Below are positions 1-43,713 of a DNA stretch of 43,713 nucleotides, in pieces. Under the pieces are notes generated by a model. The model saw only the letters and a program-made list of their open reading frames with translations. It made no database searches and was not told the origin of the DNA. Position 1 is the first letter of the stretch; each line of letters starts with the position of its first letter. Source of the DNA: Phycisphaera mikurensis NBRC 102666 (GTDB taxonomy: Bacteria; Planctomycetota; Phycisphaerae; Phycisphaerales; SM1A02); assembly GCA_945877905.1 (NCBI GenBank), contig CAMDUT010000003.1:1-43713 (forward strand). The letters are read 5' to 3'. Both the position numbers and the translations under genes were made by a program.

Positions 1-1285
1 ATTCCGTCGGGGCGGGGTCGTCGGTCGCGGGCGCCGGAGCGGGCGCTGCTGCAGGCGCGGGCGCCGGCGCCGCGGCGGGTGCGGCGCTTCCGGGCGCGTC
101 GATCAGCTTCTTCATCGTGGCGCTCGCGTTGTAGACCGCGAGCTCTCCCCCTCCGGCGGCATCGACGCCGAGCCGGCCGATCTGCGCGCCGGTCGAGTTG
201 CGCACGCTCACCGCGCCGCCGTCGCCGTCGCTCGCCGCGCCCGCGACCACGATGGGCCGGCCCGCGAGGTCGAGCAGGTTCAGCAGCCCGCCGGAACGTC
301 CGGCGCCGATGGCGGCCACGCGGCGCTCCTGCGAGTAGAGGCTCAGCGTGCCGGCCTGGCCCTTGGCCTCGGCCATGAACGCCGGGACGCCGGTGGCGGT
401 GCCGACCATCAGGCGGCCCGCGCCGTCCTCGCCGGAGTCGAGCGCGAGCGCGGGGGCGCCCGTTCCGTTGAGGATCTCGAACGCGGCGCCCTTGCCGGCG
501 CCGCGGGTCGTGAGCGAGGCGCTCATCGCGCCCGCGCCGTCCTTCAGCACGAGCGATCCGCCGGTGGTCGAGACCAGCGAGACGGTCTCGTCGCCCTCCG
601 CGTCGGCCAGGCGCATGAAGCCCGACTGGTCCGCGGCCGCGCCGGCGTACAGCACTTCCTTGCCTGAGGCGTTGCGCATCGAGAGCACGGCCGCGCCCTG
701 CGCGACGCCGGTGAGCATGCCCACCTCGCCGTCGGGGCGCGTCATGGAGATGACCGCGCCCGCGTTGCCCGCCTCGGCGCGCAGGCTCGAGGCCTGCTGG
801 CCCGCGCCGTGCAGCACCATCGCGCCGCCGTCGGCGCCGCGCGCGAACGTGGCGAGCGGCGTGCCGTCGGCGTCGCCGATCTCGATGCGTCCGCCGATGC
901 CGGTGGCGAAGAGCCCCGCGACGGGCTTGCCGGCCGCGTTCCACAGCGCGAGGTCGCCGCCGTCGGCGGTGGAGCCCAGGCGCACGGTGTTCGAGCCCGT
1001 CTTGCTCCAGACGTCGAGCTGTCCGCCGGTCTCGCCCGCGTGCGCGAGCAGCATGACCTTGTCGTCGGCGCCGACCACCTCGATGCGCCTCGTGCGGATC
1101 ACCTCGACGATCGGGGAGTCCTGCATCGCGGCCGCGAGAAGCGCCGTGCCCAGGAGCCCGAGCGTGACGAACGTTCCTCGGCGCCATCGGCGCGCGTCCC
1201 GGCGCGCGGCTTCGAGGTCGGCCTCGATGCGGGCGAGGCGTGCGTCGATGGAACGGTCCGTCTGCGGGGTGCCGTGGGTGTCCAT
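1..1285 (-). CDS. Membrane-anchored Gly-rich repeat protein (C-terminus cut by window edge)
   Basis: An open frame runs without a stop from the ATG at 1285 to the window edge (428 codons, no stop reached). The N-terminus (MDTHGTPQTDRSIDARL) is a charged, probably coiled segment of about 36 residues. One hydrophobic helix follows (about 37-54, FVTLGLLGTALLAAAM), so this is a single-pass protein with most of its mass outside the membrane. The rest is a long series of imperfect units in which short hydrophobic strands alternate with Gly/Asp/Asn turns (for example GGDLALWNAAGKPVAGLF, GGRIEIGDADGTPLATF, GFMRLADAEGDETVSLV). This is what a beta-solenoid or beta-prism would look like. The visible end is an Ala-Pro low-complexity tail. 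I do not recognise a named family. It is divergent to the oxidoreductase at 1312, only 26 bp away. Start choice rests on the TATCCT box 12 nt upstream. Confidence 0.75.
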   Translation of the reverse strand, partial: MDTHGTPQTDRSIDARLARIEADLEAARRDARRWRRGTFVTLGLLGTALLAAAMQDSPIVEVIRTRRIEVVGADDKVMLLAHAGETGGQLDVWSKTGSNTVRLGSTADGGDLALWNAAGKPVAGLFATGIGGRIEIGDADGTPLATFARGADGGAMVLHGAGQQASSLRAEAGNAGAVISMTRPDGEVGMLTGVAQGAAVLSMRNASGKEVLYAGAAADQSGFMRLADAEGDETVSLVSTTGGSLVLKDGAGAMSASLTTRGAGKGAAFEILNGTGAPALALDSGEDGAGRLMVGTATGVPAFMAEAKGQAGTLSLYSQERRVAAIGAGRSGGLLNLLDLAGRPIVVAGAASDGDGGAVSVRNSTGAQIGRLGVDAAGGGELAVYNASATMKKLIDAPGSAAPAAAPAPAPAAAPAPAPATDDPAPTE

Positions 1286-1295
1286 AAGTGTTCCG

Positions 1296-1303
1296 TAGGA
1301 TAC
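1296..1303. promoter_or_regulatory. Shared -10 element for two divergent genes
   Basis: In a 26-bp intergenic space the sequence TAGGATA gives TAGGAT on the + strand (1296-1301, 10 nt before the ATG at 1312). It also gives TATCCT on the - strand (1303-1298, 12 nt before the ATG at 1285). Both transcripts would have almost no 5' leader. No -35 match is evident on either side. Confidence 0.55.
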
Positions 1304-1311
1304 GGGATCCA

Positions 1312-2502
1312 ATGAACACGAAGACCCTCGGCATCGGACTCGTCGGCACGAAGTTCATGGGCAAGGCCCACAGCAATGCGTGGATGACGGCGCCCCGGTT
1401 CTTCGACCTCCCCTTGGCGGTCGACATGCGGGCCGTGGCCGGGCGCGAGGTGGCGTCCCTGGCCGCGTTCGCCCAGCGCTGGGGGTGGCGCTGCTGCTCC
1501 GACGACTGGCACGACCTCCTGGACGACCCGCAGGTGGGCCTGGTCGACGTGTGCACCCCGAACCACCTGCACGCCGAAGTGTCGATCGCGGCGCTCGAGG
1601 CGGGCCGGCACGTGGCCTGCGAGAAGCCGCTGGCGGGGACCCTGGCCGACGCGCGCGCCATGCGGGACGCGGCGGCGAAGGCCGCGCGCAAGGGGGTGAA
1701 GACGTTCGTGTGGTTCAACTACCGCCGGTGCCCGGCCGTGGCGTTCGCGCACCAGCTGGTGAAGGAGGGGAAGCTCGGGCGCATCTTTCACGTGCGCGCC
1801 AGCTACCTGCAGGACTGGGGCGGCCCCTCGACGCCGCTCCTCTGGCGGTTCCAGGGGAAGCTCGCCGGCAGCGGGGCGCACGGCGACCTGAACGCGCACA
1901 TCATCGACATGGCGCGGTTCATCACGGGCGAGGAGGTCGTCGAGGTGGTGGGTGCCCTCGAGGAGACGTTCGTGAAGGAGCGCGACCTCGTCGAGAGCGC
2001 GGGCGGCGCGATCGCGGGCAAGGGCGCGCGGCGCGCCGTGCGCGGCTCGCGCAAGGGCAAGAGCACGGTGGACGACGCGGTGCTGTTCCTGGCACGGATG
2101 TCGGGCGGGGCGGTCGCGAGCTTCGAGGCGACGCGGCTGGCCACGGGAAACCTCAACCGCAACCGGATCGAGGTGAACGGCGAGAAGGGCAGCCTGAAGT
2201 TCGACTTCGAGCGCATGAACGAGCTCGAGTGGTGGGACCACACGCTGCCGGCGCGCATGCGGGGCTGGAGCCGGATCATGTGCACGGACGCGGGGCACCC
2301 GTATGCGGGGAACTACTGGCCGGCGGCGCACGTGCTCGGGTACGAGCACGGCTTCGTGAGCCAGGCCGCCGACATCGTGATGGCGGTGGGGCGCAAGCGG
2401 CCGGTGATGCCGATCCCCGACTTCGCCGACGCGTACGAGACGCAGCGGGTGCTCGACGCCGCGGTGCGCTGCGCTCGGACGCGGAGGCCGGTGCGGGTGT
2501 GA
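1312..2502 (+). CDS. Gfo/Idh/MocA family oxidoreductase
   Basis: This 396-residue protein has the layout of NAD(P)-dependent sugar or inositol dehydrogenases. An N-terminal Rossmann strand-turn-helix (GIGLVGTKFMGKAHSNAW, residues 7-24) replaces the usual GxGxxG with a looser variant. A DVCTPNHLHAE segment near 79-89 and the family signature CEKPLAGT (E104-K105-P106), whose Lys is normally catalytic, follow. The C-terminal alpha/beta domain includes FNYRRCPAV and a GSGAHGDLNAHIIDMARFI stretch. The substrate cannot be read from sequence. An in-frame GTG at 1288 exists, but the ATG at 1312 fits the Rossmann start and lies 10 nt after a TAGGAT box. Its neighbours are not sugar genes, so pathway context is absent. 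Confidence 0.9.
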   Translation: MNTKTLGIGLVGTKFMGKAHSNAWMTAPRFFDLPLAVDMRAVAGREVASLAAFAQRWGWRCCSDDWHDLLDDPQVGLVDVCTPNHLHAEVSIAALEAGRHVACEKPLAGTLADARAMRDAAAKAARKGVKTFVWFNYRRCPAVAFAHQLVKEGKLGRIFHVRASYLQDWGGPSTPLLWRFQGKLAGSGAHGDLNAHIIDMARFITGEEVVEVVGALEETFVKERDLVESAGGAIAGKGARRAVRGSRKGKSTVDDAVLFLARMSGGAVASFEATRLATGNLNRNRIEVNGEKGSLKFDFERMNELEWWDHTLPARMRGWSRIMCTDAGHPYAGNYWPAAHVLGYEHGFVSQAADIVMAVGRKRPVMPIPDFADAYETQRVLDAAVRCARTRRPVRV

Positions 2503-2509
2503 ATTCCGC

Positions 2510-2515
2510 TACCCT
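2510..2515 (+). promoter_or_regulatory. TACCCT -10-like box, leaderless spacing
   Basis: TACCCT ends 6 nt before the ATG at 2522 and 8 nt after the stop of the preceding gene, so transcription would begin at or next to the start codon. Confidence 0.45.
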
Positions 2516-2521
2516 CCCCCC

Positions 2522-3109
2522 ATGCGCGCACGCGTGCTCACGGCCATCATCGTCGGGACGGTCCTCGCCTTCGGGTGGGGCGCGATCTCGTGGACCAGCG
2601 GGATCTACGGATCCGCCTTCAAGCCGCTCCCCGGCGGCGGCGAGATCGCCGCGCAGATCGATGCCGCGACCGCCGGCGGCGAGGGGGCCTTCGTCCATCC
2701 CGCGCCCCCGCAGGTCGCGGACCTCAACGACCAGCAGCGCGCGATCGCCCAGGACGCCTACGCCGCCGAGCACCGCAAGGGCCCGCTCGTCATGGCCCTC
2801 GTCCGTCGCCAGGGCGTCGACCCGATGTCGGCGAACGTCCTCGTCCGCGGCTTCGTGCTCGAGTTCTTCTGCGTGTCGCTGCTTGCCGCCGTGATGGCGC
2901 TCGCCGCGCGCTACGGCATGCGCGTGCAGCACCGGCTGGCGCTCGCCGCGCTCATCCCCCTGTTCGCCGTCATGGGCACGCACGCCGTCGACTGGAACTT
3001 CCTGCACCTGCCGGACGGCTACGCGATCGCGCTGTTCGTCGACGGGCTCGTGGCGTGGCTCCTCGCGGGCGTCGCGTGCGCGCTGATCATCGCGCCCCGC
3101 AAGGACTGA
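2522..3109 (+). CDS. Small integral membrane protein of unknown function
   Basis: A 195-residue protein. It has an N-terminal hydrophobic helix (about 5-25, LTAIIVGTVLAFGWGAISW), then an outside-facing soluble segment of about 80 residues (GGGEIAAQIDAATAGGEGAF onward). Three closely spaced hydrophobic helices follow in the second half (about 112-130, 135-155 and 163-188), ending IIAPRKD. I do not recognise the family; similar four-helix proteins occur widely as hypotheticals. The stop is followed after one base by the hisS start, so the two are probably cotranscribed. No motif suggests enzymatic activity. Confidence 0.7.
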   Translation: MRARVLTAIIVGTVLAFGWGAISWTSGIYGSAFKPLPGGGEIAAQIDAATAGGEGAFVHPAPPQVADLNDQQRAIAQDAYAAEHRKGPLVMALVRRQGVDPMSANVLVRGFVLEFFCVSLLAAVMALAARYGMRVQHRLALAALIPLFAVMGTHAVDWNFLHLPDGYAIALFVDGLVAWLLAGVACALIIAPRKD

Positions 3110-3110
3110 C

Positions 3111-4439
3111 GTGAAGTTCCAGGCGCCCAAGGGAACCCGCGACTTCTACCCGGCCGAGATGGCGGTGCGCCGCCGCATCGAGGCCGCGTGGCGCGAGGCG
3201 AGCGTCGCGTTCGGCTTCGACGAGATCGACGGCCCCACCTTCGAGCACCTCGGCCTGTACACGGCGAAGAGCGGCGACGGCATCGTCAGCGAGCTCTTCA
3301 GCTTCCGCCGCGCCGGCGGCAGCGACGACTACGCGCTGCGCCCCGAGTTCACGCCGACGCTCGCGCGGATGGCCGCGGCGCGAGCCGCGCAGCTTCCCGT
3401 GCCCGTCAAGTGGTTCGCGGTGCCGAACTTCTTCCGTGCCGAGCGGCCGCAGCGCGGGCGCCTGCGCGAGTTCTTCCAGTGGAACGTCGACCTGCTGGGG
3501 CTCGAGGGCCCCGCGATCGACGCCGAGGTGATCGGCGTCGCCGTGGCCGCGCTCGCGCGGCTCGGCCTCGCCGCGGCCGACGTGCGAGTGAAGGTCAGCC
3601 ACCGCGTGGCGGCGGGACGGCTGGTGCGCGCGCTCGGGGTCGCCGAGGACGCCGTCGCGGGCGCGTTCGAGCTGCTCGACCGCCGCGACAAGATGCCTCC
3701 CGAGGAGTTCACGAGGCGCGCCGCCGCCCTCGGGCTCGCGGCCGACGCGCTCGCGCGTTTCGAGTCCGCGGTGCGCACGCGCGTGCCGGTCGCCGGCGAC
3801 CTCGGCGAACTCGCCCGGGCGGCGGGCATCGAAGGCTCGGAGCTCGCGGAGCTCGAGGCCCTGCGCGGTGCGCTCGTCGCCGCCGGGCTCGCCGACTGGT
3901 GCGAGTTCGACCTCGGCATCGTGCGCGGGCTCGCGTACTACACGGGCACGGTGTTCGAGATCCACGAGGCCTCGGGCGCGGAGCGCGCGATCGCCGGGGG
4001 CGGCCGCTACGACGGCCTCGTCGAGCTCTTCGGCGGGCCGCGCACCCCGGCCATGGGGTTCGGCATGGGCGACGTCGTGCTCGGGCTGGTGCTCGCCGAC
4101 CGGGGCCTGCTCCCGAAGGACGGCGCGGAACTGCTTCCCCGTCCCGATGCGTTCGTGATCTCCGCGGGAGAGCCCGCCGCCGAGGCGGAGCTGCCGCGCC
4201 TGGTCGCGCGCATGCGCGCCGAGGGCCTGCACGTGCGCCACTCCTACAAGGCCACGCGCAACGTGGGCAAGCTGCTCGCCGACGCGTCGAAGCAGCGCGC
4301 GCGGTGGGCCGTGATCCTCGGCGCCGAGCTCGCGCAGGGGCAGGTGCAGCTGAAGGACCTCGAGAGCGGCGAGCAGTGCCTCGTGCCGCTCGCCCTCGTC
4401 ACGCCCACAGTGCGCCGACCACCAGCACCGTCCACATGA
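3111..4439 (+). CDS. hisS: Histidyl-tRNA synthetase
   Basis: Charges tRNA-His with histidine in the cytoplasm. At 442 residues it is typical for bacterial HisRS. The N-terminus FQAPKGTRDFYP is the family motif 1 region. LRPEFTPTLARM and FRAERPQRGRLREFFQWNVD form motif 2. The histidine-specific signatures LGIVRGLAYYTGTVFEI and AIAGGGRYDGLVELFG are present, followed by motif 3 and a C-terminal anticodon-binding domain (ISAGEPAAEAELPRL onward, KATRNVGKLLADASKQRARWAVILG). The start is GTG, one base after the stop of the upstream membrane protein gene, so translation is probably coupled. The last 41 bp overlap the 3' end of the convergent DUF456 gene, a tail-to-tail overlap in which both frames carry sense. 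Confidence 0.96.
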   Translation: MKFQAPKGTRDFYPAEMAVRRRIEAAWREASVAFGFDEIDGPTFEHLGLYTAKSGDGIVSELFSFRRAGGSDDYALRPEFTPTLARMAAARAAQLPVPVKWFAVPNFFRAERPQRGRLREFFQWNVDLLGLEGPAIDAEVIGVAVAALARLGLAAADVRVKVSHRVAAGRLVRALGVAEDAVAGAFELLDRRDKMPPEEFTRRAAALGLAADALARFESAVRTRVPVAGDLGELARAAGIEGSELAELEALRGALVAAGLADWCEFDLGIVRGLAYYTGTVFEIHEASGAERAIAGGGRYDGLVELFGGPRTPAMGFGMGDVVLGLVLADRGLLPKDGAELLPRPDAFVISAGEPAAEAELPRLVARMRAEGLHVRHSYKATRNVGKLLADASKQRARWAVILGAELAQGQVQLKDLESGEQCLVPLALVTPTVRRPPAPST

Positions 4440-4938
4440 CGGCGCCGATCGCGGCCTTCGCGATCACGCCCGCCACGCGCCCGGCCGCCGCGCCCGCCGC
4501 CGGCGCCAGCAGCTGCCCGGCGCGCCGGTCGCCGTACGTGAGTTCGCCGACGAACGCGCCGAGACCCGCGCCGATGAGCGCGCCCGCGAGCGTCCCCACG
4601 ATCGGCACGAACGCGAGCACCACGGTCCCGACGAGCGCCCCGGCGAGCGACCCGAGCACCGCGCCCCACGCGCCGCGCGACCGCGCCCCGCCCGCCTTCG
4701 CTCCCGCCGCGCCCATGGCGGTCTCCGCGACCTCGCCCAGCACGGCGAGCGCGGCGAGCGCCCCGAGCGTCCAGCCCGAGTAGGCGCCCGCGCCCCCGTC
4801 GCGCGTGGACCACACCTGCGCGATGCCCGCCGCGAGCAGCATCAGCCAGTTGCCCGGGAGCGTCACCACCGTCAGCAGCAGGCACAGCCCGCCGATGGCC
4901 GCCATCACCACGCCGTAGATCACGCTCTCGCCGGTCAT
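4399..4938 (-). CDS. DUF456 family membrane protein
   Basis: A 179-residue, highly hydrophobic protein with the DUF456 pattern. The N-terminal helix ends in the TLPGNWLMLLAAG motif. A second helix pair (GWTLGALAALAVLGEVAETAMG) and Gly-rich helices containing FVPIVGTLAGALIGAGLGAFVGEL follow; the Gly zipper is the family hallmark. The function of the family is unknown. The start at 4938 is fixed by a strong Shine-Dalgarno (AGGAGGA) 7 nt upstream and by an ATGA overlap with the stop of the upstream phosphoesterase gene. The longer upstream open frame has the wrong composition for this family. Its 3' end overlaps hisS by 41 bp. Confidence 0.88.
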   Translation of the reverse strand: MTGESVIYGVVMAAIGGLCLLLTVVTLPGNWLMLLAAGIAQVWSTRDGGAGAYSGWTLGALAALAVLGEVAETAMGAAGAKAGGARSRGAWGAVLGSLAGALVGTVVLAFVPIVGTLAGALIGAGLGAFVGELTYGDRRAGQLLAPAAGAAAGRVAGVIAKAAIGAVMWTVLVVGALWA

Positions 4939-5402
4939 CGGTCGGTCCTCCTGAGTTCCCGTCCGCCCGCCGCGAACCGCAGCGTCGTCCGTTGCGTGCC
5001 GCGCGCGGTCGTCCATTCCACCTCGAACGCGTGGTCGGCGCGGGGCGCACCGGTCGCATGGGCCGCCCCCGTCGCACCGGCCCGCCACCTCCCGTTCGCC
5101 ACCGGCCGCACCGAACCCCGGCCGCCCGAGAGCTCGCGTGGCCCCCGGAGCGACAGGTACTCCGCACGATGGTCGTCGATCGGCTCCGTCACGCATCCGC
5201 CCCCCGCCGGCAGCGCCGACGGGTCCGCCTCGCACCGCCACGTCGCGCACGCCCGGTCATCGGGCCCCGCCGGCCGGCGGACCGCGAGCAGCAGGTCGAA
5301 GTGCCGGCCGCCGGGCGCGTCATGCTCGATGACCGCCGCCGGCAGCCAGCCGCCTCCTGCCTCGGCGTCCGTCCGTCCTTGGCCATGCGATGCGCGTTCC
5401 AC
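4935..5402 (-). CDS. Stand-alone LigD-type 3'-phosphoesterase domain protein
   Basis: A 155-residue protein resembling the N-terminal 3'-phosphoesterase domain of bacterial NHEJ ligase LigD (also annotated DNA polymerase ligase domain). That domain trims 3'-phosphates and ribonucleotides at DNA ends. Visible landmarks are AAVIEHDAPGGRHFDLLLAV (H27, H34, D36), DDHRAEYLSLRGP (H78, Y82) and LSGGRGSVRPV, matching the order of the Mn-binding and catalytic residues of the family. The position that is Arg in the HYDFRLEL motif of LigD is Leu here (L38). No ligase or polymerase domain and no Ku gene is visible in the window. The start is uncertain; I chose GTG at 5402, since longer versions would overlap the divergent lipoprotein's leader. 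The stop overlaps the DUF456 start (ATGA). Confidence 0.68.
   Translation of the reverse strand: MERASHGQGRTDAEAGGGWLPAAVIEHDAPGGRHFDLLLAVRRPAGPDDRACATWRCEADPSALPAGGGCVTEPIDDHRAEYLSLRGPRELSGGRGSVRPVANGRWRAGATGAAHATGAPRADHAFEVEWTTARGTQRTTLRFAAGGRELRRTDR
4946..4952 (-). promoter_or_regulatory. Strong Shine-Dalgarno inside the upstream gene
   Basis: AGGAGGA on the - strand, 7 nt before the ATG at 4938, lies within the last codons of the phosphoesterase gene. It decides the start of the DUF456 gene. Confidence 0.8.
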
Positions 5403-5407
5403 GCCGA

Positions 5408-5413
5408 TATCAT
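5408..5413 (+). promoter_or_regulatory. TATCAT -10-like box in divergent region
   Basis: TATCAT on the + strand lies in the short AT-rich island GATATCATC between the genes starting at 5402 (-) and 5464 (+). A start near 5420 would give the lipoprotein mRNA a leader of about 43 nt carrying its Shine-Dalgarno. The same island probably also serves the minus-strand gene. Confidence 0.4.
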
Positions 5414-5463
5414 CCCATGTGCCGCCGGCCTTCGCCCGCGGCGCACAGCTGCCAGGAGGGCAC

Positions 5464-6168
5464 ATGCCACATCTCGCCATGCACGGACGCACGGTCCCCG
5501 GTTCCATCCTGCTCGCCGCCCACGCCGCCGCGCTCTCGTGCGCGCTCGCGGGCTGCAACACGACCTCCAACGAGGCGCGCGCGCGCGAGGCCGACGAGCG
5601 CCTCAAGTACGGGCAGTACGCCGAGGCCGCGGCCGCGGTCGAGCCCGTCGTCAAGGACACCCCCGGCGACTGGCGAGGCCAGTTCGCGTACGGACGCGCG
5701 ATGCTCGGGCAGGGCAAGCTCGACGACGCGCGCCGTTCGCTCGACCGCGCGTACCGGCTCCAGCCGGCGAACGAGGAGATCGTCATCTCGCTCGCCGAGT
5801 GCATGGCGCAGCAGAAGGACGTGAAGGACGCGTACCAGGTGCTCCGCGCGTTCGGCAAGGACTTCCGCTCGTGGCGCGCGTACCTCGCGCTCAGCCGCAT
5901 CGCGGAGTCGTCCGGAGACCCCGACACCGCGGCGACCTCGGCCGTCGACGCGATCAAGGTGAACGAGCCGCTGCCCGACCAGCGCGCCTCGATCGAGCCC
6001 TACATGCGCGACGCCGACCTCTGCTTCCAGTTCGGCAAGGACGCCGAGGGCGTGCGCCGCCTGCGCCAGGCCTACGGCATCGCGCCGGAGGACCCTCGCA
6101 TCAACCAGGCGCTCGAGCAGCGCGGCGTCGCGCGCGGCAAGGACACCGCGCTTCCCCCGGGCCCCTGA
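5464..6168 (+). CDS. TPR-repeat lipoprotein
   Basis: A 234-residue exported lipoprotein. The signal peptide has a lipobox LAGC with the acylated Cys at 31. The mature part is made of helical pairs of the tetratricopeptide type: ADERLKYGQYAEAAAAVEPV, FAYGRAMLGQGKLDDARRSL, IVISLAECMAQQKDVKDAYQ and a final DADLCFQFGKDAEGVRRLRQA. TPR lipoproteins act as periplasmic or outer-membrane scaffolds; no partner is evident. The start is supported by AGGAGGG 4 nt before the ATG. The regulator gene at 6176 begins 8 nt after this stop, so the two may be one operon, although their functions look unrelated. Confidence 0.85.
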   Translation: MPHLAMHGRTVPGSILLAAHAAALSCALAGCNTTSNEARAREADERLKYGQYAEAAAAVEPVVKDTPGDWRGQFAYGRAMLGQGKLDDARRSLDRAYRLQPANEEIVISLAECMAQQKDVKDAYQVLRAFGKDFRSWRAYLALSRIAESSGDPDTAATSAVDAIKVNEPLPDQRASIEPYMRDADLCFQFGKDAEGVRRLRQAYGIAPEDPRINQALEQRGVARGKDTALPPGP

Positions 6169-6175
6169 GCCGCGC

Positions 6176-7129
6176 GTGCCCGCCGCACCCGACAATGCAC
6201 GCGAGCGCTGGCTGGGATGGCTCGCGACGCTCGGAGACGTCGCGCGCGTCCGCACGCTGCGCCTCCTCGAGCGCGAGGAGCTCGGCGTGGGCGAGCTCGC
6301 GCGCGCCCTGCAGCTGCCCCAGAGCACCGTCAGCCGCCACCTGAAGCCGCTCTTCGAGCAGGGCTGGGTGTCGAAGCGCCCCGAGGGGACGCAGAGCCTC
6401 TACCGCATGCGCGCGGGAGACCTGGCGCCCGGCATGCGCGACCTGTGGCGCATGAGCGGCGAGCACCTGGGGGCGCGCCACGTCTACGGCGACGACGACG
6501 CGCGGCTCGCCGAGGTGATCGCCGCGCGCCGGGTCGACAGCCGCACGTTCTTCGGGCGCATCGGCGGCGACTGGGACGAGCTGCGCCGCGAGCTCTTCGG
6601 CGCTGCGTTCGTCCCCGAGGCGTTGCTCGGCCTCTTGCCCGCGGACGCCGTGGCGGTCGACTTCGGGTGCGGCACCGGCGAGGCGGCCGAGTGGCTCGCG
6701 CCGGTCGTCGGCAAGGTGATCGCGGTCGACCGCGAGCAGGCCATGCTCGCCGCCGCGCGCAAGCGGCTGAAGCGCTTCCGCAACGTCGACTTCCGCCAGG
6801 GCGACCTGCTGTCGCCGCCCCTCAAGGCCGGCGAGGCGCACCTCGGCGTCGTGATGCTGGTCTTCCACCACGCCGACGATCCCGCCGCCATGCTGCGCGC
6901 GATGGCGCCGTGCTTCCGCCCGGGCGGCGCGCTGCTCGTCGTCGACATGGTCAAGCACGACCGCGCGGCCTACCAACAGTCGATGGGGCATCGCCACCTC
7001 GGGTTCGCCGAGGACGAGCTGGCGCGGTTCGCGCGCGGTTCCGGCCTCTCGCTGCGGCGCTTCACGCGGCTGCGCCCCGACACCCACGCGAAGGGCCCGG
7101 GGCTCTTCGCCGCGCTCTTCGTGCGCTGA
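6176..7129 (+). CDS. ArsR-type HTH / SAM-methyltransferase-fold regulator (SahR-like)
   Basis: A 317-residue two-domain protein. Residues about 15-75 form an ArsR-family winged helix (VARVRTLRLLEREELGVGEL, then QSTVSRHLKPLFEQGWV and a wing EGTQSLYRM). Residues about 120-317 form a class I methyltransferase fold with motif I VDFGCGTGEAAEWL (161-174), acidic D185 and a motif around HLGVVMLVFHHADDP. This architecture is that of SahR, the known repressor that senses S-adenosylhomocysteine through its methyltransferase-like domain and controls methyl-cycle genes. The adenosylhomocysteinase gene starts 300 bp downstream and has an inverted repeat at its promoter. Regulation of ahcY by this protein is therefore a strong inference. 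The start is GTG; no TANNNT box precedes it. A genuine methyltransferase role cannot be excluded. Confidence 0.85.
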   Translation: MPAAPDNARERWLGWLATLGDVARVRTLRLLEREELGVGELARALQLPQSTVSRHLKPLFEQGWVSKRPEGTQSLYRMRAGDLAPGMRDLWRMSGEHLGARHVYGDDDARLAEVIAARRVDSRTFFGRIGGDWDELRRELFGAAFVPEALLGLLPADAVAVDFGCGTGEAAEWLAPVVGKVIAVDREQAMLAAARKRLKRFRNVDFRQGDLLSPPLKAGEAHLGVVMLVFHHADDPAAMLRAMAPCFRPGGALLVVDMVKHDRAAYQQSMGHRHLGFAEDELARFARGSGLSLRRFTRLRPDTHAKGPGLFAALFVR

Positions 7130-7136
7130 GCGGGCG

Positions 7137-7337
7137 TCACCTCGGCGTGATCGGCGGCTCCGTGACCACGTCCGACGAGTTCGCGTTCGCGCTGCCGTCG
7201 TCCGGGGGGGCCTCGTACGTGTTCCGGCCGTCGCTGGCGCATCCGGCGGCCAAGACCGCCAGCAGGGCGGCCGACGCCAGGACGAGGTTCACGGCACGGC
7301 ACGACGGGCCGGGGGCGAGGTGGGTGGGTCGGGTCAT
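7137..7337 (-). CDS. Small lipoprotein
   Basis: A 66-residue protein on the - strand with a typical lipoprotein signal: basic N-region, hydrophobic stretch NLVLASAALLAVLAAG and Cys33 as the acylation site (LAAGC). The mature part is only 34 residues, acidic and Pro-rich (SDGRNTYEAPPDDGSANANS, ending TEPPITPR). The function is unknown. A longer open frame on the same strand runs antisense through ahcY and is not coding. The gene is convergent with the regulator at 6176-7129 (7 bp between stops) and divergent to ahcY. Confidence 0.65.
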   Translation of the reverse strand: MTRPTHLAPGPSCRAVNLVLASAALLAVLAAGCASDGRNTYEAPPDDGSANANSSDVVTEPPITPR

Positions 7338-7384
7338 GTCCACAGAATCCCTTCTTTCGCCCCTCCGCGCCACCCCTGGGGGGC

Positions 7385-7390
7385 TACTAT
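7385..7390 (+). promoter_or_regulatory. ahcY -10 box
   Basis: TACTAT lies 37 nt before the ahcY ATG. Its predicted start point falls inside the left arm of the inverted repeat at 7393-7422. Confidence 0.55.
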
Positions 7391-7392
7391 CA

Positions 7393-7422
7393 TCCTTCCA
7401 TCCGGATAGACGGATGAAAGGA
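7393..7422 (+). promoter_or_regulatory. Inverted repeat at ahcY start region: operator or SD-hiding hairpin
   Basis: Arms TCCTTCCATCCG (7393-7404) and CGGATGAAAGGA (7411-7422) are reverse complements at 11 of 12 positions, around a 6-nt centre (GATAGA). The repeat begins 3 bp after the -10 box, covers the expected start point, and its right arm contains the Shine-Dalgarno AAAGGA, 5 nt from the ATG. It is well placed for a dimeric ArsR-type repressor. As RNA it could also pair and hide the ribosome site. Confidence 0.65.
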
Positions 7423-7427
7423 CCCCC

Positions 7428-8936
<1,509 letters not shown>

Positions 8937-8941
8937 AAGGC

Positions 8942-8989
8942 GTCCGGGGCAACCCCGTACGACTTTATCAAGGACGTTGGCGAACCACA
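8942..8989 (+). other. Structured 3' untranslated segment of ahcY mRNA (candidate)
   Basis: After the ahcY stop the RNA can form a compact stem: CGGGG (8945-8949), loop CAA, CCCCG, extended by GTC/GAC across a 3-nt bulge. An AT-richer linker (ACTTTATCAAGG) and the terminator follow. I match it to no known riboswitch or small RNA class. Confidence 0.25.
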
Positions 8990-8990
8990 G

Positions 8991-9014
8991 GGCCCGCGGA
9001 GCGATCCGCGGGCC
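8991..9014 (+). terminator. Terminator after ahcY
   Basis: Perfect 10-bp hairpin GGCCCGCGGA / TCCGCGGGCC with GCGA loop, followed by TTGGCCTTT. It sits between ahcY and the convergent nucleotidyltransferase gene and could act on both strands. Confidence 0.75.
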
Positions 9015-9029
9015 TTGGCCTTTGCAAAC

Positions 9030-9509
9030 TCACTCCGGTCGCGTGTCCAGCAGCACCTCGAGCTCGGCAATGGCCTCGAGGTCTTTCGGGCGTCCGGCCG
9101 CGCGCTTCAATGCGATCAATGCCTCCAGCGTGACGACCCGGCACGGTCGCCCGAAGACTCGGAGCTCGACCGAGCGCGGTAGGAGTTGATCGTAGGTCCC
9201 TCCGCCGGGCACCTCGCCGAGGAGGTCGATCGGCCCCGCTTCCGAATCAAGCGTGAAATTCAGGCCCGCCCGCATGGTCGGCTCGTCAAGCCGGAACGGC
9301 AGCCCCGGCGGGGCGCCGCGGAGCCTTGGGCGGAATCCCGCGAGCGCGGACGCCAGGCGATGCAGGTTGTCCGGTTCGCGCGAATAGACGCAGTCCACGT
9401 CGAACGTGACGCGGGCGGCGCCATGGGCGATGCCCGCCATCCCGCCGATCACGATGAACCGCACGCCGGCATCATCGAGCGCGGCGACCAAGGCGGGGAG
9501 GTCGGTCAC
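9030..9509 (-). CDS. Nucleotidyltransferase (AbiEii/MNT-like), toxin-antitoxin-type module
   Basis: A 159-residue protein with a minimal nucleotidyltransferase core: FIVIGGMAGIAHGAARVTFD followed by VDCVY. These give the glycine-rich turn and the paired acidic residues (DVD) that bind metal. FDVD is followed by a helical part and ends KRAAGRPKDLEAIAELEVLL, a C-terminal motif common in the AbiEii/DUF6036-type group. Such enzymes are often one half of toxin-antitoxin or phage-defence pairs, but many are uncharacterised. Its ATG overlaps the stop of the small upstream gene (ATGA), so the two are translationally coupled. Base composition is somewhat less GC-rich than neighbouring genes, compatible with transfer. 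Nucleotide and target are unknown. Confidence 0.8.
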   Translation of the reverse strand: MTDLPALVAALDDAGVRFIVIGGMAGIAHGAARVTFDVDCVYSREPDNLHRLASALAGFRPRLRGAPPGLPFRLDEPTMRAGLNFTLDSEAGPIDLLGEVPGGGTYDQLLPRSVELRVFGRPCRVVTLEALIALKRAAGRPKDLEAIAELEVLLDTRPE

Positions 9510-9712
9510 GGGCGATCCGTGCGCGCCGCACGTCCCGCCCGGCGCAGTTCCTCCGCGACCACCTGCATGCGCATCGCGTCCCGCAGCCGTTCCTCGTGCG
9601 AGAGAGACAAACGCGACCGAAGCAAGGTCCTGTCGACGTCCCTGCGGTAGAGGTCGATGACCTCGGTCATTGAGTCGCCGGCCCTTGGGCCGACTCGTTC
9701 AGGAGCACCCAT
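9506..9712 (-). CDS. Small helical partner protein of the nucleotidyltransferase
   Basis: A short protein, 68 residues from the ATG at 9712 or 54 from the ATG at 9670. Its core DLYRRDVDRTLLRSRLSLS plus HEERLRDAMRMQVVAEELRR is helical and charged, and resembles small proteins that regularly precede AbiEii-like nucleotidyltransferases. By analogy it may be the antitoxin or a regulator; this is inference. I chose 9712 because a TACACT box ends 7 nt before it, as at many genes here. The alternative MTEVIDLY start matches my memory of homologues better. Its stop overlaps the next gene's start. Two palindromes lie in its start region. Confidence 0.65.
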   Translation of the reverse strand: MGAPERVGPRAGDSMTEVIDLYRRDVDRTLLRSRLSLSHEERLRDAMRMQVVAEELRRAGRAARTDRP

Positions 9713-9725
9713 GGGTGTGAGTGTA
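9672..9725 (-). promoter_or_regulatory. Promoter and two palindromes at the start of the two-gene module
   Basis: On the - strand, TACACT (9725-9720) is followed by the perfect 12-bp palindrome CACCCATGGGTG (9706-9717), which contains the candidate ATG. An interrupted inverted repeat follows, with arms GAGTCG...GGCCC and GGGCCGACTC (9672-9695). Dyads over the start region are what autoregulation of a toxin-antitoxin operon would need. Confidence 0.4.
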
Positions 9726-9784
9726 CGGCGTAGGCGTGCGCAGCAGGCGCCGCGCACGAGCCGACCGCCTCGGGCCCGCCCCCG

Positions 9785-12037
9785 TCAGGGGCATGCGCCC
9801 CAGCCGGCGAGCAACTCGCCGAGGTCCGCGCCGTCGACGACTGCGTCGCCGTTCAGGTCGAACGCGCATGCCGCGCACGGCCCCCAGTTCGCGAGGAGCT
9901 GTCCGAGGTCCGCGCCGTCCACGCTGCCCGACGAGTCGAAGTCGCCGGGGCACGCGGGCGCCGGGTCGAGCGTCGTGACGTCGACGGAGACGTAGTCGTG
10001 GAAGGTCTCGTCGGCGGAGCGCTCGGCGTAGACCATGAAGCGCACGGTGCCGTCGGCGGCGACGTAGTTGCCGATGTTCGAGCGGATGGCGACGGTCATC
10101 GCCTCGTCGCGGTTACCCGCGTAGCTGTCGGCGAAGCGGTTCTGGCCGATGAGCCCCGCCGCGTCGCCCCACTGCGACTGCGCCACGTCCCACACGTAGA
10201 GCTCGGCCTGGGTGCAGTTGTCCGCGTAGCCCTCCCAGGTGATCCGCAGCTCGTCGATCGTCGCGGGGGCCTCGGCGATTCGCACCCGGAACACGTGGGT
10301 CGCCTCGTTGCCCGCGGAAATCGCCGGCGAGATGTAGCGGTTCGCGTCCGTGTCGCCTCCCGTGGCGTTCGAGGTGGAGAGCGCCGTGTACTGCGCGGCC
10401 GTGAGCGCGGTGCTCACCGGCAGCGAACTCGCGCTCGCGTTGGTCCACGCGGCCGTCTGCGAGCCCGTCACGAAGCGGTCGACGCCCGCACCCGACGCGA
10501 AGTCGTAGCGGGTGCGCGTGCCCGGGCCCACGCGGAACGGGTTGCCCACGGCGATCACGGTATCGCCGTCGGCCGCGCGCGCGGTCACGCGCACGCGCGC
10601 CGCGTCCGAGCGAAGCCCGGCCGGGACGCTCCACTGGTACGAGCCGGAGTCCGGGATCGCGGTCGCGATGTCCGTCCACGTGGTCCCGTCCGTCGAGTAG
10701 GCCAGGTCGACGTTCGCGAGCGCCACGTTGTTCGTGTCGGTCGCGTTCCAGCGGATCTCCTGGACGGCGCCCGCGCGCACCACGGCGCCGCCCTCGGGCA
10801 GCGACACGTGCGCCGCCGGCAGCGCGTTCGCGTAGCGAGGCACCTGCTTCACGATGCAGTGGATGGCGCCCGACGCGCCGATGATGCTCGAGCACTGGAT
10901 CGGCACGAGCGTCACGCCCGGGCCGGCGGCCGCCGTCCACTTGGCGACGGCGTCCGTGTCGCGCGCGTTGTACGCGGAGTTGCCGCCCGGCACGATGCCG
11001 GTCCCGTAGACGGGGATGAAGATCCGGTTGTTCACGCGGAACGCGTTCGCGTACGTGTAGTGCGTCGCGCCGACGTTCCATGCCTGCGGACGGAACACCT
11101 CGAACCCGAGCGCCTGCATGTAGGGCACCGCGTTGTTCGTGACCGAGATCGCGGTCGCGTTGGAGCCGGCGATGAACTCCGAGATGATCACGGTGTCCTC
11201 GTCGACGAGGTACATCCACATGTCGATGTGTCCGGTGCCGTCCACCGAGAAGGGCAGCTGCGGCAGGATGTGCAGCGTGTCGATCCCCTGGAAGGCGTCG
11301 TGGACCTCGCGGACGAGCGCCTCGCTGAACCCCGCGGACGACGGGTTGTCGAGGTTCACGAGCGCCGTGCAGAAGCCCGACCGGTTCGGCCCGGGCTGGA
11401 AGTTGCCGCCCGAGTAGTAGAGGGGCTGGTCGTAGGTGGGCACGCCGAAGGTGCCGTCGCCGGCGATCGTCGGGATGAAGTTGTCGTTCGGGCGGTTGGG
11501 GTAGTAGTGGCTGTCGACCACCGCGAGCGTCCCGTTCTCGAAGACGAAGTGCGGGCCGTAGTCGCGGAGCCAGATCGAGTCGACGGGGGCGACGATGAAG
11601 ACCACCTTCGAGAGGTTGGCGCCGGCCGCGGCGAACGCGCTGGCCGCGGAGGTGGCGGCCGCCTGGTTCGCCACCACCACCCAGGCGATCTCGTCGTTCA
11701 CGGTGCCGGCGGTGAGCGCGCTGACGCACGCCGTGACCACCGAGTTCCAGCTGTTGCCGTACTGGAACATCACGCCGCGGGTGGGCGAGTACTCCGGCGG
11801 GCTCGAGACGAGCGCGGCGTTCGGACGCGACCGCAGGGTGATGCCCGTGGCGCCCGCAAGGTCGACCTTGTAGGGCGTGAGTCGCTGGTTCGGGTCGTAG
11901 GGCGTGCCGCCCTCGCGGACGCGGGTGAGCGTCGAGACCTGTTCCAGCTCCTGTCCCTTCTCCTGGGCGGCGGCGAACGGGGCGGGAACGGCGGCCAGCG
12001 CGGCGAGCGCGACGAAGGCGGGGGTGCGGGTCTTCAT
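9785..12037 (-). CDS. Secreted peptidyl-arginine/agmatine deiminase-like protein with dockerin-type tail
   Basis: A 750-residue multidomain secreted protein. Residues 1-24 are a signal peptide (MKTRTPAFVALAALAAVPAP). Residues about 70-405 form the PAD_porph guanidino-deiminase fold with its catalytic set: WLRDYGPHF (D159), GTGHIDMWMYL (H270, D272) and GAIHCIV (C394). So it should convert arginine or agmatine-type guanidino groups to citrulline/carbamoyl products. About 415-500 is an Ig/fibronectin-like domain (VDLAYSTDGTTWTDIA, SGSYQWSVP). About 505-690 is a beta-sandwich carrying ELRITWEGYADNC. The last 57 residues hold two dockerin-like Ca-binding repeats (GDFDSSGSVDGADLGQLLAN and FDLNGDAVVDGADLGELLAG). 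The in-frame ATG at 12067 would put 10 residues before the signal peptide, so I prefer 12037. Confidence 0.88.
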   Translation of the reverse strand: MKTRTPAFVALAALAAVPAPFAAAQEKGQELEQVSTLTRVREGGTPYDPNQRLTPYKVDLAGATGITLRSRPNAALVSSPPEYSPTRGVMFQYGNSWNSVVTACVSALTAGTVNDEIAWVVVANQAAATSAASAFAAAGANLSKVVFIVAPVDSIWLRDYGPHFVFENGTLAVVDSHYYPNRPNDNFIPTIAGDGTFGVPTYDQPLYYSGGNFQPGPNRSGFCTALVNLDNPSSAGFSEALVREVHDAFQGIDTLHILPQLPFSVDGTGHIDMWMYLVDEDTVIISEFIAGSNATAISVTNNAVPYMQALGFEVFRPQAWNVGATHYTYANAFRVNNRIFIPVYGTGIVPGGNSAYNARDTDAVAKWTAAAGPGVTLVPIQCSSIIGASGAIHCIVKQVPRYANALPAAHVSLPEGGAVVRAGAVQEIRWNATDTNNVALANVDLAYSTDGTTWTDIATAIPDSGSYQWSVPAGLRSDAARVRVTARAADGDTVIAVGNPFRVGPGTRTRYDFASGAGVDRFVTGSQTAAWTNASASSLPVSTALTAAQYTALSTSNATGGDTDANRYISPAISAGNEATHVFRVRIAEAPATIDELRITWEGYADNCTQAELYVWDVAQSQWGDAAGLIGQNRFADSYAGNRDEAMTVAIRSNIGNYVAADGTVRFMVYAERSADETFHDYVSVDVTTLDPAPACPGDFDSSGSVDGADLGQLLANWGPCAACAFDLNGDAVVDGADLGELLAGWGACP

Positions 12038-12062
12038 GGTGTCAGGATCCGGGTACGTCGCA

Positions 12063-12068
12063 ACCATA
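12063..12068 (-). promoter_or_regulatory. TATGGT -10-like box
   Basis: TATGGT on the - strand, 25 nt before the ATG at 12037. The same hexamer stands upstream of panC and clpC. The leader would be about 18 nt with no clear Shine-Dalgarno. Confidence 0.35.
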
Positions 12069-12115
12069 GCCCTGGTTTCAGGGAATGGCAGGGTCGGGGC
12101 CGGAAGTCGCCGAAG

Positions 12116-12880
12116 TTATCGCTCGAACAGCCACCACCGCCGCTTCGGCGCGGGTTCGCCGGTGCGCAGCCCGAACTTCCGCTTCGCGGCCTCGGCGATG
12201 AACTCCGCCGCCTCGGCCGGGTCGTCGGTGAACTTGACCAGTCCCCGGTCTCCCGGGCTGATGGTGCCGTCGGGGATCATGCGCTTGAGCACGAAGTCGT
12301 CGAGCTCGTCCCAGTATTCCCGGCCCATCATCACGATGGGAAAGTCGGTGATCTTGCCGGTCTGCACGAGCGTGAGCGTCTCGAAGAGCTCGTCCATGGT
12401 GCCGTAGCCTCCCGGCAGCACCACGAAGCCGTACGAGTACTTGAGCAGCATCACCTTGCGCACGAAGAAGTAGCGGAACTCGACGCAGCGGTCGCACCAG
12501 GGGTTCGCGCCCTGCTCGTGCGGAAGGATGATGTTGCACCCGAGGCTGGGCGCGCCCGCGTCGCGCGCGCCGCGGTTGGCGGCCTCCATGACGCCCGGGC
12601 CGCCGCCCGTCATCACGGTGAACCCGCGCTCGCCGAGCTCACGGCCCACGTCGCGGGCCATGGCGTACCACTTGTGGTCCTCCTTGAAGCGCGCGCTGCC
12701 GAAGACGGTGACGCACGGGCCCACGAAGTGGAGCGTGCGGAACCCGCGGATGAACTCGGCCGCGATGCGGATGACTCGGAAGAGCTCCTCGAGGCGCCCG
12801 CGCGGGCCCGCGAGCATCAGGCGCTCGGGGGGCTTGGGGCCGCCGTTGCCGTTCGTTCCGTTGGGGACGGGCGCGGTCAT
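12116..12880 (-). CDS. LOG family protein (TIGR00730-type Rossmann fold)
   Basis: A 254-residue protein with the LOG/lysine-decarboxylase-like signatures GGGPGVMEAANRGA and VLPGGYGTMDELFE. In characterised LOG proteins these form the nucleotide site for phosphoribohydrolase activity on cytokinin-type or other nucleoside monophosphates. VTVFGSARF begins the Rossmann fold near residue 57. NPWCDRCVEFRYFFVRKVML is the typical mid-region of the longer bacterial group. The N-terminus is Pro/Gly/Asn-rich (MTAPVPNGTNGNGGPKPPER) and the C-terminus is basic (PAPKRRWWLFER). The physiological substrate in bacteria is often unclear. The start at 12880 is supported by a TACGAT box 8 nt upstream. The epimerase gene ends 20 bp before it. 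Confidence 0.9.
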   Translation of the reverse strand: MTAPVPNGTNGNGGPKPPERLMLAGPRGRLEELFRVIRIAAEFIRGFRTLHFVGPCVTVFGSARFKEDHKWYAMARDVGRELGERGFTVMTGGGPGVMEAANRGARDAGAPSLGCNIILPHEQGANPWCDRCVEFRYFFVRKVMLLKYSYGFVVLPGGYGTMDELFETLTLVQTGKITDFPIVMMGREYWDELDDFVLKRMIPDGTISPGDRGLVKFTDDPAEAAEFIAEAAKRKFGLRTGEPAPKRRWWLFER

Positions 12881-12888
12881 CGCGCGGG

Positions 12889-12894
12889 ATCGTA
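12889..12894 (-). promoter_or_regulatory. TACGAT -10-like box, leaderless spacing
   Basis: TACGAT on the - strand ends 8 nt before the ATG at 12880, in the 20-bp gap after the epimerase stop. Confidence 0.45.
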
Positions 12895-12900
12895 GGGGGC

Positions 12901-13944
12901 TCAGGCCCTGAGCTTGGCGACCAGCTCCGCCTCGCGCTCGAGGCTCAGCCCGGGCGCACCCGGCTTCGCGCCGAACGGGAACGCGTCCTTCCGCTCCTTG
13001 GCCCACCACGCCAGCGTGTCGCGGACGGTGTCGGCAAGCGGGCGGAACGTGCACCCGGCGGCCACGGCGCGGGCGCGGCTCACGGTGCCGGCACCCGCGA
13101 ACTGCGGGTCCTCCGGCAGCCACAGCGGCAGGCCCATCCAGGGCGACACGCCGTGCTCGAGGAGGAACGGCTCGGGCGCCGGCACGAACTCCACTGGCTT
13201 CGACGTGCACGCCTTGCAGCCGTCCACCATCTCGTCGAACGTGAGCAGGCCCTCGGGGCCGGTGACGTTGAACGTGCCCCCGTGCCCGTCGGCCACGCAG
13301 CGCACCGCGAATTCGGCCACGTCGCGCACGTCGACGAACGTGGTGAACGCCTTGCGCGGCTCCTTCGGCGCGGGCACCAGCACCTTCCCGCCGCGCGCCA
13401 CGCGCACGGGCCAGTAGCTGAAGCGGTCGGTCGGGTCGCCGGGGCCCACGATGAGCCCCGGGCGCAGGTTCGAGCAGCGCTCGCCGAACGCCTTCCCGGC
13501 CTCCCGCTCGCAGCATGCCTTGAGCGGCCCGTAGCTCTCGTTGGTGAGGGGCTTCGACTCGGGGTCATCGATCTCGCCGACCGGTGCCGTCTCGTCGGCG
13601 TTCGGCACGGCCATCGACGCGTACACCGAGACGGTCGAGATGAACACGTACTGGCGCGCGGCCTTCGCCAGGAGCGTGGCCGAGGCCCGCACGTCCTGCG
13701 GCCGGTAGCCCGAGGTGTCGATCACGCCGTCCCAGCGGCGGCCCTTGGCGACCTCGGCCTCGAGCGACTTCAGCCCGTCGCCCTTCGACGGGTCGCGGTC
13801 GCCGCGCAGCTTCTCGAGGTCGGGGAAGAGGTCGGCCTTGGTCTTGCCGCGGTTGAAGAGGGTGATCGTCCAGCCGCGGCGCTTCGCCGCGTCGACGATC
13901 TCGGGCCCGAGGAACGCGGTGCCGCCGAGGAGGAGCAGGTTCAT
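12901..13944 (-). CDS. NAD-dependent epimerase/dehydratase (extended SDR)
   Basis: A 347-residue extended short-chain dehydrogenase/reductase. The N-terminus MNLLLLGGTAFLGPEIVDAA gives the GGTxFLG nucleotide-binding turn of the atypical isoflavone-reductase/epimerase-like group. GVIDTSGYRPQDVRA and YVFISTVSVYAS follow, then the catalytic-type Tyr in NESYGPLKACCER (YxxxK). LRPGLIVGPGDPTDRFSYWP and TFVDVRDVAEFAVRCV are the substrate-side motifs. The closest familiar type is the SDR annotated as NAD-dependent epimerase in planctomycetes; the sugar or substrate is unknown. I chose the ATG at 13944 over the longer frame because it opens directly with the first beta strand and follows a TAGCGT box by 7 nt. 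Confidence 0.9.
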   Translation of the reverse strand: MNLLLLGGTAFLGPEIVDAAKRRGWTITLFNRGKTKADLFPDLEKLRGDRDPSKGDGLKSLEAEVAKGRRWDGVIDTSGYRPQDVRASATLLAKAARQYVFISTVSVYASMAVPNADETAPVGEIDDPESKPLTNESYGPLKACCEREAGKAFGERCSNLRPGLIVGPGDPTDRFSYWPVRVARGGKVLVPAPKEPRKAFTTFVDVRDVAEFAVRCVADGHGGTFNVTGPEGLLTFDEMVDGCKACTSKPVEFVPAPEPFLLEHGVSPWMGLPLWLPEDPQFAGAGTVSRARAVAAGCTFRPLADTVRDTLAWWAKERKDAFPFGAKPGAPGLSLEREAELVAKLRA

Positions 13945-13951
13945 GCGCGGA

Positions 13952-13957
13952 ACGCTA
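13952..13957 (-). promoter_or_regulatory. TAGCGT -10-like box, leaderless spacing
   Basis: TAGCGT on the - strand ends 7 nt before the ATG at 13944, immediately after the clpC terminator hairpin. Confidence 0.45.
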
Positions 13958-13960
13958 GCA

Positions 13961-13994
13961 CGCCGGCCGGCGCCTCTTCGGGCGCCGGCCGGCG
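13961..13994 (-). terminator. Hairpin terminator after clpC
   Basis: A perfect 14-bp stem (13961-13974 with 13981-13994) around a 6-nt loop, TCTTCG on the + strand, all GC in the arms. It lies 32 bp after the clpC stop. There is no T-run, so it may act as a strong-stem terminator or an mRNA 3' stabiliser. Confidence 0.7.
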
Positions 13995-14026
13995 GAATCA
14001 CGCATGGATGTCCCCGCGCGGTCGCC

Positions 14027-16564
14027 TCAGCTCGGCTGCGGCTCCGGCTCGCGCGGCGACGGCGGGGTGGCCGCCGTGCCGGTGAAGGTGAGGTAGTCCT
14101 TGCCCTCCTCGCGCGTCGCGACGATCGCGGTGCCGTCGCCGAAGTCGCCGCCCAGGAGCCGCTCGGCGAGCGGGTCCTCGACGTACTGCGCCAGCGCGCG
14201 GCGGAGCGGGCGGGCGCCGTAGTCGGGGTTGTAGCCCTTCTCGATGAGGAAGTCGCGGGCCGCAGCGTCGACCTCGAGGCTCATGCCGCGCGCCTTGAGG
14301 CGGTCGGTGACCTTCGCGAGCTCGAGGTTGATGATGTGCGTCAGGTCGTCCTTCACCAGCGGCCGGAAGACGATCATGTCGTCGAGGCGGTTGATGAACT
14401 CGGGGCGGAAGAACTTCTCCGCCTCGCTGTGCAGGGACTTCTTGATGCGCTCGTAGTCCTGCACCTCCTGCCGCTTGGTGAACCCGAAGCTGGCGCCGCC
14501 CTTGATGATGTCGGAGCCGATGTTCGAGGTCATGATGATGATGGCGTTGCGGAAGTCGATCCGCCGGCCGAACGAGTCGGTCAGGTGGCCGTCGTCCATC
14601 ACCTGCAGCAGCATGTTGAACACGTCCGGGTGCGCCTTCTCGACCTCGTCGAAGAGGACCACCGAGTAGGGGCGCCGGCGCACGCGCTCGGTGAGCTGGC
14701 CGCCCTCCTCGTAGCCGACGTACCCGGGGGGCGCGCCGACCAGCCGCGACACGTTGTGCTTCTCCATGTACTCGGACATGTCGAGCCGGATCATCGACTC
14801 GGGGTCGCCGAACATGAACTCGGCCAGCGCCTTCGCGAGCAGCGTCTTGCCGACGCCCGTGGGGCCCAGGAACATGAAGCTGCCCATCGGGCGCTTCGGG
14901 TCCTTCAGGCCCGAGCGCGCCTTGCGGATGGCGCGGGCCACCTGCTTGACGGCCTCGTCCTGGCTGATGACCGACTTGTGCAGCTCGTTCTCGAGCTGCA
15001 GCAGGCGCGCCGATTCCTCCTTCTCGAGGCGGGTCAGCGGCACGCCGGTCATCTTGCTGACGACCTCGGCGATGACGTTCTCGTCGACCACGGCGTCGAC
15101 CTCGTTCATGCGGTCGCGCCAGGCCTGCTGCATGCGCTCCTTCTCCTTGCGCATCTTCTCGGCCTGGTCGCGCAGCTCGGCGGCCTTCTCGTAGTCGGCG
15201 TTCTTGACCGCCTCATCCTTCTCGATGGAGAGGCGCTCGATGCGGCCCTCCATCTCGGCGAGGTCCGGCGGCTTGGTCATGCTGCGCAGGCGCAGGCGCG
15301 CGCCGGCCTCGTCGATCACGTCGATCGACTTGTCCGGCTGCACGCGGCCGGTGATGTACCGGCCCGACAGGTCCACCGCCGCCTTCAGCGCCGCGTCGGT
15401 GATGCGCACCTTGTGGTGCTTCTCGTACCGCTCGCGCAGGCCCTGCAGGATGAGGAACGACTGCTCGGCGTTCGGGGGCTCCACCGGGATCGACTGGAAG
15501 CGGCGCTCGAGCGCCGAGTCCTTCTCGATGTACTTGCGGTACTCGTCGAAGGTGGTGGCGCCGATGCACTGGATCTCGCCGCGCGCCATCGCGGGCTTGA
15601 GCACGTTGGACGCGTCGATGGCGCCCTCGGCGCCGCCGGCACCCACCAGGGTGTGCAGCTCGTCGATGAAGAGGATGATGTTCTTGGCGCGTCGCACCTC
15701 GTTCATCACCGCCTTGATGCGCTCCTCGAACTGGCCGCGGTACTTGGTGCCGGCCACCATGCTCGCGAGGTCGAGGACGACCAGGCGCTTGTCGAACAGC
15801 AGGTCCGGGACCTCCTGCGCGATGATCCGCTGCGCCAGGCCCTCGACGATCGCGGTCTTGCCGACGCCGGCCTCGCCGAGGAGCACCGGGTTGTTCTTGG
15901 TGCGGCGGCTCAGGATCTGGATGAGGCGCTCCACCTCGTGCTCGCGGCCGATCACGGGGTCGAGCTCGCCGTTCTTGGCGAGCTCCGTGAGGTCGCGGCC
16001 GAAGCTGTCGAGCGCGGGGGTCTTGCTCTTGCCGCGGCGGGCGGTCGCGCCGCCCTCGGCCGGGCCGGGCTCCTGGGCCTGAGGCTCGGCGGGCTGCTGC
16101 GGGGCCTCGTCGCGCTCCTGGTCGGCGCCTGCGCCGAGCAGGTTGAGGACTTCCTCGCGGACCTCCTCGAGCTTGAGGCCGAGGTTCATCAGCACCTGCG
16201 CGGCGACGCCGTCGTGCTCGCGCAGCAGGCCGAGCAGCAGGTGCTCGGTGCCGACGTAGTTGTGGTTCAGGTTGCGCGCCTCCTCGATCGCGTACTCGAT
16301 CACCTTCTTGGCGCGCGGCGTCTGGGGCAGCTTGCCCATGGTGACCATCTCGGGGCCGCTCTTGACGAGCTTCTCGACCTCGAGCCGCACCTTGCGCAGG
16401 TCGATGTCGAGGTTCTTCAGCACGTTCGCGCCGACGCCCGAGCCTTCCTTCACGAGCCCGAGGAGGATGTGCTCGGTCCCGATGTACTCATGGTTGAACC
16501 GCTGGGCCTCCTGGTTGGCCAGGGCCATCACCTTCCGTGCGCGGTCAGTCAGACGTTCGAACAT
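14027..16564 (-). CDS. clpC: ATP-dependent Clp protease ATP-binding subunit ClpC
   Basis: An 845-residue AAA+ unfoldase that feeds proteins to ClpP. The N-terminus [20 protein letters not shown] starts two Clp-N repeats ([14 protein letters not shown] and [16 protein letters not shown]). An acidic linker follows. The first AAA module has Walker A GEAGVGKT and [25 protein letters not shown]-domain ([20 protein letters not shown]) identifies ClpC rather than ClpA. The second AAA module has [20 protein letters not shown] and [17 protein letters not shown]. The C-terminus is a short Pro/Glu tail. The start at 16564 is fixed by AAGGAGG 5 nt upstream. Its leader contains a perfect hairpin just before that site. 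No McsA/McsB or CtsR genes and no CIRCE element are visible nearby. Confidence 0.97.
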
Positions 16565-16582
16565 GGCTGCCTCCTTGGTCGC

Positions 16583-16602
16583 TGTCCCGGGTCGCCGGGA
16601 CA
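16583..16602 (-). promoter_or_regulatory. clpC: Hairpin in clpC mRNA leader
   Basis: TGTCCCGG (16583-16590) pairs perfectly with CCGGGACA (16595-16602) around a 4-nt loop. In the clpC transcript it sits 6 nt before the Shine-Dalgarno, so it could modulate initiation or protect the mRNA 5' end. Confidence 0.45.
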
Positions 16603-16615
16603 TGGTCCGCACTGA

Positions 16616-16621
16616 ACCATA
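16616..16621 (-). promoter_or_regulatory. clpC -10-like box
   Basis: TATGGT on the - strand would start transcription near 16609, giving a leader of about 45 nt containing the hairpin and Shine-Dalgarno. Confidence 0.35.
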
Positions 16622-16871
16622 AGAAACGTGAGGGACGGATGCTAGGAATCGCGGGGATTCCTCGCCGGGAAGAAAGGCAAGCGGCATGCCGTGCCGCGAG
16701 ACCGTCGATCCCCCGACGGAATCGGGCCGAATCCGCGCCGGGTTGACCGCACATGCGCCAATTTCGCGTGATTTTCGCCCCCGACGCGCGGCCGCGGGAT
16801 GCCGCCGGGGCGTAAAGACATGCGCAGCATGGTGTTGCGTTCGCGCCACCGGCGGCCGACCGGCGCCCCGT

Positions 16872-16877
16872 TACCCT
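16872..16877 (+). promoter_or_regulatory. TACCCT -10-like box, near-leaderless spacing
   Basis: TACCCT ends 11 nt before the ATG at 16889; the same hexamer precedes the gene at 2522. Confidence 0.4.
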
Positions 16878-16888
16878 TGTGGACCTGC

Positions 16889-18211
16889 ATGCGCCTGCGC
16901 GCCGCCATCCTCGCGTTCGCTGCCATCATGGCGGTCGCGGTTCCCCGCGAGGCGGCCGCGCAGGGAACGCTCGAGCGCCCGCTCGAGGTGCGGGCGAAGC
17001 TCGTCTCCGGTGCCACGTTCGCCGGCAAGGCCCAGTCGTGGACCTTCGACGCGCTCACGGGCACCTTCGGCACGCACCGGTGGCTCGAGCTCACGGGCCC
17101 CGACCTGCGGCGCGTGTTCACGCAGCTCATGGACCGCAAGCAGGGCACGCACTGGCTGAGGCTCGGCGAGCTGCTGGCCGCGAGCAACGGCGGCGAGCGC
17201 TTCGCGACCGAGGCCTTCGCGCAGGCCAAGCGGCTGGGCGTGCCCGACGCCGACGTCGCCGCCGCGAAGGAGCGCGCGCGCGGCGAGGCGATCGCGCGCG
17301 AGGAGCGCGAGCGGATGGACGCCGAGCGGCGCCTGCAGGACCAGGTGCTGCCGGACGACGCCACCGCGCGCCCGTGGCCCGTGCTGAGCGACAAGGACCG
17401 CGCCGCTGCCGAGGCCACGATGCGCGCCGAGGCCGCGGCCGCGCTCGAGACCGTGGGCATCGCGTGCGAGCCCATCGTGACCGACCACTTCCTGCTCTAC
17501 GGCGACCTTCCGCGCAAGGACCTCGAGCGCTGGGGCAAGGACCTCGAGACGATGCACGGGCGCGTGGCCGACGCGCTGGCGCTGCCGCGCGACATGAACC
17601 TCTTCTGGGGCAAGGCCGTGATCCTCGCGTTCCAGCGGCAGGACACGTTCCAGGTGGTGGAGGCCGCCGTGTTCCGCCACAAGGCGCCCGCGTCGCTGCG
17701 CGGCGTGTGCCACCAGCGCGGGCCGCAGGTCTTCATCAGCATCTGGCGAGGCAACGACGACCTCCAGTTCGCCGCCACGCTGACGCACGAGACGGTGCAC
17801 GGGATCGTCCACCGCTACGCGACCGCCGCGCGCCTGCCCGAGTGGGCCAACGAGGGCTTCGCCGAGTGGGTGGCGAAGGTGTGCGTCAACCGCTCGCCGG
17901 TGGACGCCAACCGCCGGCCGCAGGGGCTTGCGTTCTTCCGCGCCGGCGGCGATGCCACGAAGGTGATGGCGATGGACGGGCAGAAGGGCACGTGGCCCGG
18001 CGACAACGCCATCGGCTACTCGGTGGGGTACCTGCTGGTCGACCTGATGATCGCCGAGCGGCCGAAGCAGTTCGGCGCGTGGGTGAAGGCCGTGAAGGGC
18101 GGCAAGGACTGGCAGGAGGCGCTGGCGAAGGAGTTCGGCATGGACACGGCCGCGCTCGCGCGCGCGGCCAGCGCGTGGTACCGCACGAACGACGGTCCGC
18201 CGCGGCGCTGA
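16889..18211 (+). CDS. Secreted zinc metallopeptidase-like protein (gluzincin, peptidase MA type)
   Basis: A 440-residue exported protein. Residues 1-24 are a signal peptide (MRLRAAILAFAAIMAVAVPR, cut after EAAA or AAAQ). About 25-190 is a helical, charged region with RERARGEAIAREERERMDAE. About 195-435 is the peptidase domain with zinc motif HETVH (300-304) and a downstream PEWANEGFAEW in which E322 is the likely third ligand; this is the HExxH...E pattern of gluzincins of the peptidase-MA/DUF1570 type. Substrates of this group are unknown. I chose the ATG at 16889 because it opens the signal peptide; the frame's earlier starts give an Arg-rich segment. The next gene starts 26 bp downstream with its own TAGCAT box. 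Confidence 0.82.
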   Translation: MRLRAAILAFAAIMAVAVPREAAAQGTLERPLEVRAKLVSGATFAGKAQSWTFDALTGTFGTHRWLELTGPDLRRVFTQLMDRKQGTHWLRLGELLAASNGGERFATEAFAQAKRLGVPDADVAAAKERARGEAIAREERERMDAERRLQDQVLPDDATARPWPVLSDKDRAAAEATMRAEAAAALETVGIACEPIVTDHFLLYGDLPRKDLERWGKDLETMHGRVADALALPRDMNLFWGKAVILAFQRQDTFQVVEAAVFRHKAPASLRGVCHQRGPQVFISIWRGNDDLQFAATLTHETVHGIVHRYATAARLPEWANEGFAEWVAKVCVNRSPVDANRRPQGLAFFRAGGDATKVMAMDGQKGTWPGDNAIGYSVGYLLVDLMIAERPKQFGAWVKAVKGGKDWQEALAKEFGMDTAALARAASAWYRTNDGPPRR

Positions 18212-18219
18212 GCGCCCGG

Positions 18220-18225
18220 TAGCAT
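18220..18225 (+). promoter_or_regulatory. TAGCAT -10-like box
   Basis: TAGCAT ends 11 nt before the ATG at 18237, inside the 25-bp gap after the zincin gene. Confidence 0.45.
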
Positions 18226-18236
18226 TCCGCGCCCCC

Positions 18237-19103
18237 ATGGCAACGAGCACGAAGAAGAAGTCGAAGCGCCGCACCGCGGCCGCGAAGGCACGCACCGGCT
18301 GGCGCACCGCGCGCACCAGTGATCGCCACGAGCTCTACGAGCTCTCGGTGCAGGAGCCATCGGCCGAGATCGCCTTCATCGAGCGCATGTGGCGGGAGCG
18401 CCGCGGCGGGCGGCCGCAGCTCCTGCGCGAGGACTTCGGCGGCACCGGATACGCCAGCTGCGAGTGGGTCAAGCACCGCGCGGGCAACCGCGCATGGGGC
18501 ATCGACCTCTGCACCAAGACCATGGCCTGGGGCAAGGCGCGCCACGGCGCGAGGCTGACCGCCGAGCAGCGCGCCCGGATGACCTGGGTGAAGGGCGACG
18601 TGCGCGCGGGCGGCACGCCCCCGGTCGACGTGGTGGCGGGCCTCAACTTCAGCTACTTCATCTTCAAGACGCGCGCGGGGCTCGTGGAGTACTTCCGCGC
18701 CGCGTTCCGCAACCTGAAGCCCGGCGGGCTGCTGCTTCTGGACGCCTACGGCGGCTACGAGAGCTTCTCGGTGCAGAAGGAGGAGCGCGACCTCGACGGG
18801 TTCACCTACGTGTGGGACACCGAGCGGTACAACCCGATCAACGGCGACGTCCTGAACCACATCCACTTCCGGTTCCCCGACGGCACCGAGATGCGCAAGG
18901 CCTTCACCTACGACTGGCGACTGTGGACGCTCCCGGAGATCCAGGAGATGCTGCTCGAGGCGGGGTTCGTGCGGCCGGCGGTGTACTGGGAGGGCACCAC
19001 CAAGGACGGCGAAGGGGACGGCGTGTTCCGGCGCAAGACCGTGGGCGAGGCCTGCGGCGGCTGGATCGCCTACATCGTGGCCGAGAAGCCGATGCGAGCG
19101 TGA
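18237..19103 (+). CDS. Class I SAM-dependent methyltransferase
   Basis: A 288-residue protein. It begins with a very basic Lys/Arg-rich stretch (STKKKSKRRTAAAKARTGWR), which could bind nucleic acid or be disordered. The methyltransferase fold follows with motif I LLREDFGGTGYASCEWV (about 62-78), WGIDLCTKTMAWGKARHG as motif II, GLNFSYFIFKTRAGLVEYF and the post-motif NLKPGGLLLLDAYGGYE. The C-terminal half has FPDGTEMRKAFTYDWRLW and EIQEMLLEAGFVRPAVYWEG, as in small-molecule methyltransferases. The substrate is unknown. A TAGCAT box 11 nt upstream supports the ATG at 18237. Confidence 0.85.
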   Translation: MATSTKKKSKRRTAAAKARTGWRTARTSDRHELYELSVQEPSAEIAFIERMWRERRGGRPQLLREDFGGTGYASCEWVKHRAGNRAWGIDLCTKTMAWGKARHGARLTAEQRARMTWVKGDVRAGGTPPVDVVAGLNFSYFIFKTRAGLVEYFRAAFRNLKPGGLLLLDAYGGYESFSVQKEERDLDGFTYVWDTERYNPINGDVLNHIHFRFPDGTEMRKAFTYDWRLWTLPEIQEMLLEAGFVRPAVYWEGTTKDGEGDGVFRRKTVGEACGGWIAYIVAEKPMRA

Positions 19104-19123
19104 TGGCCCGGCGCGAGCGCGCC

Positions 19124-19129
19124 TAGCAT
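19124..19129 (+). promoter_or_regulatory. TAGCAT -10-like box, leaderless spacing
   Basis: TAGCAT ends 6 nt before the ATG at 19136. Confidence 0.5.
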
Positions 19130-19135
19130 CACGGA

Positions 19136-20113
19136 ATGGCCGTGCCCGCCGTCGACGCCCGCAGCATCTTCCCCGGATCGATCTCGGCGCTGCTCGACGA
19201 GGTCGGGCGGCTGTTCGAGCGACAGCTCGCGAGCGACATGCCGTCGGTCAACTCGCTCTGCCGGCACGTCGAGCGGTACCGCGGCAAGATGCTGCGCCCG
19301 ACCATGGTGTTCCTCAGCGGCCAGGCGTTCGGCGCCGTCGGCGAGCGCCACGTGATGGTGGCCGCCACGTGCGAGATGATCCACATGGCCACGCTGGTGC
19401 ACGACGACGTGCTCGACGAGGCGCAGGTCCGCCGCAGGGGACAGACCATCAACCGGCTGCGCGGCAACGAGGTCGCCGTGATGCTCGGCGACTACCTCAT
19501 CTCGAACGCCTTCCACCTCTGCAGCCGCGCGGGCGACCCGGCGCTCAACCTGCGGCTCGGAGAGGTCACGAACACGCTGTGCGAGGGCGAGCTGGTGCAG
19601 CTCTCGCACCGCGAGGACCTGTCGCTCGACGAGGCGACGTACTTCGAGATCGTCCGCCGCAAGACCGCGGTGCTGATCGGGGCGTGCTGCGAGCTCGGCG
19701 CGCGGCTCTCCGGCGCGCCGGAGGAGTCGGTCGATGCCCTGCGCCGCTTCGGCGAGGGCCTCGGCGTGGCGTTCCAGATCCAGGACGACCTGCTCGACCT
19801 CGAGGGGCGCGAGGACGTCGTGGGCAAGAGCCTCGGTCGCGACCTCGAGAAGGGCAAGCTCACGCTTCCCGTGATCATCCACCTCGCGTCCGGGACGGGC
19901 GCGCGCCGCGAGCGCGCGATCTCCGCGATCCGCGCGCGCGACGGCGCCGCGCTGATGGGCGAGCTGGTCGCGTCGGGAGCGCTGTCGGCGGCGCGCTCGC
20001 GCGCCGAGTCGCTGGTGGCCGAGGCCCGACGGGAGCTTCGGCTGGTGCCGGCCGGCGAGGCGCGCGACGCGCTCGACGCGGCCGCGATCGCCGTGGTGCA
20101 GCGCGAGTTCTGA
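19136..20113 (+). CDS. Polyprenyl diphosphate synthase
   Basis: A 325-residue all-trans isoprenyl chain elongating enzyme; it condenses isopentenyl diphosphate onto an allylic diphosphate for quinone side chains or related lipids. Landmarks: GKMLRP (about 50-55), the first Asp-rich motif DDVLD (90-94) followed by RRRGQTINRLRGN, and the second Asp-rich motif DDLLD (217-221) in FQIQDDLLDLEGREDVVGKS followed by DLEKGKLTLPVI. The residues before the first motif (MATLVH) are small or medium, consistent with a long-chain product, but length cannot be fixed by eye. It lies alone, with a TAGCAT box 6 nt before the ATG and a GC hairpin after the stop. Confidence 0.93.
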   Translation: MAVPAVDARSIFPGSISALLDEVGRLFERQLASDMPSVNSLCRHVERYRGKMLRPTMVFLSGQAFGAVGERHVMVAATCEMIHMATLVHDDVLDEAQVRRRGQTINRLRGNEVAVMLGDYLISNAFHLCSRAGDPALNLRLGEVTNTLCEGELVQLSHREDLSLDEATYFEIVRRKTAVLIGACCELGARLSGAPEESVDALRRFGEGLGVAFQIQDDLLDLEGREDVVGKSLGRDLEKGKLTLPVIIHLASGTGARRERAISAIRARDGAALMGELVASGALSAARSRAESLVAEARRELRLVPAGEARDALDAAAIAVVQREF

Positions 20114-20119
20114 GCGCGC

Positions 20120-20138
20120 GGCGCGCGCGACGCGCGCC
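20120..20138. terminator. Bidirectional hairpin between convergent genes
   Basis: Perfect 8-bp stem GGCGCGCG / CGCGCGCC with CGA loop in the 31-bp space between the stops at 20113 (+) and 20145 (-). No T-run. Confidence 0.55.
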
Positions 20139-20144
20139 CCGCGG

Positions 20145-21359
20145 TCACTTCTTCTGCTTCTTCGCCGCCTCGTTCGCCCATCCTCGGGACGCCTTCCCGG
20201 CGGCCGGCCTCGCGTTGGCCCGGTTCGCCGCGACGAGCTTCTGGATGTCCTCCTCCGAGAGCGTCATCGGGTGCCCCTGCCAGCGCACCACGCCGTCCGG
20301 CGACCAGATCGCCATGTGCGGGATGCCCTTCACCTCGAAGAAGCCCTTGAGCATGGACGCCGGGTCCAGCGCCAGCGAGTAGGTGAACGAGTCGGGCTTC
20401 AGGTTCGACTTCTTCATCCCCGAGTTGAACGCCGACTCCTGCTCGTCGCTGATCCCGACGAACAGGATGTCCTTCCCGTACTTCTGGTTGAGCTCGTTCA
20501 TGTGGGGGATGGCCGCCTTGCACGGCCCGCACCAGGTGGCCCAGAAGTCCACCGCCACCAGGCGCTGGCCCGGGTCCGGCGCGGGCGTCAGCCACTTGCC
20601 CACGCGGAACCCCGGGATCGCCTGGCCGCGCTTGTCGGCCGCCGAGCTCACGGGGCTCAGGAACTCGGGCCACGGGGCCTTCGAGTCGCTCGCGGCAGCC
20701 TCGGGCGCGGGCTTCTCGACGGCGCTCACGCTTTCGTCCACCTGTTCCTGCAGGAGCTCGGGGAGCTTCGCCTTGAGCCCGGCGTCGGAGAGCCCCGCGT
20801 ACCGGATGGCGCCCGTCTTGTCGACGACGATGTTCACCGGCCGCTTCCACACGCCGAGCGCGTCGCACCAGGCGCCCGAGGCGTCCACTGCCACCGGGCA
20901 GGGCGGCTCGTTCTTCAGCACGTTGTCGGCGCGGTCCGCGCCGTCGGGAACATGGAGGCCGACGAGGGCCACGCCCCCCGGCAGCGACTTCTTCAGCTTC
21001 TCGAGGGCCGCGCGCGGGTTCTGCTTGCCGCTCACGCTCTGGATGACGGTGACCTTGTCGCGGAACGCGCCGCGGTCCATGGCCTCGCCGCCGATCCACT
21101 CGAGCGACTCCGGCGGCGTGGGGATGGCGAAGCCGACGTTCGCCTCGAGGGCGGCTCGGTCTTCCTTGTCGAGCTTCTCGTAGAAACGGGTCTCGCCCTT
21201 GGCCTCCTTGGTCTCCTTGGGACCCTTCGCCGGGGCATCGCCTCCGGTGGCCGGGGGCGTCGTTCCCTTGCCGCCGTACTGCGGCGCGGCATGGGCCATC
21301 GGCGCGGCGGCCAGGCAGGCGGGCAGGGCGAGGGCCAGGGCAAGGCGCATGACGTGCAT
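20145..21359 (-). CDS. Exported TlpA-like protein with two thioredoxin folds, first one degenerate
   Basis: A 404-residue protein. Residues 1-24 are a signal peptide (LALALALPACLAAAPMAHA). About 78-205 looks like a thioredoxin/AhpC fold (VALVGLHVPDGADRADNVLK, VWKRPVNIVVDKTGAIRYAG) in which the CxxC position reads SVSGKQNP, so it is redox-dead. About 245-380 is a TlpA/ResA-type domain with VDFWATWCGPCKAAIPHMNE (CGPC at 277-280) and cis-Pro GIPHM (P347). It should reduce or isomerise disulfides, or reduce haem-lyase-type substrates, outside the cytoplasm. The C-terminus is Lys/Ala-rich. The ATG at 21359 has a TACGAT box ending 6 nt upstream; an ATG three codons later is the alternative. Confidence 0.87.
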   Translation of the reverse strand: MHVMRLALALALPACLAAAPMAHAAPQYGGKGTTPPATGGDAPAKGPKETKEAKGETRFYEKLDKEDRAALEANVGFAIPTPPESLEWIGGEAMDRGAFRDKVTVIQSVSGKQNPRAALEKLKKSLPGGVALVGLHVPDGADRADNVLKNEPPCPVAVDASGAWCDALGVWKRPVNIVVDKTGAIRYAGLSDAGLKAKLPELLQEQVDESVSAVEKPAPEAAASDSKAPWPEFLSPVSSAADKRGQAIPGFRVGKWLTPAPDPGQRLVAVDFWATWCGPCKAAIPHMNELNQKYGKDILFVGISDEQESAFNSGMKKSNLKPDSFTYSLALDPASMLKGFFEVKGIPHMAIWSPDGVVRWQGHPMTLSEEDIQKLVAANRANARPAAGKASRGWANEAAKKQKK

Positions 21360-21365
21360 GCGGAA

Positions 21366-21371
21366 ATCGTA
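21366..21371 (-). promoter_or_regulatory. TACGAT -10-like box, leaderless spacing
   Basis: TACGAT on the - strand ends 6 nt before the ATG at 21359, which favours that start over the ATG at 21350. Confidence 0.5.
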
Positions 21372-21416
21372 CTGGCCCCGGCCGGGGGCCCCAAGGGGCG
21401 CCCCGCGGGGAGCACC

Positions 21417-22259
21417 TCAGCGGCAGATGGGCATCGCGAGATTGTCGATCAGGCGCACGCCCTCGAGGCGCGCGGCGATCAGCGCGCGCGTCGGCCGCTC
21501 GAAGCCGGAGACGGGCATCAGGTCGCCGGCCGCACGGACCACGGCGTAGTCCACCTCCAGCGCGTGGTCGGCGAGCGTCTCGCGCATGAGGCGCTCGGCC
21601 GTGTGCGGGTGCTGGGCGCCCGCCGCCACCTGGAGCGCACGCACCAGGCCCAGCGCACGGTCGCGCTGCCCGGGCCGCAGGTAGCGGTTGCGGCTGCTCA
21701 TGGCGAGGCCGTCGGGTTCGCGCACCGTCGGCGCCGATTCCATGCGCAGCCCCGGCCACCGGCCGGGTTCGCATGCGACCATCGCGTCGAGCACGCGCCA
21801 TTGCTGCCAGTCCTTCTCGCCGAAGATCGCCAGGCGCGGGCATGCGAGGTCGAAGAGCCGCGCGACCACCTGGCAGACGCCGCCGAAGTGCCCGGGGCGG
21901 CACGCGTCCTCGAGCCCGGGCATGCGCGCGACCTCGGGGAGCGCCAGCGCGGCGGCCTCGGTGCGCGCGGCGTCGAGGCCTCGCGGGTAGACGTCCTCGT
22001 GCGGCGGGGCGTACACCGCGTCGGCGCCGGCGCGCTCGGCGAGGGCGACGTCCGAGTCGAGCGTGCGGGGGTATCGCGCGAAGTCCTCGTGCGGCGCGAA
22101 CTGCGTGGGGTTCACGAACACGGTGGCGACCACCGGCAGGCCACGGCCCGTCGCGCGGCGGATCAGCGAGGCGTGGCCGTCATGCAGTGCTCCCATGGTG
22201 GGAACCAAGGCGCATCCGCCGAGCGCCGCCATCGAAGCGTGGTCATGGATCAACTTCAT
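21417..22259 (-). CDS. panC: Pantothenate synthetase
   Basis: Ligates pantoate and beta-alanine with ATP to pantothenate, for coenzyme A. The 280 residues carry the nucleotidylyl-transferase HIGH-type motif PTMGALHDGHASLI near the N-terminus, FVNPTQFAPHEDFARYPRTL, a FEGVCQVV-like segment (HFGGVCQVVARLFDLA), FGEKDWQQ and the KMSKS-equivalent LAMSSRNRYL. It is complete. Two starts are possible: I prefer ATG 22259 (MKLIHDHASM), 10 nt after a TATGGT box. The ATG at 22274 would add five residues and lies inside that box. The gene is divergent to the isc operon; panB and panD are not in the window. Confidence 0.95.
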   Translation of the reverse strand: MKLIHDHASMAALGGCALVPTMGALHDGHASLIRRATGRGLPVVATVFVNPTQFAPHEDFARYPRTLDSDVALAERAGADAVYAPPHEDVYPRGLDAARTEAAALALPEVARMPGLEDACRPGHFGGVCQVVARLFDLACPRLAIFGEKDWQQWRVLDAMVACEPGRWPGLRMESAPTVREPDGLAMSSRNRYLRPGQRDRALGLVRALQVAAGAQHPHTAERLMRETLADHALEVDYAVVRAAGDLMPVSGFERPTRALIAARLEGVRLIDNLAMPICR

Positions 22260-22269
22260 CCGGGCGCGA

Positions 22270-22291
22270 ACCATAGCGACGCCCCTAGGGG
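22270..22291 (-). promoter_or_regulatory. panC -10 box with palindrome in the promoter spacer
   Basis: TATGGT (22275-22270) ends 10 nt before the chosen panC ATG. The perfect 10-bp palindrome CCCCTAGGGG (22282-22291) sits 6 bp upstream of it, where a repressor would block RNA polymerase. Confidence 0.4.
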
Positions 22292-22351
22292 ATCCCGGTG
22301 AGTTCCGGATCGTGATGTCCGAGAATTCGCCGACAAATGTTCCGCGGATGC

Positions 22352-22380
22352 TTGGATTGACCCCCCGTGACTCCTAGAAT
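22352..22380 (+). promoter_or_regulatory. Sigma-70 promoter of the isc operon
   Basis: TTGGAT (22352-22357), exact 17-bp spacer, TAGAAT (22375-22380). It is the only clear two-part promoter I find here. A start near 22387 leaves a leader of about 20 nt without Shine-Dalgarno. No IscR-type site is recognised. Confidence 0.6.
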
Positions 22381-22407
22381 GCGGAACTCGAACCGCGCGC
22401 GAACCTC

Positions 22408-23646
22408 ATGGCACCCAAGCTTCCCATCTACTTCGACAACGCCGCCACCACCCGCTGCGACCCCCGGGTCGTGGAGGCCATGCTCCCCTACTTCTCCGAG
22501 AAGTACGGGAACTCGGCGAGCCGCAACCACTCGTTCGGCTGGGAGGCCGAGGACGCCGTCGAGCTCGCCCGCGAGCAGGCCGCGGCGCTCATCGGCGCGA
22601 ATCCCAAGGAGGTGATCTTCACCTCGGGCTCCACCGAGAGCAACAACCTCGCCATCAAGGGCGCGGCCAACATGTACGCGAAGGCGCCGGCGGGGCAGAC
22701 GGGCCGCGGCCACGTCATCACGGCGACGCATGAGCACAAGGCCGTCCTCGACCCCTGCAAGCGCCTGCAGCGCGAGGGCTTCGACGTGACGTTCCTCGAG
22801 CCGGGGGCCGACGGCATCATCACGGCCGAGATGGTGGCCGGCGCCATGCGCCCGGACACCATCCTGGTGACGCTCATGTGGGCGAACAACGAGCTTGGCA
22901 CGATCAACGAGATCCCCCAGATCGGCGCGCTCTGCCACCAGCGCGACGTGGTCCTCCACACCGACGCCACGCAGTGGGTGGGCAAGATGCCGACGGACGT
23001 CGAGCGCGACTGCATCGACCTGATGAGCTGGAGCGGGCACAAGATGTACGGCCCCAAGGGCGTGGGCGCGCTCTACGTGCGCCGGCGCAAGCCGCGCGTG
23101 CGCCTGGAGGCGATCCTGGACGGCGGCGGCCACGAGCGCGGCATGCGCTCGGGCACCATGAACGTGACCGGCATCGTCGGCTTCGGCAAGGCGTGCGAGC
23201 TCTGCCGGCAGGAGATGGAGCACGAGCGCGAGCGCCTGCTCAAGCTGCGCCGCAAGCTCGAGGCCGGGCTGACCTCGCGCATCGAGGTGTGCCAGGTCAA
23301 CGGCCACGCCGACAAGCGGCTGCCCAACATCGCGAACGTGTCCTTCGGGTTCGTCGAGGGCGAGAGCCTGATGATGGGCGTCAAGGACCTCGCGTGCAGC
23401 TCCGGCAGCGCGTGCACCAGCGCCAGCCTCGAGCCGAGCTACGTGCTCAAGGCCCTCGGCGTGGGCGACGAGCTCGCGCACTCCTCGCTGCGCCTCTCGC
23501 TCGGGCGCTGGAGCACCGAGGAGGAGGTCGACTTCGCGATCGAGGCGATCGTGAAGGCGGTCGAGCACCTGCGCACCATGAGCCCCCTGTGGGACCTCCA
23601 CAAGGAAGGCATCGACGTCTCGAAGATCCAGTGGCAGGCGCACTGA
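22408..23646 (+). CDS. iscS: Cysteine desulfurase IscS
   Basis: PLP enzyme that takes sulfur from cysteine and passes it as persulfide to the scaffold IscU. The 412 residues show IYFDNAATTRCDPRVVEAML at the start, TSGSTESNNLAIKG, the cofactor Lys in SWSGHKMYGPKGVGALY, and the mobile persulfide loop CSSGSACTSASLEPSYVL. The C-terminal LWDLHKEGIDVSKIQWQAH is the IscU-docking tail diagnostic for IscS rather than SufS. The first gene of iscS-iscU-iscA, it has a promoter with 17-bp spacing upstream. The ATG at 22408 is 2 residues before the first conserved strand. No Shine-Dalgarno is obvious. Confidence 0.97.
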   Translation: MAPKLPIYFDNAATTRCDPRVVEAMLPYFSEKYGNSASRNHSFGWEAEDAVELAREQAAALIGANPKEVIFTSGSTESNNLAIKGAANMYAKAPAGQTGRGHVITATHEHKAVLDPCKRLQREGFDVTFLEPGADGIITAEMVAGAMRPDTILVTLMWANNELGTINEIPQIGALCHQRDVVLHTDATQWVGKMPTDVERDCIDLMSWSGHKMYGPKGVGALYVRRRKPRVRLEAILDGGGHERGMRSGTMNVTGIVGFGKACELCRQEMEHERERLLKLRRKLEAGLTSRIEVCQVNGHADKRLPNIANVSFGFVEGESLMMGVKDLACSSGSACTSASLEPSYVLKALGVGDELAHSSLRLSLGRWSTEEEVDFAIEAIVKAVEHLRTMSPLWDLHKEGIDVSKIQWQAH

Positions 23647-23688
23647 CCGCGCCGCCCCCGCACCGCGAACCCAAGGGACCCTGAACCC

Positions 23689-24120
23689 ATGGCATATTCC
23701 GACAAGGTCGTCGACCACTACCAGCACCCGCGCAACGTCGGCAGCTTCGGCACGAGCTCCGAGGTCGCCACGCGCGCCGACGTCGGCGTCGGCATCGTCG
23801 GCGCCCCAGAGTGCGGCGACGTGATGCAGCTGCAGATCAAGGTGAACGAGCATGGCGTCATCGAGGACGCCAAGTTCAAGTGCTTCGGCTGTGGCAGCGC
23901 GATCGCGTCGAGCAGCCTCGCCACCGAGTGGCTGAAGGGGCGCTCGCTCGACGACGCGATGTCGATCAAGAACACGCAGATCGTCGAGGAACTGAGCCTC
24001 CCGCCGGTGAAGATCCACTGCAGCGTGCTCGCCGAGGACTCGATCCGCGCGGCGATCGCCGACTACCGCAAGAAGAACGGGCTGGCCGCCGAGAGCGCCG
24101 CGCCCGCCGCCGCGCACTGA
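23689..24120 (+). CDS. iscU: Iron-sulfur scaffold IscU
   Basis: The scaffold on which IscS-derived sulfur and iron form [2Fe-2S] clusters. The 143 residues contain YSDKVVDHYQHPRNVGSF, the three cluster cysteines in PECGDVMQLQIKV (C42, with D44), FKCFGCGSAIASSSLATEWL (C65) and VKIHCSVLAEDSIRAAI (C111, preceded by H110). An Ala-rich C-terminal tail (ESAAPAAAH) goes beyond the usual length of about 128. The LPPVK motif recognised by HscA is present (LSLPPVKIHC), although no hscA or hscB gene is in the window. It lies 42 bp after iscS; a weak AAGGGA is the only ribosome-site candidate. Confidence 0.96.
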   Translation: MAYSDKVVDHYQHPRNVGSFGTSSEVATRADVGVGIVGAPECGDVMQLQIKVNEHGVIEDAKFKCFGCGSAIASSSLATEWLKGRSLDDAMSIKNTQIVEELSLPPVKIHCSVLAEDSIRAAIADYRKKNGLAAESAAPAAAH

Positions 24121-24153
24121 GCGCGCCGAACCCCGCCCCTGGAGGAACGAACC

Positions 24154-24573
24154 ATGTCCGTCATCATCACCGAGAGCGCCGCGCGCGAGATCAACGCCAT
24201 CGTCAACCAGCAGGGCCTCGACCCCGAGAAGATCCGCCTGCGCGTGGGCGTCAAGGGCGGCGGCTGCAGCGGCTTCAGCTACATCCTCGACCTCACCGAG
24301 GTCCAGAAGGACTCCGACGAGCTGTGGGAGTTCCACTACCGCGCGTCCGAGGACGGGAAGTCGGTGACGCGCGTCGAGGGCGGGCAGGGCGCCGCGGTGG
24401 CGACGGCCGAGCCCGGCGCGTTCACCGTGCGCGTCGTGTGCGACCCCAAGAGCTACCTGTACCTCAACGGCACCACGATCGACTTCAAGGACGAGATCAT
24501 GGGCCGTGGCTTCGTGTTCAGCAACCCGAACGCGACGACCACCTGCGGCTGCGGCTCGAGCTTCAGCGCCTGA
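24154..24573 (+). CDS. iscA: A-type iron-sulfur carrier (IscA/ErpA/SufA)
   Basis: Transfers assembled clusters or iron to apoproteins. The three conserved cysteines are present: GGGCSGFSY (C38) and TTCGCGSSFS (C131, C133), with ITESAAREI at the N-terminus and DPKSYLYLNGTTIDF. Family members are usually about 107 residues; this one has 139, because about 29 extra residues lie at about 60-91, between the strand ELWEFHYRAS and the strand VRVVCDPKS. I assign iscA from operon context; erpA or sufA type is possible. Shine-Dalgarno GGAGGA lies 7 nt before the ATG. Confidence 0.93.
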   Translation: MSVIITESAAREINAIVNQQGLDPEKIRLRVGVKGGGCSGFSYILDLTEVQKDSDELWEFHYRASEDGKSVTRVEGGQGAAVATAEPGAFTVRVVCDPKSYLYLNGTTIDFKDEIMGRGFVFSNPNATTTCGCGSSFSA

Positions 24574-24593
24574 TCGGGGAAGGGGCGTTCGTC

Positions 24594-24599
24594 TAGCCT
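24594..24599 (+). promoter_or_regulatory. TAGCCT -10-like box, leaderless spacing
   Basis: TAGCCT ends 8 nt before the ATG at 24608, so the oligopeptidase gene probably has its own promoter rather than being the last isc gene. Confidence 0.45.
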
Positions 24600-24607
24600 T
24601 CGCGGGC

Positions 24608-26797
24608 ATGTCGTCCGCCGTCCCCCGCCCGTGCATCGCCCCGTTCCTCCTCGCGGCCTGCGCCCTGGTCGCCGGCTGCGCCGTGCCCGGCACGACCGTC
24701 GCGCGAGATTCCTCGGGGCGGCCGCTGCCGCCCGTCGCGCGACAGGAGGCGTTCGTCGTCACGAGCCCCAACGGCGACCGCGTCGACGAGTACTACTGGC
24801 TGCGCGACGATCATCCCGAGCGCAAGCGCGACGACGTCATGGCGTACCTGCGCGCCGAGCAGGCCTACACCGAGTCGATGCTCGCCCGCCAGGCGCCGCT
24901 CGAGGCGAGGCTCCTCGGCGAGATCCGCGGCCGGATCAAGGAGGACGACTCCACTCCGCCGCAGCACGACCGCGGCTGGTGGTACTGGCAGTCGTTCCGC
25001 GAGGGCGCGGAGTACGCCACCTGGATGCGCCGGCGCGGCGGGCCCGCGGGGCCGGACGCCGGCGCCCCTGACGAGGTGATGCTCGACGGCAACGCGCTCG
25101 CGAAGGGGCACCCGTACTTCCGCATCCCGGCGGCCGAGGTGAGCCCCGGCGGCATGATGGTCGCGTGGACCGAGGACACGGTCGGCCGGCGCGGGCATGA
25201 GCTCCGCATCCGCGACCTTCGCACGGGCAAGGACCTGGCCGACCGGGTGCCCGGGACGCTCGAGCCCGTGGTGTGGGCCGCCGACGGCCGCAGCGTCTTC
25301 TACATGCGGCAGGACCCGGTGCTCCTGCAGAGCGGGCCCGTGTGCCGGCACGTCCTCGGCACCCCCCCCTCCGCCGACACGGTGGTCTACGAGGAGGCCG
25401 ACGACACGCTTTTCACGGGCATCGAGCCCTCGGCCGACCGTCGGTACCTGCTGGTCGCGATGGACGGCTACGACGTCACCGAGGTGCGCGCGCTGCCGCT
25501 CGACCGGCCGGAGGCACCGCTTCGCACCGTGCTTGCCCGCGAGCCTGGGGTGCGGAACTACGCCGACCACCTCGACGGCCGCTGGGTGATCCGCACCAAC
25601 CGGGACGCGCGCAACTTCCGGCTCATGCTCGCCGCCGACGACGCCGTGGCGGACCGCGCGCGCTGGACCGAGCTCGTGCCGCACCGCGCCGACGCGTCGA
25701 TCGACGGCTTCGCCCCGATGCGCGGCGGCGTCGCGGTCGCCGAGCGCGCCGAGGCGAACGCGCGCGTGCGCCTCGTGCCGTGGTCGGGCGGGCCGGGAAC
25801 GGTGGTTCCCGCGAAGGAGGCGGCGTACGCGATGGACCTCGGCGACAACCCTGACCCGGCGAACCCCGCGGTCCGCGTCTCCTACACCTCGATGGTCACG
25901 CCGCGCACGGTGATCGACGTCGACCTCGCCACCGGCGCGCAGGCCGTGCGCAAGGTGCAGCCGGTGATCGGGTACGACCCGCTCGAGTTCGAGTCGGCCC
26001 GCGCGTGGGCCCCGAGCCGAGACGGGAAGCGGATCCCCGTCTCGGTCTGCTGGAAGCGGAACGCGTGGGCGCGCGACGGCCGGCACCCGATGCTCGTCGA
26101 GGGGTACGGGGCGTACGGCATCCCGTCGGACGCGCAGTTCGACCTCGCGGGCGTGTCGCTCATGGAGCGCGGGTTCGCGCTCGCGGTGGCGCACGTGCGC
26201 GGCGGCGCCGACATGGGCCAGGACTGGTACGAGGACGGTCGCCTGATGCGCAAGCGGAACACGTTCAACGACTTCGTCGACGTCACCGCATTCCTCCAGC
26301 AGGAAGGATGGGCCGACCCGCGACGGACCTTCGCCACTGGCGGCTCGGCGGGCGGGCTGCTCATGGGCGCGGTGGCGAACATGGCCGGCGAGCGGTACCG
26401 CGGCATCGGCATCCACGTCCCGTTCGTCGACGCGCTGACCACCATGCTCGACGCGAGCATCCCGCTCACCACCAACGAATGGACGCAATGGGGCAACCCG
26501 GTCGAGTCGAGGGAGGCATACGAGTACATCCTCTCGTACTCGCCGTACGACAACCTCGCCGCGAAGGAATACCCGGCGATGCTCGTGACCACGGGCCTCT
26601 GGGACTCGCAGGTGCAGTACTTCGAGCCCGCGAAGTACGTGGCGCGCATGCGGCGGCTCAAGACCGACCGGAACCCGCTCGTCATGCACGTCAACATGGA
26701 GGCGGGCCACGGGGGCAAGAGCGGCCGATTCGAGCGCCTGGCGCAGGTCGCGCGCGAGCAGGCGTTCTTCCTGGACCTCGCGGGCATCGACCGCTGA
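24608..26797 (+). CDS. S9A oligopeptidase B-like lipoprotein
   Basis: A 729-residue serine peptidase of the prolyl oligopeptidase family. A lipoprotein signal (LLAACALVAGC, Cys24) places it in the periplasm or outer membrane, unlike cytoplasmic oligopeptidase B. DEYYWLRDDHPERKRDDVMA is the conserved N-terminal stretch, followed by a seven-bladed propeller region. The catalytic alpha/beta hydrolase domain has GGSAGGLLMGAVANM (nucleophile Ser), LWDSQVQYFEPAKYV (Asp) and MEAGHGGKSGRF (His). VRGGADMGQDWYEDGRLMRK is typical of oligopeptidase B, so cleavage after basic residues of short peptides is likely. Triad complete. The start is supported by a TAGCCT box 8 nt upstream and by the signal peptide. 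Confidence 0.93.
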   Translation: MSSAVPRPCIAPFLLAACALVAGCAVPGTTVARDSSGRPLPPVARQEAFVVTSPNGDRVDEYYWLRDDHPERKRDDVMAYLRAEQAYTESMLARQAPLEARLLGEIRGRIKEDDSTPPQHDRGWWYWQSFREGAEYATWMRRRGGPAGPDAGAPDEVMLDGNALAKGHPYFRIPAAEVSPGGMMVAWTEDTVGRRGHELRIRDLRTGKDLADRVPGTLEPVVWAADGRSVFYMRQDPVLLQSGPVCRHVLGTPPSADTVVYEEADDTLFTGIEPSADRRYLLVAMDGYDVTEVRALPLDRPEAPLRTVLAREPGVRNYADHLDGRWVIRTNRDARNFRLMLAADDAVADRARWTELVPHRADASIDGFAPMRGGVAVAERAEANARVRLVPWSGGPGTVVPAKEAAYAMDLGDNPDPANPAVRVSYTSMVTPRTVIDVDLATGAQAVRKVQPVIGYDPLEFESARAWAPSRDGKRIPVSVCWKRNAWARDGRHPMLVEGYGAYGIPSDAQFDLAGVSLMERGFALAVAHVRGGADMGQDWYEDGRLMRKRNTFNDFVDVTAFLQQEGWADPRRTFATGGSAGGLLMGAVANMAGERYRGIGIHVPFVDALTTMLDASIPLTTNEWTQWGNPVESREAYEYILSYSPYDNLAAKEYPAMLVTTGLWDSQVQYFEPAKYVARMRRLKTDRNPLVMHVNMEAGHGGKSGRFERLAQVAREQAFFLDLAGIDR

Positions 26798-26800
26798 CGC

Positions 26801-28474
26801 TCAGCCGGCGGGCCGGCGCGCGGCGGCGATCGCGTCCGCGTCGCCCGCGGCGAACCGCCTCAGTGTGGCCCCGTCGACGGGGTGCGCGACGTGCCAGCCC
26901 TGCGCCTCGTCCCAGCCGCGCTCGGCGAGGAGCGCCCACTGCTCGGGGCGCTCGATGCCCTCGGCCACGCAGCGCACGCCGAGCTTGCGCGCGTGGCGCA
27001 GCACGAGATCGAGCGTCGCGCGGTCCTCGGCCGACCCCGGCAGGCGCGCGGTCACGGACCGGTCGACCTTCACCTCGTCGGCGGGCACGCGCCGCAGGAG
27101 CGAGACGCTTGCGATGCCCGTGCCGAAGTCGTCGATCGAGACGCGCGAGCCCGCGGCCCTGAGCTCCTCGAGCTGCGCGCGCACGTGGAGGTCCTCCGCC
27201 GCGAGGCAGTGCTCGGGGATCTCGACCGAGAGCATGCGGCCGGGAAGCGCGGCCTCGCTGAGCGCCATGCGCACCTCGTCGACGAGATCGCCGCGGCGGA
27301 GCTGGCTCGGCGCGATGTTCACGCTGACGGGGATCTCGGCGCCGTCGGAGCACCACGCCGCGCACTGGCGGCAGGCCTCGCGCAGCGCCCAGCTGCCGAC
27401 CTCCGCGAGCAGCCCGGCGTCGTCGGCCGCGGCGAGGAGCCGCGTGGCCGGGACGGGCTCGCCGGTGGTCGGGAGGTTCCACCGGATGAGTGCCTCGGCA
27501 CCCACCGTGCGGCCGTCGGCCACCGAGACCTTCGGCTGGAACACCAGGCGGAACGCGCCTTGCTCGAGGGCCTGCTGCAGCATCGTCGCCAGGTGCACCT
27601 CGTGCAGCGCATGGACGGCGTCGGCATCGGCGTAGTGATGGAGCCTCGGCTGTGGCCCGCGCGACGCCCGCTGCAGCGCGTGGCGGGCGCGGGCGACCAG
27701 GATCTCGACCGGCGGCAGGTCATGGCCGCGCTCGAGCGTCGCGATGCCCACGGTGGCGCGCAGCCGGAGCTCGCGCCCGCCGATGCGCGCGGCCGACTGC
27801 CCGACGCCGGACATGGAGGCGAGCAGCGCGCGCACGTCGGGCGTGCTGCCGGGAAGCGCCACCACGGCCTCGCCGCGCGGGCCCGGCACCAGCGCGGCCT
27901 GCTCCGGGACCAGGCTGCGCAGGCGCGCGACCCACGCGGCATCGAGCTCGCGGAGCGCCTCGAAGCCGTCGATCGCGGCGACCGCGGGCGCGTCGTCGAG
28001 GGCGAGGACCGCGAGCGTGACGGGGCGGGGCATCGACGCGAGCGCGCGCTCGAGCGCGAGGTGGCCGGACGCCGCCGACCCGGCGGCCGTGTTCGAGGGC
28101 GGCAGGCGCCGTTCGCGTGCGCGCACCGCGTCGACGACCTCGGCGGGCTCGCAGGTGGCCGGCAGCGCGTCATCCGCGCCCGCGACGATCGCGGCGTGCC
28201 AGGCGCGCGCGACGTCCCCGCCGGGCGCGAGCAGGGCGATCAGCTGCATGGCGGGATTGTCGGCCGCGGCGCGCACGGCCGGCGCGAACTCGTGCAGCGG
28301 CATCGCAAGGAGCGACACGTCGACGACGGTGACGTCCGGGCGTGCCTCGGACGCCAGGCGGAGGCCGCCGTCGGCATCGCCCGACGAGCGGAGCTCGAAG
28401 CGGGCCTGGCGGAGTGCCAGGGCCGTCCGGTCGCGCCGGGCGGCATCGGGCTCGACGAGCAGCACGCGTGTCAT
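26801..28474 (-). CDS. REC-GGDEF(degenerate)-EAL protein, probable c-di-GMP phosphodiesterase
   Basis: A 557-residue cytoplasmic signalling protein. Residues 1-115 form a receiver-like fold with D52 at the phosphorylation position but no conserved Thr/Ser (LIALLAP) or Lys (ALPATCEP), so it is probably not switched canonically. Residues about 135-285 are a diguanylate-cyclase-like domain whose GGDEF is PRGEA (199-203), hence inactive. Residues about 290-545 are an EAL domain with every expected catalytic residue: EALIRW (E327), VNIAPSQ (N386), VEIPE (E418), IDDFGTG (D448, D449), VKVDRS (K469), AEGIE (E505, E508) and AQGW (Q525). c-di-GMP hydrolysis is therefore expected. Its ATG follows a TAGACT box by 9 nt. 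It is convergent with the oligopeptidase gene (3 bp between stops). Confidence 0.9.
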   Translation of the reverse strand: MTRVLLVEPDAARRDRTALALRQARFELRSSGDADGGLRLASEARPDVTVVDVSLLAMPLHEFAPAVRAAADNPAMQLIALLAPGGDVARAWHAAIVAGADDALPATCEPAEVVDAVRARERRLPPSNTAAGSAASGHLALERALASMPRPVTLAVLALDDAPAVAAIDGFEALRELDAAWVARLRSLVPEQAALVPGPRGEAVVALPGSTPDVRALLASMSGVGQSAARIGGRELRLRATVGIATLERGHDLPPVEILVARARHALQRASRGPQPRLHHYADADAVHALHEVHLATMLQQALEQGAFRLVFQPKVSVADGRTVGAEALIRWNLPTTGEPVPATRLLAAADDAGLLAEVGSWALREACRQCAAWCSDGAEIPVSVNIAPSQLRRGDLVDEVRMALSEAALPGRMLSVEIPEHCLAAEDLHVRAQLEELRAAGSRVSIDDFGTGIASVSLLRRVPADEVKVDRSVTARLPGSAEDRATLDLVLRHARKLGVRCVAEGIERPEQWALLAERGWDEAQGWHVAHPVDGATLRRFAAGDADAIAAARRPAG

Positions 28475-28483
28475 GGACGGCCG

Positions 28484-28489
28484 AGTCTA
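28484..28489 (-). promoter_or_regulatory. TAGACT -10-like box overlapping a stop codon
   Basis: The TAG stop of the TauE-like gene (28489-28487) forms the first half of TAGACT, which ends 9 nt before the ATG of the EAL gene. Confidence 0.45.
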
Positions 28490-29308
28490 TCGCGGGCCCG
28501 CAAGCCACTCGGCGACCACCGGCCACGCCATCCACGCGGCGGCGGCGGGGAGCCATGCCACCAGGATCCAGCGCACGGCGTTCCCGGTGATCCGGAGGTT
28601 GAGCGACGCGCCGAGCCAGCCGCCGGCCACGGCCGACGGAAGCAGGCACGCCGCGATGGCAAGGGCCCCGCCGAGCGCGGAAGATCCGTCGGGCGCGGGC
28701 TGGCCCGCGAGCGTCGCGCACTTGATGCACGCGCCCACGGCGGTGAGCGGGACCATGACGCACACGCTCGTCGTCACGGCGCGCTTGATCGGCATGTGGA
28801 GCCACGTCCGCATGAGCGGGATGCCGACGACGCCGCCGCCGATCCCGAGCAGCCCGCTGAGGGTGCCCATCGCGGTGCCGATCACGCTGCCTCGCGCGAT
28901 GCCGACCGGCGGCCCGCCCTCGCGTCCCGTGCCCGTGCCGCGCACGAGTTGCGCGGCCTCTCGCACGGCGAGCGCCGCGAGCGTGATGGCGAAGAGCACC
29001 CGGAACCCGCGGCTGTCGACCGCCAGGCTCAGCGCCACTCCGGCGCCCACCGTGACGAGCGCCGCCGGGAGGATTCGCCGCGCCGACGACCAGTCGATCG
29101 CGCCCGCGCGCCGGTAGCGTCGGTACGCGGTGGCCGCGACCGCGGTGTTCGAGACCATGACCGCGGCCTGGAGGAGGTCCTTCGGCGGGTCAAGGAAGAG
29201 CGTCGCCAGCGGGATGATGCCGATCGCCCCGCCCACGCCAAGCAGGCCCCCGATCACGCCGCCGAACAGCCCGAAGGCGAGGTACGCAAGGGCATGGGAG
29301 GGCAGCAC
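28487..29308 (-). CDS. TauE/SafE family membrane permease
   Basis: A 273-residue multi-helix inner-membrane protein of the TauE/SafE (DUF81) group, which exports sulfite, sulfoacetate or other organic anions. Two inverted halves are visible, each opening with the Gly-rich family signature: GLFGGVIGGLLGVGGAIGII near the N-terminus and GTLSGLLGIGGGVVGIPLM in the middle. About seven to eight hydrophobic helices can be counted. The substrate is unknown. I chose the GTG at 29308 because it begins 10 residues before the first helix and follows a TAGCAT box by 7 nt; the much longer open frame upstream runs antisense to comM. Confidence 0.88.
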   Translation of the reverse strand: MLPSHALAYLAFGLFGGVIGGLLGVGGAIGIIPLATLFLDPPKDLLQAAVMVSNTAVAATAYRRYRRAGAIDWSSARRILPAALVTVGAGVALSLAVDSRGFRVLFAITLAALAVREAAQLVRGTGTGREGGPPVGIARGSVIGTAMGTLSGLLGIGGGVVGIPLMRTWLHMPIKRAVTTSVCVMVPLTAVGACIKCATLAGQPAPDGSSALGGALAIAACLLPSAVAGGWLGASLNLRITGNAVRWILVAWLPAAAAWMAWPVVAEWLAGPR

Positions 29309-29315
29309 GCGCGGG

Positions 29316-29321
29316 ATGCTA
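29316..29321 (-). promoter_or_regulatory. TAGCAT -10-like box, leaderless spacing before a GTG start
   Basis: TAGCAT on the - strand ends 7 nt before the GTG at 29308. It is the same hexamer as at 18220 and 19124. Confidence 0.45.
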
Positions 29322-29398
29322 ACGATGCGGCGTGCGCGCCTGGTCGGAATTTCCGCCGATTCCCGCGTGCGGTTCCGCATGGACGCCACCATGCGCGC

Positions 29399-30922
29399 AT
29401 GCATGTGACGATCCCCAGCGCGGCGTTGGTGGGCATCGAGGCGATGCCGTGCGAGGTCGAGGTCTCGGTGCAGTCGCGCGGCCTGCCGCGCATCTGCCTC
29501 GTCGGCCTCCCGGACCTCGCCATCCGCGAGAGCATCGAGCGCATCCGGAGCGCCATGGGCGCGAGCGGGTTCGATCCGCCTCGCCACCGGACGACCGTGA
29601 GCCTCGCGCCCGCCGACCTGCGCAAGCACGGCCCGGCGTTCGACCTGCCGATCGCGCTCGGGCTGCTGCTGGCGGGGCCGGGGTGCCCGGAGGGCGCGCC
29701 GCGGCGTCCGGACCCGTCCCGATGGATGGTGGCGGGCGAGCTCGGCCTCGACGGCGCGCTGCGCGGCGTGCGGGGCGCGGTCGGGATGGCGATTCTTGCG
29801 CGCCGGATGCGGCTCGAGGGGCTGGTGCTGCCGGCGGCGAGTGCGCCGGAGGCGGCCGTCGTCGAGGGCATCGATGTTCGTGCGGCGGACGCGCTGCCCG
29901 GCGTGCTGGCGCACTTCCTCGGCCTCGCGGCGCTTCCCCGGATCCCGCCGGTCGACGTCCGTGCCGCGATCGGCGTGGCGCGACCGGCGATCGACTTTTG
30001 CGACGTCCGCGGCCAAGCGGTGGCGAAGCGCGCGCTCCTGGTCGCGGCGTGCGGAGGTCACAATGCGCTCCTCATCGGGCCCGCGGGATGCGGCAAGACC
30101 ATGATGGCGCGCGCGATGCCGGGCATCCTGCCCGCGCTGGAGCCCGACGAGGCGCTCGAGGTCACGAGGATCATGAGCGCGGCCGGCTCGGCTGGCGGGC
30201 TCGCGGTGGAACGGCCCTTCCGTGCGCCGCACCACACCGCGAGCACCGTGGCGCTCGTGGGCGGCGGCGCCTCGGGCGTGCCGCGGCCCGGCGAGGTGAC
30301 GCTCGCCCACCACGGGATCCTCTTCATGGACGAACTCCCCGAATTCGGCCGCAGCGCGCTCGAGGCCCTCCGCGAGCCGCTCGAGGACGGGTTCATCACG
30401 GTCGCGCGCGCGCACGGAACCGCGCGGTTCCCGGCGCGCTCGCTGCTGGTCGCCGCCATGAACCCGACCGCGCGCGGCAACCGCGCGGGCGGCGCGGCCG
30501 GCGCGCGCGAGGAGCGGCGCTACATGGAGCGCGTGAGCGGGCCGATCGTCGACCGGATCGACCTGCACGTCGAGGTGCCGGCAGTGCCGTTCGAGCGGCT
30601 TGCGGGCGCGCCGGCGGGCGAGTCCTCCGAGCAGATGCGCACGCGCGTCGAACGCGTGCGCGCGGTGCAGCGCGCGCGGCAGGGCCCGACGCTGAACGCC
30701 CACCTCCGTGCGCGCGCGCTCGACGACGTGGCGCGGCTCGACGGGGCGGGGCGCCGGCTGCTCGGCGACGCGCTCGAGCGTCTCGGGCTCAGCGCCCGCG
30801 CCTACGACAAGGTGCGTCGGGTGGCGCGCACGGTCGCGGACCTCGAGGGGTGCGCGGACGTGCGCGCCGAGCACGTCGCCGAGGCGATCCAGTACCGCGT
30901 GCTCGACCGGCACGGCGCGTGA
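29399..30922 (+). CDS. comM: ComM/YifB family Mg-chelatase-like AAA+ ATPase
   Basis: A 507-residue protein; ComM is a hexameric helicase that promotes branch migration when transformed DNA is integrated, and is widespread also outside competent species. The N-terminal part (VEVSVQSRGLPRICLVGLPD, HRTTVSLAPADLRKHGPAFD) is the conserved ChlI-like domain. The AAA core has Walker A GPAGCGKTMMARAMPGILP, the PHHTAS segment, Walker B ILFMDELPEFGRSALEALRE and AAMNPTARGN. The C-terminal domain has SGPIVDRIDLHVEVP and LSARAYDKVRRVARTVADLE. The cysteines of a zinc cluster often found after AAMNPC are missing here (NPTARGNRAGGAAG). The ATG at 29399 gives the standard N-terminus. No competence genes adjoin. 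Confidence 0.94.
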   Translation: MHVTIPSAALVGIEAMPCEVEVSVQSRGLPRICLVGLPDLAIRESIERIRSAMGASGFDPPRHRTTVSLAPADLRKHGPAFDLPIALGLLLAGPGCPEGAPRRPDPSRWMVAGELGLDGALRGVRGAVGMAILARRMRLEGLVLPAASAPEAAVVEGIDVRAADALPGVLAHFLGLAALPRIPPVDVRAAIGVARPAIDFCDVRGQAVAKRALLVAACGGHNALLIGPAGCGKTMMARAMPGILPALEPDEALEVTRIMSAAGSAGGLAVERPFRAPHHTASTVALVGGGASGVPRPGEVTLAHHGILFMDELPEFGRSALEALREPLEDGFITVARAHGTARFPARSLLVAAMNPTARGNRAGGAAGAREERRYMERVSGPIVDRIDLHVEVPAVPFERLAGAPAGESSEQMRTRVERVRAVQRARQGPTLNAHLRARALDDVARLDGAGRRLLGDALERLGLSARAYDKVRRVARTVADLEGCADVRAEHVAEAIQYRVLDRHGA

Positions 30923-30929
30923 GCGAAGC

Positions 30930-30958
30930 GGGCCCGCACGGCAGCGCCGTGCGGGCCC
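30930..30958. terminator. Bidirectional hairpin terminator
   Basis: Perfect 13-bp stem (30930-30942 with 30946-30958), loop AGC, in the 63-bp space between the convergent stops of comM and the Tyr/Gly-rich protein gene. Confidence 0.75.
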
Positions 30959-30985
30959 GAGGGTGCTTCACGAGGCAGTCCTGGT

Positions 30986-33286
30986 TCAGCGCCGCCCGCC
31001 GCCGCCGCGCGATCCGCCGCCCGAGCTGCGGTAGCCGCCGGTCCCGCCGTACCTGGCCTGGTTGAAGCCTGACACGCTGTTGTACCCCTGCGGCGAGTGG
31101 TAGCCCTGCGGGGAGTTGTAGCCCTGCGGGGAGTTGTATCCCTGCGGGGCGTTGTAGCCGCGGGGTGCGTTGTAACCCTGTGGTGCGTTGTAACCACGCG
31201 GCGCGTTGTACCCCTGGGGTGCGTTGTATCCGCGAGGCGCGTTGTAGCCGCCCGGGGTGCCGCCGCCGTGCGCGCCGCTCCAGCGGTTCGCGGCGCTTGC
31301 GGCCTGCGAAGCGCTTACGCCGGGGCCGCGGTTGCCTGCGCCTGCACCGACTCCCGGCCCACGCTCACCGGCGCCGACGCCGCGGTTGCCGACGCCGGGG
31401 CCGCGGTCGCCCGCGCCCGCTCCACGGTTGTCGTACAGCCGGTGGTCGTTGTTCGGGTTGATGCCGTGACGACGGTCCCAGTTGTTCCAGTTGTTGTTCC
31501 AGCGACCCCAGTCGCCGTACCCCCAGCCGTAGCCATAGCCGCAGCCGTAGCCGTAGGCGCAGCCCCAGTACGGGCTCCAGCCCCATCCGCCGTACCCGTA
31601 GTCGTAGACCGACGGGTACATGTCGGCGTATCCGTAGTACCCGTAGCCCTGCTCGGGCGCATAGGTGCCGGTGTCGTAGGAGTACTGCGGTTGGTTGCCG
31701 TACGTCGTGGGGTAGCTCGGCGCCACGTAGCTCTCGACGTTGGCCTGGGCCTGGTCGACGGGCTGCGGGTCGGTTGCGTTGTAGTCATAGCCCGTGCCAT
31801 AGACCGGCACGCCGTCCTGCATGTAGGTGCCGAGGTAGCCGGCGCTGCTGCCGAACGTGACGCTCTCGGGCGTGCTCGAGACCACGGTCACGTACGTGCA
31901 GGGGAAGGCCGGGCACGATGGCGGCATCCGGTACACCGAGGTCGGCACCGCGTCGCAGACCGCCCATGGGCCCGAGGCCGAGCCGGCCTTGAACCACGCG
32001 CCGTCGTCGCAGCAGTACCACGCGCCGTCCGCCTTGATCACGGGCTGCGTCGAGTTCGCCGCGCATTCGAGGCCGCCGTCGAGCGCCTTGAACCGCGGCT
32101 CGCCGCGGTAGCGGACCCGGCAGCCGCCCTTGTCGCGCTGCACGGTGACCGCGCGCACGATGGCACTCGCGGCCAAGGCGGACTTCGCCTCGAGCGTCCC
32201 CGGCACGCTCGCCCGCGCGACGGCCAGGGGACCCTCGGCGGGGAGGTTGGCGAAGGCCGGCGGCAGCGTGGCCGCGGCCACGTACTTCCAAGGCCCGTTG
32301 GCGAGGTCGCTGGTCGAGAACCAGCGTCCCGAGCCGAGCGTCCACCACGTTCCGCCGGTGCGCAGCAGCGGGCTCGAGCAGTTCGTCGCCCACTCGACGC
32401 CGTCGCAGGCGGGTGCCATCTTCGGCGCGCCGTCCACCGAGACGAGGAGCGTGGGCTTCGTGGCCACCAGGACCTCGGGGAGCGTGGGCTTCGGAGCATC
32501 CGCGGGCGGCGGGGCGGGGGCCTCGGTCCCGGGCGGCGGCGGCGGTGCCTTGCCTACCGACGCGACCACGTCCTGCGGCGGCGCGGCGCACTGAGCGTAG
32601 CGGCCGTGGATCGACTGCGCGGCGAGCCAGTGCGAGCCCCCGACGCGCGTCACCCACGTGCCGTCCGGGGCCTTCAGCAGGATGCTCGGCGTGTTCACGA
32701 CGCGCTGCCATCCGCTGCCGCCGCACGCCCCGAGCGCGGGCTCGCCGGTCACCGAGATCAGCACCGCGCGACGCTCCGTCACCCGGATCGCCGGCACCGG
32801 GTTCGCGAGGCCCTTGACGTCGTGCGACGCGTCGAGCGCGACGCCCTGCACGATCGTCGTGAGCATCGACTCGATGCCCATGCCCGCCAGGAGTGAGGCC
32901 AGAGAGGCCTTGACCGCGTCGCCCGAGCCGTCGGGCATCTCGCACGACGCGACCTGGAAGTCGCTGAGCTCGACGTAGCCCGGGTCCGCGGCCTGCGCCA
33001 TCACGGCCGTCATGTCGACCGTCCCGTCGACCGGGGACGCGTCGCCACGCTTCACCTGCACGGCCGCGCGCATCGACACGGTGTTGCCGCTGACCGCCGT
33101 GTAGGCGGGCGCATTCATCATGAACGTGGTGCCGTCGACGGTCGCCTTCTGGGGCCACGCGGACGCGGCCGGCGCGGCTTGCGGCGCGGCGGCAGGGGCC
33201 GCCGTCGGTGTCGGGGTCGCGGGGTCCTGGGCCCATGCGTGCGGGAGAAGGGCGGCCGACAGTGCGACTGCGAGGATGCGGTTCAT
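30986..33286 (-). CDS. Secreted Tyr/Gly-rich repeat protein with GPW-type modules
   Basis: A 766-residue secreted protein. The signal peptide [20 protein letters not shown] is followed by an Ala/Pro linker and a soluble region with paired Trp-rich modules: [20 protein letters not shown] (then PWKYV) and [20 protein letters not shown] (then WAVC), leading to [20 protein letters not shown] and [20 protein letters not shown]. This set matches proteins often annotated as carbohydrate-binding family V/XII, a label I would not take as function. The C-terminal third is a Tyr/Gly/Trp region ([17 protein letters not shown]) and then tandem [12 protein letters not shown] hexapeptides, ending in [11 protein letters not shown]. 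Surface, sheath or adhesive roles are plausible but unproven. The longer frame upstream is antisense to putA. Confidence 0.82.
31076..31249 (-). repeat. 18-bp tandem repeats encoding GYN(A/S)P(R/Q)
   Basis: Nine full and one partial 18-bp units on the - strand encode GYNAPR alternating with GYNAPQ, then [18 protein letters not shown] and GYNS. Third codon positions vary between units, so the repeat is kept at protein level rather than being a fresh duplication. The last units toward the C-terminus are the most similar at DNA level. Confidence 0.9.
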
Positions 33287-33354
33287 GCGCGGGGACTCCG
33301 GTACGTGCGACGCCGCGCGATGCGGCGGGGGCTCGAGGATACCCGCGCCCAGCC

Positions 33355-36300
33355 TCAGAGCCCCGGCGCGAACCCGCGCCGCATCGTGTTCTCGCAGCAT
33401 GCCCGCGGCTCGACGAAGTGGAGCAGGTAGTCCCGCCCGCCCGCCTTGCTGCCGACGCCCGACATGCCGAAGCCCCCGAACGGCTGCCGGCCGACGAGCG
33501 CCCCGGTGATGCCGCGGTTCACGTACAGGTTCCCGACCCGGAACTCGCGCTTGGCGCGCTCGAGGTGCAGTGGCTTGCGGCTGTAGATGCCGCCCGTGAG
33601 CTTGTACTCGGGCGCGTTGGCGATCCGCAGCGCCTCGTCGAAGGTGCGCGCGCGGATCACCGCGAGCACGGGTCCGAAGACCTCCTCGTTCGCGATGCGC
33701 GACGATGCCGACACGCCGCTGACGATCGCGGGCCCGACGTACGGCTTGCCGACCTGCGCCTCGAGCCCCTCCGGTACGGAAAGCTGCAGCTCGAGCTTGC
33801 CCTCGCCGGCGCCGATCTCGACGTAGCGACGGATCTTCGCGGCGGCCTCGGCGTCGATCACGGGACCGACGTCGGTGCCCGGCTCGCGCGGGTCTCCGAC
33901 GACCAGCGCGCGCGTCGCCTCGACCAGCCGGCGCAGGAACACGTCGTGCGCCGAGTCGAGCACGATCACGCGGCTGCATGCCGAGCACTTCTGGCCCTGG
34001 AAGCCGAACGCGCTCTGGCGGACGCCGAGCACGGCCTCGTCGAGGTCGGCGCTGTCGTCCACGATGATGGCGTTCTTGCCGCCCATCTCGCAGACCACCT
34101 TCTTCACGAAGCCCTGGCCCGCGGGCGTGCGGCCCGCGGCCTCGAGGATGTCGAGGCCCACGGCCTTGCTCCCGGTGAACGCGACCAGCGCGACGCGCGG
34201 GTCCCGCACCAGCGCCGCGCCCACGGTCTCGCCGGGGCCCGGAACGAAGTGGAGCACGTCGCGCGGGACGCCCGCGGACCACAGGATGTCGCAGAGCGCC
34301 TTCGCGATGCCGGGCGTCTGCTCCGCGGGCTTCACGACCGAGGTGTTCCCGGTGACGAGCGCCGCGACGGCCATGCCTGCGCAGATCGCGAGCGGGAAGT
34401 TCCACGGGCTGATCACCGCCGCGACGCCGCGAGGCTGGTACCACTGCTCGTCGAGCTCGCCGACGAAGTTCCCCAGCCGCGTGCGCGCGAAGAGGCGCGT
34501 CGACTCGCGCGCGTAGTACTCGCAGAAGTCGATGGCCTCGCACACGTCGGCGTCCGCCTCGCGCCAGGTCTTGCCCGACTCGCGGACGACGATCCCCGAG
34601 AGCTCGTCGCGCCGCGCGCGCATCGCGGCGGCCGCGCGCACCAGGCACGCGGCGCGCTCGCCCGGGTCCGTGTCGCGCCACCGCGGGAACGCGGCGTCCG
34701 CCGCGGCCACCGCGCGGTCCGCGTCGGCGACCGTGCCGTCGTTCGCCACGGCCGGGACCGCGGCGCGCGCCACGGCGGCTCCGAACGCCTCGCGCACGGC
34801 CGCGCGCGAGAAGTCGCGCATCGGCTCGGTGAAGAACGGGCGCCCGTCGCCGACGCCGGCAGCGGCGACCGACAGCGCGTGCCGCTCGGGGGCCATGGCG
34901 ATGCGCTCGACGCCGGGGTCCGACTCGTGCACGCGGTGCGGGCTCGCGACCAGCGTGCCCACGTCCGCGTTGTCGAGGAACCCCGCCTTCAGCCAGCTCT
35001 CGTTCGACGTGTTCTCCAGCAGCCGGCGCACGAGATACGCCATGCCGGGGATCATCTCGCCCACCGGCACGTACTCGCGCACGCGCATGCCCATGCCCAT
35101 GGCGGCGGCCTTCAGCGCGTCGCCCATCCCGAAGAGCATCTGGAGCTCGATCGCGTTCCGCGGCAGGCCGCAGCGCTCGAGCGTGGCCATCGCGGCCGCG
35201 ATCGACCGCGCGTTGTGCGAGCCGAGCGCGAGCTTCACGCCGCCCTCGCCGACCTTGCGCGGCGTCTGCTCGATGAGGTACTGCGCCACGCGCTCGAAGC
35301 ACGCGTCGGTGTCGGACTTGCGGCCCCACACGGGGACGGGCCAGCCCTGCTGCTCGGCGTGAATCGTCTCGTAGTCCCAGTACGCGCCCTTCACCAGGCG
35401 GACGGTCACCGTGCGGCCGCGGCGCTTCGCCCACTCCACGACGTTGCGCGCGTCGTCCTCGGCGCTGCGCAGGTAGGCCTGCATCGCGAGCCCCGCCTCG
35501 AAGTCCACCTCCTCGCAGCATCGCTTGAAGAGCTCGATCGTGAGGTCCTTCAGCGAGTGCTGCTCCATGTCGAAGTTGACGAGCACGCCGCCGCGCCTCG
35601 CCGCGCGCAGGATGGGCAGGATCCCCTCCATGAGGCCGCGGATCGAGCCCTCCGTGTCGATCGGGTCCACGCGCGCGCTCAGCGAGCTGATCTTGATGCT
35701 CACGTTGGTGCGCGGCACGGCGCCGAGGTGGTCGGTCTCGAGCACGGGCTTCGCCGGCCACGACGCGACCCGCCCCGGCAGGTTCTCGACGAGGTCGAGG
35801 TACTTCTGCCTGTACGCGCGCGCCTCCTCGTCGCTCACGCAGGCCTCGCCGAGGAGGTCCACGCTGAAGCACATGCCGTTGCGCCACATCCTTTCGAGCG
35901 CGGGCAGGGCGCTCGCCGCATCGGTGCCGGCGATGAACTTCGACGCCATGCCCTCGATCTGGCCCGCCATGGTCCTCGCCATGAGGCCCTTCGCGAGACC
36001 CCCGGCGGCCATGCCAAGCTCGAAGCCCGGAGGCGCCTTCACGCCCGGCTGCGAGAGGTAGTCCGCGAGGTGGTCGTAGATCGCGTCGTTGGTGCGCAGC
36101 GTGGGGAAGCAGTCGACGAACCGGAACAGCTGGACGCGGAACGCCTCGTCCTGCATGGCCCAGTCCATGAGCTTGTCCTTGAACACCGCGAGGCTGCCGC
36201 TGAAGACGCCGGCGCCTGCGTCGCGCGCCTGGCGCAGGAACTCCGCGCCGAGCTCCTGCACGCGCCGCTCGAAGGCCGGGTCACGATCGGCGGCACGGCC

Positions 36301-36366
36301 CGAGGGCGTCGCGGCGGCGGGTGCGGGGCGGGCGGGAGCGGGCTTCTTGCGCGTGAAAAACGCCAT
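33355..36366 (-). CDS. putA: Bifunctional proline dehydrogenase / L-glutamate gamma-semialdehyde dehydrogenase
   Basis: Oxidises proline to glutamate in two steps: FAD-dependent proline dehydrogenase, then NAD-dependent P5C dehydrogenase. The 1003 residues lack the N-terminal ribbon-helix-helix DNA-binding domain of the regulatory PutA type; the N-terminus is a short basic Pro/Ala tail. The barrel domain shows [46 protein letters not shown] and [13 protein letters not shown]. The aldehyde dehydrogenase domain shows [56 protein letters not shown] (Glu) and the catalytic Cys in [10 protein letters not shown]. The C-terminal domain of the longest PutAs is absent. It has its own promoter: TATACT ends 6 nt before the ATG. 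Confidence 0.96.
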
Positions 36367-36372
36367 CGGCGA

Positions 36373-36389
36373 AGTATAGGACGCGTCCT
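36373..36389 (-). promoter_or_regulatory. putA -10 box abutted by a 12-bp palindrome
   Basis: TATACT (36378-36373) ends 6 nt before the putA ATG. The perfect palindrome AGGACGCGTCCT (36378-36389) shares one base with it and lies in the promoter spacer, a good place for a repressor since this PutA lacks its own DNA-binding domain. Confidence 0.5.
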
Positions 36390-36411
36390 GGGCGGCCCCG
36401 GCCGGGCGGAT

Positions 36412-38082
36412 TCAGCGCTTGCCGCCCGGGGCGCCGATGGCCTCGAGCGCCGAGCGATAGACCTCGACGCATCGGCCGGCCGCGCCCTCCCACGTGATCC
36501 CGCGCACCTCGTCGAAGCCGTGGTCCACCAGTGTCCGCTGCAGCGGCGGGTGACGGAGCACGGCGACGATCTTGTTCGCCATGTCGTCGACATCCCAGAA
36601 GTCGACCTTCAGGGCGTTCACCAGCACCTCGCTCACCCCCGACTGCCGGCTGATGAGCACCGGCACCCGGTGCCCGAGCGCCTCGAGCGGCGCGATGCCG
36701 AACGGCTCGCTGACGCTCGGCATCACGTAGAGGTCGGCCATGCTGAAGACGCGAGGGATGTCCTTGCCGCGCAGGAAGCCCGTGAAGAGCACCTTGTGCC
36801 CGATGCCGAGCTCGGCGGCGAGGGCGATCATGCGCTGCGCCTGGTCGCCCGAGCCCGCGACGACGAACTTCACGTCCTCGTACTTCTCGAGGACGCGCTT
36901 GGCCGCCTGCACGAAGTACTCCGGGCCCTTCTGCATCGTGATGCGTCCGAAGTACAGCACGATGCGGTCGCGCCGGCCGATGGTCGTGACGCCCGCGGCC
37001 CTCGGGTCGAGGTCTACGCCGTTGTAGACGACGTCGCACTTGCCGACGGGGACGGAGTAGCGGTTCACGCAGATGTTGCGCGTGAGCATGCTGACCGTGA
37101 TCACGCGGACGGCCGCGTGCATCCCGCGCCGCTCGATGTTGTAGACGGCCTGGTTCACGTGCTCGCCCGAGCGGTCGAACTCGGTGGAGTGGACGTGCAC
37201 CACGAGCGGACGGCCCGTGACGCGCGCGAGCGCGATGCCGGCCGGGTACGTGAGCCAGTCGTGGGCGTGGATCACGTCGAACGCGCGGTCGCGGCACGAC
37301 TCGACCACGAAGCGCGCGTAGGCCTCGCTCTGGCCGAGCAGGTCGCCCGAGTAGTCGGGCGCACCGCCTCCGCGCGCGAGCGCCATCGCGGCCCCCCGGC
37401 CGTTGGACTCGGGCACGGCGCTGCGCACGGCGCGGATCATCTCGACCATCTCGGCGACCGCGGAGGGGTCTTCGGTGCCGAAGCGCTCCCACGCCTCGAG
37501 CAGGGCGATCGCCTCGTGGCGCGCCGAGTCATCGAGCCCGTGGAGGATGTCGGGCGTGAGGTCGGCCGGCGAGATCGGAGCGGCGTCCGCCATCACGCCG
37601 GGGCGCAGCAGCCGCTGCGGCGCGGCGCTCGCGGCCGTGAGGCGTTCGAACAGCGCGCGTGCGCCGGGGGACGAGTAGGCGCCGCTGGCGATGAACGGCG
37701 CGGCGACCATCCGGATCGCGCGGCCGAGGTGCGACGGCAGCGCGGGTGCGGGGCGGGGCGCGGGGGCCGGTCGCGCGGAAGGGGTCGTCGCGCCGACGGC
37801 GCGCGCGCCGATGCCGCGGTCCTGCCGGCGTCGGTCCACCGGGACCGGCTGCGCGGAGCCCGTGCGGAGGTCGGGGCCGCTTCCGGCGCCCACGCCGGGC
37901 GCGACCAGCTCGACGTGCGAGGCATGCTCTCCCGCGACGCCCTTCGGCAGCACGAACGTGACGTCCACGCCCTGCGCGTCGAGCGCCTTCGTGAGCCCGT
38001 GGCACGCGGTGCCCAGCCCGCCCGTGATGAACGGGGGGAACTCCCAGCCGAGCATGAGGACTCGCGGGAGCCGGTCGGGCAC
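36412..38082 (-). CDS. Family 4-type glycosyltransferase with glycogen-synthase-like N-terminus
   Basis: A 556-residue GT-B enzyme. RVLMLGWEFPPFITGGLGTA (about 7-26) is the glycogen/starch-synthase-like donor loop. FDVIHAHDWLTYPAGIALAR, VVHVHSTEFDRSGEHVNQAV and VVYNGVDLDPRAAG are acceptor-side motifs. RIVLYFGRITMQKGPEYFVQ and the donor-site motif SVSEPFGIAPLEALGHRVPV (E-x7-E) are typical of GT4. Between them lies a Pro/Ala-rich, probably disordered insertion of roughly 150 residues (about 80-230). The product could be glycogen-like glucan or a glycoconjugate. The start is GTG, 3 nt after the stop of the small upstream gene, so the two form an operon. Confidence 0.88.
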   Translation of the reverse strand: MPDRLPRVLMLGWEFPPFITGGLGTACHGLTKALDAQGVDVTFVLPKGVAGEHASHVELVAPGVGAGSGPDLRTGSAQPVPVDRRRQDRGIGARAVGATTPSARPAPAPRPAPALPSHLGRAIRMVAAPFIASGAYSSPGARALFERLTAASAAPQRLLRPGVMADAAPISPADLTPDILHGLDDSARHEAIALLEAWERFGTEDPSAVAEMVEMIRAVRSAVPESNGRGAAMALARGGGAPDYSGDLLGQSEAYARFVVESCRDRAFDVIHAHDWLTYPAGIALARVTGRPLVVHVHSTEFDRSGEHVNQAVYNIERRGMHAAVRVITVSMLTRNICVNRYSVPVGKCDVVYNGVDLDPRAAGVTTIGRRDRIVLYFGRITMQKGPEYFVQAAKRVLEKYEDVKFVVAGSGDQAQRMIALAAELGIGHKVLFTGFLRGKDIPRVFSMADLYVMPSVSEPFGIAPLEALGHRVPVLISRQSGVSEVLVNALKVDFWDVDDMANKIVAVLRHPPLQRTLVDHGFDEVRGITWEGAAGRCVEVYRSALEAIGAPGGKR

Positions 38083-38085
38083 GGT

Positions 38086-38532
38086 TCAGTCGCCCCCGGC
38101 CATGTCGCCGAGCTGCCCGAAGGCCGCCTCGAAGGCGAGCAGGAACGTGGCCACCCCGGTCCCGGCGTCATCGAGCCCCGAGAGCGGGACCTCGGCGCGG
38201 AAGACGTAGGTCTTCGCATCGTCGCGGAAGTGCTTCACCTTGCCGCACCGGTTCGGGAAGCCGACCTCGACGAGTTCGTCGTCGACGAGTTCCTCGGCCG
38301 AGTCGCGGCCCTCGAGCATGTCGCCCTCGATCGACTCGCTGAGCCAGCGGTCGGCCGTGTGGAGCGCCACGAACCACGCGTCGCCCTCGCGGTCGACGAC
38401 GTACCACGCCTCCGCGGCGGCGTCGCGCGCCCGGCAGCGCAGCGCGTGGCCGTCGAGGTCGATCGAGGCGAAGCGGCCGCTCGCGTGCGCACGGTCCCGG
38501 ACGGTGGCGATGGCATCGATCATGGCGGTCAT
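38086..38532 (-). CDS. Small acidic protein of unknown function (possibly YbjN/CesT-like)
   Basis: A 148-residue acidic soluble protein without signal peptide or membrane helix. An alternation of strands (GHALRCRARDAAAEAWYVVD, DAWFVALHTADRWLSESI) and the segment KVKHFRDDAKTYVFRAEVPL, followed by a helix (TFLLAFEAAFGQLG), recalls YbjN/type III chaperone-like folds. I consider this only a weak resemblance. It precedes the glycosyltransferase by 3 nt and is probably cotranscribed. Starts at 38532 or 38523 are both possible (MTAMIDAI). A TATCCT hexamer on this strand (38591-38586) would give a leader of about 48 nt. Confidence 0.62.
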   Translation of the reverse strand: MTAMIDAIATVRDRAHASGRFASIDLDGHALRCRARDAAAEAWYVVDREGDAWFVALHTADRWLSESIEGDMLEGRDSAEELVDDELVEVGFPNRCGKVKHFRDDAKTYVFRAEVPLSGLDDAGTGVATFLLAFEAAFGQLGDMAGGD

Positions 38533-38584
38533 GGTCTCGCTCGGAATGCTGGCGTCCGCGGCTCGGGCGCCGCGGAGGGGGTAC

Positions 38585-38590
38585 TAGGAT
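38585..38590 (+). promoter_or_regulatory. TAGGAT -10-like box, leaderless spacing, possibly bidirectional
   Basis: TAGGAT ends 9 nt before the prmC ATG. As at 1296, the extended TAGGATA reads TATCCT on the other strand, towards the gene starting at 38532. Confidence 0.5.
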
Positions 38591-38599
38591 ACCCCGTCC

Positions 38600-39571
38600 A
38601 TGGATACCGCCGCGCGCAGCCATCCTGCAGGCCCCGGCGGCGAAACGTGGACCACCCGGCGCCTCGTGCGCTGGATCGACGGGCATCTTTCCTCCAAGGG
38701 CTTGGACAGCCCGCGCGTGTGCGCCGAGATGCTGATTGGCCACGTGCTGGGGTGCGAGCGCATGCGCCTCTACATGGAGGCCGACCGCCCGGCGTCGCCC
38801 GGCGAACTCGACCGCCTGCGCGCGCTGGTGGTGCGCGCGGCGCGGCACGAACCCGTGCAGTACCTGGTGGGCGAGGCGTGGTTCTGGTCGAAGCGGTTCG
38901 CCGTGGGCCCGTCGACCCTGATCCCGCGGCCGGCCACCGAGCACCTGGTGGAGGAGGCCGTCGCGGCGCTGCGCGCGGCGGCCGCCGCCGGCGCGGCGCC
39001 CGTGCGCATGCTCGAGATCGGCACCGGCACCGGGTGCATCGCGGCGTGCGTCGCGGGCGCGCTGCGAGGGCAGCGGCGCGGCGCCGAGCCGGGCGAGCCC
39101 GGCCCCGCGCCGATCGACGTGCGCGTGGTGGCCACCGACCTCGTGCCCGCGGCGCTCGAGCTCGCGCGCACGAACCTCGCCGCGCACCGCGTGGCCGATG
39201 CCGTGGACCTGCGGGCGGGAGACCTGTTCGCACCGCTTCATGCCGAGGAGCGCGGCTCGTTCCACGTGCTGGCCTCGAACCCTCCCTACGTGCGCGACGA
39301 CGAGTGGCAGGAGATGTCCCCCAACGTCCGCGACCACGAGCCGCGCTCGGCGCTCGCCGGCGGCCCCGCCGGGATGGACGTGCTGGCGCCGCTCATCGCG
39401 CAGGCGCAGGAGTGGCTGGTGCCCGGGGGCACGCTGCTGTGCGAGATCGGCCACCGCCAGCGCGACGACGTGCTGGCGGCGGCGCGGTCGAACCGCGAGT
39501 TGCGCGATGCCGAGGTGCGCAAGGACTTCGAGGGCTACTGGCGGCTGCTCGTGGCGCGCCGCGCGGGGTGA
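38600..39571 (+). CDS. prmC: Release factor glutamine methyltransferase PrmC/HemK
   Basis: Methylates the Gln of the GGQ motif in peptide release factors RF1/RF2. The 323 residues begin with a helical N-terminal domain (WTTRRLVRWIDGHLSSKGLD, MLIGHVLGCERMRLYMEADR), then QYLVGEAWFWSKRFAVGPST and LIPRPATEHLVEEAV, SAM motif I MLEIGTGTGCIAACVAGAL, and the catalytic NPPYV in VLASNPPYVRDDEWQEM followed by EPRSALAGGPAGMD, all diagnostic. prfA, its frequent neighbour, is not beside it. The TAGGAT box 9 nt upstream supports the ATG at 38600. Confidence 0.95.
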   Translation: MDTAARSHPAGPGGETWTTRRLVRWIDGHLSSKGLDSPRVCAEMLIGHVLGCERMRLYMEADRPASPGELDRLRALVVRAARHEPVQYLVGEAWFWSKRFAVGPSTLIPRPATEHLVEEAVAALRAAAAAGAAPVRMLEIGTGTGCIAACVAGALRGQRRGAEPGEPGPAPIDVRVVATDLVPAALELARTNLAAHRVADAVDLRAGDLFAPLHAEERGSFHVLASNPPYVRDDEWQEMSPNVRDHEPRSALAGGPAGMDVLAPLIAQAQEWLVPGGTLLCEIGHRQRDDVLAAARSNRELRDAEVRKDFEGYWRLLVARRAG

Positions 39572-39613
39572 GGCGCGCCATGGACGCGCGCGGCACCGGG
39601 CGCGCCGCCCCGG

Positions 39614-41140
39614 TCACCGCTCCGACAGCGGTCGCTCGCCCTTCCACTCGGCGAGGGCCTTGCGGACCTCGTCCACCAGCTGCTGCGCCTGGAAGGGCTT
39701 GAACAGGAAGCAGTGCAGTCCTTCCTGGGTGCTGCGGACGATCGAGTGGTTGGGGTCGTAGCCGAAGCCGGTCATGAGGATGACCTGGGTGCGGGGGCAG
39801 GCCTTCTTCGCCACCCGGAACACCTCGTAGCCGTTGCGCTCGGGCATGCGAACGTCGCTGATCACCACGTCGTAGGGTCGCCCGCCCGCCGCGGCCGACT
39901 CGATGGCGTCGCAGCCCGCGTGGCTCGAGTCGAACCGGTCGACCGCGGCGCCGGACTCGCACAGCACGTCGGCGACGGCGTCGCGCACGGCGGGCTCGTC
40001 GTCGAGCACCGCGACGCGGCGGCCCGCGATGTCGGGGTCCGCGCCCTTGCTGCGGTCGACGCGGTCGACGCCGAGCACCGTCTGGGGCCCGCCGGTGGCG
40101 CCGCGCACGCGGTTCTCGACGCTGGCGACGGCGCGCTCGAGCTCGGCGATCGCCTGCGGCGGGACGTCGGGGTCGCGCTTGAGGTCCGCGACCGCGCCGC
40201 GGATCGACGCGATGGGCGCCGCGATCTCGTCGCGGAGCGTGCCGCTCACGCGCTGGTTGGTCGTGTAGCGCTCGACCACCAGCATGTCGAGGATGTTGAG
40301 CGCCATGGCCACGTAGCGACCGAGGAGCTCGAGGCAGATGAGGTCCTCCTCGCCGTAGCGGCCGGGCTCCCGGCTCTCGACGTTGATGACCCCCACCACC
40401 CGGTCGTTGAACATGAGCGGCGCGGTGATGCTGCACGCGGCGTCCGCGAGCCCCGGGACGTACGCGGGATCCGTGGCGCAGTCGGCGCAGAGGTACGGCT
40501 CCCCGCCCGACGCGACCCGGCCCGAGATGCCGTTGCCCTCGGGCGAGGCGTAGAGGAAGCGCCCGGGAGCGAGCGGCTCGATGCCTCGGCTCGTCACGAG
40601 CTCGAGCCGCTGCGTGGCGGCGTCGAGCAGGCGCACCTCGAACTCGCGCGCGCCGAAGTGGCGCTCGAGCGCGGCGACGATCTTCCCCTCGATGAGGCGC
40701 AGGCGCTCGGCGACGTTGAGCGGCCCCAGGCTCTTGGAGTCGAGCGCGATGAGGTCCCCGCCCGTCGCGTCGATCGCCTCCACGCGTTCCACGATCGCCT
40801 GGCGCGCGGTCACGTCGTGCAGCACGCCGACCGCGCGGTCGGCCGGGCCGTGCGACCCCGCGCGCACGAGCGGCGTGATGGCCACCTCCCACGTTCGGTC
40901 GCCCGAGCGGAACGTTCGCAGGTGCGTGCGGCGGTCGGTGCCGTCGGAGGCGAGCTCGGCGAGCAGGTCGCGGCACGCCTCGCAGAAGCGGCGCATCGAC
41001 TCGGGTGCCAGCGCCTCGAGCCGCTGGTTCATCCACAGCAGCTCGCCTGCGCGGTCGACCACGCCGATCCCGTCGCCGATCTCCTCGAGGAGCAGCGTGG
41101 GGTCTCCGCCATTGAGGTCGTGTCGGGACGTCGGCGACAT
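39614..41140 (-). CDS. PAS-GAF-pseudoHisKA-REC signalling protein
   Basis: A 508-residue cytoplasmic sensor/response regulator. About 15-115 is a PAS domain (GIGVVDRAGELLWMNQRLEA, ending AVGVLHDVTARQAIVERV). About 145-290 is a GAF domain (GISGRVASGGEPYLCADCAT, MFNDRVVGVINVESREPGRY). About 295-345 aligns with a HisKA dimerisation helix, RDEIAAPIASIRG, in which the phosphorylated His is Asp (D304). No HATPase domain follows. About 375-500 is an intact receiver with D380/D381, phospho-acceptor D429, T457 and K481. So it can be phosphorylated but has no output domain and cannot phosphorylate itself. The partner is unknown. The start is 41140, where the PAS begins soon after. It is convergent with prmC. 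Confidence 0.9.
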   Translation of the reverse strand: MSPTSRHDLNGGDPTLLLEEIGDGIGVVDRAGELLWMNQRLEALAPESMRRFCEACRDLLAELASDGTDRRTHLRTFRSGDRTWEVAITPLVRAGSHGPADRAVGVLHDVTARQAIVERVEAIDATGGDLIALDSKSLGPLNVAERLRLIEGKIVAALERHFGAREFEVRLLDAATQRLELVTSRGIEPLAPGRFLYASPEGNGISGRVASGGEPYLCADCATDPAYVPGLADAACSITAPLMFNDRVVGVINVESREPGRYGEEDLICLELLGRYVAMALNILDMLVVERYTTNQRVSGTLRDEIAAPIASIRGAVADLKRDPDVPPQAIAELERAVASVENRVRGATGGPQTVLGVDRVDRSKGADPDIAGRRVAVLDDEPAVRDAVADVLCESGAAVDRFDSSHAGCDAIESAAAGGRPYDVVISDVRMPERNGYEVFRVAKKACPRTQVILMTGFGYDPNHSIVRSTQEGLHCFLFKPFQAQQLVDEVRKALAEWKGERPLSER

Positions 41141-41161
41141 CGCGTTCCGTGCGGAGCGGGA

Positions 41162-41190
41162 AGTGTATCCCGGGGCACGTTGGGTAGGAT
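41162..41190. promoter_or_regulatory. Divergent promoter region between sensor gene and ABC genes
   Basis: TACACT on the - strand (41167-41162) is 21 nt before the ATG at 41140. TAGGAT on the + strand (41185-41190) is 40 nt before the ATG at 41231. Both leaders would be short and neither has a clear Shine-Dalgarno. Confidence 0.4.
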
Positions 41191-41230
41191 TCGTGCATCC
41201 GGCGCGCACGGTTGCGCGGCCGTCCCTTCC

Positions 41231-42172
41231 ATGATCGAGGCGCTCGGCATCGTCAAGCGGTTCGGCCGCATCGTCGCGGTGGACCGCGTGTCGTTCCACG
41301 TCCCGGCGGGGTCGGTGTGCGGCTTCCTTGGCCCCAACGGGGCGGGGAAGTCGACGACCATCCGGATGGTCGTGGGTGCGGTGGCCCCCGACGAGGGCGC
41401 GGTGCGCGTGGCCGGGATGCAGATGGACGCCGATGCCCGCGAGGCGCGCCGGGCGGTCGGGTACCTGCCCGAGGAGAGCCCTCTGCAGCCGGACCTGACG
41501 GTCGACGAGCTGGTGCGCCTGCGCGCCGAGCTGTGGGGCGTGCCGCGGCGGGCGCGCCATGCGGCGGTCGACCGGGCGCTGGCGCGGTGCGATGTCACGG
41601 ACGTTCGGCGGCGCCTGTGCGGCCAGCTCTCGAAGGGCTACCGCCAGCGCGTGGGCATGGCGGCCGCGATCGTGCACTCGCCGCGCGTCGTGGTGCTCGA
41701 CGAGCCGACGTCGGGGCTCGACCCCGCGCAGGTGCGCGAGTTCCGTTCGCTGCTCAAGGCGCTGAGCCAGGATGCCGCGGTGCTCCTCTCGAGCCACGTG
41801 CTCGCCGAGGTCGAGGCCAGCTGCGACCGCGCGGTGCTGGTGGACCGCGGGCGCACGGTGGCGCAGGGGACGCTCGACGAGCTGTGCGCCCTGGGCGCCG
41901 CGAGCGAAGCCGTCGAGCTCGAGTGCGACCGCGACGCGTCGGCCGCGCTCGGCGCGCTGGATGCGGTGGAACGCGCCGCCGCCACCGCGCTCGCGGGCGG
42001 ATGGTGGCGCATCGGCCTCGAACTGAGGCGCGGCGCGGACGCGGCCGAGGCCTGCGGGGCCGCCGGACGCGCGCTGCGCGACGCGGGAGTCGCCGTACGA
42101 CGCATCGAGCGCACGCCGGTCGAGCTCGAATCCGTCTTTCACCGCATCCTCGCCGCGGGGGCACCGCGGTGA
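41231..42172 (+). CDS. ABC transporter ATP-binding protein, GldA/ABC-2 type
   Basis: A 313-residue ATPase subunit of an ABC-2-type exporter. Walker A is GPNGAGKSTTIRMVVG (about 35-50); YLPEESPLQPDLTVDELVRL is the Q-loop/helical region typical of the GldA/CcmA/drug-export group. The signature is LSKGYRQRVGMAAAIVHSPR and Walker B VVVLDEPTSGLDPAQ. The switch His is in LLSSHVLAEVEASCDRAVLV. A C-terminal regulatory region of about 90 residues follows. GTG/TGA overlap with the next gene (4 bp) makes these one unit. By partner it belongs to the GldA-GldF-GldG group, best known from gliding bacteria but widely distributed. Confidence 0.94.
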   Translation: MIEALGIVKRFGRIVAVDRVSFHVPAGSVCGFLGPNGAGKSTTIRMVVGAVAPDEGAVRVAGMQMDADAREARRAVGYLPEESPLQPDLTVDELVRLRAELWGVPRRARHAAVDRALARCDVTDVRRRLCGQLSKGYRQRVGMAAAIVHSPRVVVLDEPTSGLDPAQVREFRSLLKALSQDAAVLLSSHVLAEVEASCDRAVLVDRGRTVAQGTLDELCALGAASEAVELECDRDASAALGALDAVERAAATALAGGWWRIGLELRRGADAAEACGAAGRALRDAGVAVRRIERTPVELESVFHRILAAGAPR

Positions 42173-43713
42173 GCGCGCTCGCGCCGATGGCCGCGGTCGC
42201 GCGGCGCGAGTGGCGCGTGCTCGTCGGGTCCGCGCTCGGCTGGAGCGTGATGGCCGCGATGGCCGCGCTCGCCGGCACCGTCTTCGCCGTGGCCGTGCTG
42301 CGCCCGGGCGCGCCGGCCACGCTGCGCGGCACGTTCATCGCGCTCGGGTGGGCAGTGATGCTGGTGGCCCCCGCGCTCTCGATGCGCACCATCGTCGACG
42401 AGCGCCGCAGCGGGAACTGGGCGCTGCTCGCGGCGTCGCCCGCGGGGTTCGCGTCGATCGTCGCGGGGAAGTTCCTGGCGGCCTTCGCGCTGATGGCCAT
42501 CGCCGTCGTCGTGCCGGTCGCGGCGCAGGTCGCCGCGCTCGAGTGGGTGTCGAGGCCGGACCTCCTCGAGGCCGCCACCGGCACCGCGGGGCTCCTCCTC
42601 GCGGGCGCCGCGTACCTGGCGTCCGGCATCCTGATGTCGGCGCTGGTGATGAACCAGGTGGCGGCGTACCTCTTCACCGCGTTCCTCTGGATCACCTGGC
42701 TCGCGCTCGCGCGCAGCCTTCCCGCCTTGCTTCCCGCGCAGGCCGCGGACGCGGCGTTCGCGCTTGACCCTCTTCGCCGGCTCGACGACTTCACGATCGG
42801 CATCCTGGACACCGGGAACGTCGCGTTCTTCGCCGCGTGCGTCGCGTGGTTCCTGGGCGCGGCCGTGGTGGCCTCGGGGCGCGCGTCGCTGCCCGCCGCT
42901 CGGGCGCGCCCCGCGCGCGTGGCCGCGGGGCTCGCGCTCGGGCTCGTCGCGTGCGTCGCCGGCGTCGCCGCGCTCGACTCGCCCGCCGCGCGCCGCACGG
43001 TCGACATGACCAAGTCGCGCGCGTACACGCTCTCGGAACCAACGCGCGGGCTTCTCGCCTCGCTGGGCGGCGAGTGGCGGATGGCGGTCGTGCTCTCCTC
43101 CCCCGCGCCCGCGGTCGCGCGGCAGGTGGACGAGGTGCTCGCGCGCTTCGCCGAGCAGCCAATGCGCGACGGGCGCGTCCGCGCCGAGCGCGTCGACCCC
43201 GCCGACCCTCGGGACGCCGCGAGGTACGAGGCCGTGCTCGAGGCCATCCACGCACGGGACGCGGCGGCCCTTGCGCGCCACGACGAGGCGATCCGCGCGG
43301 GCCGTTCCGCGTTCGCCCGGCTGGCGGCGATGGCGGCGGCGCAGGCGCCGCTCGTCGAGGACCTGGTGACGATGCTCCCGCCGGGCGACCCGTCGCGCGC
43401 GGGGCTCGACGCGCTCCGCGGGGGTTTCGCGCAGCTGGTCGCGCAGAAGCGTGCCTTCGACCGCTCGATCGACTCGCTCCGGACCGCAAGCGACGCCCGC
43501 CCGTTCCCCGAGGAGGCGCGCGCGGCCGCGGCGCTCGGCGCGAACCTCAAGCACTGGGGCGAGGAGCTCGCGGCGTCGTCGCGCACGCTCGGCGAGCGCG
43601 CGGCCGATCCGTCGACGCCGCCTGCGCTCGCGGCGTGGCTTGCCGACGCGCCCGCGTCGTTCGCGGCCATGGCGCGCGAGCTGCGCGCCGCGCAGGATGC
43701 GCTCGACCGGCTG
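42169..43713 (+). CDS. ABC-2 permease fused to a GldG-like extracytoplasmic domain (cut by window edge)
   Basis: The frame opens with GTG at 42169, overlapping the ATPase stop, and stays open to the window end (515 codons). Residues about 1-260 are an ABC-2/GldF-like permease with about six helices; MRTIVDERRSGNWALLAASP is the typical cytoplasmic elbow. After a seventh helix (ARVAAGLALGLVACVAGVAA) comes DMTKSRAYTLSEPTRGLL, the hallmark entry of GldG/DUF4350-type domains. A mostly helical, probably extracytoplasmic region follows (ARFAEQPMRDGRVRAERVDP, then long Ala-rich helices). So GldF and GldG are one polypeptide. The cargo is unknown. Confidence 0.85.
   Translation, partial: MSALAPMAAVARREWRVLVGSALGWSVMAAMAALAGTVFAVAVLRPGAPATLRGTFIALGWAVMLVAPALSMRTIVDERRSGNWALLAASPAGFASIVAGKFLAAFALMAIAVVVPVAAQVAALEWVSRPDLLEAATGTAGLLLAGAAYLASGILMSALVMNQVAAYLFTAFLWITWLALARSLPALLPAQAADAAFALDPLRRLDDFTIGILDTGNVAFFAACVAWFLGAAVVASGRASLPAARARPARVAAGLALGLVACVAGVAALDSPAARRTVDMTKSRAYTLSEPTRGLLASLGGEWRMAVVLSSPAPAVARQVDEVLARFAEQPMRDGRVRAERVDPADPRDAARYEAVLEAIHARDAAALARHDEAIRAGRSAFARLAAMAAAQAPLVEDLVTMLPPGDPSRAGLDALRGGFAQLVAQKRAFDRSIDSLRTASDARPFPEEARAAAALGANLKHWGEELAASSRTLGERAADPSTPPALAAWLADAPASFAAMARELRAAQDALDRL

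What the first reader, a model, noticed from the sequence alone, without database searches (positions are those of the whole stretch)
9785..12037. Deiminase secreted with a dockerin-type anchor
A complete guanidino-deiminase domain (D159, H270, C394) is joined to an Ig-like domain, a beta-sandwich and two Ca-binding dockerin-like repeats. Known PAD_porph enzymes act on protein arginines (Porphyromonas) or agmatine. Here the anchor suggests citrullination or agmatine breakdown on the cell surface or on an external scaffold.
Basis: partly seen in the sequence, partly recalled or inferred. Interest (0 to 1): 0.52.

Follow-up and report, generated by a model that had tools for sequence, protein, structure and literature searches.

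The report
Secreted arginine deiminase with shared dockerin-like tail
A freshwater planctomycete encodes a secreted enzyme, related to the gum-disease bacterium's arginine-modifying enzyme, that carries a tail shared by dozens of other exported proteins in the same genome; the enzyme belongs to a distinct subfamily whose substrate pocket is altered.

Summary
The 750-aa ORF at 9785-12037 (-) has a signal-peptide-like N-terminus, a complete PAD_porph deiminase domain, an Ig-like domain, a jelly-roll sandwich and two Ca-loop repeats. The deiminase resembles Porphyromonas PPAD most (PDB sequence E 6e-17, Foldseek 1e-28) and fails NCBI's agmatine-deiminase model (23.6 vs 381.8 bits). All five PPAD catalytic residues are kept.

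Two things change the reading. (1) The tail is not special to this enzyme. A profile of it finds 75 places in this 2.5-Mb genome, on unrelated exported proteins. It is a relative of NCBI's GC-type dockerin, and no cohesin was found in this genome, so the tail is best read as a general display or sorting module with an unknown receptor. Homologous deiminases elsewhere carry other tails or none. (2) The window enzyme belongs to a subfamily ("A", 51 sequences) that lost PPAD's carboxylate-binding Arg152 (R in 1 of 51; R in 35 of 37 of sister subfamily "B") while keeping Arg154. Both subfamilies occur together in 3 of 17 A-bearing genomes of the class sample. A different substrate preference is likely but unproven.

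Verdict: new variant of a known kind; moderate interest.

The parts
9785..12037 (-). Whole gene, 750 aa, secreted PAD_porph deiminase with dockerin-like tail (alternative ATG at 12067)
11966..12037 (-). Sec-type signal peptide by eye, residues 1-24 (basic start, Ala-rich core, AAA|Q); no lipobox Cys. No predictor was run
   Evidence: read; pLDDT under 50 for residues 1-36
11885..11929 (-). Conserved segment LTRVREGGTPYDPNQ (residues 37-51), part of the subfamily A N-terminus
   Evidence: consensus
10823..11809 (-). Guanidino-deiminase domain (residues 77-405); catalytic D159, H270, D272, N331, C394
11486..11512 (-). Substrate loop, residues 176-184: R154 of PPAD kept as R182, R152 replaced by P180
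   Evidence: alignment; residue table
10526..10822 (-). Ig-like / FN3-type domain (residues 406-504)
   Evidence: Pfam Kre9_KNH; VIA Z 11-12 to bacterial FN3-type modules
9968..10519 (-). Jelly-roll beta-sandwich (residues 507-690), possibly a glycan-binding or adhesion module
   Evidence: domain model pLDDT 95.9; VIA Z 15.2 to phage phi812 baseplate chain 9eui_D; sub-cut-off Pfam NedA-like galactose-binding 22.4 vs 27.8 bits
9791..9952 (-). Dockerin-like C-terminal tail (residues 696-749), with Cys at both ends
9908..9943 (-). First Ca-binding-type loop (residues 699-710)
9824..9859 (-). Second Ca-binding-type loop (residues 727-738)

Best explanation
An exported PPAD-like (PAD_porph) deiminase. 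Inferred route: the Sec system removes the signal peptide, the enzyme crosses the outer membrane, and its C-terminal dockerin-like pair (two Ca loops, probably closed by a disulfide between the end cysteines) retains it on the cell surface or in the matrix through the same unknown receptor that serves dozens of other tailed exported proteins. The Ig-like and jelly-roll domains position the active site on external material. The Cys394/His270/Asp159/Asp272/Asn331 centre turns guanidino groups of extracellular arginine compounds, most likely arginine in peptides or proteins, into ureido groups. Subfamily A, lacking PPAD's Arg152, probably does not depend on a C-terminal arginine carboxylate as PPAD does. 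Shown: domains, catalytic residues, fold, tail distribution, subfamily split. Inferred: export, anchoring, Ca binding, disulfide, substrate.
For: Domain and fold. Catalytic quintet conserved in 62 of 62 aligned sequences. Fails the agmatine-deiminase equivalog (23.6 vs 381.8 bits). Tail is a general module: 75 places in G000, matches in 32 of 37 genomes. In 55 tailed proteins read from 40 stretches plus the window, 48 carry it within 8 residues of the stop, 6 elsewhere and 1 runs off its contig. Cargo is unrelated: GSDH, FGE-sulfatase, RCC1, FG-GAP, GH18+CBM2 among 10 of these scanned, 2 of the 10 giving no family. End cysteines occur together: 33 both, 12 neither, 3 mixed of 48, Fisher p 1.6e-8. 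Deiminase relatives have other tails: of 92, 24 GC-type, 32 other dockerin-like, 6 with one loop, 24 not dockerin, 6 open-ended. Subfamily split.
Against: No activity, localisation or Ca data. The receptor of the tail is unknown. The signal peptide was judged by eye. Loss of Arg152 means the closest characterised enzyme may not predict the substrate. VIA ties PPAD with the Chlorobium structure 1xkn (Z 37.9 vs 38.4), so fold alone does not separate PPAD from small agmatine-deiminase-type proteins. Asp266 aligns (by eye) with Asp220 of plant agmatine iminohydrolase, a residue that holds the agmatine amine, and it is invariant here. Cysteine pairing was tested on related paralogues, so the p-value overstates independence.
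Confidence: 0.6

Rival explanations
1. Extracellular small-molecule deiminase: it acts on free arginine or agmatine for nitrogen scavenging, not on proteins.
For: Fold is shared with agmatine deiminases. Asp266, matching Asp220 of plant agmatine iminohydrolase, is invariant. Arg152, which holds a C-terminal arginine carboxylate in PPAD, is lost. PPAD itself can citrullinate free arginine (PMC4893104 passage). Freshwater Phycisphaerae (Nemodlikiaceae) were inferred to lack the AmtB ammonium channel (PMC6461901 passage).
Against: Agmatine-deiminase model far below cut-off. By-eye comparison: position of Asp89 is Ser154 here, and the channel Trp125 loop is replaced. Separate short PAD_porph proteins scoring about 290-350 bits exist in relatives. 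Ig and jelly-roll domains suggest macromolecular targets.
Confidence: 0.22
2. Part of a cohesin-dockerin complex of the 'planctosome' type proposed for freshwater Phycisphaerae (PMC6461901), with the deiminase plugged into a scaffold.
For: Dockerin-type tail. Some same-genus genomes have cohesin-like proteins. Published hypothesis for Nemodlikiaceae (passage).
Against: No cohesin in this 97.6%-complete genome with two profiles. Of 22 family-f1 genomes with 29 or more tails, 7 have a Pfam cohesin. Cohesin count (0-4) is far below tail count.
Confidence: 0.1
3. The tail is a secretion signal that is removed after export, so the enzyme ends up soluble in the water.
For: 48 of 55 tails are at the extreme C-terminus, as for sorting domains. 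Three secretins are encoded.
Against: 6 of 55 tails are N-terminal or internal, for example before FGE-sulfatase or GH18 domains, which fits a binding module better than a cleaved end signal.
Confidence: 0.15

Closest known systems
Porphyromonas gingivalis peptidylarginine deiminase (PPAD), Pfam PF04371
   Same: Deiminase fold, all five catalytic residues, Trp127 and Arg154 equivalents, Ig-like domain after the catalytic domain, exported with a C-terminal sorting or anchoring domain
   Different: Arg152 replaced by Pro180, Tyr233 by Gly267; extra jelly-roll; dockerin-like tail instead of a T9SS domain; 20-24% identity
Agmatine deiminase / iminohydrolase (AguA, TIGR03380)
   Same: Fold and catalytic residues; Asp at four residues before the catalytic His
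   Different: 23.6 bits against a cut-off of 381.8; no Trp loop; multidomain protein with a signal-peptide-like start
GC-type dockerin domain-anchored proteins (NCBIfam NF041540)
   Same: Paired Ca loops, WG..C end, mostly extreme C-terminal position; 46 of 48 sibling tails match at E<=0.1
   Different: The window's tail itself gives no match at E<=0.1; in the genome the model finds 30 places, 8 over cut-off, against 75 with the local profile
Cellulosomal type I dockerins
   Same: Two 12-residue Ca loops, helices after each
   Different: Likely end-to-end disulfide clasp; no cohesin in the genome; one tail family on many unrelated proteins
centiPAD venom proteins and their bacterial donors (PMC7864903)
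   Same: PPAD-type enzymes with the catalytic five kept and the two specificity residues changed (section read)
   Different: Donor bacteria there are Gammaproteobacteria and Bacteroidetes; no dockerin tail is mentioned in the section read

Membership tests
PAD_porph (PF04371) | Profile match over the curated cut-off | tested here: met
   70.4 bits vs 25, positions 3-321 of 321
PAD_porph (PF04371) | Guanidino-modifying catalytic residues Asp, His, Asp, Asn, Cys | tested here: met
   Invariant in 62 of 62; 92-sequence table
PPAD-type peptidylarginine deiminase | Arg152 and Arg154 that hold a C-terminal arginine carboxylate | tested here: not met
   R154 kept as R182 (91 of 92), R152 is Pro180; R at this position in 1 of 51 subfamily A sequences
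PPAD-type peptidylarginine deiminase | Citrullination of C-terminal peptidyl arginine | not testable with these tools
   needs an assay
Agmatine deiminase (TIGR03380) | Score over the NCBI equivalog cut-off | tested here: not met
   23.6 vs 381.8 bits
Agmatine deiminase (TIGR03380) | Residues holding the agmatine amine (Asp220, Asp89 in plant enzyme) | tested here: inconclusive
   Asp266 present and invariant, Asp89 position is Ser154; comparison by eye with passages
Dockerin | Two Ca-binding loop-helix repeats with the Asp pattern | tested here: met
Dockerin | Curated cut-offs of Pfam Dockerin_1 and NF041540 for the window's own tail | tested here: not met
   15.2 vs 22.9 bits; no NF041540 match at E<=0.1
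Dockerin | Cohesin partner in the genome | tested here: not met
   0 with PF00963 and 0 with the relatives' cohesin profile
Type IX secretion cargo | T9SS machinery in the genome | tested here: inconclusive
   SprA_N 0 of 37, but the control genomes were silent too
PEP-CTERM / exosortase substrate | PEP motif and C-terminal membrane helix | tested here: not met
   Absent from the tail by reading, although an exosortase is encoded

The most novel reading that the evidence does not exclude
Subfamily A is a separate extracellular deiminase specificity: with the Arg152 clamp lost and a set of pocket changes (S176, Y179, P/S180, S209, G267, G269), it deiminates internal arginines or another guanidino group, alongside PPAD-like subfamily B in some of the same genomes; and it is one client of an undescribed planctomycete display system in which about 75 proteins use a dockerin-like tail without a cohesin.
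Probability: 0.3. Interest if true: 0.65.

Novelty: new variant of a known kind. Interest (0 to 1): 0.4.

Why it matters
Citrullination by bacteria is studied mostly in Porphyromonas (my impression from recall and the papers seen). A large, mostly planctomycete family of exported PPAD relatives, split into a subfamily with PPAD's carboxylate clamp and one without, would allow a direct test of what sets specificity. It would also suggest that extracellular deimination is an environmental trait, not only a disease trait. The tail points to a display system with many clients and no known receptor.

Tried and rejected
Convergent pocket switch: L141 and L145 have subfamily A residues in the pocket but fell inside B in the first tree. 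I dropped the idea because holding them with A gave a better likelihood and p-AU 0.743; they may be intermediates.

T9SS: SprA_N found nothing, but neither did the controls, so this says nothing. Exosortase is present in 33 of 37 genomes, own genome included, but the tail has no PEP motif or membrane helix.

Operon context: apart from the deiminase family and ORFs overlapping it, the ORF clusters that include the window span few loci (at most 5), L089 and L093 among them; window neighbours are AdoHcy hydrolase, a DUF2204 protein, a LOG-type protein, an NAD epimerase and a Clp ATPase. No functional link was seen.

Jelly-roll as CBM32: suggested by the NedA-like Pfam match and sialidase rows in the whole-model search, but Pfam stays under cut-off and the separate domain model matched a phage baseplate chain best, so only 'jelly-roll' is claimed. 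Z for this domain was not compared with CBM32 structures directly.

Literature: searches for 'GC-type dockerin', for peptidylarginine deiminase with PAD_porph and with Planctomycet found 0 papers in the held library; agmatine deiminase with Planctomycetes found 6, of which I saw only the listing.

Rows dropped: in the 92-row table I left out a 161-aa fragment at L103 and used 11 of the rows (L028, L030, L031, L032, L035-L037 and the short cytoplasmic-type proteins were not added). Trees left out two rows with long X runs (L107, L143); the second tree also left out L022 and L038. From 78 usable deiminase references I gave 61 plus the window to A2. For the jelly-roll alignment I gave 43 of 49. 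The Pfam cargo scan covered 10 of 55 tailed proteins.

Full report
The gene. The window (72.5% GC) contains an ORF on the minus strand, 9785-12037, of 750 aa. The finding's residue numbers are correct for this start; an in-frame ATG at 12067 is an alternative. The N-terminus reads as a Sec signal peptide ending AAA|Q at residue 24 (by eye, no predictor run). Pfam finds PAD_porph at 80-400 (E 2e-19) and an Ig-like domain at 414-502. The window is a contig of a genome of 2.47 Mb in 201 contigs, 97.6% complete. The nearest named relative is a Planctomycetaceae bacterium MAG, ZE-Oct18-179, with 88% identity over the protein.

The enzyme. Against solved structures the best sequence matches are PPAD entries (E 6e-17 for 4yt9) and the small Chlorobium protein 1xkn is far behind (1e-4). 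NCBI's agmatine deiminase model gives 23.6 bits against a cut-off of 381.8. An AlphaFold model from 62 aligned sequences has mean pLDDT 89.2. Foldseek ranks PPAD first (1.2e-28), then 1xkn and agmatine deiminases; VIA-align ties 1xkn and PPAD at Z about 38 over 304-315 residues. The five PPAD catalytic residues named in PMC4893104 (abstract and passages) correspond to D159, H270, D272, N331 and C394, invariant in the 62 sequences. In a table of 92 sequences the first four are 92 of 92 and the cysteine 91 of 92 with one gap.

The pocket. In PPAD, Arg152 and Arg154 hold the carboxylate of a C-terminal arginine; changing Arg152 to Ala lowered activity on the test substrate BAEE while changing Arg154 did not, and on short peptides both mutants were weaker than wild type. 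Here Arg154 is R182, Arg152 is P180 and Tyr233 is G267, read from the alignment. The family falls into two groups. In A (51 sequences, with the window) the loop reads mostly DSHYY[P/S]xR and the His motif DGTGHID; in B (37) mostly DHTYNRPRPND and DSTQHID. At the Arg152 position there is R in 1 of 51 A and 35 of 37 B sequences. A quick tree gives the A branch 98% and the branch holding B 97% SH-aLRT support, both apart from the agmatine-deiminase-type proteins of relatives. Two sequences (L141, L145) look intermediate and their place is unsettled. In an even sample of 298 genomes of the class, 65 have a match at E<=1e-10; 17 have one at 57% identity or more, which I read as A, and the next are at 41% or less. 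3 of these 17 (G138, G271, G289) also have a second match at 34-40%. In the genome-contig results, records of the same WGS project hold both types in three cases: L108/L137, L115/L138 and L109/L162; these may be some of the same genomes. Co-existence suggests different jobs, though it does not say which.

The rest of the protein. The Ig-like domain resembles bacterial FN3-type modules (VIA Z 11-12). The sandwich at 507-690, folded with the Ig-like domain (pLDDT 95.9), matches a phage phi812 baseplate chain with Z 15.2 over 153 residues. A sub-cut-off NedA-like galactose-binding match hints at glycan binding, no more.

The tail. A profile from 48 own-genome tails finds 75 places in this genome and matches in 32 of 37 genomes; the 23 members of its family f1 have 1 to 156, all but one with 29 or more. 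In 55 tailed proteins read from 40 stretches plus the window, 48 have the tail within 8 residues of the stop, 6 elsewhere, and 1 is cut by the contig end. Ten of them scanned with Pfam gave glucose/sorbosone dehydrogenase, FGE-sulfatase, RCC1, FG-GAP, GH18 with CBM2 and others, with no family for two. The tail profile matches solved dockerins (6kg9 E 1e-6). Of 48 tails, 44 match Pfam Dockerin_1 and 46 NCBI's NF041540 at E<=0.1, but the window's own tail is under both cut-offs. A cysteine just before the first loop and one after the last tryptophan occur together (33 both, 12 neither, 3 mixed; p 1.6e-8), which suggests a disulfide clasp; the paralogues are related, so the p-value is a guide.

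Partner. Pfam cohesin has no candidate here and matches in 8 of 37 genomes. A profile from nine cohesins of relatives also gives 0 here and 10 of 37. So the 'planctosome' model proposed for freshwater Phycisphaerae (PMC6461901, passages) cannot be applied to this genome as it stands; divergent cohesins, or a gap in the assembly, are not excluded. An exosortase and three secretins are encoded. T9SS was not tested usefully.

Tails of relatives. Among 92 deiminases (the window included), 24 end in a GC-type tail, 32 in another dockerin-like pair, 6 show one loop, 24 no dockerin pattern, and 6 run off the contig or into masked sequence. The labels come from my own score and motif rules in that script. 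The fewest changes of these tail states on the tree is 20; within A, GC-type versus not needs 2 (no shuffle control for these two counts). So the catalytic body is conserved while the tail varies between lineages.

Judgement. What it works like: an exported PPAD-type deiminase displayed by a shared tail. Membership: it is a PAD_porph protein; it is not an agmatine deiminase by NCBI's model; it lacks one of PPAD's two specificity arginines, so I do not file it as a PPAD-type C-terminal-arginine enzyme. PPAD-type enzymes with changed specificity residues are already known from centipede venoms (PMC7864903, one section read), and PPAD-type genes were reported to be more widespread than thought (PMC8826395, passages), which limits novelty.

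Noticed in passing
G000 genome, 75 places; for example L051, L053, L054: The dockerin-like tail is near the N-terminus in proteins such as L051, L053 and L054; the one scanned (L051) is an FGE-sulfatase-type protein, and L082 (GH18 plus CBM2) has it internally, so it is not only an end signal.
   Followed up: partly
NF041540 versus the local profile, G000: NCBI's GC-type dockerin model finds 30 places (8 over cut-off) where the local profile finds 75, so annotation probably misses many tailed proteins in this genus.
   Followed up: partly
L047, L042, L044, L048: Same-genus genomes carry cohesin-like secreted proteins; a second ORF in L047 combines an exported N-terminal beta-rich region with a GC-type tail.
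   Followed up: partly
L114, L116: Contigs titled Thermoplasmatales archaeon encode subfamily A deiminases with a different C-terminus ending in a hydrophobic stretch; transfer or mis-binning not resolved.
   Followed up: no
L100: A contig labelled Limnohabitans (Pseudomonadota) carries a freshwater planctomycete-type deiminase with GC-type tail, probably a mis-binned contig.
   Followed up: no
L035 (G032:C1:313645-313926): A subfamily B-like deiminase ORF that lacks much of its middle and its catalytic Cys region, apparently a decayed copy.
   Followed up: no
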